A stretch of DNA of 64,000 bases from an uncultured Bacteroidota bacterium (GTDB lineage: Bacteria > Bacteroidota > Bacteroidia > Chitinophagales > Chitinophagaceae), in contig CAIPJS010000077.1 of the NCBI GenBank assembly GCA_903865435.1, positions 20,526 through 84,525 on the forward strand. The letters run 5' to 3'. Under the pieces are notes generated by a model. That model did no database searches. It worked only from the letters and a program-made list of their open reading frames with translations, and had not been told where the DNA came from. Shown here in pieces: positions 1 to 64,000 of the stretch (positions are counted from its first letter, which is position 1; every line of letters begins with the position of its first letter). Both the position numbers and the translations under genes were made by a program.

Positions 1-81
1 TTATAAAATAGAAGCATTATCACTGTATTAGTCAGGAAACAATTTTAATTTTGACATACAAAACATAAAAAATAAATAAAA

Positions 82-555
82 ATGAGCAATTTAACAGGCA
101 AACCAGCCCCAGCATTCACACTTTTTGATACCGATAAAAAAGCAACCAATTTGGCCGATTTCAAAGGACAAAATGTTGTGGTATTGTTTTTTCCTTTGGC
201 TTTTACAGGTGTATGTACTGCCGAACTTTGTAGCATTAGAGACAATATCGCTACTTACAATACAGCGAATGCACAAGTATTGGCTATTTCTGTAGACTCC
301 TTGTTTACTCTAGGCAAATTCAAAGAGGAGCAAAAATTAAATTTCCCTTTATTAAGTGATTTTAATAAATCTGCAATTACCGCTTATGGTGTTAAGTATG
401 ATGTATTCCCTGCTTTTGAAATGCAAGGAGTAAGCAAACGCGCTGCTTTTGTTATAGATAAAGAAGGGGTGGTTCAATACGAAGAAATTTGTGCCACTCC
501 AGGTGATTTGCCAAACTTTGAAGCCATTCAAACTACTTTGAATAAATTGAACTGA
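82..555 (+). CDS. Peroxiredoxin (AhpC/TSA family, BCP/AhpE-like)
   Basis: A 157-residue thioredoxin-fold peroxidase that would reduce hydrogen peroxide and organic peroxides in the cytoplasm. The peroxidatic site is visible as FFPLAFTGVCTAEL, with Cys45 preceded by the Pro/Thr residues of the family PxxxTxxC motif. A second cysteine five residues on (Cys50) is in the position of the resolving cysteine of BCP-type atypical 2-Cys enzymes; a third lies near residue 137. There is no signal peptide. The length matches the family. The gene stands alone, convergent with the methyltransferase at 878-2053, and is followed by several hairpins. The exact subclass (BCP, AhpE or Prx5-like) is not settled by sequence reading alone. 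Confidence 0.93.
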   Translation: MSNLTGKPAPAFTLFDTDKKATNLADFKGQNVVVLFFPLAFTGVCTAELCSIRDNIATYNTANAQVLAISVDSLFTLGKFKEEQKLNFPLLSDFNKSAITAYGVKYDVFPAFEMQGVSKRAAFVIDKEGVVQYEEICATPGDLPNFEAIQTTLNKLN

Positions 556-561
556 AATGTC

Positions 562-653
562 GCTAGTTGTTAGGGCTTTATAAAATATAAGCCCTAACAA
601 CTATGACCTCTAATGATTTTTAAAAAGGGTTCCAATAAAATGGAACCCTTTTT
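562..653. repeat. 92-bp intergenic direct repeat, copy 1
   Basis: Copy 1 of a near-identical pair offset by 172 bp (second copy at 734-825). It contains a 10-bp perfect hairpin (GTTAGGGCTT / AAGCCCTAAC, 569-578 with 589-598), the box CTCTAATGATTTTT, and an intrinsic-terminator hairpin. It lies between the convergent peroxiredoxin and RlmI-like genes. It encodes no protein that I can support. Confidence 0.9.
622..653. terminator. Bidirectional intrinsic terminator
   Basis: A perfect 13-bp stem AAAAAGGGTTCCA / TGGAACCCTTTTT with a 6-nt loop. The A-tract and T-tract on its two sides allow it to terminate transcription from both convergent genes. It is preceded by CTCTAATGATTTTT. Confidence 0.8.
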
Positions 654-703
654 CGTAATTTTTATATAATATAAAATTAACATTCCGCTCTCTAATGATT
701 TTT

Positions 704-731
704 AAAGCCCCGCAATTTATCGCGGGGCTTT
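704..731. terminator. Second intrinsic-terminator hairpin
   Basis: A 10-bp stem AAAGCCCCGC / GCGGGGCTTT with an 8-nt loop, followed by a T-run. It has the same CTCTAATGATTTTT box immediately upstream (690-703) but is different in stem sequence from its two neighbours. Confidence 0.75.
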
Positions 732-733
732 TT

Positions 734-825
734 GCTAATTGTTAGGGCTTTATAAAATATAAGCCCTAACAACTATGACCTCTAATGATTTTTAAAAAGG
801 GTTCCAATACATTGGGGCCCTTTTT
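734..825. repeat. 92-bp intergenic direct repeat, copy 2
   Basis: Second copy of the repeat at 562-653. The first ~75 bp are nearly identical, including the 10-bp hairpin at 741-770; the terminator arm has diverged (ATTGGGGCCC in place of TGGAACCC). See the entry for copy 1. Confidence 0.9.
794..825. terminator. Third intrinsic-terminator hairpin
   Basis: A 15-bp stem AAAAAGGGTTCCAAT / ATTGGGGCCCTTTTT with a 2-nt loop as drawn. The two differences from perfect pairing would be G-U pairs in plus-strand RNA, so the arm changes keep the fold. Confidence 0.7.
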
Positions 826-877
826 GGTGCTTGAAATTTTTTATAGAATATAAAATTAATTACAATAGTATTAATTT

Positions 878-2053
878 TTATCGATCGCAAACTTCAACAA
901 TCAAAAACTTTAAGTAGTGGGTGTTTTCCATGCCCCAAATAATAGGGTGGTCACTGGATTGTGTTTGATAAGTAACTTGACGTATTCTTTTTTTCGCATC
1001 CCAAGCAGCCATTTGTATGGTATCCAAAAATAATTCAGGACTCACTAAGTTGGTACAACTGGAAGTAACTAAAAATCCTCCGTTACGAATCATTTGCATT
1101 CCTCTCAAATTAATTTCTTTGTAACCTGTTACTGCTTTATCAATACTGTTTCTGCTTTTTGTAAAGGCAGGTGGATCCAGCATTACCACATCATACTTCT
1201 GTCCTTCTTTGCCCCATTTTTTTAAAACATCAAATGCATTCATGGCTTCAAATTGCACAATATGCTCTAGTTTATTTAAGGCTGCATTTTTATTGGCCTG
1301 TGCTACTGCGCTTTCTGAAATGTCAATCCCTAAAACAGATTTTGCTCCATAATGTGCTGCATGAATTTCAAAAGTACCTGTATAGGTAAATGCCCCTAAA
1401 ACATCTGCACCTTGTACAATATTTTTAATGGCTTTGCGATTGTCTTGTTGGTCTAAAAAATAACCAGTCTTTTGCCCGTTTTCAATATCTACATAAAATT
1501 GTAAATCATTTTCTTGTATGATAATTTCAGTTGCAAATGGTTCAGATAAAAATCCTTTTTGCTGAACCATGCCTTCTAATTCTCTAACCGGCACATCGTT
1601 TCTTTCATAAATACCCTTGGGTTTAAAAATTTCATTAATGGCGGCAACTATTGATTCTTTCCATTTTTCAATACCAAGGGATAAAGTTTGAAGCACAAAA
1701 TAATCGTTGAATTTATCAATGATTAAAGCGGGAATGCCATCGGCTTCTCCAAATACCAAACGGCAATTTTCAACGTAACCCATTTTTTGACGATAGGCCC
1801 AAGCTTCTTTAATTTTTTTATGAAAAAAAGCAGGGTCAATTTCTTCTCTTTTTCTTGTCAATAAACGAATGATGATTTGAGAGTTTGGGTTGATGTATCC
1901 ACGACCTGCTAATTGCCCATCAAAAAAGTACACTTCCACGATATCTCCGGGTTCAATAGGCCCTGCAATACGGTCCACTTCGTTGTTGTAAATCCAAGGG
2001 TGGCCTTGGGCAATTCTGGGGTTGATCTTTTTATTTAAATACACCTTTGTCAT
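878..2053 (-). CDS. rlmI: Class I rRNA (cytosine-C5) methyltransferase, RlmI family
   Basis: A 391-residue SAM-dependent methyltransferase of the YccW/RlmI type, which in E. coli makes m5C1962 in 23S rRNA. The N-terminus (NPRIAQGHPWIYNNEV) is the PUA-like RNA-binding domain, about residues 1-75. The Rossmann SAM-binding motif DVLGAFTYTGTFEIHAAHYG and the downstream MLDPPAFTKS motif form the catalytic domain. TSSC near residue 346 carries the likely nucleophilic cysteine. The ATG is preceded by a TATATTTG box only 4 nt away. It is divergent from grpE. Family assignment is firm; the exact modified base is inferred from the family. Confidence 0.88.
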   Translation of the reverse strand: MTKVYLNKKINPRIAQGHPWIYNNEVDRIAGPIEPGDIVEVYFFDGQLAGRGYINPNSQIIIRLLTRKREEIDPAFFHKKIKEAWAYRQKMGYVENCRLVFGEADGIPALIIDKFNDYFVLQTLSLGIEKWKESIVAAINEIFKPKGIYERNDVPVRELEGMVQQKGFLSEPFATEIIIQENDLQFYVDIENGQKTGYFLDQQDNRKAIKNIVQGADVLGAFTYTGTFEIHAAHYGAKSVLGIDISESAVAQANKNAALNKLEHIVQFEAMNAFDVLKKWGKEGQKYDVVMLDPPAFTKSRNSIDKAVTGYKEINLRGMQMIRNGGFLVTSSCTNLVSPELFLDTIQMAAWDAKKRIRQVTYQTQSSDHPIIWGMENTHYLKFLIVEVCDR

Positions 2054-2057
2054 GGCA

Positions 2058-2065
2058 CAAATATA
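2058..2065 (-). promoter_or_regulatory. -7 box of the rlmI-like gene
   Basis: On the minus strand TATATTTG matches the Bacteroidota TAnnTTTG consensus exactly, followed by TGCC and the ATG. The expected transcription start falls at or next to the start codon, suggesting a leaderless or near-leaderless mRNA. Confidence 0.5.
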
Positions 2066-2116
2066 CTCCCCAAATTAGTGACAAGTTGTGCCTATTTTTG
2101 AGGGTTTTATGTCAAT

Positions 2117-2149
2117 TTTGCCTTAATTATTGCTTTGGCAATATTTTTG
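2117..2149 (+). promoter_or_regulatory. grpE-dnaJ promoter
   Basis: TTTG at 2117-2120 and TATTTTTG at 2142-2149, a perfect TAnnTTTG box, are separated by 21 nt, close to the usual ~19-nt spacing. It would start transcription near 2155, downstream of the ORF-track start at 2135. This is the main reason for moving the grpE start. No CIRCE-like heat-shock operator is visible. Confidence 0.5.
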
Positions 2150-2167
2150 GGAGATATTTGTAACAAT

Positions 2168-2725
2168 ATGAAAACTATGGAAGACAAAGACATTGATAGA
2201 ACAGAACAGGTCCTACCAGCTCAAAATGAGGGGGAAAATAACGCCGAAACAGCTCCTGAGGAACAAGCTCCATTGAGTGAGACGGATCAATTGAAGGCAG
2301 ATTTGGCCGACCAAAAGGACAAATATTTGAGGTTGATGGCCGAATTTGAAAACTTCAGAAGAAGGACGGCTAAGGAAAGATTGGAATTGATTCAAACTGC
2401 TGGAAAAGATGTAATCGTTTCCCTGTTAGAAGTAATGGATGATTGTGATAGAGCAGAAAAGCAATTAAACAGTTCCGATGACATTGCACTGCAAAAAGAA
2501 GGCATTCAGTTGGTTTTTAATAAAGTTCGTTCCACTTTACAATCAAAAGGAGTTACGGCTATGGAAAGTTTAGGTAAAGATTTTAATGTAGAATTGCATG
2601 AAGCCATTACAGAAGTTCCAGTATCAGACGCATCTAAAAAAGGGAAAGTGGTTGATGAAATAACAAAAGGCTATTTATTAAATGATAAAATTATCCGCTT
2701 TGCAAAAGTGGTAGTTGGAAAATAA
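2168..2725 (+). CDS. grpE: Nucleotide exchange factor GrpE
   Basis: Co-chaperone that releases ADP from DnaK. After an acidic, low-complexity N-terminus comes the long GrpE coiled-coil helix (ADQKDKYLRLMAEFENFRRR) followed by the beta-wing domain with the family hallmark LHEAITEVP near the C-terminus. I place the start at ATG 2168 (185 residues) or 2177 rather than the track start 2135, because a good promoter box at 2142-2149 would lie inside the longer ORF. It sits 9 nt upstream of dnaJ, so the two form an operon. dnaK is not in the window. Confidence 0.93.
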   Translation: MKTMEDKDIDRTEQVLPAQNEGENNAETAPEEQAPLSETDQLKADLADQKDKYLRLMAEFENFRRRTAKERLELIQTAGKDVIVSLLEVMDDCDRAEKQLNSSDDIALQKEGIQLVFNKVRSTLQSKGVTAMESLGKDFNVELHEAITEVPVSDASKKGKVVDEITKGYLLNDKIIRFAKVVVGK

Positions 2726-2734
2726 ATCTACACT

Positions 2735-3904
2735 ATGTCAAAGAGAGATTATTACGAAGTACTAGGCGTTACAAAATCGGCTTCTACAGAAGAGATAAAA
2801 AAAGCGTATCGAAAAGTAGCCATGCAATATCATCCTGATAGAAATCCAGGAGATAAAGCAGCAGAAGAAAAATTTAAAGAAGCAGCTTCGGCCTATGAGA
2901 TATTAAGTGATGCTGATAAAAAAGCAAAGTATGATCGTTTTGGACATGCTGCATTTAGCCCAGGCGCTGGTGGTGGTGGAGGTTTTAGCGGCGGTGGTAT
3001 GGATATGAATGATATTTTTAGTCAGTTTGGTGATGTATTTGGAGAAGATGTTTTTGGAAGCTTTTTTGGAGGTGGCGGTGGAAGCCGTTCTCGTGCATCT
3101 AGATCAAGAGGTCAAAGAGGAAGCAATTTGAGAATTAAACTTAAGATGAATTTTGAGGAAATCGCCAATGGTGCCCATAAACAAGTAAAAGTGAAAAAAC
3201 ATGTTTTGTGTACCACATGTGGAGGCAATGGCGCGAAAGATAAAAATAGTGTACAAACCTGTGGTACTTGTAATGGTTCTGGTCAAGTTAAAAGAGTGAC
3301 CAATACTTTTTTAGGTCAAATGCAAACGGTGAATACTTGTCCTACTTGTAATGGAGAAGGCAACACCGTTACTGCAAAATGTACGCCTTGTAAAGGGGAG
3401 GGTCGTGTGTATGGAGAAGAAACCATTTCTATAGATATTCCTGGGGGTGTGCAAGATGGTATGCAGTTGAGTATGTCGGGCAAGGGCAATGCGGGAGAAA
3501 GAGGGGGCAGTCCAGGTGATTTGATAATTATGATTGAAGAAGAAGCACATGAAAGCTTGCATAGAGATGGTTTGAATGTTGCTTACGATTTATACATAAC
3601 TATTCCTGATGCTATATTTGGCACCAGTGTGGAAGTACCTACCATTGATGGACGTGCTAAAATTAAAATACCACCAGGCACTCAAGGTGGTAAAATATTC
3701 AGATTAAAAGGAAAAGGTTTTCCCGAAGTGCAAGGTTATGGCAAGGGGGATCAATTGATTAATGTAAATGTTTGGACCCCTCAACAAGTAAGTGCTGAAG
3801 AGAAAGCGGAGTTGGAGAAAATGCAGTTAAGCCCTAATTTTCAACCCAAACCTATTAAAGGAGACAAGAGTTTTTACGATCGAGTAAAGGAAGCGTTTAA
3901 ATAA
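2735..3904 (+). CDS. dnaJ: Chaperone protein DnaJ
   Basis: A full-length 389-residue type I Hsp40 that delivers substrates to DnaK and stimulates its ATPase. The J domain with HPD at residues 33-35 is followed by a Gly/Phe-rich linker (about 76-125). Four CxxCxGxG zinc-binding repeats follow ([32 protein letters not shown]), then the C-terminal peptide-binding domains. All domains are complete, distinguishing it from CbpA. It is the second gene of the grpE-dnaJ operon and is followed immediately by a strong terminator that overlaps its stop codon. Confidence 0.97.
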
Positions 3905-3942
3905 CAGAAAGGGGCAATAAAATTTGCCCCTTTCTGTTATTT
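3901..3942 (+). terminator. Intrinsic terminator of grpE-dnaJ
   Basis: A 17-bp perfect stem ATAACAGAAAGGGGCAA (3901-3917) with TTGCCCCTTTCTGTTAT (3924-3940) and a 6-nt loop. The dnaJ stop codon lies in the 5' arm. TCTAATGATTT follows at 3946. Confidence 0.85.
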
Positions 3943-4020
3943 ATATCTAATGATTTATTTAATTTCTGTTAGAATTAAAATTAAATATCAGAGGAAAGTA
4001 AAAGGTTATTTTTTAATCCT

Positions 4021-4554
4021 TTACTTTAACTGATAAATATGTTTTGAATTTCTGCCTAAGCCATCGTAATCCAATCCATAACCCACTACAAATTTGTTGG
4101 GAATCTCAAAGCACTCGTAGTCCACTTTTACAGGAAATTGCAACGCTTCTTTTTTGTTTAGTAAAACAGCAATCTTAACTGAAGCAGGGCCGCTGGATAT
4201 TAATTGAGGCAAGTAATGATGCAATGTTTTTCCTGTATCAATAATGTCTTCCATTATAACAATATGTCTGCCAGTTACATTGGCTTCTAATCCAATGGCA
4301 GTAATCACATTGCCCGATGAACTCATGCCTTTATATGAAGCTAATTTAATAAAACAAACCTCCGCTTCAATGGTTATTTGTTTGAATAAGTCGGCAGTAA
4401 ATAAGAAGGAGCCATTTAAAATAGAAAGAAAAATTGGTTTTTTACCTTCATAATCTTTATTCAGTTGGATGGCAAGTGCGGTAATTTTTTCTTGAATCTC
4501 TTTTTCACTTAAATAAGGTACAAATTCTTTGTCGTGTATTTTGATCGAATGCAT
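4021..4554 (-). CDS. hpt: Hypoxanthine phosphoribosyltransferase
   Basis: A 177-residue purine-salvage enzyme converting hypoxanthine or guanine plus PRPP to IMP or GMP. The PRPP-binding signature is visible as IVIMEDIIDTGKTLHHYL, and the flexible-loop region SYKGMSSSG is present. Length is typical of bacterial Hpt. It is the last of a minus-strand run (O-methyltransferase, glucosaminidase, hpt) with 21 nt to the preceding gene, so it is probably co-transcribed. guaA elsewhere in the window belongs to the same guanine nucleotide network. Confidence 0.93.
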   Translation of the reverse strand: MHSIKIHDKEFVPYLSEKEIQEKITALAIQLNKDYEGKKPIFLSILNGSFLFTADLFKQITIEAEVCFIKLASYKGMSSSGNVITAIGLEANVTGRHIVIMEDIIDTGKTLHHYLPQLISSGPASVKIAVLLNKKEALQFPVKVDYECFEIPNKFVVGYGLDYDGLGRNSKHIYQLK

Positions 4555-4575
4555 AGCGTACTTTTTATTTGAAAA

Positions 4576-5973
4576 TTAACTTTTGTTTTTCTTAAAGAGA
4601 TTCAATTTTTTTATAAAATCCAATTTGCTTTTTGAATTAGGTATGTTTTTTGAAGCAGCACTATCTTTAGCCATTTCAGCTACCTTAATCTGGGGCTTTA
4701 CTTGAGCAATCGGTTTTGGAGTAGAGCTGGCTATTGGTGTGAAAGCATCCAGAAATTTATTGGTGCTTTTGGGTGCATCAAAAGGTTTGAATAAAAATAA
4801 AAAATCACCTTCTTTTAAATTATCATCTTTAGCTTTTGGATTGTATTCTTTTAAGAAATTTAATTGAATGGCCTCGGATTGACTTATGTCATACAAAGTT
4901 TCTTCTGCTTTTAAAGTATGCACTTTTTTAGGAATTTCTTTTTTCTTAGGCGCTAAAAAAACCAGTTGATCATTGGTCAATACATCCGCGGCTTGAATTT
5001 CGTTGTATTCGTATAATCTAAATAAAGGAACTCTTTCATTATTTGCAATGGCCAAATAGGAGCTTCCGGCTTTGGCCCAAACTACGGGTACATCATTAAT
5101 TCTAAATCTAATGCTTGGGTAATTTGTTTTATTTTTATTTGTTTTTTTAGACACAGTGTCCATGCGTTGAACGGTATCAAGTTTAGGTACAGTTTTTAGT
5201 TCATTGATAGGCTGAATGGCATTGGGTGTATTGGGACTTGTATTGACGACAGCAACGGTACCACTAATTCCTCTAACTGGAGAAAGTTGAACGCTATCAG
5301 TAGTTAGGATTATTACTTTTTTGACCACCACCGCAGTATCCTTAGCAATGGTATCTTTTCTAATTGCCTCTATTTTTACAACAGCGCTATCCACTTTTGA
5401 AATCTGTATAGCATCTTTGTCTATTGTTTTTTTATTGGCTGCTTCAAGCGAATCTTCTTTGGCTAGCTCTGGGAAATTATATTGTGAAAGTTCAAAGTCG
5501 GCAATGACTTTTATTAATTTTCTTGGATAATCTGTTGCAGTGGCGTAGCCTGCTTTTTTTAATCCATAAGCCCAAGCAGAGTCATCCACTGGATCTAATT
5601 CAAAAAGTGGCGCATAATTGGGTCTGTTTTTTAAAAAATCTGAATGATCAATAAAGGAACGAGCAGCAGTTGGGTATACTCTAAAACATTCTTGTTTTGC
5701 ATCATCATCTTGATAAGTGGTTTCACCCTGCCAATCCGATTTGCATTTAATGCCAAAATGATTCTTGAAATTTAAAGCTAAATTGCTTTGACCGCTATTG
5801 GATTCAATAATGCCTTGGGCCAAAGTAATGGAAGCTGGAATGCCTGTGCGCTTCATTTCTTTCACTGCAATGTCTTTGTATTGATCGATGTATATTAAAG
5901 TAGCTGTTTTTTGAGCCAGTAAGCAATGAGGAATTAAAAAGACAAGCAATAAGGCAATAATGCTTTGTTTCAT
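4576..5973 (-). CDS. Secreted N-acetylglucosaminidase (GH73-like) with LysM domain
   Basis: A 465-residue exported peptidoglycan hydrolase. A signal peptide (residues 1-20, ending LLAQ) is followed by a FlgJ/GH73-type glucosaminidase domain to about residue 170, with ITLAQGIIESNSGQSNLA carrying the likely catalytic glutamate and NHFGIKC typical of the fold. A long Thr/Val/Lys/Asp-rich linker follows. A LysM-like module (TLKAEETLYDISQSEAIQLN) lies near residues 345-390, then a lysine-rich tail. It would cut or remodel the glycan backbone in the periplasm. The start abuts the O-methyltransferase stop, so the two are probably translated from one message. Confidence 0.88.
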   Translation of the reverse strand: MKQSIIALLLVFLIPHCLLAQKTATLIYIDQYKDIAVKEMKRTGIPASITLAQGIIESNSGQSNLALNFKNHFGIKCKSDWQGETTYQDDDAKQECFRVYPTAARSFIDHSDFLKNRPNYAPLFELDPVDDSAWAYGLKKAGYATATDYPRKLIKVIADFELSQYNFPELAKEDSLEAANKKTIDKDAIQISKVDSAVVKIEAIRKDTIAKDTAVVVKKVIILTTDSVQLSPVRGISGTVAVVNTSPNTPNAIQPINELKTVPKLDTVQRMDTVSKKTNKNKTNYPSIRFRINDVPVVWAKAGSSYLAIANNERVPLFRLYEYNEIQAADVLTNDQLVFLAPKKKEIPKKVHTLKAEETLYDISQSEAIQLNFLKEYNPKAKDDNLKEGDFLFLFKPFDAPKSTNKFLDAFTPIASSTPKPIAQVKPQIKVAEMAKDSAASKNIPNSKSKLDFIKKLNLFKKNKS

Positions 5974-5974
5974 T

Positions 5975-6616
5975 TTATTGTATTTTTCTAATCAAAGTTA
6001 AGCCATCTCTAATTGTTAATAGCACTTGTTCGGTTTTTTGATCTTGTAAAACATATTCGTTAAATGCCTGAATGGCTTTGGCGCTTTTCCCTTGAATGTT
6101 GGTTTCTAGTACATCACCATGAAAAAGTACATTGTCTACCATCATCATTCCATTTTCACTTAATTGGGGCAGTACTAAATTATAGTAGTCGATATAGCTG
6201 GTTTTATCTGCATCTATAAATACAAGGTCCCAATTTTTATCTAGGGTTGGAATAATTTCTTTGGCATCACCTATATGCATTTTGATTTGATGACTTTTGG
6301 CACTCGTTGAAAAAGCAGCCATCGCTTTTTTGGCATCATCTGCTCTTAACTCAATGGTATGTAATTCGCCATTTGCTTTTAAGCCCTCGGCCAAACACAA
6401 GGCGCTAAAGCCAGTAAAGCTGCCAATTTCTAAAATAAATTTTGGCTGCAATAATTTACTCATAAAACTTAAAAACCCGCCTTGAGTCCAGCTGCTTTGT
6501 AAATGCGCATGTGCATGGTTTGTCAAAGTGTCTTCATAGAGACTCTTTAAATAGCTTGGAGTAATATTGCTATACTTTTGAGCATACTCATTTGCAAGAG
6601 GGTGTATAAATTCCAT
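5975..6616 (-). CDS. SAM-dependent O-methyltransferase (CCoAMT-like family 3)
   Basis: A 213-residue cytoplasmic methyltransferase of the catechol/caffeoyl-CoA O-methyltransferase family. The SAM-binding motif EIGSFTGFSALCLAEGL is near residue 60, and the metal/substrate motif FIDADKTSYIDYY near residue 135, followed by MMVDNVLFHG. The natural substrate cannot be read from the sequence. A GACATTTG box lies 4 nt before the ATG, overlapping the end of the symporter gene upstream, so it may have its own promoter despite the 11-nt gap. Confidence 0.88.
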   Translation of the reverse strand: MEFIHPLANEYAQKYSNITPSYLKSLYEDTLTNHAHAHLQSSWTQGGFLSFMSKLLQPKFILEIGSFTGFSALCLAEGLKANGELHTIELRADDAKKAMAAFSTSAKSHQIKMHIGDAKEIIPTLDKNWDLVFIDADKTSYIDYYNLVLPQLSENGMMMVDNVLFHGDVLETNIQGKSAKAIQAFNEYVLQDQKTEQVLLTIRDGLTLIRKIQ

Positions 6617-6620
6617 GGAA

Positions 6621-6628
6621 CAAATGTC
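6621..6628 (-). promoter_or_regulatory. Possible -7 box of the O-methyltransferase gene
   Basis: GACATTTG on the minus strand differs from TAnnTTTG at one base and lies exactly 4 nt before the ATG, the same geometry as at four other genes in this window. Confidence 0.3.
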
Positions 6629-8082
6629 TATCTTTTTTCTCTATTTGGGGTTGAAATCAGCCAAAGACCCACAAAAGTAAGTAGTCCATTAATAATCAAT
6701 AGCTCCTGTCCAATTCTAAAATTGCCAAACAGATAAGGTTGAAGGTAATCAAGTGCCAAACACAATAGGGGGGCTAAAAAGCAGGGGAGAAAGGCCCATT
6801 TGTCTTTTAAGTTCCTTTTGGTTAATATGCCAAAGGCAAATAAGCCTAAAAGTGGCCCATAGGTATATGAGGCTATTTTTAAAAGTAAATCAATGATGCT
6901 TTTATTATCAATCCATTTAAAAACAAGTACTATAATGAAAAATAAAAATGCAAAACACAAATGCACCCTTTGTCTAATTTTTTTCTTTTTGGCTTCTTCC
7001 CAATTGACATTTCTTTGCATGCCTAATAAATCAATACAAAAACTTGAAGTAAGCGCAGTGATGGCGCCATCTGCACTTGGAAATAACGCAGAAATTAAGG
7101 CAAGAATAAAAATGATGGAGATATATGGAGGCATATGAAACAAAGCAAGTGTAGGAAACAAATCATCGCCTACAGCCTGAATATTATTTTGCGCTGCATA
7201 TAAATTTAATAAGCCACCTAGGTATAAGAATAAACTAATCACAAATAACATGCTAAAACCTATAGTGACCATATTCTTTTGAGCATCTTTTAATGTTTTT
7301 ACTGAAATATTTTTCTGCATCATTTCTTGATCTAGCCCTGTCATGGTTAAAGTAATAAAAGCACCACCAACGATTTGTTTTAGAAAAAATGATTTACTAT
7401 TTACATCTGTATTAAAGACAGTAGACAAGCCTTTAACCTGCATGGCGTCTAATCCTTCGGCAAAAGAATAGTGCATATTTTTTAAAATATAGTAGCTGCA
7501 AATTACCAAGCCGGTAAGCATGCCAGAAGTTTGAAGGGTATCTGTATATACAATGGTTTTAACACCTCCTTCATAGGTATACAAAAGAATCATAATTAAG
7601 ATGACCAGGGTAGTAGCCCAAAAAGGCACACCCATGGTATCTAAAATAAACACTTGCAAAATTTTCACCACTAAATAAAGTCTTGCGGTAGCACCTAAAG
7701 TTCTGGATAGCACAAAAAAAGAAGCCCCTGTTTTATACGCGTTAAAACCCAATCGTTGTTCTAGATAATGGTAGATAGAAGTTAGGTTCAATTTATAGTA
7801 AATGGGAAGCAATACATAAGCAATGGCTAAGTAGCCGATCAAATAACCAAGGGTAATTTGCAAATAATGAAAGGAATCCTTGCCCACCGCGCCTGGCACA
7901 CTAACAAAGGTTACACCACTCAAAGAAGTGCCAATCATGCCAAAAGCCACCAGCATCCAATGGCTGTTTTTATTGCCAATAAAGAAAGACATATTGTTGC
8001 TGTTCTTACCTGTAATTTTTGCCACACCCAACAGAATGATGAAATAGATAATTACAAATAAAAATAATAAAGGAGCGCTCAT
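6628..8082 (-). CDS. Sodium:solute symporter family protein
   Basis: A 484-residue inner-membrane protein of the SSS (SLC5) family. About 13 hydrophobic segments run from residue 5 to the C-terminus. The family features are the early segment GMIGTSLSGVTFVSVPGAVG, the TM3-4 region FFVLSRTLGATARLYL and ALISALFPSADGAITALTSS, which includes the conserved Ser/Ala-rich TM8 sodium-site region. The substrate cannot be named; Bacteroidota relatives are annotated variously as sugar, proline or sialate symporters. It is divergent from the LOG gene. Confidence 0.88.
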   Translation of the reverse strand: MSAPLLFLFVIIYFIILLGVAKITGKNSNNMSFFIGNKNSHWMLVAFGMIGTSLSGVTFVSVPGAVGKDSFHYLQITLGYLIGYLAIAYVLLPIYYKLNLTSIYHYLEQRLGFNAYKTGASFFVLSRTLGATARLYLVVKILQVFILDTMGVPFWATTLVILIMILLYTYEGGVKTIVYTDTLQTSGMLTGLVICSYYILKNMHYSFAEGLDAMQVKGLSTVFNTDVNSKSFFLKQIVGGAFITLTMTGLDQEMMQKNISVKTLKDAQKNMVTIGFSMLFVISLFLYLGGLLNLYAAQNNIQAVGDDLFPTLALFHMPPYISIIFILALISALFPSADGAITALTSSFCIDLLGMQRNVNWEEAKKKKIRQRVHLCFAFLFFIIVLVFKWIDNKSIIDLLLKIASYTYGPLLGLFAFGILTKRNLKDKWAFLPCFLAPLLCLALDYLQPYLFGNFRIGQELLIINGLLTFVGLWLISTPNREKR

Positions 8083-8134
8083 ATTTTTTTCATTATTGAA
8101 TAGGCAAAGTAATAAGAATCTTTGAAATTAATGG

Positions 8135-8142
8135 TAAATTTG
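8135..8142 (+). promoter_or_regulatory. Possible -7 box of the LOG-family gene
   Basis: TAAATTTG matches TAnnTTTG exactly, 30 nt upstream of the ATG at 8173. No TTTG sits at the ideal -33 spacing, so support is partial. Confidence 0.35.
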
Positions 8143-8172
8143 TTGCTATATTGAAGCATTAAAACCCTTTTC

Positions 8173-8712
8173 ATGAAAATAAAGTCACTCACCGTTTTTT
8201 GCGGATCCAAACCGGGTAAAAAACCAGCCAATATTTTAGAAGCTGCCGCCTTGGGTGAGTGGTTGGCATTGAATGAAGTTGATTTGATCTATGGAGGAGG
8301 AAATAAAGGTGTGATGGGTGCAGTAGCCAATGCCTGCTTAGACAATGGAGGAAAAGTAATTGGCATCATACCTAAATTATTATTGGAATGGGAGGCGCAA
8401 CATACAGGATTAACCGAATTGATTATAACAGACGACATGCATGATCGAAAAAAATTATTGTATGAAAAATGTGATGCGGCCATGGTTTTGCCTGGGGGTA
8501 TTGGCACCATGGACGAGTTGTTTGAAATGCTTACTTGGAACAACTTAAAAATACACAATAAAAAATTATACATTTTAAATGTAGCAGGCTATTACAATGC
8601 CCTAATTGAATTGCTTGAAAATTTCGATACAGAAGAATTTATGTATCAGGATTGGAAGGAAAAATTGGTTGTAATTCATTCAACAGCTGAACTTAGTTCT
8701 CTTTTTTCTTAG
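8173..8712 (+). CDS. LOG family protein (TIGR00730; nucleotide 5'-monophosphate phosphoribohydrolase)
   Basis: A 179-residue Rossmann-fold protein of the LOG/YvdD family. Two hallmarks are present: GGGNKGVMGAVANA near residue 40 and PGGIGTMDELFEMLTW near residue 100, which contains the PGGxGTxxE active-site motif. Characterised members hydrolyse nucleoside monophosphates, including cytokinin ribotides, to base and ribose 5-phosphate. Calling this one a cytokinin enzyme would over-reach. Its 3' end overlaps the convergent outer-membrane gene by 20 bp. Confidence 0.9.
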   Translation: MKIKSLTVFCGSKPGKKPANILEAAALGEWLALNEVDLIYGGGNKGVMGAVANACLDNGGKVIGIIPKLLLEWEAQHTGLTELIITDDMHDRKKLLYEKCDAAMVLPGGIGTMDELFEMLTWNNLKIHNKKLYILNVAGYYNALIELLENFDTEEFMYQDWKEKLVVIHSTAELSSLFS

Positions 8713-9301
8713 ACGTAAAAATTGGAAAGCCAACCCCTGCTCTTAAAATAGGCTGAGCAGTCAATTGTCCCATTCGGTAAGGTGATTGTAAAGAATTGAC
8801 CAAGTCAAACATTACAGAGAAATACGTAAATCCATGTTCATTTCTTTTGCCATAACCAATACCCGCTAAAACACTTGGTGCACTCACATTAGAACTTCCA
8901 GTACTTCCATTAATATAACTTTTTGCATTGGTAAAAGTCCAATTGTATTCGGGTTGCACTTGAATAAAAAATTGTTCAATAGGCCAGGCTCTTAAAAAAC
9001 CACCTAATCCAAATTGTGTATTGTTGGATCTAGCATCAATATTGCCATTCATATCCATTAGCTTGTAAGAGCTATAATATAAATTCATTGCAAGCCCAAG
9101 ATCGATGTATTGATTGTAGCTTTTAACCAATTCTGGATTCAATCCCATTTGAAAAGATCCTGACCCACCTCCTAAAACGATACCACCCCCAAAATAAATT
9201 GGAGTAGGTGCTACTATATTGTTGGTTTGAATAGTGTTTTGTGCAACTAAGGATAAATTAAGAAATATAAAAGCGGTGGTAATTAAATATTTGAACGACA
9301 T
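8693..9301 (-). CDS. Hypothetical outer-membrane beta-barrel protein
   Basis: A 202-residue exported protein of unknown function. A signal peptide ending LSLVAQN (about residue 22) precedes alternating aromatic/hydrophobic strands with Gly and Asn turns, e.g. IYFGGGIVLGGGSGSFQMGL and QFFIQVQPEYNWTFT. This pattern, and the aromatic-rich segments near the end (FTYFSVMFDLV), fit a small beta-barrel. No catalytic motif is seen. It lies 22 nt downstream of the FAD oxidase gene on the same strand, but a functional link is not apparent. Confidence 0.75.
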   Translation of the reverse strand: MSFKYLITTAFIFLNLSLVAQNTIQTNNIVAPTPIYFGGGIVLGGGSGSFQMGLNPELVKSYNQYIDLGLAMNLYYSSYKLMDMNGNIDARSNNTQFGLGGFLRAWPIEQFFIQVQPEYNWTFTNAKSYINGSTGSSNVSAPSVLAGIGYGKRNEHGFTYFSVMFDLVNSLQSPYRMGQLTAQPILRAGVGFPIFTSKKKEN

Positions 9302-9323
9302 AAGTGTATTGGTTTTTTTAATT

Positions 9324-10727
9324 TTATTTTAAATCGAATATTTTACCCGCATTTAAAATATGATTAGGGTCAAATGTTTTTTTAATGCCGCGCATGATTT
9401 CCATGGTCACCTTATCAAATAATACAGGCATAAAAGATTTTTGAATCAAGCCAATACCATGTTCTCCGCTAATGGTACCTCCAAGAGATTTAACCAATTC
9501 GAATATTTTAATCAGTATGTATTGTATCTCTTCATTTTCATAACTCTTTTTGTACTTAGGGTGGTTAATTCTGATATGTAAATTCCCATCTCCTGCATGT
9601 CCATAAGAAACTACTTTAAATCCATGCTCAACTGCTAATGCTTTCACACCTTTTATTAAACGGGGTAGCTCAGCTCTCGGCACTACGGTATCTTCTTCAA
9701 TGGTATATCCTGCAGCTACAGCTGCTTCATTGGCCTTTCTGCGTATTTTCCAAAGTTCATTTTTTTGTTGTGCATCATCGGCAAAATACAATTCACCTAC
9801 TTCAAAGTTCCCTAATACTTCAGCAATGGCTTCCATTTCCTTCATTAAAACATCCATATCATTGCCATCTACTTCAATAATTAGATGTGCGGCTAAATCT
9901 TCTGTTAGCGCAATTGCGGTGCTCTCACAAATTTTACTTGCTAATTGAATAGATTCAATTTCCATGAGCTCCATAGCGCTGGGTGTAATGCCTGCTCTAA
10001 ATATGGCGCTCACTGCTTCACTCGCTTTTTCTACACTATTGAATGGAGCCAACATCAATAAATCAAACTTCGGATGGGGAATTAATCTTAATACTATTTT
10101 AGTAACAATACCTAATGTACCCTCGCTACCTACAATTAGTTGTGTTAGGTTATAACCTGTTGCATTTTTTAAAACATTCGAACCTGTCCAAATAATTTCA
10201 CCAGTAGGTAAAACTATTTCTAAGTTTAAAACATAATCTTTTACTACTCCATATTTCACAGCTTTAGGGCCGCCAGAATTTTCAGCTATATTGCCTCCAA
10301 TAAAACAACTTCCCTTGCTGGCAGGGTCGGGAGGATAGAACAAACCTTTTTCTTTTACAGTATTTTGTAAAACTTCTGTAATCACCCCAGGCTCTGTAGT
10401 GACTTGTAAATTTCTTTCATCAATTTCTAAAATTGTATTAAAACGTTCCATGGAAATAACCAAACCTCCTAAATGTGGCAAGGCGCCACCTGTGAGTCCT
10501 GTTCCTGCACCTCTTGGTGTAACAGGGACTAAATATTGATTGCAAATTTTTAAAAGTGCTGCGATCTCTTCGGCTTTTCTTGGCTTCACTACTACCTGTG
10601 GTGCGTAATGCAATTTTTCGGTTTCATCGCTGCCATATTTAGCAAAACTTTCTTCGTCAGTAAAAAAGTAATCAGTTCCTACAACAGATTTTATTTCTTC
10701 TAATAGGGAAGGGGTAATATTGTTCAT
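9324..10727 (-). CDS. FAD-linked oxidase, GlcD/D-lactate dehydrogenase type
   Basis: A 467-residue flavoprotein of the VAO/PCMH family. The N-terminal FAD-binding domain shows PRGAGTGLTGGALP near residue 70 and FIGGNIAENSGGPKAVKYG near residue 147. The C-terminal FAD-oxidase domain ends with the typical TISGEHGIGLIQKSFM and DPNHILNAGKIF. The family oxidises D-2-hydroxyacids (glycolate, D-lactate, D-2-hydroxyglutarate). No GlcE or GlcF partner is adjacent, so a single-chain D-lactate or 2-hydroxyglutarate dehydrogenase is plausible but unproven. Confidence 0.88.
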   Translation of the reverse strand: MNNITPSLLEEIKSVVGTDYFFTDEESFAKYGSDETEKLHYAPQVVVKPRKAEEIAALLKICNQYLVPVTPRGAGTGLTGGALPHLGGLVISMERFNTILEIDERNLQVTTEPGVITEVLQNTVKEKGLFYPPDPASKGSCFIGGNIAENSGGPKAVKYGVVKDYVLNLEIVLPTGEIIWTGSNVLKNATGYNLTQLIVGSEGTLGIVTKIVLRLIPHPKFDLLMLAPFNSVEKASEAVSAIFRAGITPSAMELMEIESIQLASKICESTAIALTEDLAAHLIIEVDGNDMDVLMKEMEAIAEVLGNFEVGELYFADDAQQKNELWKIRRKANEAAVAAGYTIEEDTVVPRAELPRLIKGVKALAVEHGFKVVSYGHAGDGNLHIRINHPKYKKSYENEEIQYILIKIFELVKSLGGTISGEHGIGLIQKSFMPVLFDKVTMEIMRGIKKTFDPNHILNAGKIFDLK

Positions 10728-10742
10728 TCCAGTAAACTAATT

Positions 10743-11390
10743 TTAGACCAAGTGTTTAAAAAGGCCGTATAACATGCCATCCACCTTGCTAATGATTTCG
10801 CCTAAATCTTCTTCCGATTCGCCGAATTTATTTTTATCGCAGTCAATAATCAATAATGGCCCTTCTTTGTAACCTTCAATCCATTTATTGTAGTACTCGT
10901 TTAATTTTTTTAAATAATCCAAACGAATATTTTCCTCGTATTCTCTTCCTCTTTTTTGAATTTGAGAAACCAAGGTAGGTACAGATGCTTTTAAGTAAAT
11001 TAATAAGTCTGGAGGTTGTACCATTGTTTTGATTGTACTAAAAAATCCGAAATAATTATCAAAATCTCTTTTGCTCATTAGTCCCATCTCGTGTAAGTTG
11101 GGGGCAAAAATATTGGCATCTTCATAAATGGTTCTATCTTGAATCACCGTTTCTGTTCCTCTTTGAATTTCTAAGATTTGATTTAAGCGACCATGTAAAA
11201 AATATATTTGAAGGTTGAAGCTCCAGCGCGTCATGTCGTCATAAAAATCCATCAAGTAGGGGTTATGGTCTACGTCCTCAAATTGAGGTATCCAACGATA
11301 ATGTTTGCTTAACATCTCGGTTAAAGTAGTTTTACCCGCTCCAATGTTTCCTGCAATTGCAACGTGTTTTGGTTTTTTAGCTTTTGCCAT
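10743..11390 (-). CDS. Deoxynucleoside kinase family protein
   Basis: A 215-residue kinase that would phosphorylate deoxynucleosides for DNA precursor salvage. A P-loop is seen at residues 14-21 (GNIGAGKTTL). QDRTIYED near residue 84 corresponds to the substrate-binding ERS/DRS motif, and REYEENIRLDYL near residue 150 is the LID region. The family includes dAK/dGK of Bacillus and eukaryotic dNK; base preference is not predictable here. It is 15 nt upstream of the FAD oxidase gene on the same strand. Confidence 0.88.
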   Translation of the reverse strand: MAKAKKPKHVAIAGNIGAGKTTLTEMLSKHYRWIPQFEDVDHNPYLMDFYDDMTRWSFNLQIYFLHGRLNQILEIQRGTETVIQDRTIYEDANIFAPNLHEMGLMSKRDFDNYFGFFSTIKTMVQPPDLLIYLKASVPTLVSQIQKRGREYEENIRLDYLKKLNEYYNKWIEGYKEGPLLIIDCDKNKFGESEEDLGEIISKVDGMLYGLFKHLV

Positions 11391-11453
11391 GTTCGTGAAA
11401 ATACAAAATAGTTTAGTACTATTTATCTATTGTTAATAATTAATTTATCTTGT

Positions 11454-12464
11454 TTAATAATCCATTCCAACGGCCTTTCTTACAATGGACAAGGTTTGTG
11501 AAGCGCTTGCTCTGGCTTTGTCTGCACCCTGTCTAATGATTTTGGTAAGTAAGTCTTTGTTGTTTTGTAAATCAAGCGCCTGAGTACGAATCGGTTGAAT
11601 AAACTTAACCATATCCTCTGCCAATTGCTTTTTCATATCTCCGTATCTGATGATACAATTCCCCTCGCTGCTATTGTTAAAATCTTCTTCAAATTTATTA
11701 ACAGTATCGCCCTTGCTTACCAATTTCATTAAAGTAAATAAGTTTTCAATATAATCTGGTTTCACTGAATTCGGTGTAAGTGGCCCTTGATCGGTTGTTG
11801 CTTTTTTTATTTTATTACGAATGGCATCATCTTCATCAGCCAAAAATAAAGTGGTGTTCTGATTTTCACTCTTGCTCATTTTACCATTGCCGTCTAAGCC
11901 CAATATTTTTACCAGTTCACTATTATAATTAAAGGCATAAGGTAATGGAAATGTTTCACCGTATCTGTAATTAAAACGCTCCGCAAAATTACGGGCCATC
12001 TCTAAATTTTGTTCTTGGTCTTTGCCCACAGGCACTTTCACCGCACGGTGTATTAAAATATCGGCTGCTTGCAATACAGGGTAGGTAAGCAATCCTGCAT
12101 TCACATTTTCGGGCTGCATGCGCACTTTATCTTTAAAAGAAGTAGTCTTTTCTAATTCCCCTTTATAAGCCAACATATTTAAATACAAATACAATTCTGC
12201 AATTTCAGGTACATCGCTTTGGACATATAAAGACACTTTCTCAGGATCTAAGCCACAAGCTATATTTTCAGCGACTACTCTTAGAACGCTTTCTTTTAAA
12301 GTTTTAGTATCAGGATGTGTAGTTAGACTATGCCAGTTGGCTACGAAAAAATAACAGTTGTATTCGTCTTGCATACGTACATAATTACGTAGGGCGCCAA
12401 AATAATTGCCTAGGTGCAAGAAGCCCGTTGGTCTAATTCCGCTTAATACAATTTCCTTTTCCAT
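11454..12464 (-). CDS. trpS: Tryptophan--tRNA ligase
   Basis: Class I aminoacyl-tRNA synthetase charging tRNA-Trp. The HIGH-like signature occurs as PTGFLHLGNYFGAL and the KMSKS loop as GKMSKSENQNT. I start at ATG 12464 (336 residues, MEKEIVLSG) instead of the track start 12506: the shorter protein has typical family length, a TATCTTCG box lies 7 nt upstream, and the extension would run into the divergent recG region. All core motifs are intact. Confidence 0.95.
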   Translation of the reverse strand: MEKEIVLSGIRPTGFLHLGNYFGALRNYVRMQDEYNCYFFVANWHSLTTHPDTKTLKESVLRVVAENIACGLDPEKVSLYVQSDVPEIAELYLYLNMLAYKGELEKTTSFKDKVRMQPENVNAGLLTYPVLQAADILIHRAVKVPVGKDQEQNLEMARNFAERFNYRYGETFPLPYAFNYNSELVKILGLDGNGKMSKSENQNTTLFLADEDDAIRNKIKKATTDQGPLTPNSVKPDYIENLFTLMKLVSKGDTVNKFEEDFNNSSEGNCIIRYGDMKKQLAEDMVKFIQPIRTQALDLQNNKDLLTKIIRQGADKARASASQTLSIVRKAVGMDY

Positions 12465-12471
12465 AGAACTG

Positions 12472-12479
12472 CGAAGATA
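12472..12479 (-). promoter_or_regulatory. Possible -7 box of trpS
   Basis: TATCTTCG on the minus strand, one mismatch from TAnnTTTG and identical to the box in front of guaA. It lies 7 nt from the preferred trpS ATG. Confidence 0.3.
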
Positions 12480-12544
12480 ATGAATCAGGAACCCATTTTT
12501 TGCCATCTTTTTGGGATATTTGTACAGAAATTAAAAAAAATAGA

Positions 12545-14647
12545 TTGAGCACTACTACTTTACTATCCAGCCCGATTGAATACCTGAAAGGAGTAGGTCC
12601 TTTGAGGGCGGATATGCTTAAAAAAGAGCTTAGTTTATTCACTTTTAATGACCTATTGCATCATTTTCCGCATCGCCATATCGATAAAACCAAGGTGGGT
12701 ACCATTGCCTCTATCACCCCAGATCAGGATTTTGTACAGCTTAAAGGAGTCTTACAAGGCATTGACCTCATTGGGGTAAAGCGCGCCAAACGTTTGGTGA
12801 CCCAATTAAAAGATGAAACGGGCACAATCGAATTGGCCTGGTTTCAAGGAATTACTTGGGTACAAAAAAATATTATAGAGGGTCAGGCTTATTTAGTTTT
12901 TGGCAGGGTAAGTTTTTTTAATGGAAAAGCACAAATGGTGCATCCGGAAATTGAACCTTATGTAGCTCAAGCCATGGCGCAAAAATCTTTATTAGAGCCG
13001 GTGTATTCTAGCACAGAAAAACTAAAAGCACGCGGACTCAATGCCAAACAAATTGGAAAATTAACCCAAACCTTATTCCAACAAATAAGTGAAAGAGATG
13101 TTCCGGAAAATTTACCAGCGCATTTGTTGGAGAATAGAATGGCCAGATGGGAAGCCTATAGACAAATACATTTTCCTACATCGCAGGGGCATTATAAAAA
13201 AGCAGTAGACCGATTAATTTTCGAAGAATTGTTTGTAGCCCAAGTAAGATTAAATTTGATAAAAATTGATCGACATAAAAATAGTAAGGGACATTTATTT
13301 GAAAAAGTAGGCGACTATTTTAATAATTTTTACAATAAATATTTACCCTTTGAATTAACAGGTGCACAAAAAAGGGTCATCAAAGAAATTAGACAAGATG
13401 TAGGCAAGGGGTATCAAATGAATCGATTGTTACAAGGTGATGTAGGTAGTGGAAAAACCATGATAGCCTTAATGGCCATGTTGATTGCGGCAGACAATGG
13501 GTATCAAAGTTGTTTGATGGCACCAACCGAAATTTTAGCAGCACAACATTATGAAAGTTTGACAGAGTTGTTAAAAGAAATGCCCATTGAAATTGCATTG
13601 TTAACAGGCAGTACTAAAATTGGGGAGCGCAGAAGAATTTTAAAAGGATTATTGGAAGATGACATACATTTTGTAGTAGGTACGCATGCCATTATTGAAG
13701 ACATTGTACAATTTAAAAATTTAGGCTTGGCAGTGATAGATGAGCAACACCGATTTGGTGTGGCGCAAAGAGCAAGACTTTGGAAAAAATCAAGTATCTC
13801 TCCGCATGTGTTGGTGATGACGGCAACACCTATTCCAAGAACATTGGCCATGACAGCATTTGGCGATTTGGATTACAGTGTGATGGATGAATTGCCGCCC
13901 GGCAGACAGCCCATTAAAACAGTACACCGATACGAAACTTCAAGAGCCAGCGTGATGGATTTTGTAAAAACAGAAATTGTAAAAGGAAGGCAGGCTTATT
14001 ATGTGTATCCTTTAATTGAAGAGAGTGAAAAATTAAGTTATGAAGACTTGATGCAAGGTTATGAGCAAGTAAAAAGTTTTTTCCCAGAGCCTACTTACAA
14101 AATTAGCATGGTGCATGGCAGACAAAATAGCAAGGAGAAAGAAACCAATATGCAAAGATTTAAAACGGGCGATACACAAATATTGGTGGGAACAACCGTG
14201 ATAGAAGTGGGTGTGAATGTGCCCAATGCTTCTGTTATGGTGATAGAAAGTGCGGAAAAATTTGGGTTGTCACAATTGCATCAATTAAGAGGTCGGGTAG
14301 GAAGAGGTATGGAACAGAGTTATTGTATTTTATTAAGTAGTGTGAAGATTGGAAGAGAAGCCAAAGAGCGTTTAAAAGTAATGTGTAGTACCAATGATGG
14401 ATTTGTAATTGCCGAAAAAGACTTGGAATTAAGAGGGCCTGGAGACATTGATGGCACCCGACAAAGTGGGGCACTCAATTTTAAATTGGCCAATATTATC
14501 AATGATAAAGCCACATTAGAAACAGCCAAAGAAGCCGCTTTTTTACTATGTGAAAAGGATCCAAGTTTAACGGCCCCTGAAAATGCGCAGTTGAGATCCT
14601 ATTTAATCGCTCAAAAAGCAAAAATTGGTTGGGGCAAGATCGCTTAA
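12545..14647 (+). CDS. recG: ATP-dependent DNA helicase RecG
   Basis: A superfamily 2 helicase that remodels stalled forks and branched DNA. The N-terminal wedge domain (SSPIEYLKGVGPLRADML) with its OB fold is followed by the helicase domain: Walker A LLQGDVGSGKTMIALMAM, DEQH box (AVIDEQHRFG), TATPIPRTLAM, and motif VI region LHQLRGRVGRG. The track start at 12500 overlaps the likely promoter (GATATTTG at 12515-12522) and adds 15 residues not typical of the family. An in-frame TTG at 12545 (700 residues) fits better, though it is not certain. The 3' end is complete. Confidence 0.93.
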   Translation: MSTTTLLSSPIEYLKGVGPLRADMLKKELSLFTFNDLLHHFPHRHIDKTKVGTIASITPDQDFVQLKGVLQGIDLIGVKRAKRLVTQLKDETGTIELAWFQGITWVQKNIIEGQAYLVFGRVSFFNGKAQMVHPEIEPYVAQAMAQKSLLEPVYSSTEKLKARGLNAKQIGKLTQTLFQQISERDVPENLPAHLLENRMARWEAYRQIHFPTSQGHYKKAVDRLIFEELFVAQVRLNLIKIDRHKNSKGHLFEKVGDYFNNFYNKYLPFELTGAQKRVIKEIRQDVGKGYQMNRLLQGDVGSGKTMIALMAMLIAADNGYQSCLMAPTEILAAQHYESLTELLKEMPIEIALLTGSTKIGERRRILKGLLEDDIHFVVGTHAIIEDIVQFKNLGLAVIDEQHRFGVAQRARLWKKSSISPHVLVMTATPIPRTLAMTAFGDLDYSVMDELPPGRQPIKTVHRYETSRASVMDFVKTEIVKGRQAYYVYPLIEESEKLSYEDLMQGYEQVKSFFPEPTYKISMVHGRQNSKEKETNMQRFKTGDTQILVGTTVIEVGVNVPNASVMVIESAEKFGLSQLHQLRGRVGRGMEQSYCILLSSVKIGREAKERLKVMCSTNDGFVIAEKDLELRGPGDIDGTRQSGALNFKLANIINDKATLETAKEAAFLLCEKDPSLTAPENAQLRSYLIAQKAKIGWGKIA

Positions 14648-14699
14648 AGCAGGCCTTTTTTAATTAACTTGCCCTTGGTTATCCAAAAAGAAATTTTAT

Positions 14700-15998
14700 A
14701 TGAAATACAAAGCACTCGATTCGCAAATTTTTATACAAAACAGAAATCGTTTTGTAGCCAAAATGCAAAAAAATAGCATTGCCATTATTGTAAGCAACGA
14801 TGAGTATCCGTTAAATGGAGATGCTTTACATGGTTTCAAACAAAACACAGAATTATTTTGGTTGACCGGAATAGAGCAAGAAGGATCGATGGTAATTTTG
14901 TATCCAGACAATCCCGATCCAAAATACAGAGAAGTGCTGGTTTTGGTAAGGCCACAAGAATTAAAAGAAATTTGGGATGGTAAAAGATTAAGAGCCAACG
15001 AGGCCACAGCTATTTCTGGAATGAAAACCATAGTTTGGTTAGATGTGCTAGATGCGCCATTGCAACAATGGGTTCATTTAGCCGATTCCATTTATTTAGA
15101 TTCAAACGAGAACGATCGAAAAAATACTTTATTAAGAACCAATGAATATCGTTTTATAGATGAAATGAAAGCGCGTTTTCCTTTACATACTTATTTACGC
15201 GCAGCAAAATTGATGAAAGAATTGCGTGCAGTAAAAACTAAAGAAGAAGTGGCGGTGATACAAAAAGCCATTGACATCACCGAAGTGGCTTTTAGAAGGT
15301 TGTTGCAATTTATCAAACCAGGCGTGCATGAATATGAAATTGAAGCAGAAATTTATCATTCATTTTTAAGTCAACGCGCTACGGGCGTTGCTTACCATAG
15401 CATTATTGCAAGTGGTGACAATGCAAGAACCTTGCATTATGTAAGTAACAATAATGTATGCAAAGATGGAGAATTGGTGCTGATGGACTTTGGTGCAGAA
15501 TATGGTGGTTTTTGCGCCGATTTAACTAGAACTGTTCCTGTAAATGGTAAGTTTTCAAAAAGACAAAAACAAGTTTACAATGCATGTTTGCATTTACATA
15601 ATTATGCAAAATCAATTTTAAAACCAGGCATCAGTATTTTAAATTATACGGATAAGGTAGGCGAGGAAGCCACCAAACAATTTTTAAAAATTGGCTTACT
15701 TGGTAAGTCGGATGTGAAAAATGAAGATGCAGAAAATAGAGCATACAGAAAATATTTATACCATGGCATTTCTCATCATTTAGGTTTGGATGTGCATGAT
15801 TTAGGTACAAGAACTGCACCCATTAGTGCAGGTATGGTCTTTACCATCGAGCCAGGTATTTATATCAAAGAAGAAAAAATGGGCGTACGTATAGAAAACA
15901 ATGTTTGGATTACGAAAACGGGGAACCAGGATTTAATGAAAACCATGCCAATCAATGCCGAAGAAATTGAAGCATTGATGCGCGTAATAAAGAAGTAG
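14700..15998 (+). CDS. pepP: Xaa-Pro aminopeptidase (M24B)
   Basis: A 432-residue metallopeptidase that removes N-terminal residues preceding proline. An N-terminal AMP_N domain (residues 1-150) precedes a pita-bread catalytic domain with the five metal ligands in order: MDFGAEYGGFCADLTRT (two Asp), HGISHHLGLDVHD (His), FTIEPGIYI (Glu) and VRIENN (Glu). The protein has no signal peptide, so it acts in the cytoplasm. It is 52 nt downstream of recG and 18 nt upstream of pssA on the same strand, so partial co-transcription is possible. Confidence 0.92.
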   Translation: MKYKALDSQIFIQNRNRFVAKMQKNSIAIIVSNDEYPLNGDALHGFKQNTELFWLTGIEQEGSMVILYPDNPDPKYREVLVLVRPQELKEIWDGKRLRANEATAISGMKTIVWLDVLDAPLQQWVHLADSIYLDSNENDRKNTLLRTNEYRFIDEMKARFPLHTYLRAAKLMKELRAVKTKEEVAVIQKAIDITEVAFRRLLQFIKPGVHEYEIEAEIYHSFLSQRATGVAYHSIIASGDNARTLHYVSNNNVCKDGELVLMDFGAEYGGFCADLTRTVPVNGKFSKRQKQVYNACLHLHNYAKSILKPGISILNYTDKVGEEATKQFLKIGLLGKSDVKNEDAENRAYRKYLYHGISHHLGLDVHDLGTRTAPISAGMVFTIEPGIYIKEEKMGVRIENNVWITKTGNQDLMKTMPINAEEIEALMRVIKK

Positions 15999-16016
15999 TC
16001 ATTAATAAAATCAAGT

Positions 16017-16793
16017 ATGAAAAAACACATTCCTAATTTATTTACTTTAATGAACCTATTTTTTGGTTGTTGTGCCATTGTAGCTACTTTTCAATCAGGC
16101 ACGATGGCAACCATAGATGAATCGGGGGGAATGCTTATAGAAATACCAGAACCCATTTTTTATGCAAGTTTGTTTATTGCATTAGCAGGAGTTATGGATT
16201 TTTTTGATGGATTTGTTGCAAGATGGTTAAAAGTAGATGCTGAATTGGGCAAACAATTGGATTCATTAGCCGACGTAGTAAGTTTTGGCGTAGCGCCCTC
16301 TTTCATCGTTTTTCAATTTTTAAGATTGTCATTGGCAACAGATGCCAATGCTTTAAATCATAGCACCTTATTGATGGCGCCAGCATTTATTATTGCTATG
16401 GCAGGGGCTTATCGTTTGGCCAAATTTAATATTGATACAGAACAATCTAATTATTTTAAAGGAGTGCCTATCCCAATGATAGGAATTTTAACGGCTGCCT
16501 TCCCACTTATTTATTGGCAGTCACCCATTGCATTTATTTCAAAGTTAATGTTGAGTCCAATTTTTTGGTACCTATATATTGCATTGGTGGCCTACTTAAT
16601 GGTGATGAATGTGCCTATGCTGGCTTTAAAAAGTTTGGGAAAAAATAAAAAATTAATGGTTCCTTTATTCATATTGGCTGCGGATGTTATCTTATCGGCC
16701 CTATTTTTTAAATGGTTGGCCATTCCATTTGGCTTTATTGGCTATTGCTTAGTATCTTTGTTTTATAAAAATACCATCACACAATTAAAATAG
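16017..16793 (+). CDS. pssA: CDP-diacylglycerol--serine O-phosphatidyltransferase
   Basis: An integral membrane enzyme making phosphatidylserine, the precursor of phosphatidylethanolamine. The CDP-alcohol phosphotransferase motif DGx2ARx8Gx3Dx3D is intact (DGFVARWLKVDAELGKQLD and the following SLAD). About seven hydrophobic segments fill the 258 residues. The N-terminus KKHIPNLFTLMNLFFGC is typical of the bacterial type II enzyme. A psd decarboxylase gene is not in the window. purS follows after a single base. Confidence 0.94.
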   Translation: MKKHIPNLFTLMNLFFGCCAIVATFQSGTMATIDESGGMLIEIPEPIFYASLFIALAGVMDFFDGFVARWLKVDAELGKQLDSLADVVSFGVAPSFIVFQFLRLSLATDANALNHSTLLMAPAFIIAMAGAYRLAKFNIDTEQSNYFKGVPIPMIGILTAAFPLIYWQSPIAFISKLMLSPIFWYLYIALVAYLMVMNVPMLALKSLGKNKKLMVPLFILAADVILSALFFKWLAIPFGFIGYCLVSLFYKNTITQLK

Positions 16794-16794
16794 T

Positions 16795-17043
16795 ATGACA
16801 TTTCAAGTACAAATTAAGGTAATGCCCTTAAACGATTTATTAGATCCTCAAGGAAAAGCAGTTTTGGGCGGATTACACAATTTAGGTTTAACAGGGGTGC
16901 AAGATGTTCGTGTAGGTAAACACATTACTTTAAAAATAGAAGCAGCCAACCAAGCGGCCGCTAAAGAAATGGCCGAAACTGCAGCAAAAAAATTATTGGC
17001 CAATGCAGTAATGGAATATTTTGAGATTGAATTTGTGCAATAG
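16795..17043 (+). CDS. purS: Phosphoribosylformylglycinamidine synthase subunit PurS
   Basis: An 82-residue small subunit of the three-part FGAM synthase (PurS, PurQ, small PurL) of purine biosynthesis, which bridges the glutaminase and synthetase subunits. The sequence shows the PurS fold signature: an N-terminal strand (FQVQIKVMPL), DPQGKAVLGGLHNLG, and DVRVGKHITLKI. Neither purL nor purQ is nearby; it sits between pssA and rsmI, with 1 nt to pssA. Its presence implies the organism has the small-PurL form rather than the single large PurL. Confidence 0.9.
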   Translation: MTFQVQIKVMPLNDLLDPQGKAVLGGLHNLGLTGVQDVRVGKHITLKIEAANQAAAKEMAETAAKKLLANAVMEYFEIEFVQ

Positions 17044-17075
17044 GATTTTATTTTTTACTAGTTACAATTATTTCA

Positions 17076-17741
17076 ATGCTTTATATCGTTCCCACACCCA
17101 TTGGAAATTTAAAAGATTTTACTTTCAGATCTATTGAAGTATTGCAATCCGTAGATTTTATTTTGTGTGAGGATACTAGGACTTCCTCAAAATTGCTTCA
17201 GCATTATCATATTAATAAACCATTGACGCCTTATCATCAACACAATGAGCATAAGGTAGTAGATCATTTGGTGCAACAATTACAAGCAGGTAAAAACATT
17301 GCTTTGATTACGGATGCTGGAACCCCGGGCATTTCTGACCCAGCATTTTTATTGGTGCGCGCTTGCAAAGCAGCTGGAGTTGCAGTAAGTAGTTTGCCAG
17401 GTGCCACGGCATTTGTACCGGCACTGGTAAATAGTGGATTACCAGCGACACGTTTTATATTTGAAGGATTTATTCCTTTAAAAAAAGGCAGAAAAACACT
17501 AATGGAATCTTTAGCAAATGAAGCGCGTACGATGATATTTTATGAAAGCCCTATGCGTTTGGTAAAAACATTAGAACTATTTGCCACACATTTTGGCACC
17601 GACAGACAAGCTTCAGTGAGTAGAGAGCTAACTAAGATTTACGAAGAAAACATTACCGACTCTTTAGCCAACTTGATTACTTATTTTTCTTCCAAGCAAG
17701 TAAAAGGGGAGATTGTGATTGTAGTGGACGGAAAGCAATAG
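17076..17741 (+). CDS. rsmI: 16S rRNA (cytidine1402-2'-O)-methyltransferase
   Basis: A 221-residue tetrapyrrole-methylase-fold enzyme methylating the ribose of C1402 in 16S rRNA. The family N-terminus LYIVPTPIGNLKDFTFRS, the CEDTRTSSKLL segment and ITDAGTPGISDP glycine-rich SAM-binding loop are all present, as is LPGATAFVPALVNSGLP. It lacks the extra C-terminal domain of the longer E. coli protein, as is common in Bacteroidota. It follows purS by 32 nt on the same strand. Confidence 0.94.
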   Translation: MLYIVPTPIGNLKDFTFRSIEVLQSVDFILCEDTRTSSKLLQHYHINKPLTPYHQHNEHKVVDHLVQQLQAGKNIALITDAGTPGISDPAFLLVRACKAAGVAVSSLPGATAFVPALVNSGLPATRFIFEGFIPLKKGRKTLMESLANEARTMIFYESPMRLVKTLELFATHFGTDRQASVSRELTKIYEENITDSLANLITYFSSKQVKGEIVIVVDGKQ

Positions 17742-17810
17742 CAGCTAAAGCCTTATTTTAATTAGAAATTTTGCAGTTAATGAATTAAATTAGCTTCTTA
17801 ATTTAGTCCT

Positions 17811-19751
17811 ATGAAAAAGAAGCCATCCCTATTATTTATTGTTTTTATTGCTTTTGCAAATTTAGTAATTGCGCAAGCCGATCGTTGGCAACAACACATC
17901 GATTATAAAATAAATGCAGCTTTAGATGTTGCTACCAATATTGTGAAAGGTTCAGAAGAATTAGTTTATACCAACAATTCACCCGACACTTTGCATAAAG
18001 TTTATTTCCATATGTATTGGAATGCTTTTACGCCTAATTCAGCTATGGACATTAGAAGCAGAGAGTTGGGTAAAAATTATTTAAGTGTTCGTAGAGGAGC
18101 GCCTATTACTTCTGCATCTACTATGACAGGTCAAGACAATGTACAGGATTGGGACAAAAGGGTAAAAGACCGCATTCAAAAATTAAATGCAACCGATCTT
18201 GGTTATCAAAAAGTAAGCCAAATTTTAATCAATGGCAAAGCCCAAAATTTAATCGAGCATGAAACCATTTTAGAAGTTCAATTAACGCAAGCCATTGCGC
18301 CCAAAACTTCTATAAAAATGTCTTTGCAATTTGAAGCGCAAGTGCCTGTTCAAATAAGACGATCTGGGAGAGACAATGCCGAAGGGGTTCGTTATTCCAT
18401 GAGTCAATGGTATCCTAAAATGGTCGAATATGATTATCAAGGATGGAATACCAATCCTTACATTGCACGTGAGTTTTATGGCGTTTGGGGTAATTACGAT
18501 GTTACCATTCAGGTAGATAAAAATTATATGGTAGCGGCTACTGGCGTATTGCAAAATCCAACAGCTTTAGGCAATGCAGCAGGTATAAAATCTTGGAATT
18601 TTAAAGGAAGCAATATTCACGATTTTGTTTGGGCGGCTGATGATCATTTCAAACATATATCCAAAGAAGTTCGTAAGGGATTAACACTACATGTTTATTA
18701 TAAACAAAAAACGGCTGCTGAAGACAGTGCTTGGGCCAATGTTTTGTGGGCTGCTGAAAAAGCATTGCCTTATATGGAGAAAAATTTTGGCGCTTATCCT
18801 TATCCTCAATATTCTTTTATACAAGGGGGTGATGGCGGTATGGAATATGCCATGGCCACTTTAATCAAAGGGCCAGGTTTGGGTACCGTATTTCACGAAT
18901 GGATGCACAATTGGTATCAACACATATTAGGGTCTAATGAAAGTTTATATCCCTGGATGGACGAAGGTTTTGCCAGCTTTGCCGAAGACGATATTTCTTT
19001 TTGGTATGAACAAAACATAGCAATACAATCTCCATTTATTAGTGAAGCTGCCAAAAAACAATTGCAAGCAAATAATGAAAAGGCTAAAACTTATTTGCCC
19101 TATATACAATATGGTAATTATGGAGGCTACTTAGCATTGGCTAAAAGTAGTTTAGAGGAACCTATGTCCACGCATTCAGATCATTACAATACCAACTACG
19201 CTTATAGCAGTGCTGCATATAGTAAAGGGGCTACTTTGTTAGGGTATCTTGGATATGTGATGGGCGATTCCTTACGCAATCTTACTTTATTAAACTATTA
19301 CAATACTTGGAAATTCAAACATCCCAATGCCAACGACTTTTTCCGTGTGGCTGAAAAAACGAGCGGCATTCAATTGCAATGGTTAAAAGAATATTGGGTG
19401 AATTCTACCAAGACGATTGATTATGGATTAAATGACATTCAAGCCAAGGACAATACGGCCATTATTAGTATTCAACGTTATGGGAAAATGCCCGCACCTA
19501 TCGAAGTATTGGTTACTTATAAAGATGGCAGTACCGAACTACATTATATTCCATTGGATTTAATGTTGGCAAATAAAGTTTCAGAAACCACACAAAATAG
19601 AATTGTACATCCCGAATGGAAATGGGTGCAGCCAACATATACTTTTGAAACTACCAAGCCCATTACTTCTTTAAAAACAATCGAGATTGATCCAAGTCAG
19701 CGTATGCCGGACATCAATAGAAGTAATAATAAATTAGAGATACCTAAGTAA
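17811..19751 (+). CDS. Exported M1 family metallopeptidase
   Basis: A 646-residue zinc aminopeptidase-like protein with a signal peptide (ending NLVIAQ, about residue 21), so periplasmic or surface exposed. The zinc site HEWMH is at residues 362-366 with the third ligand Glu385 exactly 18 residues later (PWMDEGFASF). The substrate-anchoring GxMEN motif of canonical M1 enzymes appears as GGMEY. The N-terminal half is the beta-sandwich domain. M1 enzymes trim N-terminal residues from peptides; the altered GxMEN suggests modified N-terminus recognition. Convergent with rsmG. Confidence 0.88.
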   Translation: MKKKPSLLFIVFIAFANLVIAQADRWQQHIDYKINAALDVATNIVKGSEELVYTNNSPDTLHKVYFHMYWNAFTPNSAMDIRSRELGKNYLSVRRGAPITSASTMTGQDNVQDWDKRVKDRIQKLNATDLGYQKVSQILINGKAQNLIEHETILEVQLTQAIAPKTSIKMSLQFEAQVPVQIRRSGRDNAEGVRYSMSQWYPKMVEYDYQGWNTNPYIAREFYGVWGNYDVTIQVDKNYMVAATGVLQNPTALGNAAGIKSWNFKGSNIHDFVWAADDHFKHISKEVRKGLTLHVYYKQKTAAEDSAWANVLWAAEKALPYMEKNFGAYPYPQYSFIQGGDGGMEYAMATLIKGPGLGTVFHEWMHNWYQHILGSNESLYPWMDEGFASFAEDDISFWYEQNIAIQSPFISEAAKKQLQANNEKAKTYLPYIQYGNYGGYLALAKSSLEEPMSTHSDHYNTNYAYSSAAYSKGATLLGYLGYVMGDSLRNLTLLNYYNTWKFKHPNANDFFRVAEKTSGIQLQWLKEYWVNSTKTIDYGLNDIQAKDNTAIISIQRYGKMPAPIEVLVTYKDGSTELHYIPLDLMLANKVSETTQNRIVHPEWKWVQPTYTFETTKPITSLKTIEIDPSQRMPDINRSNNKLEIPK

Positions 19752-19778
19752 GATCTATTTTCATCAATATAAATATAA

Positions 19779-20420
19779 CTAAGGCTTCTTCACCTGAATG
19801 ATAAACTTCTCTTCAAAGTAAGTTTCGGGAAAGATGTCATGAATGGACATCATTTTAGGGCGTACGCCACTTTCGAAAATTTCTTGATGTAGGTCGCCTC
19901 CTTTTAAACAAATCAATGAATTGGGTTGATCGGGCTTTTTATTTAAAATAGGTCCTGCCCATCTCCATAAATCTTTCAAAGGAGCAACCGCTCGGCTAAT
20001 GGCGTAATCAAACTTTTTATTTTTAATTTCTTCTACACGCGTGTGTTGCGTTTTAATGTTGTTAATCCCTACCATTTCGCAAACAGCATCTACTACTTTT
20101 AATTTTTTAGCAATACTATCTACTGCTAAAAATTGAACCTCGGGAAAAAAGATGGCCAAAGGCACGCAGGGAAAACCGCCGCCGCAACCAATATCTATTA
20201 CCTGTGTTCCTTTTTCCCATTCTGCAATGGCTGCGATGCTCAAGGAGTGAAGTACATGGTGCAAGTAGATATGATCTATATCTTTTCGAGAGATCACATT
20301 AATTTGACTGTTCCACTCTTTGTAAGCGGGTTCCAATGCCGTGAATTGACTTAATTGCTTGGGTGTGAATTCGGCAAAGTACTTGGTAATTAATTCCAAT
20401 TTTTCTGTGGGGCTTTCCAT
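19779..20420 (-). CDS. rsmG: 16S rRNA (guanine527-N7)-methyltransferase
   Basis: A 213-residue Rossmann-fold methyltransferase making m7G527 in 16S rRNA, a modification linked to streptomycin susceptibility in characterised bacteria. Hallmarks are NVISRKDIDHIYLHHVLHSL near residue 40, the SAM-binding VIDIGCGGGFPCVPLAIFFP, and FDYAISRAVAPLKDLWRWA. The start overlaps the end of the upstream glycosyltransferase by 31 bp, which suggests translational coupling. Confidence 0.94.
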   Translation of the reverse strand: MESPTEKLELITKYFAEFTPKQLSQFTALEPAYKEWNSQINVISRKDIDHIYLHHVLHSLSIAAIAEWEKGTQVIDIGCGGGFPCVPLAIFFPEVQFLAVDSIAKKLKVVDAVCEMVGINNIKTQHTRVEEIKNKKFDYAISRAVAPLKDLWRWAGPILNKKPDQPNSLICLKGGDLHQEIFESGVRPKMMSIHDIFPETYFEEKFIIQVKKP

Positions 20421-21517
20421 ACACTAGGCAAGGTAAATAAATAATAGAAGATAGACCACATATCAAATAAAATAAACCAAGGCCAAAGGTCTAATTCATT
20501 TAGTTTTTTCATGGTACTTCTTAAAATAGATCCTTGAACAAACATACGCAGCGTCCAAAGGCTTCCAAGTAAAATGTATTGATGAGATAAAATCAAAGCT
20601 GCAATTAAAATAGGGTAAACTAAAAATTGACTAATGGCATAAGTGCCCAATAAACCTGCGTGAAGGGTTTTGTAATATTTGCTGGTCGTGTAATGACGAT
20701 ATTTTTGATTCATCCAATCGTGCAAATTTGTTTTAGGTTCGCTAAGGGTATGTGCATCATGATCAATGACAATGGCTGTATTGTTTTTATTGGCCACTTG
20801 ATTGATGAATAAATCGTCATCTCCGCTTGGCATCTGATTGATCGAAGAAAATCCTTTGTTGCGCATAAACACATCTTTTTTATAGGACAAATTTCTGCCC
20901 ACGCCCATATAAGGTAAGCCTGCCAATGCATATGAAAAGTATTGTAAGGCAGTTTGAAAAGTTTCAAAACGAATCAATTTGTTTAAGATGCCAGGCTTTT
21001 TGCGGTAAGCGCCATAACCCAATACAATTTCAATGTCATCATCATAGCCATCTTGCATCAATTGCATCCAATGTTCACTAGCAGGAACGCAATCGGCATC
21101 CGTAAGTAGTAAAGTCTCATTTTTGGCCGATTTAATGCCAATAGATAAAGGAAATTTTTTCCCATTGATCATTTTAGCTTCTTGTGAAAGCAAAATGGGG
21201 TTTAAATTCTTGAATGATTTTTTAAATTCTTCCAATAAATACTTTGTTTCATCTTCAGAATTATCATTCACCAAAATAACTTCATGGGTGGTGTTGTAAT
21301 CTTGTACCAAAACACCCGGCAAATTGTTGGCTAAATTGGCAGCTTCGTCGCGCGCGCAAATGATGACCGAAATGGGGTGCTCGACATGTTCCGATTTAGA
21401 AGGCTTTTTATATACTGCCAATCTTAAGAAAAAGTATAAGTAATAAAACAGCTGTGTTATTATAATGCCAATAAAAGTGCCTATCAAAATAGTAGACAGC
21501 GGTAGGTTAGTTAACAT
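20390..21517 (-). CDS. Family 2 glycosyltransferase, membrane-anchored
   Basis: A 375-residue GT-A fold enzyme. An N-terminal transmembrane segment (residues ~8-30) is followed by the nucleotide-sugar domain: ISVIICARDEAANLANNL, VILVNDNSED and the LTDADCVPAS metal-binding DxD-like motif, then GDDDLFINQ. Two or three C-terminal hydrophobic segments suggest it works at the inner membrane on a lipid-linked acceptor. The sugar and acceptor are unknown. I prefer ATG 21517 over the track start 21535: a perfect TACTTTTG box sits 4 nt before 21517 and would overlap the longer start. Confidence 0.88.
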   Translation of the reverse strand: MLTNLPLSTILIGTFIGIIITQLFYYLYFFLRLAVYKKPSKSEHVEHPISVIICARDEAANLANNLPGVLVQDYNTTHEVILVNDNSEDETKYLLEEFKKSFKNLNPILLSQEAKMINGKKFPLSIGIKSAKNETLLLTDADCVPASEHWMQLMQDGYDDDIEIVLGYGAYRKKPGILNKLIRFETFQTALQYFSYALAGLPYMGVGRNLSYKKDVFMRNKGFSSINQMPSGDDDLFINQVANKNNTAIVIDHDAHTLSEPKTNLHDWMNQKYRHYTTSKYYKTLHAGLLGTYAISQFLVYPILIAALILSHQYILLGSLWTLRMFVQGSILRSTMKKLNELDLWPWFILFDMWSIFYYLFTLPSVWKAPQKNWN

Positions 21518-21521
21518 GTCA

Positions 21522-21529
21522 CAAAAGTA
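21522..21529 (-). promoter_or_regulatory. -7 box of the glycosyltransferase gene
   Basis: Minus-strand TACTTTTG, a perfect TAnnTTTG match, then TGAC and ATG at 21517. It supports the shorter start and suggests a leaderless message. Confidence 0.45.
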
Positions 21530-21591
21530 AAGCATGCTGCTTCAGCTATTTCAGGCCTAGATTGAATGTGGAAAAATAGACCATTTGACCT

Positions 21592-21599
21592 TACCTTTG
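21592..21599 (+). promoter_or_regulatory. -7 box of tgt
   Basis: TACCTTTG, a perfect TAnnTTTG match, then GGCC and ATG at 21604. The divergent glycosyltransferase has the same 4-nt geometry on the other strand. Confidence 0.45.
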
Positions 21600-21603
21600 G
21601 GCC

Positions 21604-22743
21604 ATGGCTGCATTAGCATTTAACTTGGAATTTGAAAGTAAACAAGGGGCCTCAAGAGCAGGTACCATTTCCACCGATCATGGGGTAATTCAAACCCCTA
21701 TATTTATGCCTGTGGGCACTATTGGTTCTGTAAAAGCAGTTACCCAACAGCAACTAAAAAAGGACGTCCATGCGCAAATTATTTTAGGCAATACTTATCA
21801 TCTTTATCTACGTCCAGGAACTGAAGTAATGGAGGCTGCTGGTGGTTTGCATCGTTTTATGGGTTGGGATAGACCTATTTTGACAGACAGTGGAGGCTAC
21901 CAAGTTTTTTCATTGGCATCCAATCGAAAAATAAAACCAGAGGGGGTATTGTTTCAATCGCATATTGATGGGAGTAAGCATTTGTTTAGCCCTGAAAAAG
22001 TAATGGATATTCAAAGAAGTATTGGGGCAGATATCATCATGGCATTTGACGAATGTCCGCCTTATCCAAGTGAATATGAATATGTGCAAAAGAGCATGAA
22101 TTTGACACATTTATGGTTGGATAAATGTTTTGGAAGGTTGGCTGAGACCCCCGATTTGTATGGCCACACCCAAAATTTATTTCCAATTGTGCAGGGCGGA
22201 ACCTATGCCGATTTAAGAAAAGCATCTTGCGAATACATAAGTTCAAAAAATGCAGTGGGCAATGCTATTGGTGGATTGAGTGTGGGAGAGTCTGAACAAG
22301 AATTATATGATTTCACACAATTATGTTGTGAAAATTTACCAGTAAATAAGCCAAGGTATTTAATGGGTGTGGGTACCCCTTGGAATATTTTAGAAGCCAT
22401 TGATTTAGGTGTAGATATGTTTGATTGTGTAATGCCCACGCGCAATGGACGCAATGGAATGGTTTTTACTACACAAGGCGTTATCAATATAAAGAATAAG
22501 CAATGGGCCAATGATTTTACTCCATTAGATCCAGGATTGCCCAATGAGATGAGTCGGTATTATACCAAGGCTTATATGCGTCATTTGTTTGTCGCCGATG
22601 AAATATTAGGTTTGCAATTGGCAAGTATTCAGAATCTATCTTTTTATCTTTGGTTGGTAGGGCAGGCAAGGGAGCACATCATTGCAGGCGATTATTCTAG
22701 TTGGAAAAAAACAATGGTAGTACAAATAAGCAAACGATTATAA
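21604..22743 (+). CDS. tgt: Queuine tRNA-ribosyltransferase, zinc-site-less variant
   Basis: A 379-residue enzyme exchanging G34 for a queuosine precursor in GUN-anticodon tRNAs. TIM-barrel motifs are present: IQTPIFMPVGTIGSVKAV, the catalytic region LTDSGGYQVFSL and DMFDCVMPTRNGRNG. The usual CxCxxC zinc ligands near residue 310 are absent; the segment reads FTPLDPGLPNEMSRYYTKAY with no cysteine, and then RHLF resumes the family pattern. I believe this loss is shared by other Bacteroidota Tgt proteins, but could not check. lptF/G follows by 22 nt. Confidence 0.93.
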   Translation: MAALAFNLEFESKQGASRAGTISTDHGVIQTPIFMPVGTIGSVKAVTQQQLKKDVHAQIILGNTYHLYLRPGTEVMEAAGGLHRFMGWDRPILTDSGGYQVFSLASNRKIKPEGVLFQSHIDGSKHLFSPEKVMDIQRSIGADIIMAFDECPPYPSEYEYVQKSMNLTHLWLDKCFGRLAETPDLYGHTQNLFPIVQGGTYADLRKASCEYISSKNAVGNAIGGLSVGESEQELYDFTQLCCENLPVNKPRYLMGVGTPWNILEAIDLGVDMFDCVMPTRNGRNGMVFTTQGVINIKNKQWANDFTPLDPGLPNEMSRYYTKAYMRHLFVADEILGLQLASIQNLSFYLWLVGQAREHIIAGDYSSWKKTMVVQISKRL

Positions 22744-22765
22744 AGCACTTAATTAATAAGGTCAT

Positions 22766-23857
22766 TTGAAAAAATTAGATTGGTACATATTAAAAAAGTT
22801 TTTGACTGTATTTTTTTTCTCCATCTTTTTATTTGCAGTAATAGCTGTTGTAATTGATGTGAGTGAAAAAACAGACGACTTTGTGCGCTCTGGTTTTTCA
22901 GCAGGTGAAATCTTCACGCATTATTATATTGGCTTTATTCCGCACATTATTGCACTCCTATTTCCATTGTTTGTTTTTATAGCAGTAATTTTCTTTACAT
23001 CAAAAATGGCTGGACAAACCGAGATCATTGCCATTTTGGCTAGCGGCATTACTTATAATAGGTGGTTAAGACCTTATTGGATAGGCGGCGCTTTATTAGG
23101 GGTGCTTTTATGGATTTCAAATTTTTGGTTTATTCCCAAAGCCAATACCATACGTGGCAGTTTTGAAGCAGCCTATGTAGATGCACATTCTAGTTACAAT
23201 GCATTGGTGCGTGGTTCCACTGATATTTATTTCAGAATTGATTCCTCCACTTATGCTGGTATTTATTCCTATGATACTTCTTCAAAAAGAGGCAATAGTT
23301 TTTTTGCTTATCAAATGGCTAAAGATAAATTGATTTACAATATAAGATCTGGAGAGATTGTATGGGATCCAGCATCAAGAAGTTGGGTGCTTTCCAATGT
23401 ATTAGAAAGAAAAGTGTCCGATGACAAAGAGGTGGTTACTTACATTCCAAAATTATATAGGAAATTTGCATTTAAACCAGCAGATTTAGAAAAAGACAAA
23501 TACACTAAGGACAAGCTTACTACGCCAGAATTAATCAAGCAAATAAATTTAGAAGCATTAAGAGGATCTGAAGGATTGAATGAATTAAAAATTGAACGAT
23601 ACCGAAGAGATGCCACCCCTTTTACAGTACTTTTATTGACTTTAATTGGAGGCATTATTGCAGGCCGCAAGATTCGTGGGGGGAGCGGGTCGCATTTGGC
23701 CATGGGCTTTATGATTGCGGCCGTTTTCATCATTACCGATAGGTTCTCCACTATCTTCTCTACCAAGGGCAATTTACCTCCCTTATTAGCTGCCTGGATA
23801 CCCAATATTATTTTTGTATGGGTGGTATATTATTTGTACAAAAAAGCAGCTAAGTAA
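22766..23857 (+). CDS. LptF/LptG family lipopolysaccharide export permease
   Basis: A 363-residue YjgP/YjgQ protein, inner-membrane subunit of the Lpt machine that extracts lipopolysaccharide for transport to the outer membrane. Three N-terminal transmembrane segments (to about residue 120), a periplasmic beta-jellyroll domain (about 125-265) and three C-terminal segments fit the family. The C-terminal RDATPFTVLLLTLIGG is the conserved coupling region. The start codon is TTG at 22766 (LDWYILKKFLTVFFF follows), as no in-frame ATG gives a full first helix. A second paralogue must exist elsewhere. Confidence 0.9.
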   Translation: MKKLDWYILKKFLTVFFFSIFLFAVIAVVIDVSEKTDDFVRSGFSAGEIFTHYYIGFIPHIIALLFPLFVFIAVIFFTSKMAGQTEIIAILASGITYNRWLRPYWIGGALLGVLLWISNFWFIPKANTIRGSFEAAYVDAHSSYNALVRGSTDIYFRIDSSTYAGIYSYDTSSKRGNSFFAYQMAKDKLIYNIRSGEIVWDPASRSWVLSNVLERKVSDDKEVVTYIPKLYRKFAFKPADLEKDKYTKDKLTTPELIKQINLEALRGSEGLNELKIERYRRDATPFTVLLLTLIGGIIAGRKIRGGSGSHLAMGFMIAAVFIITDRFSTIFSTKGNLPPLLAAWIPNIIFVWVVYYLYKKAAK

Positions 23858-23871
23858 ACCTTTTTTTGAGT

Positions 23872-23879
23872 TAACTTTG
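23872..23879 (+). promoter_or_regulatory. -7 box of the citrate synthase gene
   Basis: TAACTTTG, a perfect TAnnTTTG match, 40 nt before the preferred ATG 23920. No clear -33 element. Confidence 0.35.
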
Positions 23880-23919
23880 TGCCGAAATTTAAACGGTTTT
23901 CAATCACAATATTTTGGTT

Positions 23920-25236
23920 ATGGAAGAAATTAAAGACAGGTTTAGCGCTAAAGCTATTGCAGCTGGTTTAGAGATTAAAGAATTAATCAAAGAACATGGC
24001 GATAAAAAAATTGGTGAAGTAACCTTAGCACAAGCCTACCAAGGTATGCGTGGTATTACGGGTCTTGTTACAGAGACTAGTTTATTAGATGCGCAGGAAG
24101 GAATTCGTTTCAGAGGTTTTACCATTCCAGAATTACAAGCCAAATTACCTAAAGCACCTAAAGGGGATGAACCTTTACCAGAGGGTTTGTTTTATTTAAT
24201 GATGATTGGTGAAATTCCCAATGAAGAAGATGTACATGCTATTACCAACAATTGGCAAAGAAGAAGTCATGTGCCTTCACATGTATTTGATGTGATTGAT
24301 GCATTCCCATTAAATAGTCATCCCATGACTATGTATGTATCAGCAGTAATGGCTTTACAAACAGAATCTAAATTTTCGCAAGAGTATGCGAAAGGAATGA
24401 ATAAAAAAGATTACTGGCAATATACTTACGACGACTCAATGGATTTAATTGCGCGTTTACCAAGAATTGCTGCATATATCTACAGAAGAAAATATAAAAA
24501 CAACGAACATATTCATCCGAACGGATTATTAGACTGGGCAGGTAATCTTGCCTACATGATGGGCTTTGAAGATGAAAGCACTAAAGAATTAATGCGTTTA
24601 TACATGACCATTCATGCCGACCATGAAGGCGGTAATGTATCTGCACATACTACACACTTAGTAGGTTCTGCATTAAGCGATCCTTATTTAAGTTATGCAG
24701 CAGGTATGAATGGATTAGCAGGTCCTTTACACGGATTAGCGAATCAAGAAGTGATCAAATGGATTTTTGAAATGCAAGAAGCTTTAGGAACCGATGATCC
24801 AACAGCTGCTCAAATTGCAGACTATGTTCAAAAAACTTTAGCAGCAGGAAAAGTAGTACCAGGTTATGGTCACGCAGTATTAAGAAAAACCGATCCTCGT
24901 TTCACCGCTCAAATGGCATTTGGTAAAAAACATTTAGCCGACGATAAATTAGTGAACACCGTTTGGAAAATTTATGAAACAGTGCCACCTATTTTAGAGT
25001 CTTTAGGAAAAGTAAAAAATCCTTGGCCCAATGTGGATGCACACAGTGGTGCTTTATTAGTACATTATGGTATTGTTGAATATGAATTTTACACCGTTTT
25101 ATTTGCGGTAAGTAGAGCCTTAGGGGTTTTGGCAAGTTTAACATGGGACAGAGCATTAGGTTTCCCATTAGAGCGTCCAAAATCTGTAACCACTGAAGCC
25201 GTTAAACTTTGGTTGGATGGCAAAGGGGAGATTTAA
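23920..25236 (+). CDS. gltA: Citrate synthase, mitochondrial/eukaryotic type
   Basis: TCA-cycle enzyme condensing acetyl-CoA and oxaloacetate. The 438-residue protein resembles the eukaryotic type: it carries HADHEGGNVSAHTTHLVGS, the catalytic-His regions GLAGPLHGLANQEV and PGYGHAVLRKTDPRF, and VDAHSGALLVHYG containing the catalytic Asp. It lacks the N-terminal extension of the E. coli hexameric enzyme. I use ATG 23920; the track start 23914 is a TTG two codons upstream. Standing alone, it is followed by tRNA-Ala after 19 nt. Confidence 0.93.
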   Translation: MEEIKDRFSAKAIAAGLEIKELIKEHGDKKIGEVTLAQAYQGMRGITGLVTETSLLDAQEGIRFRGFTIPELQAKLPKAPKGDEPLPEGLFYLMMIGEIPNEEDVHAITNNWQRRSHVPSHVFDVIDAFPLNSHPMTMYVSAVMALQTESKFSQEYAKGMNKKDYWQYTYDDSMDLIARLPRIAAYIYRRKYKNNEHIHPNGLLDWAGNLAYMMGFEDESTKELMRLYMTIHADHEGGNVSAHTTHLVGSALSDPYLSYAAGMNGLAGPLHGLANQEVIKWIFEMQEALGTDDPTAAQIADYVQKTLAAGKVVPGYGHAVLRKTDPRFTAQMAFGKKHLADDKLVNTVWKIYETVPPILESLGKVKNPWPNVDAHSGALLVHYGIVEYEFYTVLFAVSRALGVLASLTWDRALGFPLERPKSVTTEAVKLWLDGKGEI

Positions 25237-25255
25237 TTTCAAGCAAATTGAAATT

Positions 25256-25328
<73 letters not shown>

Positions 25329-25344
25329 CATATTATATTATTTA

Positions 25345-27744
25345 ATGCCTTCAATTTTCAGGCTTTCGCTTATTTTACTGTTTTCAAGTTTCACCCTCCT
25401 TTCATTCGCACAACCAACTTCTATTTTAATTAAAGTAGTGGACGCAAAAAATTATCCCATAGGTTTTGCAAATATTTTAGTAGTCAATAAATCTGACACG
25501 ACTAAAAGAATCAATTCTATTTCAGATAGCATTGGGCTTGCTAAAATCAGTTTAACTACAAAAAATTCCTATCAAATTAAAGTTTCGGCCATCGGCTATA
25601 AAAAATTCATCAAGGATTATGCCTTGAATGAACAAAGTTCCATTGCCATTAAACTTGTAGAAGATCCCAATCAATTAAAAGAAGTAGTGGTAAAATCATC
25701 GAAGCCGCTTATAAGGCAAGAAGATGATAAGTCGGTGGTGGATCCAGAACCTTTGGCAGCAAGTTCTACCAATGCTTATGAAACCGTAGAAAAAGTGCCA
25801 GGTATTTTTATAGACCAAGATGGCAATATTTATTTAAATGGTTTGACGCCTGCAGGGGTACAAATCAATGGGCGCGATTTAAAAATGAGCACAGCAGATG
25901 TGGCTATTTTATTAAAAAGTTTACCGCCCAATGCCATACAAAAAATTGAATTGATTAGAACACCTTCTGCTAAATACGATGCTTCGGGTGGAGGAGGATT
26001 GGTAAATATTATTTTAATGAAAGGCGTAAAATTAGGAGTGAATGGATCTGTCAATAGTGGATTTGCCCAAGGAAAATATGGCAATCAATTCATTGGTTTT
26101 AATTTAAACAACAACAACGATAAATTAAGTTCTTATATTAATGCACAGTACAGCAAAAACGATGGCTATACCATTACCAATACTGATAGAACCATCACCC
26201 TTGATTCTGTATTGAGACAACAAGCCAATGCTGTTTCGCCCAATACTTCTGTAAACATGGGTTATGGTTTTGGTAAGACCCTTAAAGACAAATGGGACTT
26301 AAATTATGATGGAAGAATGAGTCAGAATAAATTTGACAATACCAGTAATAGCGAATCTTTCTTGCACCAAATTTCAACCAATCAAAACAGTGGGAATTTA
26401 AAATCTTATGTTGATAATAAAGGCAAAAATAATTTTATCAATCAATCTTTTAGAGCAAAATTAAAATTGGATACCGTGGGAGGTGAATGGATCAATGATG
26501 TTTCTTTTAATTTTTCCAATAGCATTACCGATCAAAACTATAATAATGTATTGGTGAGCAATAATTCTAATACAGGTGGTAATGGCAATTATGGCAATGA
26601 TAGAAATTATTTCACCTTTCAATCCGACTTTAAGAAAAAGGCGCTGGGTTTGAATATAGAATCTGGATTTAAAACTTCTGTGTTAAATTTTAACAATCAT
26701 TCTGATTATACAAAAAATGTGTTAGGGCAAACTTTAGCCGATCCTTTTCGTACCAGTAGTTTTAAATATACCGAGCAAATTAATGCAGGTTATCTGCAAG
26801 CTTCAAAAACCTGGGGTCCAGTTATTTTAAAAGTAGGTTCGAGAGTCGAACAAACCATTATGCAGGGACATCAACTTATTCCAAAGGATACTACATTTTC
26901 GGTGAATAGGGCAGATGCATTTCCTTATGTGTATTTAAGTAGAAAGATCATCATGATTATGAATTATGAATTGCGTGGATTTTTAGTGTATCGAAAATCT
27001 ATCAGCAGACCCTCTTATGATTATCTTAATCCATTTGCGAAATATGTAGATCCATTTTTATACGAAGTGGGAAATCCAAAATTGAAACCTCAGTTTACTA
27101 CCAATTACGAAGCCAATATAAGTGTGGATGATAAACCGTTGTTTGCATATGGCGTCAATGAAACTACAGATATCTTTACCAATGTGGTGTATCAATCTCC
27201 TACCAACAAACAAGTAAGTTATAGAACTTATGATAATTTAGGAAAGAGTAGGGAAACTTATTTTAGAATTATTGGTGTGATTCCTCCAGGTAAAAAATAT
27301 TTTGCGGTATTGGGTACGCAATACAATCGAAATGATTATACTGGTTTTTACGAGGGCAAGCCCATTTCTTTTAACAGAGGCACATGGTCTATATTTTCAT
27401 TTCATTCTTATAAAATAGATGGATTGTCCACAATCACTTTTAATGGATTCTGGAGATTCAAAGGCCAACAACAATTTTATGAGTTGTCTGATTTTGGCAC
27501 ATTAAATACTTCAATCAATAGGCAATTTTTAAAGAAAAAATTAGTGGTCACAGCCAGCTACAACGATTTTTTATTTACCAACAACAATCATTTCGAATTG
27601 CATCAAGGCTCACAAAATGCAATTGGCTATAGAGAAACCGATTCAAGAAGATTTGGTATTTCCTTACGTTATAATTTTGGTTTCAAACCCAAAGAAAATA
27701 AATTGGAAATGTTAGATCAGGGGGGTGGTCCTGAAAAAAATTAG
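25345..27744 (+). CDS. Outer membrane TonB-dependent-receptor-like protein with carboxypeptidase-regulatory domain
   Basis: A 799-residue exported barrel protein. A signal peptide ending LLSFAQP (about residue 24) is followed by a carboxypeptidase-regulatory-like Ig domain (residues ~27-105), a TonB plug-like domain (YLNGLTPAGVQINGRDL, ...LVNIILMKG) and a C-terminal beta-barrel of the OMP_b-brl_3 kind. It is shorter than the SusC protein here and has no SusD partner, so a role in peptide, siderophore or small-molecule uptake is only a guess. It starts 16 nt after tRNA-Ala and is convergent with the NRAMP-like gene. Confidence 0.85.
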   Translation: MPSIFRLSLILLFSSFTLLSFAQPTSILIKVVDAKNYPIGFANILVVNKSDTTKRINSISDSIGLAKISLTTKNSYQIKVSAIGYKKFIKDYALNEQSSIAIKLVEDPNQLKEVVVKSSKPLIRQEDDKSVVDPEPLAASSTNAYETVEKVPGIFIDQDGNIYLNGLTPAGVQINGRDLKMSTADVAILLKSLPPNAIQKIELIRTPSAKYDASGGGGLVNIILMKGVKLGVNGSVNSGFAQGKYGNQFIGFNLNNNNDKLSSYINAQYSKNDGYTITNTDRTITLDSVLRQQANAVSPNTSVNMGYGFGKTLKDKWDLNYDGRMSQNKFDNTSNSESFLHQISTNQNSGNLKSYVDNKGKNNFINQSFRAKLKLDTVGGEWINDVSFNFSNSITDQNYNNVLVSNNSNTGGNGNYGNDRNYFTFQSDFKKKALGLNIESGFKTSVLNFNNHSDYTKNVLGQTLADPFRTSSFKYTEQINAGYLQASKTWGPVILKVGSRVEQTIMQGHQLIPKDTTFSVNRADAFPYVYLSRKIIMIMNYELRGFLVYRKSISRPSYDYLNPFAKYVDPFLYEVGNPKLKPQFTTNYEANISVDDKPLFAYGVNETTDIFTNVVYQSPTNKQVSYRTYDNLGKSRETYFRIIGVIPPGKKYFAVLGTQYNRNDYTGFYEGKPISFNRGTWSIFSFHSYKIDGLSTITFNGFWRFKGQQQFYELSDFGTLNTSINRQFLKKKLVVTASYNDFLFTNNNHFELHQGSQNAIGYRETDSRRFGISLRYNFGFKPKENKLEMLDQGGGPEKN

Positions 27745-27760
27745 TAATAACTTTAGATAC

Positions 27761-28951
27761 TTATAATTGTTGAGTCAATGCCAATACACTCATCGTTCCC
27801 ATCATTACTACGACCATCCAGCCCATGGCCTCAATCCAAATAGGATATTTGTATTGTTTTAAGATGGGTAATTTTCTGCCAGCAATGAGCATAATAGAAA
27901 GTGCAAAAGGTAAAATAAATCCATTCACGAGTCCTGCCATCAACAACAATTCTTTAGGCTTGCCTAAGAAAATAAAAATACTTGTAGAAATTACAATAAA
28001 AGCAGTAATGCATTTACGTTCGTTTTGTAAAATTTTAATTTTTAAATTTTTAATAAAACTATAAGAAGTATAAGAAGAGCCAATTACCGAAGAAATGGCT
28101 GCACTCCAAAGTACAATACCAAAAATAAATAAGCCCCATCTTCCACCCGCCGATTCAAATACAGTGGCGGCTGGATTGTTCTTATCTAAATGAATGCCTT
28201 GGCTTACCACACCTACTGCTGCAAGAAATAAAATAAAACGCATTAAAGAGGAAATTAAAATGCCTGTGGTAGCACTTTTAGTGACAAACTTGATGTGTTC
28301 AGTTCCTGAAATACCCGCATCTATTAATCGGTGTGCGCCCGAAAAAGTAATGTAACCACCCACTGTTCCGCCTACAATGGTTACAATGGCCAGTAAAGAA
28401 ATTTTTTCTGGAATAAAAGTATGATGTACTGCTTCTAAAATAGGAGGGTGTGCTGCGTATACAATGAGTAAGGTCAATCCTATTTTTAAAATGCCTAAAA
28501 TTTTAGTGAGTTGATCTAAGACTTTTCCAATTTCATCTACCCAAAAAATAACAATGGCCACGATGCCACTTAGCATGGCCCCTTTGGCAAAGGAAATACC
28601 TGTTAAAATATTTAATGCCAATCCGCAGCCTGCAATATTGCCAATATTAAAAGCGAAGCCACCTAGTACTACTAATAAAGAAAGTAAATGACCTAAACCA
28701 GGAAACAATTCATTGGCAATTTCTTGCGCGCGCATTCCACTTAAAGTAATGGCACGCCAAATATTTATCTGTGCGCCAAAATCTAAAATGATAGAAAGTA
28801 AAATTACAAAACCAAAACTGGTAATGAGTTGTTCGGTATAAAATGATGTTTGTGTCAAAAATCCAGGACCGATGGATGAATTGGCCATTAAAAATGCAGC
28901 GCCTAAACTTAGGCCAGTCATGGATTTTAAAGGGCTGCTAGTTTTAGACAT
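27761..28951 (-). CDS. NRAMP-related membrane transporter of the pxp locus
   Basis: A 396-residue inner-membrane protein with about 11 hydrophobic segments, distantly of the NRAMP family. The metal-binding DPGN of TM1 is replaced (SIGPGFLTQTSFYTEQL), and the MPH motif of TM6 is absent (VGGYITFSGAHRLIDAG), so divalent metal transport is doubtful. Its gene overlaps the end of pxpA, so it may carry 5-oxoproline or a related compound; this is inference from context. I start at ATG 28951 (8-bp overlap with pxpA) rather than 28969. Confidence 0.82.
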   Translation of the reverse strand: MSKTSSPLKSMTGLSLGAAFLMANSSIGPGFLTQTSFYTEQLITSFGFVILLSIILDFGAQINIWRAITLSGMRAQEIANELFPGLGHLLSLLVVLGGFAFNIGNIAGCGLALNILTGISFAKGAMLSGIVAIVIFWVDEIGKVLDQLTKILGILKIGLTLLIVYAAHPPILEAVHHTFIPEKISLLAIVTIVGGTVGGYITFSGAHRLIDAGISGTEHIKFVTKSATTGILISSLMRFILFLAAVGVVSQGIHLDKNNPAATVFESAGGRWGLFIFGIVLWSAAISSVIGSSYTSYSFIKNLKIKILQNERKCITAFIVISTSIFIFLGKPKELLLMAGLVNGFILPFALSIMLIAGRKLPILKQYKYPIWIEAMGWMVVVMMGTMSVLALTQQL

Positions 28952-29726
28952 ATTTAATTGGGATGGCATTATTTTTTAAACTTTCATGCAAAGCACTTAC
29001 AATTTCAAATGCATGAGGCCCATCTCCATGCACACAAACAGTATTGGCTTCAATATCAATAGGCGTGCCATGCGCCGTAGCTACTTTTTTATCAAAAATA
29101 ATTGTAAGCACTTGCGAGCAAGCTTCTTGGGCATCATCAATCATAGCGTGATCTAGGTATCTTGGTGTTAAAGAACCATCTTGTTGATAGGTTCTATCCG
29201 CAAAAACTTCATTCGCAAAAGGTTGTCCCAATATTTTTGCTTGGGTAATGGTATGACTTCCACTTAATCCATAAATAATTAAATCTGGATCTATGGCTTG
29301 AATGGTTTGAATAAAAATTTTGCTAAGTGCTGCATCTTTCGCACAATCGTTGTACAAAGCGCCATGCAATTTAACATGATGTAAACTGACACCTAAGGGT
29401 AAGGCAATTCTTTCAAACACATACATTTGCTCTGCTATGAGTTCGGCCATCTCCAACAATGAAACCATCTGTGAAACTCTTCCAAAATTGATTTTATCAT
29501 CATAACCAGGATGCGCGCCTATCGCCACATTGTTTTTCAATGCAAGCTCAATTGTTTTTTTGATAGAATCGGTATTGCCTGCATGGTAACCACATGAAAT
29601 ATTCGCACTACTAATCAAAGGCATTATTTCGGCTTCATTACCCATGCCTTCGCCCATATCACAATTCAGGTCAATGGATAAACCCTTTTTGAATTTGTTG
29701 GTATAGTTGATGTGCGGTGTTGACAT
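28944..29726 (-). CDS. pxpA: 5-oxoprolinase subunit PxpA (LamB/YcsF family)
   Basis: A 260-residue subunit of the prokaryotic ATP-dependent 5-oxoprolinase, which opens 5-oxoproline to glutamate. The family signature is clear: SIDLNCDMGEGMGNEAEIMP near the N-terminus, SANISCGYHAGN, VAIGAHPGYDD and the C-terminal VCVHGDGPHA. Its start overlaps the end of pxpC by 56 bp, and its end overlaps the NRAMP-like gene, so the three are translationally coupled. The third subunit gene, pxpB, is 12 kb away beyond the susCD block. Confidence 0.94.
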   Translation of the reverse strand: MSTPHINYTNKFKKGLSIDLNCDMGEGMGNEAEIMPLISSANISCGYHAGNTDSIKKTIELALKNNVAIGAHPGYDDKINFGRVSQMVSLLEMAELIAEQMYVFERIALPLGVSLHHVKLHGALYNDCAKDAALSKIFIQTIQAIDPDLIIYGLSGSHTITQAKILGQPFANEVFADRTYQQDGSLTPRYLDHAMIDDAQEACSQVLTIIFDKKVATAHGTPIDIEANTVCVHGDGPHAFEIVSALHESLKNNAIPIKYV

Positions 29727-30579
29727 TGGTTAAACTAAAATGAAAGGCTGTATCATTTTTTAATTGAGCAAATCTTGGTAAATCTACCAAAATAATTTGA
29801 CCCAAATTCGCATAACCGCCAATGGTTTGGTGATCGGCCATCAATACCGTCACAGAACCATTGGGTAAAAGTTGCAAGGTACCTCTGGTTACCCCAGCAG
29901 ATAAATATTGATTGGGCCTGTTTAAATCTAACAATGGTCCTTTTAATAAATAACCCATTCTATTGCTTTGCAAAGTGGATTGAAAAGGTTTTGATAATAA
30001 TTGATTCAAAGCTGCATCAGTTAAATGCTCCCAAGCTGGACCAGGTAGTATTCTAATAGATGATTGATTGTGAATCAATTGTGCCCATTCTTGTGAGCGG
30101 GCAAGGATGGCTGCTTTGGCTGGCCCTTGCTCATTTGTAATTGGTTTGAAAGGGTAGATAGCTCCTTTTTGTAAGCGCCCATCCAAATGGCTATAGCTAT
30201 CTAGCCAAGCTTCCTTTTCTAAATGGCCTTCAATAGCCAAATAAGCCACTTTGCCAGTTAATGGTTTTACAAATGTAAGCACATCATTTGGGTGCACTTG
30301 AATGGGCTCATTCAATGTAATGACCGCTTTGTTAATTGTTGGAACAAAATTTGCACCAGTGATACAAATTTTATAAGCCGCATTAAATAAAAAACTGCTT
30401 GCAGGAAAATGCAACTCAAAAACAGGTTGATCTAATTTATTATTTAAAATATAATTACTTAATTGTGCAGAAAAAAAATCTAATGCGCCATGGGGTTGTA
30501 TGCCAAGATGCTGAAACCCATACCTGCCTTTGTCTTGAAGTGAGTCTGCAATTCCTGCTTTTATAATTTCAATGGACAT
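29671..30579 (-). CDS. pxpC: 5-oxoprolinase subunit PxpC (KipA-like)
   Basis: A 302-residue protein of the biotin-dependent carboxyltransferase/KipA (AHS2) family, partner of PxpB in 5-oxoprolinase. Family features are DSLQDKGRYGFQHLGIQPHG near the N-terminus, SNRMGYLLKGP, and SAGVTRGTLQLLPNGSVTVLMADHQTIGGY in short pieces near residues 215-245. It is now the first gene of the pxpC-pxpA-NRAMP-like run; in a typical cluster pxpB precedes it. Its upstream region is the 410-bp gap shared with susC. Confidence 0.94.
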   Translation of the reverse strand: MSIEIIKAGIADSLQDKGRYGFQHLGIQPHGALDFFSAQLSNYILNNKLDQPVFELHFPASSFLFNAAYKICITGANFVPTINKAVITLNEPIQVHPNDVLTFVKPLTGKVAYLAIEGHLEKEAWLDSYSHLDGRLQKGAIYPFKPITNEQGPAKAAILARSQEWAQLIHNQSSIRILPGPAWEHLTDAALNQLLSKPFQSTLQSNRMGYLLKGPLLDLNRPNQYLSAGVTRGTLQLLPNGSVTVLMADHQTIGGYANLGQIILVDLPRFAQLKNDTAFHFSLTNVNTAHQLYQQIQKGFIH

Positions 30580-30989
30580 TTATTATTTTTTTCTTTGAAA
30601 GCATCTAAATTATTTTTTTATTTTCTAGAAAAAATATTTCCATTGCCAATATTAAACAAAACTAATTTAGTAATACAATAATGAAAAGTTGAAGTTTGAT
30701 TTTTTAGCGAATCATTTTCTTCTTTTGTAGGGGTTTTCGTTAAAGTTGGAAAAAAACGCAGAAACCTCTCAAAAATCCACTTTTTTAGGCTAAAAGCTAA
30801 TTTTGTTGAAGCTTTAGGCCAAAAATGGCTTAAAAAGTACTTAGAACTAATTCTTGTATGTGTAGTTTTTACACATTGATGTGCAATAAATTTTTAAAAA
30901 AAACTTGATAATCAGTTGTTCTTGTTAAGTAATTGTTATATAATTGTTATGCTAAACCTAATAAAATTTTTAAATCAAACCCGAATACT
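30580..30989. other. Intergenic region between divergent pxpC and susC
   Basis: A 410-bp AT-rich gap without a supported gene. It holds a small hairpin (TGTGTA-GTTTT-TACACA, 30859-30875), an imperfect inverted repeat around 30788-30826 (GGCTAAAAGCT with AGCTTTAGGCC), and a candidate susC promoter. If the susCD block was inserted into a pxp operon, one junction lies here. No target-site duplication or terminal repeat is visible by eye. Confidence 0.6.
30916..30946 (+). promoter_or_regulatory. Candidate susC promoter
   Basis: TTG (30916-30918) is followed after 20 nt by TATAATTG (30939-30946), one mismatch from TAnnTTTG. It lies 44 nt before the preferred ATG 30990 and overlaps the ORF-track start 30933, arguing against that longer start. 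Confidence 0.35.
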
Positions 30990-33900
30990 ATGCAAAAATT
31001 CCTACGTTTAATTACGGTTCCTTTGTTACTATGGGGTCTTGTTGCGACTGCGCAAACAAGAACTATAAAAGGACAAGTAGTTTCAGCTACAGACGGTAAA
31101 GCCGTTGCTGGTGCTACAATTTCAGTTAATGGACAAAAAGTCGCTGCAATCGCAAGCGAAGATGGTTCATTCGCTGTAACGGTTTCTGGCAATGTTACTT
31201 TATCAGTAAAATCCGTTGGATTTTCTAATAAAACTGTAGCAGTTGCAGGAAGTCAAAATACTATCAAGATTACTCTTAACGAGGAATCATCTCAATTAAA
31301 TGAGATCGTTGTAACTGGTTATACCGCTCAAAAGAGAAAAGAAATTACTGGTGCGGTATCAGTTGTAAACGTAAAAGACATGAAATCAGTTCCTTCAGGT
31401 ACTGCAGAGCAAATGTTACAAGGCCAGGCTTCTGGTGTAACAATCATTGGTTCTGGTAGCCCAGGAGAAAACAGTAACGTGTTTGTACGTGGTATTACTT
31501 CATTTGGTAACTCAACTCCACTTATTATCGTTGACGGAGTTCAATCAGCTCCTGGTGATATGACGATGTTGCATGACTTAAATGCAAACGACATTGAATC
31601 AGTTCAAGTATTGAAAGATGGTCAAGCTGCGATATACGGTGCTCGTGGATCTGCTGGTGTTATCATTGTTACAACTAAGAAAGGAAGAGGCAAACCAACT
31701 ATCACTTATGATGGTTATACTGGTATGCAAGTTCCAAAATCTGGTAACGTATGGAACAAATTAGATCCTCAAGGTATGGCTGATTTATATTTCTTAGCTG
31801 CAAAGAACTCAGGTCAAGTAGATGCTAACGGTAACGTTGTATCTGGACAATATGGTACAGGTAAAACTCCAGTTTTGCCAGACTTTATTAAGGCTGGTTC
31901 TAAATCTGGTGTTTCTGCTTCAGATCCTGCAACTAACTTAGCTCTTTATAATAATAGCTATTCTAAAGGCAATATCTACTTAATCGTTCCAGCTAATAAG
32001 CAAGGTACTGATTGGTGGGGTGAGTTGTTCAAAACAGCTCCAATGTCTAGCCATAGCGTAACTGCTACAGGTGGTACAGACAAATCAACTTACTTATTCT
32101 CATTAAACTATTTCGATCAACAAGGTACTTTGTTGAATACTTATTTAAAGCGTTACTCTGCAAGGGTGAACACTACTTGGAATCCAAAAAGCAATATTCG
32201 TATTGGTGAAAACTTAGCTGTTTTCTACAAAGACAACCCAAAAATTGGTAACAACCAAGAAGGTAATGCGGTAAACCTTACTGCATGGGAGCAACCAATC
32301 ATCCCTAAATTAGATGCAGGTGGTGGATATGGTGGTACAGCTGGTTCTGAGTTAGGAAACTCTTCTAACCCTTATGCGAACCAAATGCGTGCTAAAGACA
32401 ATAAAAACAACGACTGGCAAATTCAAGGTAATGTGTTTGCTGAAGTTGATTTGGCTAAGCACTTAACTGCTAAAACAGTATTTGGTGGTAACTTAGATAA
32501 CTATTATGGTTTCTATCATAACTACCGTACTTATGAGAATGCTGAAAATGGAGCATCTAATGGATATGGTGAGTACAGTGGTTTCAACAACAACTGGAAC
32601 TTCACAAATACATTAAGTTATTCTAACATCTTCAAGCAAGACCATAGTGTTAAGTTAATGGCTGGTTATGAGTCATTAAAAGTATCTGGTCGTCAAGTGG
32701 GTGGTTCTAGAGTGAACTACTATTCTGATAACGTAGATTACTTAAGTTTAAATACAGGTTCTCCAATTGGACAAAACAACTATAGTAACTATTACAATAC
32801 TACTGGTACATCAATCTTAGCTAAAGTAGATTATGCTTACAAAGACAAATACTTAGTTGGTTTGAATGGTCGTCGTGATGGTAGTTCAGTTTTTGGACCA
32901 AATACACGTTATGGTAATTTCTGGTCAGCTTCTGCTGGTTGGATGGTATCTAACGAAGATTTCTTTAAAAATGTAAAATTTGTCAATTCACTTAAAGTAC
33001 GTGGTAGCTATGGTATCTTAGGATCTATCTCTAACGTAGGTGCATTGAACCAATATACTACTTATGGTGGTAGTGGTGGATCTTCTTATTATGACTTAAA
33101 CGGTACTTCTAATTCAACTGTTTTAGGATTCTATGCAACTAACTTGGGTAACTTAAGTACAGGTTGGGAGCAAGATAAAATCTTAGATTTCGGTGTGGAT
33201 GCGACTGTTTTAAACAATAAATTAGATATCACTTTTGATTGGTACAAAAAAACAATCAATGGTTTGTTATTCCAAGACCAAGCTCCTGCTGTAATTGGAG
33301 TAGGTTCTAATTTACCTCAGGTGAATATTGGTGATATGCAAAACACTGGTATTGATTTAGGTTTAACTTACCGCGGAAAAATTAACAATGATGTAAGCTA
33401 TACTGTAGGTGCTAATTTAGGTGCGTACAAAAGTACCATCTTAAATATCCCAGGTTCTGCTGGTTTCTTTGAAGCTGCAGGAACACACAATACAGGTAAT
33501 CAAGTAAGAGATCAAATTGGACATCCAGTAGGTTCTTTCTTTGGTTATAAAATTGCTGGAATTTATCAATCAGCTGCTGATGTAGCTGCTTCACCTACAG
33601 AAACAGATGCTGCTCCAGGTCGTTTCAAATATGTGGATGTGAACCATGATGGTAAAATCGATGACAACGATAGAACTTTCTTTGGTAATCCAAACCCAGC
33701 GTTCACTTTAGGTTTAAATTTAGGACTTACTTACAAGCGCTTTGATTTCTCTACTGTGCTTTATGGATCTTTCGGAAACGATATCATGAACTACACTCGT
33801 TACTTCCAAGATTTCTATCCTCAGTTCCAGAACTCAAAAAGTATTCCTTTGTTAACTCAATCTTGGTTGCCTACCAGAACTAATACTAAGTATCCAATTG

Positions 33901-34196
33901 TTGAAAACGGATCTTACTTTAGTACCAATGGTGTAATTAACAACTTCTATGTTGAAGATGGCTCTTTTGTAAGAGTTAAACAATTAAGTGTTGGTTATAC
34001 AATTGATCCAGTAGCTTTAAAAAGATATGGTATCGAAAAAGCGCGTATTTATTTACAAGGTGCTAACTTATTCACCTTTACTAAATACTCAGGTTTAGAT
34101 CCAGAAATTAGTGGTAGCTCAGTTTCTTTTGGAGTTGACTACGGTAACTATCCTCCTTCTAAGACTTTTAACATTGGAGTAAGCCTTACTTTTTAA
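30990..34196 (+). CDS. SusC/RagA family TonB-linked outer membrane protein
   Basis: A 1068-residue outer-membrane import barrel. A signal peptide (MQKFLRLITVPLLLWGLVA, cleaved after TAQ) precedes a carboxypeptidase-regulatory-like domain (about 24-105), a TonB-dependent plug with the SusC hallmark (IIVDGVQSAPGDM, ...VLKDGQAAIYGARGSAGVII) and a long 22-strand barrel ending in a C-terminal Phe (SLTF). The start is moved to ATG 30990 because the signal peptide begins there. Codons are biased to C-ending Asn, Tyr and Phe codons and to GGT/GCT, suggesting strong expression. It partners the SusD gene 19 nt downstream. Confidence 0.95.
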   Translation: MQKFLRLITVPLLLWGLVATAQTRTIKGQVVSATDGKAVAGATISVNGQKVAAIASEDGSFAVTVSGNVTLSVKSVGFSNKTVAVAGSQNTIKITLNEESSQLNEIVVTGYTAQKRKEITGAVSVVNVKDMKSVPSGTAEQMLQGQASGVTIIGSGSPGENSNVFVRGITSFGNSTPLIIVDGVQSAPGDMTMLHDLNANDIESVQVLKDGQAAIYGARGSAGVIIVTTKKGRGKPTITYDGYTGMQVPKSGNVWNKLDPQGMADLYFLAAKNSGQVDANGNVVSGQYGTGKTPVLPDFIKAGSKSGVSASDPATNLALYNNSYSKGNIYLIVPANKQGTDWWGELFKTAPMSSHSVTATGGTDKSTYLFSLNYFDQQGTLLNTYLKRYSARVNTTWNPKSNIRIGENLAVFYKDNPKIGNNQEGNAVNLTAWEQPIIPKLDAGGGYGGTAGSELGNSSNPYANQMRAKDNKNNDWQIQGNVFAEVDLAKHLTAKTVFGGNLDNYYGFYHNYRTYENAENGASNGYGEYSGFNNNWNFTNTLSYSNIFKQDHSVKLMAGYESLKVSGRQVGGSRVNYYSDNVDYLSLNTGSPIGQNNYSNYYNTTGTSILAKVDYAYKDKYLVGLNGRRDGSSVFGPNTRYGNFWSASAGWMVSNEDFFKNVKFVNSLKVRGSYGILGSISNVGALNQYTTYGGSGGSSYYDLNGTSNSTVLGFYATNLGNLSTGWEQDKILDFGVDATVLNNKLDITFDWYKKTINGLLFQDQAPAVIGVGSNLPQVNIGDMQNTGIDLGLTYRGKINNDVSYTVGANLGAYKSTILNIPGSAGFFEAAGTHNTGNQVRDQIGHPVGSFFGYKIAGIYQSAADVAASPTETDAAPGRFKYVDVNHDGKIDDNDRTFFGNPNPAFTLGLNLGLTYKRFDFSTVLYGSFGNDIMNYTRYFQDFYPQFQNSKSIPLLTQSWLPTRTNTKYPIVENGSYFSTNGVINNFYVEDGSFVRVKQLSVGYTIDPVALKRYGIEKARIYLQGANLFTFTKYSGLDPEISGSSVSFGVDYGNYPPSKTFNIGVSLTF

Positions 34197-34215
34197 ATTT
34201 TAAATTAATTATAAA

Positions 34216-35961
34216 ATGAAAAAATACAATTTTAAACATATAATGCCATTGGTGCTTTCTTTCGTGGTTATTTTATATGCTTGTAATAAAAACTACCTAG
34301 ATGTTCCAGCCGCTGGTGCGTTAAGCCAGGATGTGTTGGCGAACAAAGTAGGTGTTGAAGCCCTTTTAGTAGGTGCTTATTCTTTATTGGATGGAGAAGG
34401 TAGTAATGCCGGTACAGGAAATGGTCCTTGGGCAACTTCTTCAAGTAACTGGGTATATGGTTCAATTCCAGGAGGGGACGCTCATAAAGGTTCTGATCCA
34501 GGTGACCAAAACTTAATTACTCCAATCGAACAATGGAATGCTACAGCTGCTAACGGATATCTTGATCAATTGTGGCAACAACGTTATGATGGTGTTGCTC
34601 GTTCAAATGAGACTTTAAGAATTCTTAAATTAGCTAAAGACGTAACTGCTGCTGACGTATCTCGTATTACTGCAGAAGCAAGATTTTTACGTGGACATTA
34701 CCATTTCGAATTGGCTAAGAACTTCAACAATATTCCTTACATAGATGAGTCTATCACTTATGTTGCTGGAAACTATTTAGTTGCAAACGGACCAGCTTTG
34801 GCTAAAATTGAAGCTGATTTCGCTTATGCTTATGCAAACTTGCCTGAGACTATGTCTTCAGTAGGTCGTGCTAACAAATGGGCTGCTGCAGCTTACTTAG
34901 CTAAAGTGTATATGTACGAGAAAAAATTCTCTGATGCTAAAGCTTTGTTTACTACAATCATCGCCAATGGTAAAACATCATTAGGCGTTAAATATGCGTT
35001 GATGGACAAATTTGCTGATGTATTTAATCCAGCAAAAAAGAATGGTGCTGAAGACGTATTTACAGTTCAAATGACTGCGAATGATGGTACTGGTGCTGCA
35101 AATGCAAACGCTGGTGACGCCTTAAACTTCCCTTATGGTGGAGAAACAGGATGTTGCGGATTTTTCCAACCTTCATTTGGTTTAGCGAATTCTTTCAAAG
35201 TTGATGCGAATGGCCTTCCTTTATTAGACGGATCATATTACAGCAATCCATTGAAAACAGATATGGGTGTATCTGCTGATAAAGCTTACAGTCCAGATGC
35301 AACAACTCCATTAGATCCTCGTATCGACTGGACAGTGGGTCGTCGTGGTATTCCTTTCTTAGATTGGGGTTTAATGCCAGGTTCTACTTGGGTTCGTAAT
35401 CAAGCTGCTGCTGGTCCTTATGAACCAATTAAGCACTTGTTCTACAAGTCTCAAGAAGGTGTATTTACTGATGGATCTTCATGGACTAATGGATTTACTG
35501 CAAACAACTACCATATTATTCGTTTTGCTGATGTGCTTTTAATGGCTGCTGAAGCAGAAGTATTAGGTGGTGGTTCTCTAACTCAAGCTTTAACTTATGT
35601 TAACTTAGTTCGTGCTCGTGCAGCTAACAAAGCTGGTTATGTTCAAGGATCTGTTGCCAATTATCAAATTGGTTTGTATAAATCTTTCCCAGATGCTACT
35701 TATGCGACTAACGCTATTCGTTTTGAGCGTAAAATTGAATTAGCAATGGAAGGACATCGTTTCTACGATTTAACTCGTTGGGGCGGTGCAAAAGCAGAGT
35801 TAGATGCTTATGCTAAATTTGAAGCTTCTCAAGGTTATTTATCAATGACTGGTGTTACTTATACTACCGGAAAATCTGAATACTTGCCTTTACCACAAGC
35901 TCAAATTGACAAAACTCAAAAAGACGGCAAATCTCTTTTAACTCAAAATCCGGGTTACTAA
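34216..35961 (+). CDS. SusD/RagB family nutrient-binding lipoprotein
   Basis: A 581-residue surface lipoprotein that caps the SusC barrel and captures a glycan or other nutrient. The lipobox ILYAC places the lipid-modified Cys near residue 23. The N-terminal SusD-like domain shows AEARFLRGHYHFELAKNF, and the C-terminal RagB/SusD region includes ADVLLMAAEAEV and AIRFERKIELAMEGHRFYDLTRWG in pieces. The ligand is unknown. It is followed by a terminator at 35991, separating it from the FG-GAP gene, which may still be read through. Confidence 0.95.
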   Translation: MKKYNFKHIMPLVLSFVVILYACNKNYLDVPAAGALSQDVLANKVGVEALLVGAYSLLDGEGSNAGTGNGPWATSSSNWVYGSIPGGDAHKGSDPGDQNLITPIEQWNATAANGYLDQLWQQRYDGVARSNETLRILKLAKDVTAADVSRITAEARFLRGHYHFELAKNFNNIPYIDESITYVAGNYLVANGPALAKIEADFAYAYANLPETMSSVGRANKWAAAAYLAKVYMYEKKFSDAKALFTTIIANGKTSLGVKYALMDKFADVFNPAKKNGAEDVFTVQMTANDGTGAANANAGDALNFPYGGETGCCGFFQPSFGLANSFKVDANGLPLLDGSYYSNPLKTDMGVSADKAYSPDATTPLDPRIDWTVGRRGIPFLDWGLMPGSTWVRNQAAAGPYEPIKHLFYKSQEGVFTDGSSWTNGFTANNYHIIRFADVLLMAAEAEVLGGGSLTQALTYVNLVRARAANKAGYVQGSVANYQIGLYKSFPDATYATNAIRFERKIELAMEGHRFYDLTRWGGAKAELDAYAKFEASQGYLSMTGVTYTTGKSEYLPLPQAQIDKTQKDGKSLLTQNPGY

Positions 35962-35990
35962 TTGATTTAGTTTAGTTGAATTTTATACAA

Positions 35991-36026
35991 AGACCCTTGT
36001 TCCTTATGGAGCAAGGGTCTTTTTTT
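35991..36026 (+). terminator. Intrinsic terminator after susD
   Basis: A 13-bp stem AGACCCTTGTTCC / GGAGCAAGGGTCT (one G-U pair) with a short loop, followed by TTTTTTT. Confidence 0.85.
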
Positions 36027-36102
36027 ATGTGGTTAATAGTAAAACAATTTCTGTTGTATCTTTATATACTCATTAAAACTCCTATAATTCTAAACTTTTT
36101 TT

Positions 36103-39100
36103 ATGTTAAGACAATTCTTTTATTTTGCTTTTATTGGTTTAACAATTAGTTCCTGTAATCTCAAAAAGCCCTTATTTGAGTTGGTAAAATCCAGCCATTC
36201 TGGGATTGATTTTAATAACCAAGTTATAGAAACGGACTCCTTAAATGTTTTAGACGTTTCAAATATTTACAATGGAGGCGGAGTGGGCATTGGCGATTTT
36301 AATAAAGATGGCTTACCCGATATCTATTTTACAGGCAATAGAGTGTCTAACAAATTATACTTAAACAAAGGCGATTTTAAATTCAATGACATCACTAAAG
36401 AGGCGGGTGTAACAGGGGAAGGCAAGTGGAGCAGGGGGGTGTCGGTGATTGATATCAACAACGATGGTTGGCCTGATATTTATGTAAGTGTTACTTTAGA
36501 AAAAGATAGTAACAGAAGAAAAAATATTCTTTACATCAATCAAGGATTGGATAAGAAAGGAGTGCCTCATTTTAAAGATATGGCAGCAGAATATGGACTA
36601 GCAGATACTTCATTTTCTACCATGGCTACTTTTTTTGATTACGACAACGATGGTGATTTAGATATGTTTTTAGTAGTCAATGAAATTAAAGATCCAAGAA
36701 CTCCCAATATCTATCATCCGCGCAATCAAGATCCTTCAACTTTTAGTTCTTGTAAATTGTTTCAAAACAATTGGGACCCCATTTTAAAACATCCTGTATT
36801 TAAAGATGTTTCTGCAAAAGCCGGTATTGTAAGAGAAGGCTATGGACACAATGCAGTCATTACGGATATCAATAAAGATGGCTGGCCTGATATCTATGTG
36901 ACCAACGATTATTTACCCAATGATTATTTATGGATCAACAACCATGATGGCACATTTACCGATCAATTAAGCGTTTATTTTAAACATAGTTCTGTCAATG
37001 CGATGGGCATTGATGTGGCAGACATTAACAATGACGGTTTAATGGATTTTTGTACCCTAGACATGAATCCGCGCGATAACTACCGAAAAAAAATGATGAT
37101 GAATGCCAATAGTTATCAAACATTTCAAAACAATGATTTGTATGGCTATAGTTATCAATACGTGCGCAATACACTTCAAATTAATCAAGGTCCTAGGGTC
37201 AATCAAAACGATTCTATTGGGGCGCCTATCTTTAGTGAAATTGGATTTTTATCGGGCATTGCAGAAACCGATTGGAGTTGGACCCCTCTGTTGGCCGATT
37301 TTGACAATGATGGCCATAGAGATCTGATTGTGACCAACGGTTTCCCCAAAGATGTTACTGATCATGATTTTATTACCTATCGAAATAAGGCCTTTAGTGT
37401 CGCTACAAAATCACAATTATTAATGGCTATCCCCGAAGTTAAAATTCATAATTATGCATTTAAAAATAATGCCAATTTAACTTTTACAGATGTGTCAAGC
37501 AGCTGGGGTTTGAATACGCCTAGTTTTTCAAACGGTGCTGTATATGTAGATTTAAACAATGATGGGGCATTGGATTTAGTTGTAAACAATATCAATGATG
37601 TGGCTTCAATTTATAAAAACACTCAAGCCCAACAAAATAAAACACCGCAACATTATTTAGAAGTCAAATTAATAGGGGATACGTTAAATATAAATGGACT
37701 TGGAGCATCAGTAACCATTTTTTATGATCACAATAAAAAACAAATTTGGGAAAATTCACCTTATAGGGGTTATTTATCTACAGTGCAGGATAGGGCACAT
37801 TTTGGGCTAGGTGCAATCAATAACATTGATTCTTTATTGGTTCAATGGCAAGGCGGAAAAATTGAGGTACAAAAAAACATTGCGGCGAATCAATTGCTTT
37901 TTATCAAGAAATCAAATGCGAAAGACGCTACGCCAACAGCTGCGCCTGTATTTGCTGAAAAATCTTTATTTAAAGAAGTAACTCGTTCTTTGGGTGTGCA
38001 ATACATGCATCAACAAAATGATTTTGTCGATTTTAACATTCAAAAATTATTACCACATAAATTTTCTGAATACGGTCCGGCCATTGCCGTGGGAGATATT
38101 GATGGCAATGGATTGGATGATATGATATTAGGTGGAGCAAGCAATTATAGTCCGCAAATATTTTTACAACAAGCCAATGGCAAGTTTATACAATCTGCTT
38201 TATTACCCAAAGTAAACTACAATAAACCCAATAGTGATTTAGGCTTATTGTTATTAGATGTGGACGGAGACGGTGATTTAGACTTGTATATTAGTAGTGG
38301 AGGTTTTGAGCATACTTCGGGCGATGTTTCTTATCAAGATCAGTTGTACATCAATGATGGTAAAGCTAAATTTACACTAAGTGCTGATGCCATACCAACC
38401 AATCATACAAGCAAATTATGTGTTCGTGCCATAGATTATGATAAGGATGGAGATTTGGATTTATTTGTATCTGGAAGGGTAGATCCTTGGAATTATCCAA
38501 AAGCCGTATCTAGTTATATTTATAGAAATGACAGTAAAGATGGTGTAGTAAAATACACAGATGTAACCAAGTTTGTAGCAAAAGATTTAGTAAATATTGG
38601 TTTGGTTTGCGATGCCTTATTTACCGATTTTGACAATGATGGTTGGCCCGATTTAATTTTAACGGGTGAATGGATGCCTATTACTTTTTTGAAAAATGAG
38701 CATGGTATTTTCAAAAATGTATCTGCTACTTCTGGAATCAACAATCAAGTAGGCTGGTGGAATTCTATTACGGCTGGAGATTTTGACAATGATGGCAAAA
38801 TGGATTACATCATAGGCAATATGGGATTGAATTCTTTTTACAGAGCAAGTGAACCATATCCTGTTTCTATTTATGCCAAGGATTTTGACAACAATGGAAG
38901 TTATGACGCATTCCCAACTTTATATTTACCCAGTAGCGATATAGATACTGTCAAAAAAGAATATCCTGCACAAGTAAGAGAGGATATTGTGAAGCAAATG
39001 ATTGGCATGCGTTCTATTTTCCAAAACTATAAAACCTTTGCAAAGGCAGACATCAATCAGGTGTTGACCAAGGAGCAATTAAAAGGCGCGCAAATTTTAA

Positions 39101-39687
39101 AAGCGAATAATTTTAATTCGGTTTACCTTAAAAATAAAGGAGACGGAAAGTTTGAACTGATGCCACTTCCTATACAAGCTCAATTTTCAACTTTAAATGG
39201 GATGGTAGTGGATGATTTTGATGGAGATGGCAATTTGGATGTACTCATCAATGGGAACGACTTTGGTACTGAGGTTTCCGTAGGTAGGTATGATGCCTTA
39301 AATGGGCTATTGTTAAAAGGAAATGGCCAAGGTGGGGCTAATGGGTTTACGCCCTTATCCATCTTAGAAAGTGGCATTTTTATCCCAGGAAATGGAAAGG
39401 CATTGGTAAAATTAAGAGGGGCCAATGGGAAGTATTTATTGGCAGCATCTCAAAACAAGGGGGCTTTAAAGATATTTGAATTAAAAAATAAGGGTACTAT
39501 TTTACCTGTTGGCCCGAATGATGCTTCGGCCACCATCGAATATAAAAATGGGAAAAAAAGAAAACAAGAATTCTATTATGGGAATTCGTTTTTGTCACAA
39601 TCAGCCAGATTCATCAATAGCAATGAGGCTATTAAAATGATTACAATCATAAACCAAAAAGGGGCAAGTAGAACAATTAATTATTAA
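36103..39687 (+). CDS. VCBS/FG-GAP repeat lipoprotein with ASPIC/UnbV domain (CRTAC1-like)
   Basis: A 1194-residue surface or periplasmic lipoprotein (lipobox TISSC, Cys about residue 17). I count 14 calcium-binding-type DxNxDGxxD repeats (e.g. DFNKDGLPDIYF, DYDNDGDLDMFL, DFDGDGNLDVLI), forming two FG-GAP propellers. Between them, near residues 515-600, lies an ASPIC/UnbV domain (INGLGASVTIFY... AHFGLGA... VQWQGGK). There is no recognisable catalytic site. Such proteins commonly accompany SusC/SusD pairs in Bacteroidota and probably bind substrate or hold proteins at the surface; that role is inference. The haloperoxidase-like gene follows by 32 nt. Confidence 0.88.
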   Translation: MLRQFFYFAFIGLTISSCNLKKPLFELVKSSHSGIDFNNQVIETDSLNVLDVSNIYNGGGVGIGDFNKDGLPDIYFTGNRVSNKLYLNKGDFKFNDITKEAGVTGEGKWSRGVSVIDINNDGWPDIYVSVTLEKDSNRRKNILYINQGLDKKGVPHFKDMAAEYGLADTSFSTMATFFDYDNDGDLDMFLVVNEIKDPRTPNIYHPRNQDPSTFSSCKLFQNNWDPILKHPVFKDVSAKAGIVREGYGHNAVITDINKDGWPDIYVTNDYLPNDYLWINNHDGTFTDQLSVYFKHSSVNAMGIDVADINNDGLMDFCTLDMNPRDNYRKKMMMNANSYQTFQNNDLYGYSYQYVRNTLQINQGPRVNQNDSIGAPIFSEIGFLSGIAETDWSWTPLLADFDNDGHRDLIVTNGFPKDVTDHDFITYRNKAFSVATKSQLLMAIPEVKIHNYAFKNNANLTFTDVSSSWGLNTPSFSNGAVYVDLNNDGALDLVVNNINDVASIYKNTQAQQNKTPQHYLEVKLIGDTLNINGLGASVTIFYDHNKKQIWENSPYRGYLSTVQDRAHFGLGAINNIDSLLVQWQGGKIEVQKNIAANQLLFIKKSNAKDATPTAAPVFAEKSLFKEVTRSLGVQYMHQQNDFVDFNIQKLLPHKFSEYGPAIAVGDIDGNGLDDMILGGASNYSPQIFLQQANGKFIQSALLPKVNYNKPNSDLGLLLLDVDGDGDLDLYISSGGFEHTSGDVSYQDQLYINDGKAKFTLSADAIPTNHTSKLCVRAIDYDKDGDLDLFVSGRVDPWNYPKAVSSYIYRNDSKDGVVKYTDVTKFVAKDLVNIGLVCDALFTDFDNDGWPDLILTGEWMPITFLKNEHGIFKNVSATSGINNQVGWWNSITAGDFDNDGKMDYIIGNMGLNSFYRASEPYPVSIYAKDFDNNGSYDAFPTLYLPSSDIDTVKKEYPAQVREDIVKQMIGMRSIFQNYKTFAKADINQVLTKEQLKGAQILKANNFNSVYLKNKGDGKFELMPLPIQAQFSTLNGMVVDDFDGDGNLDVLINGNDFGTEVSVGRYDALNGLLLKGNGQGGANGFTPLSILESGIFIPGNGKALVKLRGANGKYLLAASQNKGALKIFELKNKGTILPVGPNDASATIEYKNGKKRKQEFYYGNSFLSQSARFINSNEAIKMITIINQKGASRTINY

Positions 39688-39719
39688 ATTGTGACTACAT
39701 CAAAAGCAAATAAAGTAAA

Positions 39720-41042
39720 ATGAAACATTATTTAAAATCATACGCACAACTTGCATTCCTACTTCTTTTATTCGCTTCCTGTTCACATATGAAACCTGCT
39801 AAATTGGTGGATGTTGATGTGTTAAGAAACAACGAAGATCAATTGACGCAAGTTATTATTTACGATGTTTTCACGCCCCCCGTGGCAAGCAGAATTTATG
39901 TGTATTCTTCGATTGCTTCTTATGAAGCCATTCGATTTAGCAAAGAAGGGTCTGTTTCAATAGCCGAAAAATTATATGGATTTGGTACCATGCCCACACC
40001 GGAGAAAGGTAAAAATTACAATTTCACATTAGCCGCTACCAAAGCATTTTTTAAAGTGGCAAGAAATGTAAAGGTGTTTTCGGTAGATTCTTTAACCAAG
40101 TATGAAGCATCTGTTTATTCTAATTATAAAGAAAACTTGGACGAAACAACTTATGCCAATTCAGTTGCCTTTGGTGATTCAGTGGCATCGGTAGTTTTGG
40201 CAAGAGCAAAAACGGATGGCTATGCAAAATCTAGAGGAAAACAAAAATATTTGGGTAGCAACGAGCCTGGGAAATGGCGTCCTACCCCTCCCGATTATAT
40301 GGATGGTGTTGAATGGTGTTGGAATACCATGAAGCCATTGGTATTGGATTCGGCATCACAGTTCATTCCCAATCGCCCACCAGTGTATGATACCAAACCA
40401 GGTTCAGTGTATTATAATATGATGAAAGAAGTGTACATCATTAATAAAAATTTAACTGATGAGCAAAAGCTGATTGCAAAATATTGGGATGACAATCCAT
40501 TTGTATTAGAACATAGCGGACATATGATGTTTGGCAATAAAAAAATCACTCCAGGTGGACATTGGATGGGTATAGCCGCACAAATTATAGATCAAAAAAA
40601 AGCAGATCCAGTAAAAGCAGCCCAAACCTTTGCATTAACCTCTATTGCTTTGTTTGATGGATTTATTTCTTGTTGGGATGAGAAATACAGAAGTAGTTAT
40701 GTACGTCCAGGTACTGCCATCAATGAATTGGTTGATAAAAATTGGGCAACTTTATTACAAACGCCCCCTTTTCCAGAATATCCAAGCGGACATAGTACGA
40801 TTACTGCTTCAGCAGCCACAGTATTGACCAAATTGTATGGAGACAACATCGCATTTGAAGACTCTAGCGATTTCCAATATATAGGTTTGAAAAGAAAATT
40901 TAATTCATTCCATCAAGCAGCTGCAGAATGCTCGATGAGTAGGGTATATGGTGGCATTCACTATGTATTGAGTGTGAATACAGGTGCTGATATGGGAAAA
41001 CAAGTGGGAAATTTGGTTGTGAGTAAATTACTAAAGGAATAA
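39720..41042 (+). CDS. Vanadium-dependent haloperoxidase-like / PAP2-superfamily lipoprotein
   Basis: A 440-residue all-helical lipoprotein (lipobox FASC, Cys about residue 21). The active-site pattern of vanadate haloperoxidases and PAP2 phosphatases is present: KYRSSYVRPG (Lys and Arg), EYPSGHSTITAS near residue 352 and SRVYGGIHYVLSVNTG near residue 405 with Arg and His. The aspartate of the usual GxHxxxD is a serine here. It would act outside the inner membrane as a haloperoxidase or an acid phosphatase; sequence alone does not decide. It is 32 nt from the FG-GAP gene and closes the plus-strand block. Confidence 0.85.
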   Translation: MKHYLKSYAQLAFLLLLFASCSHMKPAKLVDVDVLRNNEDQLTQVIIYDVFTPPVASRIYVYSSIASYEAIRFSKEGSVSIAEKLYGFGTMPTPEKGKNYNFTLAATKAFFKVARNVKVFSVDSLTKYEASVYSNYKENLDETTYANSVAFGDSVASVVLARAKTDGYAKSRGKQKYLGSNEPGKWRPTPPDYMDGVEWCWNTMKPLVLDSASQFIPNRPPVYDTKPGSVYYNMMKEVYIINKNLTDEQKLIAKYWDDNPFVLEHSGHMMFGNKKITPGGHWMGIAAQIIDQKKADPVKAAQTFALTSIALFDGFISCWDEKYRSSYVRPGTAINELVDKNWATLLQTPPFPEYPSGHSTITASAATVLTKLYGDNIAFEDSSDFQYIGLKRKFNSFHQAAAECSMSRVYGGIHYVLSVNTGADMGKQVGNLVVSKLLKE

Positions 41043-41060
41043 AAATTAAATTCTAAATAA

Positions 41061-41097
41061 AATAGAGGGTTGCTTTATACAGTGACCCTTTATTTTT
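41061..41097. terminator. Possible bidirectional terminator
   Basis: A-rich flank, AGGGT (41066-41070) pairing with ACCCT (41085-41089), then TTTATTTTTT, between the convergent haloperoxidase-like and TSUP genes. The stem is short and the TSUP stop codon lies inside. Confidence 0.4.
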
Positions 41098-41842
41098 TAA
41101 ATAGCATCAACAAGGAACCTAAAAGAGTTAATACAATAATTAGTTTTCGGAAATGGGCTTCTTTTACTTTGTTAACTATTTTCAATCCCAAGAAAAATCC
41201 TATTATCAGGGTAGGCAATAAGAAGGCATCAATCTTTATACTTTCTAGGGTAATGTTTTTCCAAAAAAATATTTGGAAAGGCAGCTTGAATAAGTTCATG
41301 AATAAAAATATCCATGCGGCTGTTCCAATAAAGTCATTTTTTTCTAATCGCATAGCCAAAAAATATAAATTTGAAAACGCTCCCGCTAAATTGCCTAGCA
41401 TGGTGGTAATGCCCGAAGCAAGGCCCGTGCTGGCTACAAAGAAAGGGTGGGTAGGTACTTTTTTGGATTTTCGCAATTCCATAAAAATAATAATGACGAT
41501 TGTCATCAATATAATCACAGCCATTATTTTTCTAAAAACTATTTCATTCAGGTCTTTCCCAACATACATGCCAATTAAAATACCTGCCATCATCCAAGGA
41601 ACAATTTTCCAAAAATGGATCCATTGTGCATGTCGATGGTAATAGATTACTGCAGCAATATCAGCTATACACAATAGGGGCAGGATAATACCCGTAGAGG
41701 CTTTGCTACCAAATGCAAAAGCCATGATTGTTACACTAAGCATATCAATTCCCTTAAGTCCTGCTTTTCCAAGTCCTGTAAAAAAGGAAGCCAATAAAAT
41801 AAAGCCCCAGGTAGATAAAGAATAGAGTGCGATGGTGTTCAT
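41090..41842 (-). CDS. Sulfite exporter TauE/SafE (TSUP) family membrane protein
   Basis: A 250-residue inner-membrane protein with about eight hydrophobic segments. The two half-repeats of the family can be seen: FFTGLGKAGLKGIDMLSV in the first helix region and SGITTMLGNLAGAFSNLYFL in the second. The substrate is unknown; family members move sulfite, sulfoacetate or other organic anions. Its ATG overlaps the pxpB stop by 4 bp, so it is co-translated with pxpB and may transport a substrate or product of 5-oxoprolinase metabolism. That link rests on context only. Confidence 0.87.
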   Translation of the reverse strand: MNTIALYSLSTWGFILLASFFTGLGKAGLKGIDMLSVTIMAFAFGSKASTGIILPLLCIADIAAVIYYHRHAQWIHFWKIVPWMMAGILIGMYVGKDLNEIVFRKIMAVIILMTIVIIIFMELRKSKKVPTHPFFVASTGLASGITTMLGNLAGAFSNLYFLAMRLEKNDFIGTAAWIFLFMNLFKLPFQIFFWKNITLESIKIDAFLLPTLIIGFFLGLKIVNKVKEAHFRKLIIVLTLLGSLLMLFKK

Positions 41843-42612
41843 TTTATTTTTATAAATATTGAGTAGTCGTAAATATTTTTGCTTTCCATTTTTTCAAATA
41901 AAGCTTTATCAATCGAATAAAATTGTACTTGATCACCCACTTTAAACAAAGCTAATTTTGAAGGATTGTGATCAAAGATTTGAAGCGGGGTTCGGCCAAT
42001 AATTTGCCATCCACCAGGAGAATTTTTTGGATAAATTCCTGTCTGTGACCCAGCAATACCAACGCTTCCTGCCATTACATTTTGTCGAGGGGTAGCTTGT
42101 CTAGGCACTTGTATTTGATCATTTACATTGCCCATATAAGCAAAGCCTGGCATAAATCCCAAACAAAAAACATTGTATACTTCTTGGGTATGTATTTCAA
42201 CAATACTTTCAATAGATAGGTTTTTTAATTGTGCAATGGCTTCTAGATCTATTCCATATTCCAATTCGTAACAAACAGGCACTTTGATAATTTTATTTAC
42301 TGCAACATCTAGTTTTAAGTTTGTTGCTGCTATAATGGGGGGTAATTTATTTTGTACAAAACTTAAAGGGTCGATTTTTTCTGATCTATAAAATATTTCT
42401 ATATCATAAACAAGGGTTATGGTCTGATAAGCCGGTATAATATCTTTAATCCAACTATGAACGCTTTTTAATTCATGGCAGGCAGCAGTAATTTTCTTAA
42501 TATAAAGAATTGATTCTTTGGAAGGAGGCTCCAATATAGACAGCAAAATGGCATGGTCACCCAGATAATTCATTTGAAGTACTGTGCCTTTAAAAGCTGA
42601 TTCAGATTGCAT
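41839..42612 (-). CDS. pxpB: 5-oxoprolinase subunit PxpB (KipI-like)
   Basis: A 257-residue protein of the allophanate hydrolase subunit 1/KipI family, partner of PxpC. The C-terminal cyclophilin-like domain is unmistakable: VFCLGFMPGFAYMGNV, PRQATPRQNVMAGSVGIAG, and GGWQIIGRTPLQIFD. The N-terminal domain has LGDHAILLSI. An alternative start at Met14 (42573) cannot be excluded. It lies 11.3 kb from pxpC, with the plus-strand susCD block between; a downstream TSUP gene overlaps it by 4 bp. Confidence 0.92.
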   Translation of the reverse strand: MQSESAFKGTVLQMNYLGDHAILLSILEPPSKESILYIKKITAACHELKSVHSWIKDIIPAYQTITLVYDIEIFYRSEKIDPLSFVQNKLPPIIAATNLKLDVAVNKIIKVPVCYELEYGIDLEAIAQLKNLSIESIVEIHTQEVYNVFCLGFMPGFAYMGNVNDQIQVPRQATPRQNVMAGSVGIAGSQTGIYPKNSPGGWQIIGRTPLQIFDHNPSKLALFKVGDQVQFYSIDKALFEKMESKNIYDYSIFIKIK

Positions 42613-42674
42613 GCCAAAAGGTAATAATATTTACGCTATTTATAAAAAAAAGCTCTTTTTTGGACGTTCAACAC

Positions 42675-42705
42675 TTTATAAAACAAGCTAAAAAAGGTAT
42701 ATTTG
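42675..42705 (+). promoter_or_regulatory. Candidate promoter of the GH30-GH3 pair
   Basis: TTTA (42675-42678), 19 nt, then TATATTTG (42698-42705), a perfect TAnnTTTG box. It leaves a leader of about 75 nt before the GH30 ATG. Confidence 0.45.
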
Positions 42706-42788
42706 AAATGATTAAAAACCGACCATAGCTGCTTTTAAACACTAAAGTTATCTTTAGATTTTTCTACTAGATTGATCAAAAACACAAA

Positions 42789-44177
42789 ATGAAAAACACA
42801 ATCAAGCGCCTACTGCTATTCCTTTCTTTTTTCATTTCAATTCAATTGCAATCGCAAGTTTTTACTACAAGCGCTAATGGCATTTTAAAATTTGAACAAA
42901 GTTCTTTTTCTAAAAGTCCCATTGCAACTTCTGAAAAAAATAACATTGCAACCATTACAGTAAAAGCGAATACTCAATTTCAGACCATCGAAGGATTTGG
43001 CTATGCTTTAACAGGTGGTGCTGCTCAATTAATAGATCAGTTGCCTGTTATCAAAAAAAATGCATTATTAAAAGAAATTTTTGGTAAAGGTCCAAAGGAT
43101 ATGGGCATAAGCTATATTAGAGTGAGCATGGGGGCCTCCGATTTAGATGCACATGTATTTAGTTATTGTGATTTGCTACAAGGAGCTACCGATAGTGCTT
43201 TATCGCATTTTTCATTGTCAGAAGATACTTTACATTTAATCCCTATTTTAAAAAGGGTATTGGCCATTCAACCTAATTTAAAAATAATGGCATCTCCATG
43301 GAGTCCTCCAATTTGGATGAAATCTAATTTAAATTCAATGGGCGGGTCTTTGCAAAAAAAATACTATGCTACTTATGCTAATTATTTTGTCAAGTATATT
43401 AGAACAATGCAGGAGCAGGGCATACCCATTTGTTCTATTACCATGCAAAATGAGCCAGAACATGGAGGCAACAATCCTAGCCTATTGATGAATGCACAGG
43501 AGCAAAAAGAATTTTTAAGAGATTTTCTAGGCCCTCTTTTCCAAAAAGAAAATATAAAAACTGAAATTGTTTTGTTTGATCACAATGCCGATCATCCCAA
43601 TTATCCCATTTCTATCTTAGATGATGCAAAAGCAAAATCTTATGCAGCAGCCACTGCTTTTCATTTGTATTTAGGCACAGAGGCGGCTCTCTCAGAAGTG
43701 CATGCAAAACATCCCGATAAAAAAATATATTTTACAGAACAATGGACAGGAGCCAAAAGTGATTTTGATGGTGATTTTATGTGGCATTTAGAACATATTG
43801 TTTTAGGTACCATTCAAAACTGGAGCAGCGTTGTTTTAGAATGGAATTTAGCCAATGATGCTAAGTATGCACCCCATACACCCGGTGGTTGTACCGAATG
43901 TAAAGGTGCTTTCACGATACAAGATGCATCAATTAACAGGAATGTGAGTTATTATATTATTGCACAAATTTCAAAATACATTGAACCTGGTGCAGTGAGA
44001 ACCGAAAGCATATCTGATGATGCGGCAATTAAAACAGTAAGCTTTAATTTAAAGAATGGCAAGAAAGCTTTGTTGGTATTAAATAAATCGGCGGCGAAGA
44101 AGATAGTGGTGCAAGAGGGGTCTATTCATTTAAACTTTACAATGCCTGAAAAGTCGGCTGCTACAATAATTTGGTAA
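42789..44177 (+). CDS. Glycoside hydrolase family 30 protein
   Basis: A 462-residue secreted beta-glycosidase with a signal peptide ending QLQSQ (about residue 23). The GH30 hallmarks are GFGYALTGGAAQLI near residue 60, the acid/base Glu222 in TMQNEPEHGG and the nucleophile Glu317 in YFTEQWTGA, followed by the C-terminal beta-sandwich (KKALLVLNKSA). Family activities include glucosylceramidase, beta-1,6-glucanase and beta-xylosidase; a beta-1,6-glucanase-like role is possible, given the GH3 gene 31 nt downstream, but cannot be fixed. Confidence 0.92.
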   Translation: MKNTIKRLLLFLSFFISIQLQSQVFTTSANGILKFEQSSFSKSPIATSEKNNIATITVKANTQFQTIEGFGYALTGGAAQLIDQLPVIKKNALLKEIFGKGPKDMGISYIRVSMGASDLDAHVFSYCDLLQGATDSALSHFSLSEDTLHLIPILKRVLAIQPNLKIMASPWSPPIWMKSNLNSMGGSLQKKYYATYANYFVKYIRTMQEQGIPICSITMQNEPEHGGNNPSLLMNAQEQKEFLRDFLGPLFQKENIKTEIVLFDHNADHPNYPISILDDAKAKSYAAATAFHLYLGTEAALSEVHAKHPDKKIYFTEQWTGAKSDFDGDFMWHLEHIVLGTIQNWSSVVLEWNLANDAKYAPHTPGGCTECKGAFTIQDASINRNVSYYIIAQISKYIEPGAVRTESISDDAAIKTVSFNLKNGKKALLVLNKSAAKKIVVQEGSIHLNFTMPEKSAATIIW

Positions 44178-44208
44178 AATATTTGTGAACTATATAAAAA
44201 TTGATGGT

Positions 44209-46485
44209 ATGAAAAATAAAATGTTGATGGTGTTTACTTTATTGATGGTTAATTATTCATTTGCACAAATCAGTAAACAAGCAACCATGCATGCATTTGT
44301 AAACCAATTGCTTGCTAAAATGACTTTGGAAGAAAAATTAGGACAATTAAACCTACCTGCATCAAGTGATTTTGTAACGGGTGCGGTGAGTAGTTCTGAT
44401 ATTGCACAAAAAGTGAAAGATGGTAAAGTGGGTGGCGTTTTTAATATCAGATCTGTGACTAAAATTAAAGAGTTACAAGAGTATGCTGTTAAAAATACAA
44501 GACTGCACATCCCATTGTTATTTGGCATGGATGTGATTCATGGTTACAAAACAATTTTTCCTATTCCTTTAGGGATGTCAGCAACCTGGGACATGTCATT
44601 GATTGAGCGCTCGGCTCGAATTGCGGCAAGCGAAGCCAGCGCTGATGGTATTATGTGGACTTTTTCACCCATGGTTGATTTAACTCGAGATCCACGTTGG
44701 GGTAGAACTTCAGAGGGGAATGGTGAAGATGCTTTTTTAAGTTCTGCTATTGCTAAAGCTATGGTGCATGGGTATCAGGGTGATGATTTGTCTTTGAAAA
44801 ATACCATCATGTCCTGCGTGAAACATTATGCATTGTATGGTGCAGCCGAAGGTGGCCGTGATTACAATACTACGGATATGAGTCGCATCAGAATGTACAA
44901 TGAATATTTTCCTCCTTATAAAGCAGCAGTGGATGCAGGCGTGAAATCTGTTATGGTTTCATTTAATGAAATTGATGGCGTACCCGCATCTGGTAACAAA
45001 TGGTTGGTAGATGATGTGCTGCGTAAGCAATGGAAATTCAATGGATTTGTGGTTTCAGATTATACGGGCATTCCCGAAATGGTGAACCATGGTATAGGTG
45101 ATTTTAAAACAGTAAATGAAAAAGCATTATTGGCAGGTGTGGATATGGACATGGTAGGTGAAGGCTTTTTAAATATGTTTAAAAAATCTTTAAAAGAAGG
45201 AAAAATTACACAAGCGCAGATTGATAAAGCTTGCGAGCGCATTTTAATTTCTAAATATGAATTGGGGTTGTTTGATGATCCCTATAGATACTGTGATGAA
45301 AAAAGGTCTGCAACAGAAGTATTTACTCCCAAAAACAGAATGGATGCTAGAGAGATTGCAGCGCAAAGTTTTGTATTGCTAAAGAACAATAATAATTTAT
45401 TGCCACTTGCCAAAGGTAAAAAAATTGCTTTGGTGGGGCCGTTAGCCAATGCTAAAGAAAACATGACAGGTACTTGGAGTGTGGGTGCCGACAATTCAAA
45501 GTCTATTTCTTTATTACAAGGTTTGACTGAAGTTGTAGGTAGTTATGGCAAAGTTTCTTATGCTGCAGGATCCAACTTGGAAGATGATGCTGAATTACAA
45601 AAGCGTGAAACCATGTTTGGAAAAGAAATGGCAAGAGACAATAGAACTGCCGAACAATTACTTCAAGAAGCAGTAACAGTAAGTGCAGATGCAGATGTGA
45701 TTGTTGCTGCTTTAGGAGAAGGTGCAGAGAGTAGTGGAGAGAGCGCTTCTCGTTCTAATTTAGATTTGCCAGCAGTGCAACAAAAATTATTAAAAGCTTT
45801 ATTGGCAACAGGTAAGCCAGTAGTATTGGTTTTATTCAATGGCCGTCCACTTACTTTAACTTGGGAAGATGCCAATGTTCCAGCAATTTTAGATGTATGG
45901 TTTGGTGGTTCTGAAGCAGGCTATGCCATTGCAGATGTATTAATGGGTAAAGTAAATCCTTCAGGTAAATTAAGTATGAGCTTCCCACAAAATGTAGGTC
46001 AAATACCATTGTATTACAACCATAAAAATACAGGCCGTCCTTTAGGCAAATGGTTTTCTAAGTTTCAATCTAATTATTTAGATGTAAGCAATGAACCCTT
46101 GTATTCTTTTGGATATGGTTTAAGCTATTCAAAATTCGAATACAGTCATTTTGCAGTATCTGATACGCTATTAAAAGGCAATAAGAAATTAACAGCTACA
46201 GTGGAAGTGAAAAACACAAGTAACACAGCAGGTAAGGAAGTGGTGCAAATGTATATAAGAGATGTAGTAGGATCGGTGACTAGACCTGTTGAAGAATTAA
46301 AGGGTTTTCAAAAAATAGACCTGGCTTCAGGGGAAACAAAAAAAGTGATTTTTGAAATTACGCCTGAGTTATTGAAATTTTATAACACGGATTTAAAATA
46401 TGATTGGGAGTCGGGAGATTTTCAAATCATGGTAGGCCCTAATTCAAGAGAAGTACAAAAGCTTAAAATAAATTGGACGAAATAG
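44209..46485 (+). CDS. bglX: Beta-glucosidase BglX-type (GH3)
   Basis: A 758-residue periplasmic GH3 enzyme. ATG 44209 begins a signal peptide (MKNKMLMVFTLLMVNYSFAQ); the track start 44185 is a GTG without one. The (beta/alpha)8 domain includes IPLLFGMDVIHGYKTIFPIP and the nucleophile Asp284 in FVVSDYTGIPEM. The second domain holds the likely acid/base Glu in GEGAESSGESASRSNLDLP, and a fibronectin-III-like domain ends the protein. It would release glucose from short beta-glucosides made by the GH30 enzyme. Its stop codon is at the edge of a repeat. Confidence 0.94.
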   Translation: MKNKMLMVFTLLMVNYSFAQISKQATMHAFVNQLLAKMTLEEKLGQLNLPASSDFVTGAVSSSDIAQKVKDGKVGGVFNIRSVTKIKELQEYAVKNTRLHIPLLFGMDVIHGYKTIFPIPLGMSATWDMSLIERSARIAASEASADGIMWTFSPMVDLTRDPRWGRTSEGNGEDAFLSSAIAKAMVHGYQGDDLSLKNTIMSCVKHYALYGAAEGGRDYNTTDMSRIRMYNEYFPPYKAAVDAGVKSVMVSFNEIDGVPASGNKWLVDDVLRKQWKFNGFVVSDYTGIPEMVNHGIGDFKTVNEKALLAGVDMDMVGEGFLNMFKKSLKEGKITQAQIDKACERILISKYELGLFDDPYRYCDEKRSATEVFTPKNRMDAREIAAQSFVLLKNNNNLLPLAKGKKIALVGPLANAKENMTGTWSVGADNSKSISLLQGLTEVVGSYGKVSYAAGSNLEDDAELQKRETMFGKEMARDNRTAEQLLQEAVTVSADADVIVAALGEGAESSGESASRSNLDLPAVQQKLLKALLATGKPVVLVLFNGRPLTLTWEDANVPAILDVWFGGSEAGYAIADVLMGKVNPSGKLSMSFPQNVGQIPLYYNHKNTGRPLGKWFSKFQSNYLDVSNEPLYSFGYGLSYSKFEYSHFAVSDTLLKGNKKLTATVEVKNTSNTAGKEVVQMYIRDVVGSVTRPVEELKGFQKIDLASGETKKVIFEITPELLKFYNTDLKYDWESGDFQIMVGPNSREVQKLKINWTK

Positions 46486-46525
46486 GTAAATTATATTAGA
46501 AATTAATTTACCAGGAACCATACAA
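46485..46525. repeat. 41-bp direct repeat, copy 1
   Basis: Copy 1 of a perfect 41-bp repeat (second copy 46575-46615, offset 90 bp). It contains the hairpin GGTAAATTA / TAATTTACC and starts at the bglX stop codon. It also holds a spare copy of the last five codons and stop of the Nudix regulator gene. Confidence 0.93.
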
Positions 46526-46575
46526 ATAAATATCTATGATATTTATTTGATAAATATTTAGAGGTATGGTTCTGG
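46511..46575. terminator. Long palindrome between the two 41-bp repeats
   Basis: CCAGGAACCATAC (46511-46523) pairs with GTATGGTTCTGG (46564-46575), with one bulge, and the interior carries AAATAAATAT / ATATTTATTT. It lies between convergent bglX and the Nudix regulator and could act as a bidirectional terminator, though it lacks a clear GC core. Confidence 0.55.
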
Positions 46576-46615
46576 GTAAATTATATTAGAAATTAATTTA
46601 CCAGGAACCATACAA
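46575..46615. repeat. 41-bp direct repeat, copy 2
   Basis: Second copy. Its right end (46598-46615) is the true 3' end of the Nudix regulator gene (LYGSW and stop on the minus strand). Confidence 0.93.
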
Positions 46616-47389
46616 GCCCTCTTTTAATGCCTTTTGATATTTCTTATCATTGAAAGTGTATAAAAAGGGGGATTTGTGTGCACCGCCTTTTCTAGCTTCA
46701 TTTAATTTATTTAAAATTCCAAAGCCCAACATTTTTCTTTGAAAATTGCGGCGGTCTAGGGGTTTGTTTAAAATGGTCTCGTATAATTTCTGCAATTCCG
46801 GCATGGTAAATTTCTTAGGCAGTAAGTTTTTACCAATAGGTAGATAAGCTAATTGTGTTCTAAGGCTTTCCAATGCTTTTTGAATAATTGCACCATGATC
46901 ATGTTCAATGGGAAGATGCTTGACCTGCTCAATACCTTTCCAATCATACACAGAATTAATAGGATCATTTTGAATAGAGAAGTTGGTATAATCAATTAAG
47001 GCAAAATAACCTACGGAAACGAATCTTTGTATCATACAATGGTCCTTGGGTATTTTAGATCCATACTGCTCAAAAGTGGTCTTATGTACTGAGGCATCGG
47101 TTCTATTAGGTTGACCAAAAACATCAAATTGTTTAAGGTATATATCATTCAATCCTGTTCTTTCAAGTAAGACGCGATAAGCTGCATCATTTATATCTTC
47201 AGATTTAAGCACAAAGCCCCCAGGGAGGGTCCATTTGTTGCTTTTGGCACTATCTAATAAAAGTAGCTTCAGTGTATTTTCATGGAATCCAAAAATGACG
47301 CAATCGATGGAAATGCCTGGCAAGAAGAGTTCATTCCCTTTGACAAGGAATTGCTTAAGGCTGGCTGGAAGGGCAGGGGTTTTGGACAT
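46598..47389 (-). CDS. Nudix-domain winged-helix transcriptional regulator (NrtR/AraR-like)
   Basis: A 263-residue protein joining an N-terminal Nudix domain (residues ~25-165) to a C-terminal winged helix (NKPLDRRNFQRKMLGFGILN). The Nudix box is degenerate: GGFVLKSEDINDAAYRVLLERTGL lacks the REUxEE catalytic glutamates, as in transcriptional members of the family. In Bacteroidota this family includes sugar-catabolism repressors such as AraR. Next to GH30 and GH3 genes and a sugar-oxidation cluster, a sugar-responsive regulator is a fair inference; ligand and operator are unknown. Its 3' end lies in the 41-bp repeat. Confidence 0.85.
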   Translation of the reverse strand: MSKTPALPASLKQFLVKGNELFLPGISIDCVIFGFHENTLKLLLLDSAKSNKWTLPGGFVLKSEDINDAAYRVLLERTGLNDIYLKQFDVFGQPNRTDASVHKTTFEQYGSKIPKDHCMIQRFVSVGYFALIDYTNFSIQNDPINSVYDWKGIEQVKHLPIEHDHGAIIQKALESLRTQLAYLPIGKNLLPKKFTMPELQKLYETILNKPLDRRNFQRKMLGFGILNKLNEARKGGAHKSPFLYTFNDKKYQKALKEGLYGSW

Positions 47390-47507
47390 GGTTTAAAGAT
47401 AGAAAAATTAGGCAATTTGAACCAATTTATTTAGATTGTGTCTGTGTAACGCAATGATGAACTGAATCATCAGCTATCATTATCAATTTTATCTTTAATT
47501 ATATACT

Positions 47508-48437
47508 ATGAATACTAGAAGAAAATTTTTACAACAAGCTGCTACCTTATCCATTGGAGGAACTTTATTAAGCCATTCAAGTTGGGCGAATGCATTTGCA
47601 GGACCTAATTTACCTGCACCAGGTATACAATTATTCACTTTATTTAATGAAATGGATATAGATACGGTGGGTGCTTTGCAAAAAGTGGCTGCAGCGGGCT
47701 ATAAAAATATTGAGTCTGCTTTTAGTAAGCAGTCTGGTTTCTATGGTAAAAAACCTAAAGAGTTTAAAAGTTTATTAAAGGATATGGGTATGGATTGGCG
47801 TTCGCATCATGTGGTAGGTGCTCCATTGCGTTTACCGCCAGGGTACAAATTACCCTTGGGTCCTGATGGGCAACCCGTCAAGTTTCCAGTAATGAAAAAT
47901 TTGAGAGACAATAGTCAAGAGTTGGTGGATATGGTAGCAGAAGCAGGAATTGAATATATTGTATGTGCTAATATCCCAATTAATTCTGCTGATGAAATTA
48001 AAGAGGCTGCAGCTATCTTGCAAAAAGCAGGGGAGCAGGCGAAAAAAGCGGGTTTGCAATTAGTGTATCATAACCATGCTACAGAATTTAATACAACCGA
48101 CGGAATTGTTTCTTATGATTATTTTTTAACCCAAATAACTGCTGACATTTTAAAAATGGAATTGGATTTAGGATGGGTATTTAAAGCCAAAAAAAATCCG
48201 GTGGATATATTTAAAAATAATAAAGGTCGTTTCCCATTACTACATGTAAAAGATATGGATGCTGCTGGCAATATTGTTCCTTTTGGTACTGGCTCATATG
48301 ATTTCAAAGAAACCTTTAAAAATGTAGATATAGCTGGAATGAAGTATTATTTCTTAGAGCAAGATTTCCCTAAAAATCCGTTTGAAGATATTAAAACAAG
48401 TATTGATAAGTTTGAAATTTTCAAGAAAACTTTATAA
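47508..48437 (+). CDS. Tat-exported sugar phosphate isomerase/epimerase-like TIM-barrel protein
   Basis: A 309-residue protein of the xylose-isomerase-like/AP-endonuclease-2 family. The N-terminus is a twin-arginine signal (NTRRKFLQQAATLSIGG), so it should be exported folded to the periplasm. The barrel shows LFNEMDIDTVGALQKVAAAG, LVYHNHATEF and LLHVKDMDAAGNIV, with His, Glu and Asp residues suited to binding a metal ion. Relatives in Bacteroidota work on 3-keto-sugars or inositols beside Gfo/Idh/MocA oxidoreductases, and one is encoded next door on the other strand. Substrate unknown. Confidence 0.87.
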   Translation: MNTRRKFLQQAATLSIGGTLLSHSSWANAFAGPNLPAPGIQLFTLFNEMDIDTVGALQKVAAAGYKNIESAFSKQSGFYGKKPKEFKSLLKDMGMDWRSHHVVGAPLRLPPGYKLPLGPDGQPVKFPVMKNLRDNSQELVDMVAEAGIEYIVCANIPINSADEIKEAAAILQKAGEQAKKAGLQLVYHNHATEFNTTDGIVSYDYFLTQITADILKMELDLGWVFKAKKNPVDIFKNNKGRFPLLHVKDMDAAGNIVPFGTGSYDFKETFKNVDIAGMKYYFLEQDFPKNPFEDIKTSIDKFEIFKKTL

Positions 48438-48512
48438 GAATTAGAATAAGTAAAATGATAAAAATACAATAGATAGTACAATTGTCCCCCAAAGCATACT
48501 TCTGTGGGTATT

Positions 48513-48545
48513 AAAAAAGCACTCCTCAAAAGGGAGTGCTTTTAT
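48513..48545. terminator. Bidirectional intrinsic terminator
   Basis: AAAAAAGCACTCC / GGGAGTGCTTTT with a short loop, between the convergent isomerase and MocA genes. Confidence 0.8.
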
Positions 48546-48571
48546 TGTATAAGTATTTTTGAATTCAGTTA

Positions 48572-48610
48572 GATTGAATTGAAGTGAATTGAATTGAATT
48601 GAAGTGAATC
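48572..48610. repeat. Pentanucleotide tandem repeat (GAATT/GAAGT)
   Basis: About 7.6 units of GAATT with two GAAGT variants, intergenic between convergent genes. Not a multiple of three, and non-coding. Confidence 0.85.
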
Positions 48611-48635
48611 AATAATTCCTTCAATAACATAATCA

Positions 48636-49826
48636 CTAATCAATCACCTGCTCTGTAATCTTTCCTGTGGTCTTATTTTTTAAGATTAGTTTCTTTGTAC
48701 CATAGTGGGTCATTTCTTCTTTAATTAAATAATGATCCTTATCGTACTCTACTAAATGACTTTCTTTAGATAAACCTGTTTTTCCTCTCCAAATATCTAA
48801 TTTAACGGGCTCCCATAATTTAGATTTAGCAGAACGGTAAGCAGCATCTAATACACAGTTTACAATATAACCATCGTAAAAAGTTTCTTTAGGGGCTTGG
48901 CCTTTTTCCATAGAGTTAAACATATCCATGAACATATGGTTATAACCTAATTCATTTAATTCATCACCCACTGGGAATAACCAACCACTATTACTTTCCG
49001 ATTTTTCTGAAATATAATCTCCGCCTTTTCCTGTAGTGAACATTTCAAAACCTGTTCTTAAAAAACTATTAATCCAAATAGTGCCCTCTGTTCCCATTAC
49101 TTCATCTCTTAAATCCAAACCACCCCTAAATGTCCAGCTTACTTCAAACTGACCAATAGCGCCATTCTCATACTTAACTAGTCCAATAGCATGGTCTTCT
49201 GCATCAATAGGTTTTACTTGCGTATCTGCCCAACACATTACCTCTACTGGTTTAATATCTTTTCCAATATATGATCTTGAAATTTCTACGCAATGGCAGC
49301 CTAGGTCTAAAATACAACCACCACCTGCTTGTTCAATATCCCAGAACCAATCACTATGTGGGCCAGGATGTGTTTCACGAGACTTCGCCCATAAAATTCT
49401 TCCTACTGCACCTTCCTTCACAGATTGGTTGGCTTTAATAAATTTAGGAGTATATACCAAGTCTTCTAAATAACCATTGAATATGCCTGCTTCTTCCACA
49501 GCAACTAACATTCTTTTTGCTTCTTCACCATTACGACCTAATGGTTTAGTAGTCATCACTGCTTTTTTATGTTTGCAACATAACATCACGGCTATCTCAT
49601 GAATATTATTGGGAAGGGCAATACATACCACATCCACATCGGGGTGGGAGATAGCTGCTTCCATATCGGTAGTCCAATGAGCACAACCATAATCTGCAGC
49701 AAACTTTGTGGCAGACTCTTCACGTCGAGCATAAATACTTACTACTTTATCTTTACTTCTATAACCTTGTAAAGCATCGGCGTAAAAACGCCCAATAAAT
49801 CCTGCTCCTAACATTGCAATACGCAT
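48636..49826 (-). CDS. Gfo/Idh/MocA family oxidoreductase
   Basis: A 396-residue NAD(P)-dependent sugar or polyol dehydrogenase. The Rossmann motif AMLGAGFIGRFYADAL is at the extreme N-terminus. The family EKP motif occurs as TTKPLGRNGEEA, and the catalytic region includes GGCILDLGCHCVEISR with the likely His. No signal sequence. It lies 82 nt downstream of the MFS gene on the same strand and opposite the Tat-exported isomerase-like gene, a combination typical of keto-sugar catabolic clusters. The exact substrate cannot be named. Confidence 0.9.
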   Translation of the reverse strand: MRIAMLGAGFIGRFYADALQGYRSKDKVVSIYARREESATKFAADYGCAHWTTDMEAAISHPDVDVVCIALPNNIHEIAVMLCCKHKKAVMTTKPLGRNGEEAKRMLVAVEEAGIFNGYLEDLVYTPKFIKANQSVKEGAVGRILWAKSRETHPGPHSDWFWDIEQAGGGCILDLGCHCVEISRSYIGKDIKPVEVMCWADTQVKPIDAEDHAIGLVKYENGAIGQFEVSWTFRGGLDLRDEVMGTEGTIWINSFLRTGFEMFTTGKGGDYISEKSESNSGWLFPVGDELNELGYNHMFMDMFNSMEKGQAPKETFYDGYIVNCVLDAAYRSAKSKLWEPVKLDIWRGKTGLSKESHLVEYDKDHYLIKEEMTHYGTKKLILKNKTTGKITEQVID

Positions 49827-49908
49827 CTTTAATAAATTTTAGTTTTTATAATTGTTTTTTGTTTAAATACGATTTAGATTTTCCTTGTTTAGTTTATTAT
49901 TAAAAATA

Positions 49909-51120
49909 TTAGGAAACAACTGCGGTTTCTTTTTTCTCTTTAAAAAATAAAATAAAGGCAATTAATACAGCGCCTGCAATGGCTGCAGGAACTAACCATA
50001 TACTTTGCCAATTGTGCTGGCTTGCAGCACCCGCTGCAGTGGCCACTTTATATTGGTCCACCACATGGCCACTATACAAGGTACCTATATACATACCTAC
50101 CCCATAAGTAGCGAAGGTAAATAAGCCTTGTGCTGCATTTTTAATTTTTTCACCCGCTTTTTTCTCGGTGTACATATAGCCTGTTACAAAAAAGAAATCG
50201 TAACAAACGCCGTGTAAAATAATACCTGCATATAACATCCAGCTATGTTCCATATTGCCATAAGCAAAAAATACATAACGGAGTAACCAAGCACTAATGC
50301 CTAATATGAGCATATTTTTTACACCTACTCGATTAAACATAAAAGGAATGGCTAGAATGAATAAGGCCTCTGACATTTGACCCATGGTCATTTTACTAGC
50401 TGCGTTTTCTAAACCTACTTCATTTAAAAAGGGATTCGCGAATCCGTAATAAAATGAAAGAGGGATACAAATTAAAATAGCTGATACGAAGAATATAAAA
50501 AACGATCTTGATTTAAATAATACAAAGGCGTCGGTGCCTAAGATAGAACCCATAGTTACTTTTTCTGCTTGTGCTTTAGGAGGTGTATTAGGAAGTGCGA
50601 AGCTTAATAGTCCTAAGAAAGCAGATACTGCAGCAGCTACATAAAATGTGCCCTCTGTTTTCTCAATACCTAATTGACCAATAACAATACCTGCCGCTAT
50701 CCAACCTAAGGTACCAAAAACGCGTATCCAAGGGAATTGTTTTCCAGGGTCGGTCATTTGAGCAAAGGCTACACTATTACTTAATGCAATAGTAGGCATG
50801 TACAATAAAGCGTATACTAAAATAACCCAGTAAAAACTTTGGTTATTGGCTTTAGTAGCATAAAAAAGTAAGGCAGCGCCTACAAAATGTAAAACCCCCA
50901 TAATTTTTTGTGCTGCAAAAAAACGATCGGCAATCATGCCTACAAAAAAGGGACTAAAAATAGTGGCAATGGCTACCGCACTATAGGCAGCTCCAATATC
51001 AAGCCCTGTTGATTTTAAAATTTCACCCATATAAGTACCCATTGTCACATACCATGCGCCCCAAATATAATATTGTAGGAACATCATGGAGGATAGCATT
51101 ACGCTAATTTTTGTTTTCAT
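49909..51120 (-). CDS. MFS transporter, nucleoside:H+ symporter-like
   Basis: A 403-residue inner-membrane protein with about 12 hydrophobic segments. The N-terminus (SSMMFLQYYIWGAWYVTMGTY) and the segment GMIADRFFAAQKIMG match the nucleoside/sugar permease branch of the major facilitator superfamily (NupG-like). In this setting, upstream of a MocA oxidoreductase, a sugar or sugar derivative is a more likely substrate than a nucleoside, but this is inference. The start codon has no clear promoter box. Confidence 0.87.
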   Translation of the reverse strand: MKTKISVMLSSMMFLQYYIWGAWYVTMGTYMGEILKSTGLDIGAAYSAVAIATIFSPFFVGMIADRFFAAQKIMGVLHFVGAALLFYATKANNQSFYWVILVYALLYMPTIALSNSVAFAQMTDPGKQFPWIRVFGTLGWIAAGIVIGQLGIEKTEGTFYVAAAVSAFLGLLSFALPNTPPKAQAEKVTMGSILGTDAFVLFKSRSFFIFFVSAILICIPLSFYYGFANPFLNEVGLENAASKMTMGQMSEALFILAIPFMFNRVGVKNMLILGISAWLLRYVFFAYGNMEHSWMLYAGIILHGVCYDFFFVTGYMYTEKKAGEKIKNAAQGLFTFATYGVGMYIGTLYSGHVVDQYKVATAAGAASQHNWQSIWLVPAAIAGAVLIAFILFFKEKKETAVVS

Positions 51121-51225
51121 ATATCGAGCTGTTTTTAAGCGTATTCAATATACTCAAAAAATTGGAAAATTGCCTTTTAGCGCAAGAAAAAATGATGAAA
51201 AACCAATTAAAAAATAGATAGTTTT

Positions 51226-52392
51226 TTAAGCTTCTAAAGCCTGTAGTATATCGGCTACAATATCTTCTTTATGTTCAAGGCCCACCGATATTCTAATTAA
51301 GCCATCGCTAATACTTACCGCATCTCTTTCTGCTGGTGAGAGTTTTGAATGCGTGGTGCTAGCAGGGTGAGATGCTATACTTCTTGTGTCACCTAAATTA
51401 GCTGTAAGCGATAACATTTTTAAATGGTTTAAAAAATGTCGGCCTGCTTCAAGTCCTCCTTTTATTTCAAAACAAACTATACCTCCACCATTTTTCATTT
51501 GCTTTTTAGCAATAGCATAATGAGGGTGCGATGTTAACAATGGATATTTTACAAAATTAATTTTTGAATGACCTTCTAATTTTTCAGCAACAAATAAGGC
51601 ATTGCTGCAATGTCTTTCCATTCTCACTTCTAAAGTTTCTAGACTTTTACTTAATACCCATGCATTGAATGGAGATAAAGAAGGACCAGTAGCGCGACAG
51701 AATAAATACATTTCATGGATTAAGTCCTTGCGACCTACAACGGCACCACCTAAAACACGTCCTTGTCCATCTATCCATTTAGTAGCTGAATGAATCACTA
51801 AGTCGGCACCTAAATCTATTGGAGTTTGACCAATAGGAGTGGCAAAACAATTATCTACATTTAAAATAATATTATGCTTTTTTGCAATGGTACTTACCAT
51901 GGCAATATCAATCACTTCTAATCCAGGATTAGTAGGGGTTTCTAAATAAATCATTTTGGTTTGCGGCGTAATGGCTGCTTCCCATTGAGCAGCAGTGGCA
52001 TTGGCACTTACATAACTAAAATCAATCCCGTATTTAGGTAAGTACTTAGAAATAACGTTACGCGTACTTCCAAAAACTGAATCACATGATAAAAGATGAT
52101 CTCCTTTTTTTAATAAGGCCATAAAAGAACCAAACACTGCACTCATTCCAGTAGCAGTAGCAAAACCTGCTTCTGCATTTTCTAAAATACATAAACGGTC
52201 TACAAATTCTTGCACATTTGGGTTAGAAAAACGACTATAAATATTTACATCTGTTTCATCGGCAAAAGCAGCGCGCATATCTTCTGCATTATCAAAAGTA
52301 AAACTACTTGTTAGATATAGGGGGCTCGCATGTTCTCCTTCTGCCGTTCTAGGAATCTGCTTTCTTATTAATTTCGATTGCGTATGCTTCAT
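51226..52392 (-). CDS. metZ: O-acyl-homoserine sulfhydrylase (MetZ-like), PLP-dependent
   Basis: A 388-residue Cys/Met-metabolism PLP enzyme (fold type I). The PLP lysine lies in VIHSATKWIDGQGRVLGG. Other family motifs are ENAEAGFATATGMSAVFGS and SHPASTTHSKLSPAERD. The N-terminal segment IPRTAEGEHASPLYLTSSF fits O-succinyl- or O-acetylhomoserine sulfhydrylases rather than cystathionine lyases. It would make homocysteine from the product of MetX, which is encoded 560 nt away on the other strand. It could still be a cystathionine gamma-synthase; the sequence by eye favours MetZ. Confidence 0.87.
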   Translation of the reverse strand: MKHTQSKLIRKQIPRTAEGEHASPLYLTSSFTFDNAEDMRAAFADETDVNIYSRFSNPNVQEFVDRLCILENAEAGFATATGMSAVFGSFMALLKKGDHLLSCDSVFGSTRNVISKYLPKYGIDFSYVSANATAAQWEAAITPQTKMIYLETPTNPGLEVIDIAMVSTIAKKHNIILNVDNCFATPIGQTPIDLGADLVIHSATKWIDGQGRVLGGAVVGRKDLIHEMYLFCRATGPSLSPFNAWVLSKSLETLEVRMERHCSNALFVAEKLEGHSKINFVKYPLLTSHPHYAIAKKQMKNGGGIVCFEIKGGLEAGRHFLNHLKMLSLTANLGDTRSIASHPASTTHSKLSPAERDAVSISDGLIRISVGLEHKEDIVADILQALEA

Positions 52393-52436
52393 ACAAATAA
52401 TTTTATGTGCTTAATCTTTTTCAATTTATTTCTATC

Positions 52437-52856
52437 TTATCCTAGCTCCACTTCCCAAGTAATCACAGCACCTGCTGCGCTTAGGGTAGCTGCTACAGAA
52501 CAATATTTATCTATGGACAAAGCGCAAGCTTTTTCTGCTTTCTCTTTGGTCATTGTGCCTTTGAATTTGAAAATAATATGAATGGTCTTCCACAAAGCAG
52601 GCTCTTTGCCTGTTTCACGTTCACCATCAATAACCATTTCAAAAAATTCTATGGTTTCTTTTTGTTTGTTTAATATCATCACAATGTCCACACCACTGCA
52701 TGCACCCAATGCACTCAATAAAGTTTGCATAGGTCTTAGTCCTGTGCCATGGCCTCCTTGGTCTACAGGAATGTCCAAGCGCATCGTATTATGGGCTTCA
52801 TCTACCGCATTAAAAGCAAATCCATCGTTCATCCTGGTCACGATCATCCTAGCCAT
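52437..52856 (-). CDS. OsmC/Ohr family protein
   Basis: A 139-residue OsmC-fold protein, likely a thiol-dependent peroxide reductase. The two redox cysteines are visible in LGACSGVDIVMIL near residue 50 and in SIDKYCSVAATLS near residue 123. The compact length fits the YhfA-like branch. It lies 44 nt upstream of metZ on the same strand and divergent from metX, so it may be expressed with methionine biosynthesis, though a direct role there is not known. Confidence 0.88.
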   Translation of the reverse strand: MARMIVTRMNDGFAFNAVDEAHNTMRLDIPVDQGGHGTGLRPMQTLLSALGACSGVDIVMILNKQKETIEFFEMVIDGERETGKEPALWKTIHIIFKFKGTMTKEKAEKACALSIDKYCSVAATLSAAGAVITWEVELG

Positions 52857-52951
52857 ACATTAATAATTGTTAGTTAATGGAAATATAAATTCCAATGAAT
52901 ATGCAAATGTAATTCAAATAGATAGTTACTTTGCACTACAATTCGAAAAAA

Positions 52952-53974
52952 ATGGAACCATTGGTCTATCAATATGATACCCCTTTTACGCTGGAATGTG
53001 GGGTGAGCCTGCCGCAATTGAAGATTGCTTATCATACTTATGGCAGTGATGCATCAGGTAAAAAAGTAGCATGGGTATGTCATGCGCTTACCGCTAATTC
53101 GGATGCGGCCGATTGGTGGAAGGGACTTATTGGGCCTGGGTCTTTAATTAATCCTGACGATTATTTTATTGTATGTGCGAATATCATTGGTTCATGTTAT
53201 GGATCTACTGGTCCATTGAGCAGTGAAATTGTGGGCACTTCCATTGGATTTGAGCAATTTCCAACTGTAACCATTCGAGATATGGTGCAAGCACATATTT
53301 TATTGCGTCAACATTTAGGCATCCATCAAATTGATTTGTTGTTGGGTGGAAGTATGGGTGGTTACCAAGCATTGGAGTGGGCGATATTTGAACCCACTGT
53401 TATTAAAAAAATGTTTTTGATTGCAACTTCACCTTCTGAAAGTGCATGGGGTGTTGCCGTACATACGGCACAAAGATTGGCCATTGAAGCAGATTGTACT
53501 TGGAACGAACCAACACCCAATGCTGGTGCGAAGGGATTAAAAGCGGCGCGTGCAATTGGTATGTTAACCTACCGCAACTACGGCATCTTTCAAGAAAAAC
53601 AAACCGATGAGGATCCTGAAAAAATTGACAATTTTAAAGCCTCTTCTTATATCAATTACCAAGGAGATAAATTGGTAAAAAGATTCAATGCTTATAGTTA
53701 TTGGTTATTGACCAAGTCTATGGACAGTCATCACTTGGCAAGAAAAAGAGGCGGAGATTTAATAGCCACTTTACAATCCATTCAAATTCCTACATTTATC
53801 ATTGGTGTAAGTAGTGATATTTTATGTCCTTTAGATGAACAAAGGTTTATGGAACAACATATGCCCAATGCTACCCTGGTGGCGATTGATTCGGTGTATG
53901 GGCATGATGGTTTTATTATTGAATCGGTGCAAATTTCGGCACATTTAAAAGCCTGGTTGGCCAAACAAGCTTAA
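52952..53974 (+). CDS. metX: Homoserine O-acetyltransferase
   Basis: A 340-residue alpha/beta-hydrolase-fold acyltransferase activating homoserine for methionine synthesis. The nucleophile elbow is LLGGSMGGYQALEW; the family motif NIIGSCYGSTGP is present, and the terminal catalytic pair is seen as SDILCPLDEQ (Asp) and GHDGFIIES (His). I start at ATG 52952; the track start is a TTG 7 codons upstream, overlapping a TTACTTTG promoter-like box. Acetyl versus succinyl specificity cannot be told by motif alone. It works with MetZ opposite. Confidence 0.93.
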   Translation: MEPLVYQYDTPFTLECGVSLPQLKIAYHTYGSDASGKKVAWVCHALTANSDAADWWKGLIGPGSLINPDDYFIVCANIIGSCYGSTGPLSSEIVGTSIGFEQFPTVTIRDMVQAHILLRQHLGIHQIDLLLGGSMGGYQALEWAIFEPTVIKKMFLIATSPSESAWGVAVHTAQRLAIEADCTWNEPTPNAGAKGLKAARAIGMLTYRNYGIFQEKQTDEDPEKIDNFKASSYINYQGDKLVKRFNAYSYWLLTKSMDSHHLARKRGGDLIATLQSIQIPTFIIGVSSDILCPLDEQRFMEQHMPNATLVAIDSVYGHDGFIIESVQISAHLKAWLAKQA

Positions 53975-54002
53975 TTAATATTAATTTTACTAAAAGACAC
54001 CT

Positions 54003-54182
54003 ATGAAATTTTTAAGACAAATTGGGGAGTACTTATTTATTGTAAAACGCGATCCAAATCAAGAAAGATCAGGAATGATGAAAGCCATGCATGGCATGAA
54101 TCGCATTTCCTTAATGATGTTTTTGATCGGACTTCTGGTGATGCTTTTTAGATTTGTAATTCTGCCTTATTTTAGGCATTAA
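54003..54182 (+). CDS. Small DUF6728-like membrane protein
   Basis: A 59-residue ORF below the ORF-track cut-off. It begins ATG at 54003, 28 nt after metX, and reads MKFLRQIGEYLFIVKRDPNQ, then MHGMNRISLMMFLIGLLVML, ending YFRH. I recognise the pattern EYLF-x-KRDPN ... MHxMNRIS plus one C-terminal transmembrane helix from a small Bacteroidota family of unknown function (DUF6728, from memory). It is convergent with lpxB, with only 1 nt between stop codons. Function unknown. Confidence 0.8.
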   Translation: MKFLRQIGEYLFIVKRDPNQERSGMMKAMHGMNRISLMMFLIGLLVMLFRFVILPYFRH

Positions 54183-54183
54183 A

Positions 54184-55299
54184 TTATTTGTGCTGCAAGG
54201 TTTGTAAAATAATATCAGCAGCTACTTCACTTGCCTTTTCTCCAGAATACAATTTATTTTTTAACGCAAGATAATCGGCTTGTATATTTTTTTGTGTGGT
54301 AGGATCTTCTAATAATTTAGTGAGCTCGTCTACTAAATTATCGGTATTTAAATTTTCTTGAATCAATTCTTTCACCACTTCTTTTTCCATAATTAAATTT
54401 ACTAGTGCAATAAATTTAATTTTCACAAAACGCTTTGCCAATGCCAAAGTAATGGAATTGCCTTTGTAACATACTACCTCAGGCACCCCTAATAATGCAG
54501 TTTCTAAAGTAGCCGTTCCACTGGTCACCAGTGCTGCTTGACTGTATTGTAAAAGCGCATAGGTGCTCGCTTTGACCACATGTACATTGGGTTGATGTGG
54601 AATTAAAGAGGCAAACCAATCATCATCCAATCCAGGCGCTTGCGCCACTACAAAATGATGGCCAGGAAAGTGAATGGCCACGCTTAACATGATGGGTAAT
54701 TTTTTTTCAATCTCTTGCTTCCTACTGCCAGGCAATAAAGCAATCATGGGCTCGTCTTTAAATTGAGGCAGAGGATGGGCTAGATTTTGTTGGGCAGCAA
54801 TTACTTCCATTAAAGGATGTCCCACATAATCTACTTCCCAGTCCCATCTATCTTTAAAATATTTTTGCTCAAAAGGTAAAATACATAATAATTTATCAAT
54901 GCTGGCACGCATGGCAGGGACTCTGTTTTCTTTCCAGGCCCAAACCTGTGGTGCAATAAAATAAATCACTTTTAAATTTTCTTGCTTCGCCCATTTGGCA
55001 ATTCTTAAATTAAAGCCAGGATAATCAATACATATTAAAACATCAGGTGCAAATGCTTTGATGTCTTTTTTACAAAAACGAATATTCTTAACAATAGTAG
55101 TTAAATTAAAAAGCACTTCTACCAAGCCCATAAAAGCTAGGTCTCTATAATGTTTCACCAATTTACCGCCAGCAGCTTGCATTAAATCGCCACCCCAACA
55201 TTGCACTACTGCATTGTTGTCCATGTTTTTGAGCGCTTTAATTAAATTGGCGCCATGTAAATCTCCGCTGGCTTCACCAGCTATGATGTAATATTTCAT
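54184..55299 (-). CDS. lpxB: Lipid-A-disaccharide synthase
   Basis: A 371-residue GT19 enzyme joining UDP-diacylglucosamine and lipid X in lipid A synthesis, peripheral on the inner membrane. Motifs are YYIIAGEASGDLHGANLI at the N-terminus, IDYPGFNLRIAKWA, VWAWKENRV and LLPGSRKQEIEKKLP, then TSGTATLETALLGVPEVVCY. It directly abuts the small membrane-protein gene upstream, in the order surE, small protein, lpxB. The start ATG follows the upstream stop with no gap. Confidence 0.95.
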   Translation of the reverse strand: MKYYIIAGEASGDLHGANLIKALKNMDNNAVVQCWGGDLMQAAGGKLVKHYRDLAFMGLVEVLFNLTTIVKNIRFCKKDIKAFAPDVLICIDYPGFNLRIAKWAKQENLKVIYFIAPQVWAWKENRVPAMRASIDKLLCILPFEQKYFKDRWDWEVDYVGHPLMEVIAAQQNLAHPLPQFKDEPMIALLPGSRKQEIEKKLPIMLSVAIHFPGHHFVVAQAPGLDDDWFASLIPHQPNVHVVKASTYALLQYSQAALVTSGTATLETALLGVPEVVCYKGNSITLALAKRFVKIKFIALVNLIMEKEVVKELIQENLNTDNLVDELTKLLEDPTTQKNIQADYLALKNKLYSGEKASEVAADIILQTLQHK

Positions 55300-55596
55300 T
55301 TATAAAAACCATTTACACGCAATGGCAATGACTGCGTAAATACAAGTCGTAAAAAATATGCCTTTGGCTATTTTGTCTTTTTGTTTTTGAAAGAAGATGG
55401 TGAGCATCACTCCGTTGATAAGCAAAGAGATGCTTATCATGGCCGATAAAATAGATTTTTGACGATTCAATAAATCTAAAAATTCATTTATTCCAAATGC
55501 ATTAAATCTCCATTCATAAAAAATGAGAAAGCCTAAGAAAGGCATCAGTAAGCCTACCATGACGCCAACAATATAATTGTCTTTTACCATTTCCAT
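55300..55596 (-). CDS. Hypothetical small membrane protein between surE and lpxB
   Basis: A 98-residue protein with three predicted transmembrane segments (about residues 8-28, 50-70 and 78-96) and a short loop FNAFGINEFLDLLNRQ between the first and second. It has no motif I recognise. It overlaps the surE stop by 13 bp and abuts lpxB, so co-translation is likely and a role in envelope biogenesis is conceivable. An alternative start (Met3) exists. Confidence 0.75.
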   Translation of the reverse strand: MEMVKDNYIVGVMVGLLMPFLGFLIFYEWRFNAFGINEFLDLLNRQKSILSAMISISLLINGVMLTIFFQKQKDKIAKGIFFTTCIYAVIAIACKWFL

Positions 55597-56369
55597 TTTT
55601 TACTTAATTTCTCTTTAATTACATGGTTGGTCAAATCAAATTGCACAGGTACCACACTCACATAATTATTTTTTAAAGCCCATACATCGGTGTCTTTGGA
55701 TTTATCAAAATTTACAAACTCACCTGTAAGCCAATAATATTTTTTACCATGAGGATCGGTTCTTTCAACAAATTTCTCATCATATTTAGCATAAGATTGT
55801 TTGCAAATTTTAATGCCTTTAATTAAATCGGTGGCTACTTTTGGAATATTTACATTCAAACAAAGATGTTTGTCCAAGTGCTTGTCTGCCAATAATTTTT
55901 TTACAATAATTCGAGCATAATGCTGGGCAGCTGTAAAATCGGCATCAATGCTTAGGTCCAAAAGACTAAATCCAATACTTGGAATACTTTCAATAGAGGC
56001 TTCTAAAGCAGCCGACATGGTGCCTGAATAAATTACATTGATGGAATGATTCGCTCCATGATTGATGCCACTTAAACAAATTGAAGGCTTGCGGTGCAAT
56101 ACTTTATCTACCGCTAATTTTACACAATCCACTGGAGTACCACTACAAGTATAGGCTTCTACGCCATCTACAATAGGTGCTTTTTGTAATCTTAAATGTT
56201 GTCCTAGAGTAATGGCATGTCCCATACCGCTTTGGGGTTTGTCTGGGGCGACCACCACCACTTTACCAAGATCTTTGACAGCTTCCACCAAAGCCTTTAT
56301 GCCTGGGGCACTGATACTGTCGTCATTGGTAATTAAAATAACTGGTTTTTCTTCTTTCTTCTTTACCAT
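55584..56369 (-). CDS. surE: 5'/3'-nucleotidase SurE
   Basis: A 261-residue metal-dependent phosphatase acting on nucleoside monophosphates. The SurE signature occurs as ILITNDDSISAPGIKALV with the metal-binding NDD, plus SGMGHAITLG and LSGINHGANHSINVIYSGT. I start at ATG 56369 (MVKKKEEKP); the track start 56402 is a TTG with no support. It heads the surE, small protein, lpxB run and is divergent from the XRE/S24 regulator. Confidence 0.94.
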   Translation of the reverse strand: MVKKKEEKPVILITNDDSISAPGIKALVEAVKDLGKVVVVAPDKPQSGMGHAITLGQHLRLQKAPIVDGVEAYTCSGTPVDCVKLAVDKVLHRKPSICLSGINHGANHSINVIYSGTMSAALEASIESIPSIGFSLLDLSIDADFTAAQHYARIIVKKLLADKHLDKHLCLNVNIPKVATDLIKGIKICKQSYAKYDEKFVERTDPHGKKYYWLTGEFVNFDKSKDTDVWALKNNYVSVVPVQFDLTNHVIKEKLSKKWKW

Positions 56370-56413
56370 AATGCAAGTTACCAAGATAGGCCCGCGCAAC
56401 AAAATAAAGAAAA

Positions 56414-56471
56414 TACTAAAAAATATTTGGTAATACTAATATATTTAGTATATTGCACTAAAATCATTAGT
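56414..56471. promoter_or_regulatory. Three tandem palindromes (candidate operators) at the XRE/S24 promoter
   Basis: TACTAAA-N5-TTTGGTA (56414-56432), TACTAA-TATAT-TTAGTA (56434-56450, perfect) and ACTAA-AATCA-TTAGT (56457-56471, perfect) share the half-site ACTAA/TTAGT and are spaced by about 20-22 bp, two helical turns. A possible promoter, TTTG (56426-56429), 19 nt, TATATTG (56449-56455), is interleaved with them. The last palindrome ends 1 nt before the ATG. This suggests negative autoregulation, and the region also borders surE. Confidence 0.6.
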
Positions 56472-56472
56472 T

Positions 56473-57276
56473 ATGTCATACGCAGGAAAAAATTTAAAGT
56501 ACATCAGAAAGCAGCGCGAATGGACACAAGAAGAAATGGCCAATCAACTTCAAATCAAGCGTTCCTTGGTAGGAGCTTATGAAGAAGAAAGAGCCGAGCC
56601 CCGCTTGGAAGTAATGGAAACCATTTGTGCAAAATTCTCCATTAGTTTGGAGGAATTTTTATTCCAAGATTTGGCCTTATTAAGTGCCAATGGGGAAGAT
56701 TCAAGTGGCTCTAATAATAGCTATATGGAGCGTCGTAGAGCCTTGAAATCGGATAAGTCCATTTCATTGGCATCTATGGTCACATTTGTACCGGTAAAGG
56801 CAGCAGCAGGTTATTTGGCTGGTTACGCCGATCCTGAATTTCTAGACGAATTAAATACCTTCACTTTGCCTATGTTGGCGCCAGGGGACTACCGCGCTTT
56901 TGAAATTTTAGGGGATAGCATGTTGCCTACGCCAAGTGGTAGTGTCATTGTGGGAGAGAAGGTAGGAAGCTTTAAAGAGGTAAAAAACAGCAATACTTAT
57001 ATTGTAGTTTCCAATGCGGATGGGGTAGTTTATAAGCGTATTATTACGAATGATGATCGTTCAAATACTGGGAAAGAGGATAAGCTTACTTTGTTGAGCG
57101 ACAATCCTTTATACGAGCCATATCAAGTAAATGCAACCGATATTGTAGAAATATGGAAAGCTGTTTATATCATACACAAAGCAGGGGCACAACCTATGTG
57201 GAATGTGGATCAATTAGCCGGTGTAGTGAATAATCTACAGGATCAAATTACAAGTTTAAAGAAAAAATTGAATTAG
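56473..57276 (+). CDS. XRE-family regulator with S24/LexA-like C-terminal domain
   Basis: A 267-residue protein. An N-terminal helix-turn-helix of the XRE/Cro type (residues ~6-62; WTQEEMANQLQIKRSLVGAYE) is joined to a C-terminal S24 peptidase-like domain with FEILGDSMLP (Ser) and VVYKRIIT (Lys), the catalytic dyad of LexA/CI-type autoproteolysis. A candidate cleavage region is the Ala-Gly of VKAAAGYLAG near residue 115. It may therefore be a DNA-damage or stress-responsive repressor cleaved in response to RecA, but the response is not shown. Three palindromes precede its ATG. Confidence 0.88.
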   Translation: MSYAGKNLKYIRKQREWTQEEMANQLQIKRSLVGAYEEERAEPRLEVMETICAKFSISLEEFLFQDLALLSANGEDSSGSNNSYMERRRALKSDKSISLASMVTFVPVKAAAGYLAGYADPEFLDELNTFTLPMLAPGDYRAFEILGDSMLPTPSGSVIVGEKVGSFKEVKNSNTYIVVSNADGVVYKRIITNDDRSNTGKEDKLTLLSDNPLYEPYQVNATDIVEIWKAVYIIHKAGAQPMWNVDQLAGVVNNLQDQITSLKKKLN

Positions 57277-57351
57277 TCTATTTTAATAAATTGAATATCA
57301 TTGTATTACAACAATATATTTAAATAAAAATAGCTGAATTTAATATTCATC

Positions 57352-58887
57352 TTATTCCCACTCTATGGTGGCGGGGGGTTTACTACTTATATCATAGACC
57401 ACTCTGTTGATGCCTCGAACTTCATTGATAATGGCATTGCTTACATGCGCCAAAAACTCATAAGGTAGGTGTGCCCAATCGGCGGTCATTCCATCTACCG
57501 AGGTAACAGCTCTCAATGCAATGGTGAATTCATAAGTACGTTCGTCACCCATTACGCCCACACTTTTTACTGGCAATAAAATAGTTCCAGCCTGCCATAC
57601 TTTGGTATACAGGTCAAACTCTTGTAAGGCATTCATGTAGATATGATCGGCTGCTTGTAAAAGGGCCACTTTCTCTGGAGTGATATCGCCCAATATTCTA
57701 ATGGCCAATCCTGGTCCTGGAAAAGGATGTCTATTAATTAAGTTGGCAGGGATGCCCAATTCTAAACCTACTTTTCTTACCTCGTCTTTAAATAAATACC
57801 TAAGCGGCTCCACCAATTTAAGGTGCATGGTATCAGGTAAGCCACCCACATTGTGGTGTGATTTAATGGTTTGAGAGGGACCATGAACACTTACGCTTTC
57901 AATCACATCTGGATAAATTGTTCCTTGACCTAAGAATTTGGCTTCCAATACTTTAGATGCTTCTATTTGAAATACATCTATAAATAGTTTTCCAATAATT
58001 TTTCGTTTTTCTTCGGGCTCAGACTTGCCTACAAGGGCATCATAAAACATTTGCTTCGCATCAATACCTGTTACATTTAAGCCAATGGATTTATAGATGT
58101 CTAATACGTCTTGGAACTCATTTTTTCGAAGTACGCCGTTGTCTACAAAGATGCCATGCAATCTGTCTCCAATGGCTCTATGAATGAGGGTAGCGGCTAC
58201 CGTACTGTCCACGCCACCACTTAAAGCCATAATCACATGACTGTCTCCAATCTGCGCTTTTAACTTGTCCACAGTTTCTTGTACAAAGGATGAAGGGGTC
58301 CAATTTTGATGGCAACCACAAATTTCTACCAGAAAGTTCTGGATCAATATTTTACCCTCTGTGGAATGATATACCTCGGGATGAAACTGAAATCCATGTA
58401 ATGGGTTGCCGGCGTCTTGTTTTTTTCTAAAAGCAGCTACTGGAATACTGTCTGTATCGGCCAAGAGTTCAAAATCTGCTGGTAGCTGTGTAATGGAATC
58501 GCTATGGCTCATCCAAACCTGGCTATTGTTGGCTATATTTTTAAATATAAGGTCGTCCTTTTGAATGCGCAATTGGGCACGACCGTATTCTCTTTTGTTT
58601 GATTTTTCTACTTTTCCACCAAAGTTTTTGGCACTTAATTGGGCACCATAACATATGGTTAAAACAGGTAGTTTGTCTAGAATGGCTTTGATGTCCACAT
58701 TGGGTGCATCGGCTTCATTCACACTTGCGGGCGAACCGCTTAAAATGACTCCTTTTAAGGTGGAATCAAACTCTATTTTGCTATTAAAAGGCTTTATCTC
58801 GCAATAAACGTTGGCTTCTCTTACCGCACGGGCAATAAGCTGTGTATACTGGCTTCCAAAGTCAAGGATGAGTATCTTTTCAGTCAT
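57352..58887 (-). CDS. guaA: GMP synthase (glutamine-hydrolysing)
   Basis: A 511-residue enzyme converting XMP to GMP. The class I amidotransferase domain is N-terminal ([18 protein letters not shown]; catalytic Cys in [12 protein letters not shown]; His/Glu in [10 protein letters not shown]). The ATP pyrophosphatase domain has the P-loop [15 protein letters not shown], and the C-terminal dimerisation domain ends KPPATIEWE. The start is ATG 58887 instead of track 58902: a TATCTTCG box lies 4 nt before it. Only a small gap separates it from the rpsT terminator. Confidence 0.96.
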
Positions 58888-58891
58888 AGCG

Positions 58892-58899
58892 CGAAGATA
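58892..58899 (-). promoter_or_regulatory. Possible -7 box of guaA
   Basis: TATCTTCG on the minus strand (one mismatch to TAnnTTTG), 4 nt before the guaA ATG. The track start would place it inside the coding region. Confidence 0.35.
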
Positions 58900-58908
58900 C
58901 ATAAAAAA

Positions 58909-58937
58909 AATCCCGCCTCGATTACTCGGAGCGGGAT
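58909..58937 (-). terminator. Intrinsic terminator of rpsT
   Basis: On the minus strand ATCCCGC...GCGGGAT followed by TTTTTTTT, lying after rpsT and before guaA. Confidence 0.75.
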
Positions 58938-58981
58938 GGGTATAATTGATTAGTTAATCTTAATTATCGAAAAAGCATTCA

Positions 58982-59242
58982 CTAAGCAGTTGCTTTAACA
59001 GCAACGTGTTTGGCCAATTTGCTTTTTAAATTAGCAGCTTTGTTTTTGTGGATAATGCCACGTTTTGCTAATTTGTCAATTTGAGAAATGATATTAGGTA
59101 ATTTTTCATTGTAGACCTTTTGATCGTCTGCAGTTTTTAATTCACGAATAGCGTTACGGGTAGTTTTACCATAATAACGGTTGCTGTCGCGACGTTTTGT
59201 TGCTTGTCTAATATCTTTTTTAGTTGCCGAGTGATTTGCCAT
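58982..59242 (-). CDS. rpsT: 30S ribosomal protein S20
   Basis: An 86-residue basic ribosomal protein that binds 16S rRNA early in small-subunit assembly. The N-terminus ANHSATKKDIRQATKRRDSN and the C-terminal IIHKNKAANLKSKLAKHV are characteristic of bS20. It is a single gene with its own promoter-like box (TACCTTTG) and terminator. No autoregulatory structure was seen in the short leader. Confidence 0.96.
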   Translation of the reverse strand: MANHSATKKDIRQATKRRDSNRYYGKTTRNAIRELKTADDQKVYNEKLPNIISQIDKLAKRGIIHKNKAANLKSKLAKHVAVKATA

Positions 59243-59265
59243 GTATTATTTAATTTTCAGGAGGG

Positions 59266-59273
59266 CAAAGGTA
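59266..59273 (-). promoter_or_regulatory. -7 box of rpsT
   Basis: Minus-strand TACCTTTG, a perfect TAnnTTTG match, 23 nt before the rpsT ATG; TTACCTTTG also precedes tgt and the aspartate kinase gene. Confidence 0.45.
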
Positions 59274-59466
59274 AGGTACTTAAACAAATAATTAAAATTA
59301 AAAATGAAAAAAAAGCAATTTCTATATAAATAATTGATTATCAATATTTTATATATATTTTACGATCTAGCATTACTGCCTTCATTGCTTTATTCTTTTG
59401 AAGGCTTAATTAGCAGTTTTAAACGGATATTTGCACCACCAGAAAACAAAGCGCACGCTCTAGAAA

Positions 59467-60477
59467 ATGACAATTGACAAATACCACAACTCGCATCAGA
59501 ACGTAGCAGACAAATTGGTGAGAGAATACGAGGGGCCCATGCCTTTTTCCCTTTATTTGAAAAACTACTTCGCTGCCAATAAAAAACATGGAAGTAAAGA
59601 TCGTAAAAGTATCAGTGCCATATGTTATGAATATTTTAGAAAATTAAGTGCACATTTCCCTTTGCAAAGTTTTATTTCTCCTTTTATAGATATTCCAAAA
59701 TTTACCGCTTCACATTTACAACAACCTTTACTGTTTATACGTGCAAGGCCAGGTAAAAAAGAACTGGTAAAAGCAACCTTGGAAAAAGCAGGCTTGTTTT
59801 TTGAGTGTATGAATGAAATGACATTTGCATTGCCTAATACAAGTTCGCTTCAAAATATTATGGTATTGAATAAAGAGGCAGTGATTCAGGATTTAAATTC
59901 ACAAGCCCTTGTTTCTTTATTACAATTAATTCCAGTTACAGAAAAACCATTGGTTTGTTGGGATGCTTGTGCAGCAAGTGGAGGAAAATCTATTTTAATT
60001 AAAGATTGTATTCCCAATGCACAATTGCATGTTTCTGATATTAGAGCAAATATTTTATTCAATTGTGAAAAGCGTTTAAAAGAAGCAGGCATTCAACCAG
60101 CTTCCCTGCAAGTAGTGGACATTACTTTGCCCTTTGCTATTAAAAAACAATTTGATTTTATTTTTGCCGACCTGCCTTGCTCTGGAAGTGGTACTTGGGG
60201 ACGTACACCCGAAAACTTAGTGGGCTTTACGGAAAATCAATTGGAAGGGTTTACAACATTACAAGCTAAAATGTTGCAACATTTAACACCTGCATTAAAA
60301 GTAGGAGGGCATTTATTAGCTGCAACATGCTCTGTGTATCAAAATGAAAACGAAGCGCAAATTGAAAAATTATTGACCACTGGCAAATTCAAATTGGTTG
60401 CACAGCAATATTTTATTGGCTATGAAAAGCAAGCTGACACGCTGTTTGGAGCCTTGCTACAAAAAATTTCAGACTAA
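59467..60477 (+). CDS. RNA (cytosine-C5) methyltransferase, NSUN/RsmB type
   Basis: A 336-residue SAM-dependent methyltransferase. The SAM-binding region is CWDACAASGGKSILIKD near residue 160. The two family cysteines lie in FADLPCSGSGTWGRTPENL and AATCSVYQNENEAQIEKL. The N-terminus has a short helical region in place of the full NusB-like domain of RsmB. The target is probably C967-like in 16S rRNA or a tRNA cytosine; unresolved. The gene has a GATATTTG promoter-like box about 30 nt upstream and is convergent with mnmA. Confidence 0.9.
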   Translation: MTIDKYHNSHQNVADKLVREYEGPMPFSLYLKNYFAANKKHGSKDRKSISAICYEYFRKLSAHFPLQSFISPFIDIPKFTASHLQQPLLFIRARPGKKELVKATLEKAGLFFECMNEMTFALPNTSSLQNIMVLNKEAVIQDLNSQALVSLLQLIPVTEKPLVCWDACAASGGKSILIKDCIPNAQLHVSDIRANILFNCEKRLKEAGIQPASLQVVDITLPFAIKKQFDFIFADLPCSGSGTWGRTPENLVGFTENQLEGFTTLQAKMLQHLTPALKVGGHLLAATCSVYQNENEAQIEKLLTTGKFKLVAQQYFIGYEKQADTLFGALLQKISD

Positions 60478-60497
60478 ATTATAAGAATCAGACTGGC

Positions 60498-61622
60498 TTA
60501 TACAAGTGGCGAGAAGCTTGGAATTAAGTGACCACTTTGAATGATACCTCCTGCCACTACATCATCGCCCTCGTAAAAAACGGCACTTTGCCCAGGCGCA
60601 ATGCTTTTTACATTTTCGTAAAATCTTGCTTGTATGCCATTATTGGTATTGGATAAAGTACATAGGGCACCTTCATCTTTGTATCTAATTTTAGCCATCA
60701 GTTCCATCTCATCCGCTACATGATCGTATTTGATCCAATTTAATTTAGCAACCATCATGTCATTTTGGTCCAAATCATTTTCATCTCCAATCACTACTTC
60801 ATTTTTTATTGGATCGATAGATACTACATAAGCGGGTTTGCCCAATGCAATCTCTAAACCTTTTCTTTGTCCAATCGTATAAAATGGGTAGCCCTTGTGT
60901 TTGCCCAATCTTTTTCCCTTGGTGTCTAAGAACCATCCTCCATTTACTTTTTCTTCCAATCCATCCACACGTCTTTTTAAAAATCCACGGTAATCATTGT
61001 CAGGCACAAAACAAATTTCATAGCTCTCGCTTTTTTTAGCCAGCTCGGGATAGCCCATATCAATCGCCATTTGTTTGATGTCTTTTTTATGCATGCCACC
61101 TAATGGTAAAATTGTTCTACTTAATAAATCCTGATCCACGCCCCATAAAACATAACTCTGATCCTTGGTGCTGTCCAAACCTTTAGAAATTACATAACGG
61201 CCATTGGTATGTTGACGCACTTTAGCATAATGCCCTGTGGCAATATAATCACAACCCAATGCGTCCGCTCTTTTTAATAAGGCCCTCCATTTAATATGCG
61301 TATTGCACATCACACAGGGATTGGGCGTGCGGCCTGCTAAATATTCTTCTACAAAATTTTCAATGACAAAGTCACCGAATTCATCTCTTATGTCTAAAAT
61401 ATAATGTGGGAAGCCATTGTTTACTGCCGCCAAACGGGCATCATTGAAAGAATCAATATTGCAACAACCAGTTTCTTTTCCGTTGGCATTGCTGGTAGCA
61501 TAATCCCAGGTTTTCATGGTAATGCCTATTACTTCGTAGCCTTCGTTGTGTAGCATTAAAGCTGCTACAGTGCTATCGATACCGCCGCTCATTGCGACTA
61601 AAACCTTTCCTTTCTTGCTCAT
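60498..61622 (-). CDS. mnmA: tRNA-specific 2-thiouridylase MnmA
   Basis: A 374-residue enzyme putting sulfur on U34 of Lys, Glu and Gln tRNAs. The N-terminal ATP pyrophosphatase P-loop is VLVAMSGGIDSTVAALM; the catalytic cysteines are in TPNPCVMCNTHIKW and SYEICFVPDNDYRGFL. The start is ATG 61622 (MSKKGKVLVAM): the track start 61667 lies at a TACTTTTG promoter box. The C-terminal beta-barrel domain is complete. The sulfur carrier proteins are not in the window. Confidence 0.95.
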   Translation of the reverse strand: MSKKGKVLVAMSGGIDSTVAALMLHNEGYEVIGITMKTWDYATSNANGKETGCCNIDSFNDARLAAVNNGFPHYILDIRDEFGDFVIENFVEEYLAGRTPNPCVMCNTHIKWRALLKRADALGCDYIATGHYAKVRQHTNGRYVISKGLDSTKDQSYVLWGVDQDLLSRTILPLGGMHKKDIKQMAIDMGYPELAKKSESYEICFVPDNDYRGFLKRRVDGLEEKVNGGWFLDTKGKRLGKHKGYPFYTIGQRKGLEIALGKPAYVVSIDPIKNEVVIGDENDLDQNDMMVAKLNWIKYDHVADEMELMAKIRYKDEGALCTLSNTNNGIQARFYENVKSIAPGQSAVFYEGDDVVAGGIIQSGHLIPSFSPLV

Positions 61623-61653
61623 AGTGTTTGGCCAGTTAAAAGTTGGCTTGGCA

Positions 61654-61661
61654 CAAAAGTA
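61654..61661 (-). promoter_or_regulatory. -7 box of mnmA
   Basis: Minus-strand TACTTTTG, a perfect TAnnTTTG match, about 31 nt upstream of ATG 61622; it overlaps the N-terminal codons of the longer ORF-track start. Confidence 0.4.
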
Positions 61662-61782
61662 ATTCATCTTTACTAAATGGCAGAATGTTCATAAAATGAG
61701 TCAGGCTTTTCAGTTCAAAATTCTAAAAAATACTATCTTCACTTTCAAACAATGATTCAATAAAACGACTAAAACACAGAAA

Positions 61783-62226
61783 ATGATCAAGCTACAAGTA
61801 ATCGGAAATTTGGGTAAAGATGCCCTAGTGAACAATGTAAATGGCAAAACTGTCATTAATTTTAATGTCGCCCACACAGAACGTTATAAAGATGCGCAAG
61901 GCAATCAAAAAGATAGAACTACTTGGGTGGATTGTTCTTATTGGACCGATCGCACAGCGGTTGCTCCTTATTTAAAAAAAGGAACTCAAGTATATGTAGA
62001 AGGAACGCCAGATGTAAGATCTTACACCACTGCTGATGGAAGAAATGGTGCTTCATTAACATTACGTATTGTTTCTGTGCAATTGTTAGGTGCTAAACCT
62101 TCAGGAACTGGAAGCAATGATGCAGCTGGAAATCCAGCAGATCAAAATACAGGTAACAGTTACAATCCTTCTGCAGCAAGCGCAGGGGGGAACGATGAAG
62201 CTGCTGTAGATGATTTGCCATTTTAG
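61783..62226 (+). CDS. ssb: Single-stranded DNA-binding protein
   Basis: A 147-residue OB-fold protein coating single-stranded DNA in replication and repair. The fold segments VIGNLGKDALVNNVNGKTV, TTWVDCSYW and GTQVYVEGTPDVRSYTTADG are present, then a flexible Gly/Asn/Ser-rich linker and the acidic tip DDLPF, which binds repair and replication partners. It is monocistronic, followed by a small hairpin terminator. A second paralogue may exist elsewhere. Confidence 0.95.
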   Translation: MIKLQVIGNLGKDALVNNVNGKTVINFNVAHTERYKDAQGNQKDRTTWVDCSYWTDRTAVAPYLKKGTQVYVEGTPDVRSYTTADGRNGASLTLRIVSVQLLGAKPSGTGSNDAAGNPADQNTGNSYNPSAASAGGNDEAAVDDLPF

Positions 62227-62272
62227 ATTCCTACTCAATCAATAGACTAACATTAGTTTGCAATTAGTTTTT

Positions 62273-62304
62273 AAAATAAGGGCATTTAATTGCCCTATTT
62301 TACT
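62273..62304 (+). terminator. Intrinsic terminator of ssb
   Basis: AAATAAGGGCA / TGCCCTATTT hairpin with one bulged A, followed by a weak T-run. It is close to the aspartate kinase promoter. Confidence 0.55.
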
Positions 62305-62322
62305 ATTGCCTATTTACCTTTG
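62290..62322 (+). promoter_or_regulatory. Promoter of the aspartate kinase gene
   Basis: TTG (62290-62292), 22 nt, TACCTTTG (62315-62322), a perfect TAnnTTTG box, with the ATG 20 nt downstream. Confidence 0.45.
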
Positions 62323-62342
62323 AGCCTTGAAAAAAAAGTGCA

Positions 62343-63662
62343 ATGAAAATAATGAAGTTTGGGGGAACAAGTGTGGGCAAGCCTGGGCGCATGCATCAAG
62401 TTTCTCAATTAATTACTAGAGATAATGAACCAACTATTGTAGTACTAAGTGCATTAAGTGGTACAACCAATGCATTAGTAGAAATAAGTAAGAGCCTAGG
62501 GTCAGCTGATAAAAAAGCAGCTACAGAAAAAGTAGAAGTACTAGAGAAACAATATCGTGCTTTTATACTTGAATTACTTTCTGGAGAAGCATTGCGCGAA
62601 AAGGCCAATGAAATTATTACGGAGCATTTTGAATTTTTAAAGATTACACAGAAGATTTCTTTAAGCGATGCATTGAATAAAGATATTTTGGCGCAAGGGG
62701 AATTAATGAGTACCAAACTTTTTTCTTTGTATTTAGAACAAGAAAAAATTGAGCACGCATTATTGCCTGCATTAGATTTTATGCAATTGGATTTGAATGA
62801 TGAACCCGATTTAGTGGCCATCGCAGAAAAAATAAAAAAAGTTTTAGCAGCACATCCTACTTCTAATTTATTTATAACGCAGGGTTATATTTGTCGCAAT
62901 GCAAAAGGCGAAGTGGACAATTTAAAAAGAGGAGGCAGTGATTATACTGCTTCACTTATTGCTGCAGCTGTTCATGCAAGTGTTTGTGAAATTTGGACTG
63001 ACATTGATGGCATGCATAATAATGATCCTAGAGTGGTAGAGAAGACAGTGGCCATTGAGCAATTAAGCTTTGATGAAGCTGCGGAGTTGGCCTATTTTGG
63101 TGCTAAAATTTTACATCCTACTTGTATTTGGCCTGCTCAACAAGAAAACATTCCAGTTCGATTGTTAAATACCATGGAACCAACTGCCGCAGGAACCGTA
63201 ATTAAAAAAGAAGCGGGTAGTGTGGGCGTAAAAGCAGTGGCTGCCAAAGACAATATCATTGCTATAAAAATTAAAAGTAGTAGAATGTTATTGGCTTATG
63301 GGTTTTTAAGAAAAATATTTGAAGTATTTGAGAAGTATAAGACACCCATTGATATGATTACTACTTCGGAAGTAGCGGTTTCTGTTACGATTGATACAGA
63401 TGTACATCTTCATGAAATTATTGCAGAGCTGAACTTAATTGCTTTAGTAGAAGTAGAGAAAAATCAAACTATTGTTTCTATTGTAGGAAATGAAATTGCA
63501 CAAACAGAATCGGTGCTTAAAAAATTATTTGATGCCATCGATGAAGTACCTGTGACGATGGTAAGTTATGGAGGAAGCCATCATAATATTAGTTTATTAG
63601 TTCCAAGCGCTTACAAGACTAAAACATTGCAATTGGTCAATAAGGGGCTGTTTAATTTATAG
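62343..63662 (+). CDS. lysC: Aspartate kinase (monofunctional)
   Basis: A 439-residue kinase making aspartyl phosphate, first step to lysine, threonine and methionine. The N-terminus KIMKFGGTSVGKPGRM is the kinase signature; the substrate loop appears as RGGSDYTASLIAAAV and WTDIDGMHNNDPRVV. Two ACT domains follow (about residues 300-439), allowing feedback control by end products. No homoserine dehydrogenase domain is fused. metX and metZ in this window use a downstream product, homoserine. A terminator follows 168 nt later. Confidence 0.94.
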   Translation: MKIMKFGGTSVGKPGRMHQVSQLITRDNEPTIVVLSALSGTTNALVEISKSLGSADKKAATEKVEVLEKQYRAFILELLSGEALREKANEIITEHFEFLKITQKISLSDALNKDILAQGELMSTKLFSLYLEQEKIEHALLPALDFMQLDLNDEPDLVAIAEKIKKVLAAHPTSNLFITQGYICRNAKGEVDNLKRGGSDYTASLIAAAVHASVCEIWTDIDGMHNNDPRVVEKTVAIEQLSFDEAAELAYFGAKILHPTCIWPAQQENIPVRLLNTMEPTAAGTVIKKEAGSVGVKAVAAKDNIIAIKIKSSRMLLAYGFLRKIFEVFEKYKTPIDMITTSEVAVSVTIDTDVHLHEIIAELNLIALVEVEKNQTIVSIVGNEIAQTESVLKKLFDAIDEVPVTMVSYGGSHHNISLLVPSAYKTKTLQLVNKGLFNL

Positions 63663-63830
63663 TAGATTACTTATAGAAGCTAATGTAATTAGATTACGCT
63701 CGCTCTCCGCTGTGCATGACGCTAAAAACGACTAAGTTCATCTAAAATTGTGAACTCGCTTCGCTCAAACATGCACAATTTTTTAACGCTATGCACAGAT
63801 GGTCGCGATGAATTAATATAGGCTACAAAA

Positions 63831-63862
63831 AAACCCCCTCGAGAGAATCGGGGGGCTTTTTT
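63831..63862 (+). terminator. Intrinsic terminator near the window end
   Basis: CCCCC-T-CGA / TCG-GGGGG stem with a bulged T, loop GAGAA and a T-run, plus a preceding A-tract. It may serve the aspartate kinase gene or an unseen RNA. Confidence 0.75.
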
Positions 63863-63892
63863 ATATAGTTCACTTAAAAAAATCAATTAGAT

Positions 63893-63992
63893 AAATAGTG
63901 GAAAAATCATTAGAGTGTTATTTATTTAATCCTATTTTTAAAATATGGATTAAATAAATAGTAAAAAAATCTTAAGCGTATTATTTATTTAA
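63893..63992. repeat. Degenerate ~37-bp direct repeat, offset 63 bp
   Basis: AAATAGTGGAAAAATCATTAG... (63893-63929) and AAATAGTAAAAAAATCTTAAG... (63956-63992) both end TTATTTATTTAA. Between them lies a perfect 14-bp inverted repeat (TATTTATTTAATCC 63919-63932 with 63947-63960). Confidence 0.7.
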
Positions 63993-64000
63993 ATTTATAT

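Follow-up and report, generated by a model that had tools for sequence, protein, structure and literature searches.

The regulator gene studied here lies in a window of 64,000 nucleotides (the whole stretch of DNA that was analysed) and almost certainly encodes a non-canonical LexA that represses itself, recA and the umuDC operon and is released by DNA damage. The palindromes at its promoter appear to be two operators plus a degenerate third site. An anonymous XRE/S24 gene can thereby be read as what is probably the master repressor of the SOS response in a group of freshwater bacteria. The core regulon is recovered by the paired-operator signature alone, with hardly any background. Two leads were also exposed: a UmuD without its catalytic dyad, and a transposable element with what look like host SOS operators.

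Repressors of this kind have been described from Bacteroidetes that lack LexA and have HTH + S24 proteins instead (Sanchez-Osuna et al., 2021; PMC8565304). They form two groups, binding either GGA-N5-TCC or CTAA-N5-TTAG, and the Chitinophagaceae are listed among the families with the CTAA-N5-TTAG group (PMC8565304).

The regulator and its genomic context

The regulator (267 aa; positions 56473..57276, + strand) matches HTH_3 (PF01381, 39.6 bits, aa 8-62) and Peptidase_S24 (PF00717, 24.9 bits, over the cut-off, aa 128-228), as anticipated by the earlier note, which had read the protein as a helix-turn-helix joined to an S24 autoprotease. We identified a predicted self-cleavage site, Ala112-Gly113 (56806..56811, + strand), a predicted catalytic serine, Ser149 in a GDSM stretch (56917..56919, + strand), and a predicted catalytic lysine, Lys188 in a YKR stretch (57034..57036, + strand). 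All are invariant in 30 orthologues, the 30 aligned sequences including proteins down to about 56-57% identity, and all correspond to residues needed for self-cleavage of S24 repressors. A fold search with the predicted structure (a low-confidence model, pLDDT 64) gave the lambda repressor and LexA of T. maritima as its top-ranking matches; these are taken as supportive only.

The genome searched (2.33 Mb in 95 contigs) belongs to the Sediminibacterium group of the Chitinophagaceae. It encodes only two S24 proteins, the regulator and UmuD. The LexA DNA-binding domain PF01726 was not found in this genome; the same search was positive in 10 of 14 control genomes. Matches to the regulator are present in 48 of the 61 genomes searched, the named relatives being Sediminibacterium and other Chitinophagaceae.

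The divergent neighbour of the regulator is surE, and the other neighbours, named by inspecting translations, look like lpxB, guaA, rpsT, an ssb-like gene and an aspartokinase-like gene. The neighbours at 49909-63662 look like host genes, and synteny is kept in relatives, with surE found at 62 and guaA at 58 of 80 regulator loci. This context bears on the idea that the region descends from the control region of a prophage and is not a host system. An ancient phage-repressor origin has been suggested for the whole non-canonical LexA family, which may descend from CI-type repressors of phages (PMC8565304), which speaks for the idea. Against it, a search of 50,697 phage records gave no full-length homologue, only three matches to about half of the regulator at 33-38% identity, and none was found in the viral contigs searched. 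The same boxes also occur at recA and umuDC. With housekeeping neighbours in conserved order, a prophage remnant is very unlikely, and this suggestion of the earlier note is left unsupported.

Operators in the regulator promoter

Three palindromes precede the start codon (ATG at 56473), at 56414-56432 (TACTAAAAAATATTTGGTA), 56434-56450 (TACTAATATATTTAGTA) and 56457-56471 (ACTAAAATCATTAGT), where the earlier note had placed them. Its description of two of them as perfect is true of the downstream pair only as regards the arms; counted over the full length, 12 of 17 and 10 of 15 positions are self-complementary, and 14 of 19 are in the upstream palindrome. The published core CTAA-N5-TTAG fits the two downstream palindromes only, as the upstream one is an imperfect CTAA-N6-TTTG with a longer spacer. 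The second palindrome contains SOS box 1 (CTAATATATTTAG, 56436..56448) and the third contains SOS box 2 (CTAAAATCATTAG, 56458..56470), both exact matches to the core, with starts 22 bp apart.

The promoter sequence TTTG-N19-TATATTG is present as had been noted. TTTG, a putative -33 element (56426..56429, + strand), is invariant in 45 distinct relatives, and TATATTG, a putative -7 element 19 bp past it (56449..56455, + strand), is TAAATTG or TATATTG in relatives. We take these to be a promoter of the Bacteroidetes -33/-7 type; a sigma-70 promoter scan gave nothing above chance. Box 1 thus lies within the promoter spacer, and box 2 lies over the expected transcription start and ends 2 bp before the ATG. 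The 100-bp region 56373-56472 is common to the regulator and the divergent surE (ATG at 56372), and repressor binding there could affect surE as well.

In an AT-rich intergenic region, such palindromes might arise by chance, and the single motif is indeed not enriched genome-wide: ACTAA-N5-TTAGT, for which the earlier note had proposed a genome-wide search, occurs 7 times against 16 for its reversed control, and CTAA-N5-TTAG 51 times against 95. Single-motif genome counts prove nothing alone, however, and other evidence leaves chance a negligible prospect. Two exact boxes are expected with P about 5e-6 in Markov shuffles of the 100-bp region, and tandem pairs stand out from their control both in this genome and across the genus (see below). 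Far from being unconserved upstream of orthologues, the motif has half-sites that are 100% conserved in both boxes across 45 distinct close-clade promoters, while box 1 has an N5 spacer that drifts (mean 0.71). Invariant half-sites around a drifting spacer are the mark of a dyad operator. The tandem pair is kept in 29 of 29 regulator promoters of relatives, at a spacing of 22-24 bp, and at least one exact box is present in all 79 regulator promoters read, those of 78 relatives plus that of the window. At least one exact box also lies upstream of 15 of the 26 best class-level homologues.

The upstream palindrome is central to another reading, that of a CI/Cro-type switch whose three operators would differ stepwise in strength, with 56414-56432 as the third. 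The HTH + S24 architecture is that of CI. The upstream site is also kept as CTAA-N5-TTTG at -56 in 42 of the 45 distinct close-clade promoters, and its left half is 97% conserved in this nearest clade, compared with 63% in the flank. Against this, most of the wider genus does not have the third site, and its right half is the TTTG element of the promoter itself. In the window its spacer is 6 bp long and one half-site is mismatched; in Pontibacter actiniarum, altering the half-sites or the spacer length abolished binding (PMC8565304). Nor is there a divergent cro-like gene, as surE occupies that position. We therefore consider such a switch unlikely, and the triple operator layout proposed in the earlier note reduces to two boxes that fit the motif and a degenerate site that only the nearest clade keeps. 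In the reading we prefer, that of a non-canonical LexA with a pair of operators, 56414-56432 is probably a third box, weak or vestigial, that overlaps the -33 element, and it may act as a weak extra operator.

Relative to close relatives, the window has one extra A in the A-run at 56420-56423, which brings the third-site spacer to 6. This may be a real indel or a homopolymer or assembly error.

Extent of the regulon

We searched for tandem pairs, defined as two boxes separated by 8-12 bp, using the reversed pattern as control. The genome contains three pairs compared with none for the control, at the regulator, recA and umuDC, made up of six of the 51 CTAA-N5-TTAG sites. Thus, the clear regulon consists of these three operons. 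The boxes lie 97 and 74 bp upstream of the recA start and 39 and 17 bp upstream of that of umuD. UmuC of the umuDC operon is the sole Y-family polymerase found in the genome. Among the other genomes of the genus, 35 of 36 have at least one tandem pair, versus a few scattered matches to the control. The pair is present in all 28 readable recA promoters, with a spacing of 23-24 bp; umuD promoters have two boxes in 20 of 30 cases and one box in the other 10.

The further sites inspected were not retained. Of 42 such sites, 33 are contained in open frames spanning 120 codons or more; the nine outside such frames are isolated, and no SOS gene was recognised next to any of them. Two more listed sites are intragenic. 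A site identical to the umuD box (C72:93983) was dismissed, as it coincides with the extreme end of a hisS-like gene and no gene begins beyond it.

Single exact boxes also occur no more than about 65 bp from the starts of four genes of this genome (L196, L202, L222 and L223), which by inspection are SmpB-like, RlpA-like, small secreted-type and TyrS-like. These are possibly chance occurrences or weak members of the regulon.

As a point against our reading, the regulator was undetected in six of the 36 other genus genomes, four of them 60-78% complete and two 96-97% complete. Five of the six have readable recA or umuD promoters and keep boxes there, so the absence most likely reflects assembly gaps. 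The use of these genomes as a natural test of regulator loss was dropped, since their readable promoters retain the boxes.

UmuD and an insertion sequence

In all 30 genus genomes compared, the catalytic serine and lysine of UmuD are replaced by Ala (in an NSDAM stretch) and Arg, and its cleavage site is Thr-Gly instead of Cys-Gly. The loci were the genome's own umuD (L005:2807-3250) and L152-L181, and the alignment was checked against PDB 1umu. In a UmuD of a different family in the order (L285), GDSM, the lysine and Ala-Gly are all retained. The UmuD of this genus is thus predicted from its residues to be uncleavable.

In one relative (G027; L258:1-995), one tandem pair occurs about 17 times, mostly at contig ends. 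The pairs sit in the left end of an element of about 1 kb, which is bounded by inverted ends that match and encodes a transposase of the IS1595 family; the transposase ATG directly follows the second box. A second relative (G035; L254:2234-2364 and L255:1465-1603) has one left end, 91% identical, with the same kind of pair. This arrangement points to a transposable element under SOS control, whose transposition would be damage-inducible provided that the host repressor binds the pair.

Proposed mechanism

We propose that repressor dimers would bind both boxes in the regulator's own promoter, one dimer occupying the promoter spacer that separates the -33 from the -7 element and the other covering the transcription start. 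RNA polymerase would thereby be shut out, and the repressor would limit its own synthesis. The 22-24 bp spacing would place the two dimers on one face of the DNA. Tandem pairs at recA and umuDC would hold both operons down likewise. On DNA damage, RecA filaments would form and bring about self-cleavage at Ala112-Gly113 by Ser149 and Lys188, the cleaved dimers would leave the DNA, and the three operons would be induced. Binding and cleavage of this particular regulator are what we infer; for a related protein, others have demonstrated binding to the motif and induction by mitomycin C. The earlier view of the region as a chromosomal, damage-responsive switch is strongly supported by the boxes at recA and umuDC, the conserved autocleavage residues and the lack of any other LexA in the genome.

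A broader proposal is offered only tentatively, as we think it somewhat improbable in its entirety. The SOS response of this freshwater lineage may have shrunk to three operons, each with a fixed double operator in tandem to which two repressor dimers bind cooperatively, and a weak third box at the repressor promoter, with cleavage of the repressor as the sole proteolytic control on polymerase V. The last element follows from UmuD being without a protease dyad of its own, which would leave repressor cleavage as the only such control.

Comparison with known systems

By its motif, domains, residues and targets, the regulator appears to be a member of the CTAA-N5-TTAG group of Bacteroidetes non-canonical LexA proteins. 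It has the PF01381 HTH and an S24 domain with Ala-Gly and Ser-Lys, the motif with the same spacer occurs in its own promoter and at recA and umuDC, and canonical LexA is lacking. The phylum is the same, as are the targets recA and umuDC and the autoregulation (predicted here). The P. actiniarum protein of this group (WP_025606010.1) binds CTAA-N5-TTAG specifically in EMSA, and induction by mitomycin C was demonstrated in that organism (PMC8565304).

The regulator resembles canonical E. coli LexA in being an S24 autoprotease with its own gene, recA and umuDC as targets of SOS repression, but it is without the winged-helix PF01726 domain and its motif is not CTGT-N8-ACAG. With phage lambda CI and P22 C2 it shares a CI-type multi-helical HTH joined to S24 and several operators per promoter. 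Unlike these, it is a host chromosomal gene with no divergent cro and no lysogeny module, and its boxes occur at DNA repair genes. UmuDAb of Acinetobacter and HdiR of Lactococcus are likewise S24 proteins in SOS-like regulation (PMC8565304). However, UmuDAb has its origin in UmuD, whereas HdiR groups with phage repressors of streptococci, and both have other motifs and narrower targets.

Families including the Chitinophagaceae have 8.90 +/- 3.27 operons in the regulon (PMC8565304), compared with three here, each with a tandem pair. Several promoters of the published systems carry two or more boxes (PMC8565304), but the boxes here form a pair with a fixed spacing of 22-24 bp, unlike those of the published group. 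The system as such is already known; new here is a member whose regulon is notably small and whose operators come in regular pairs.
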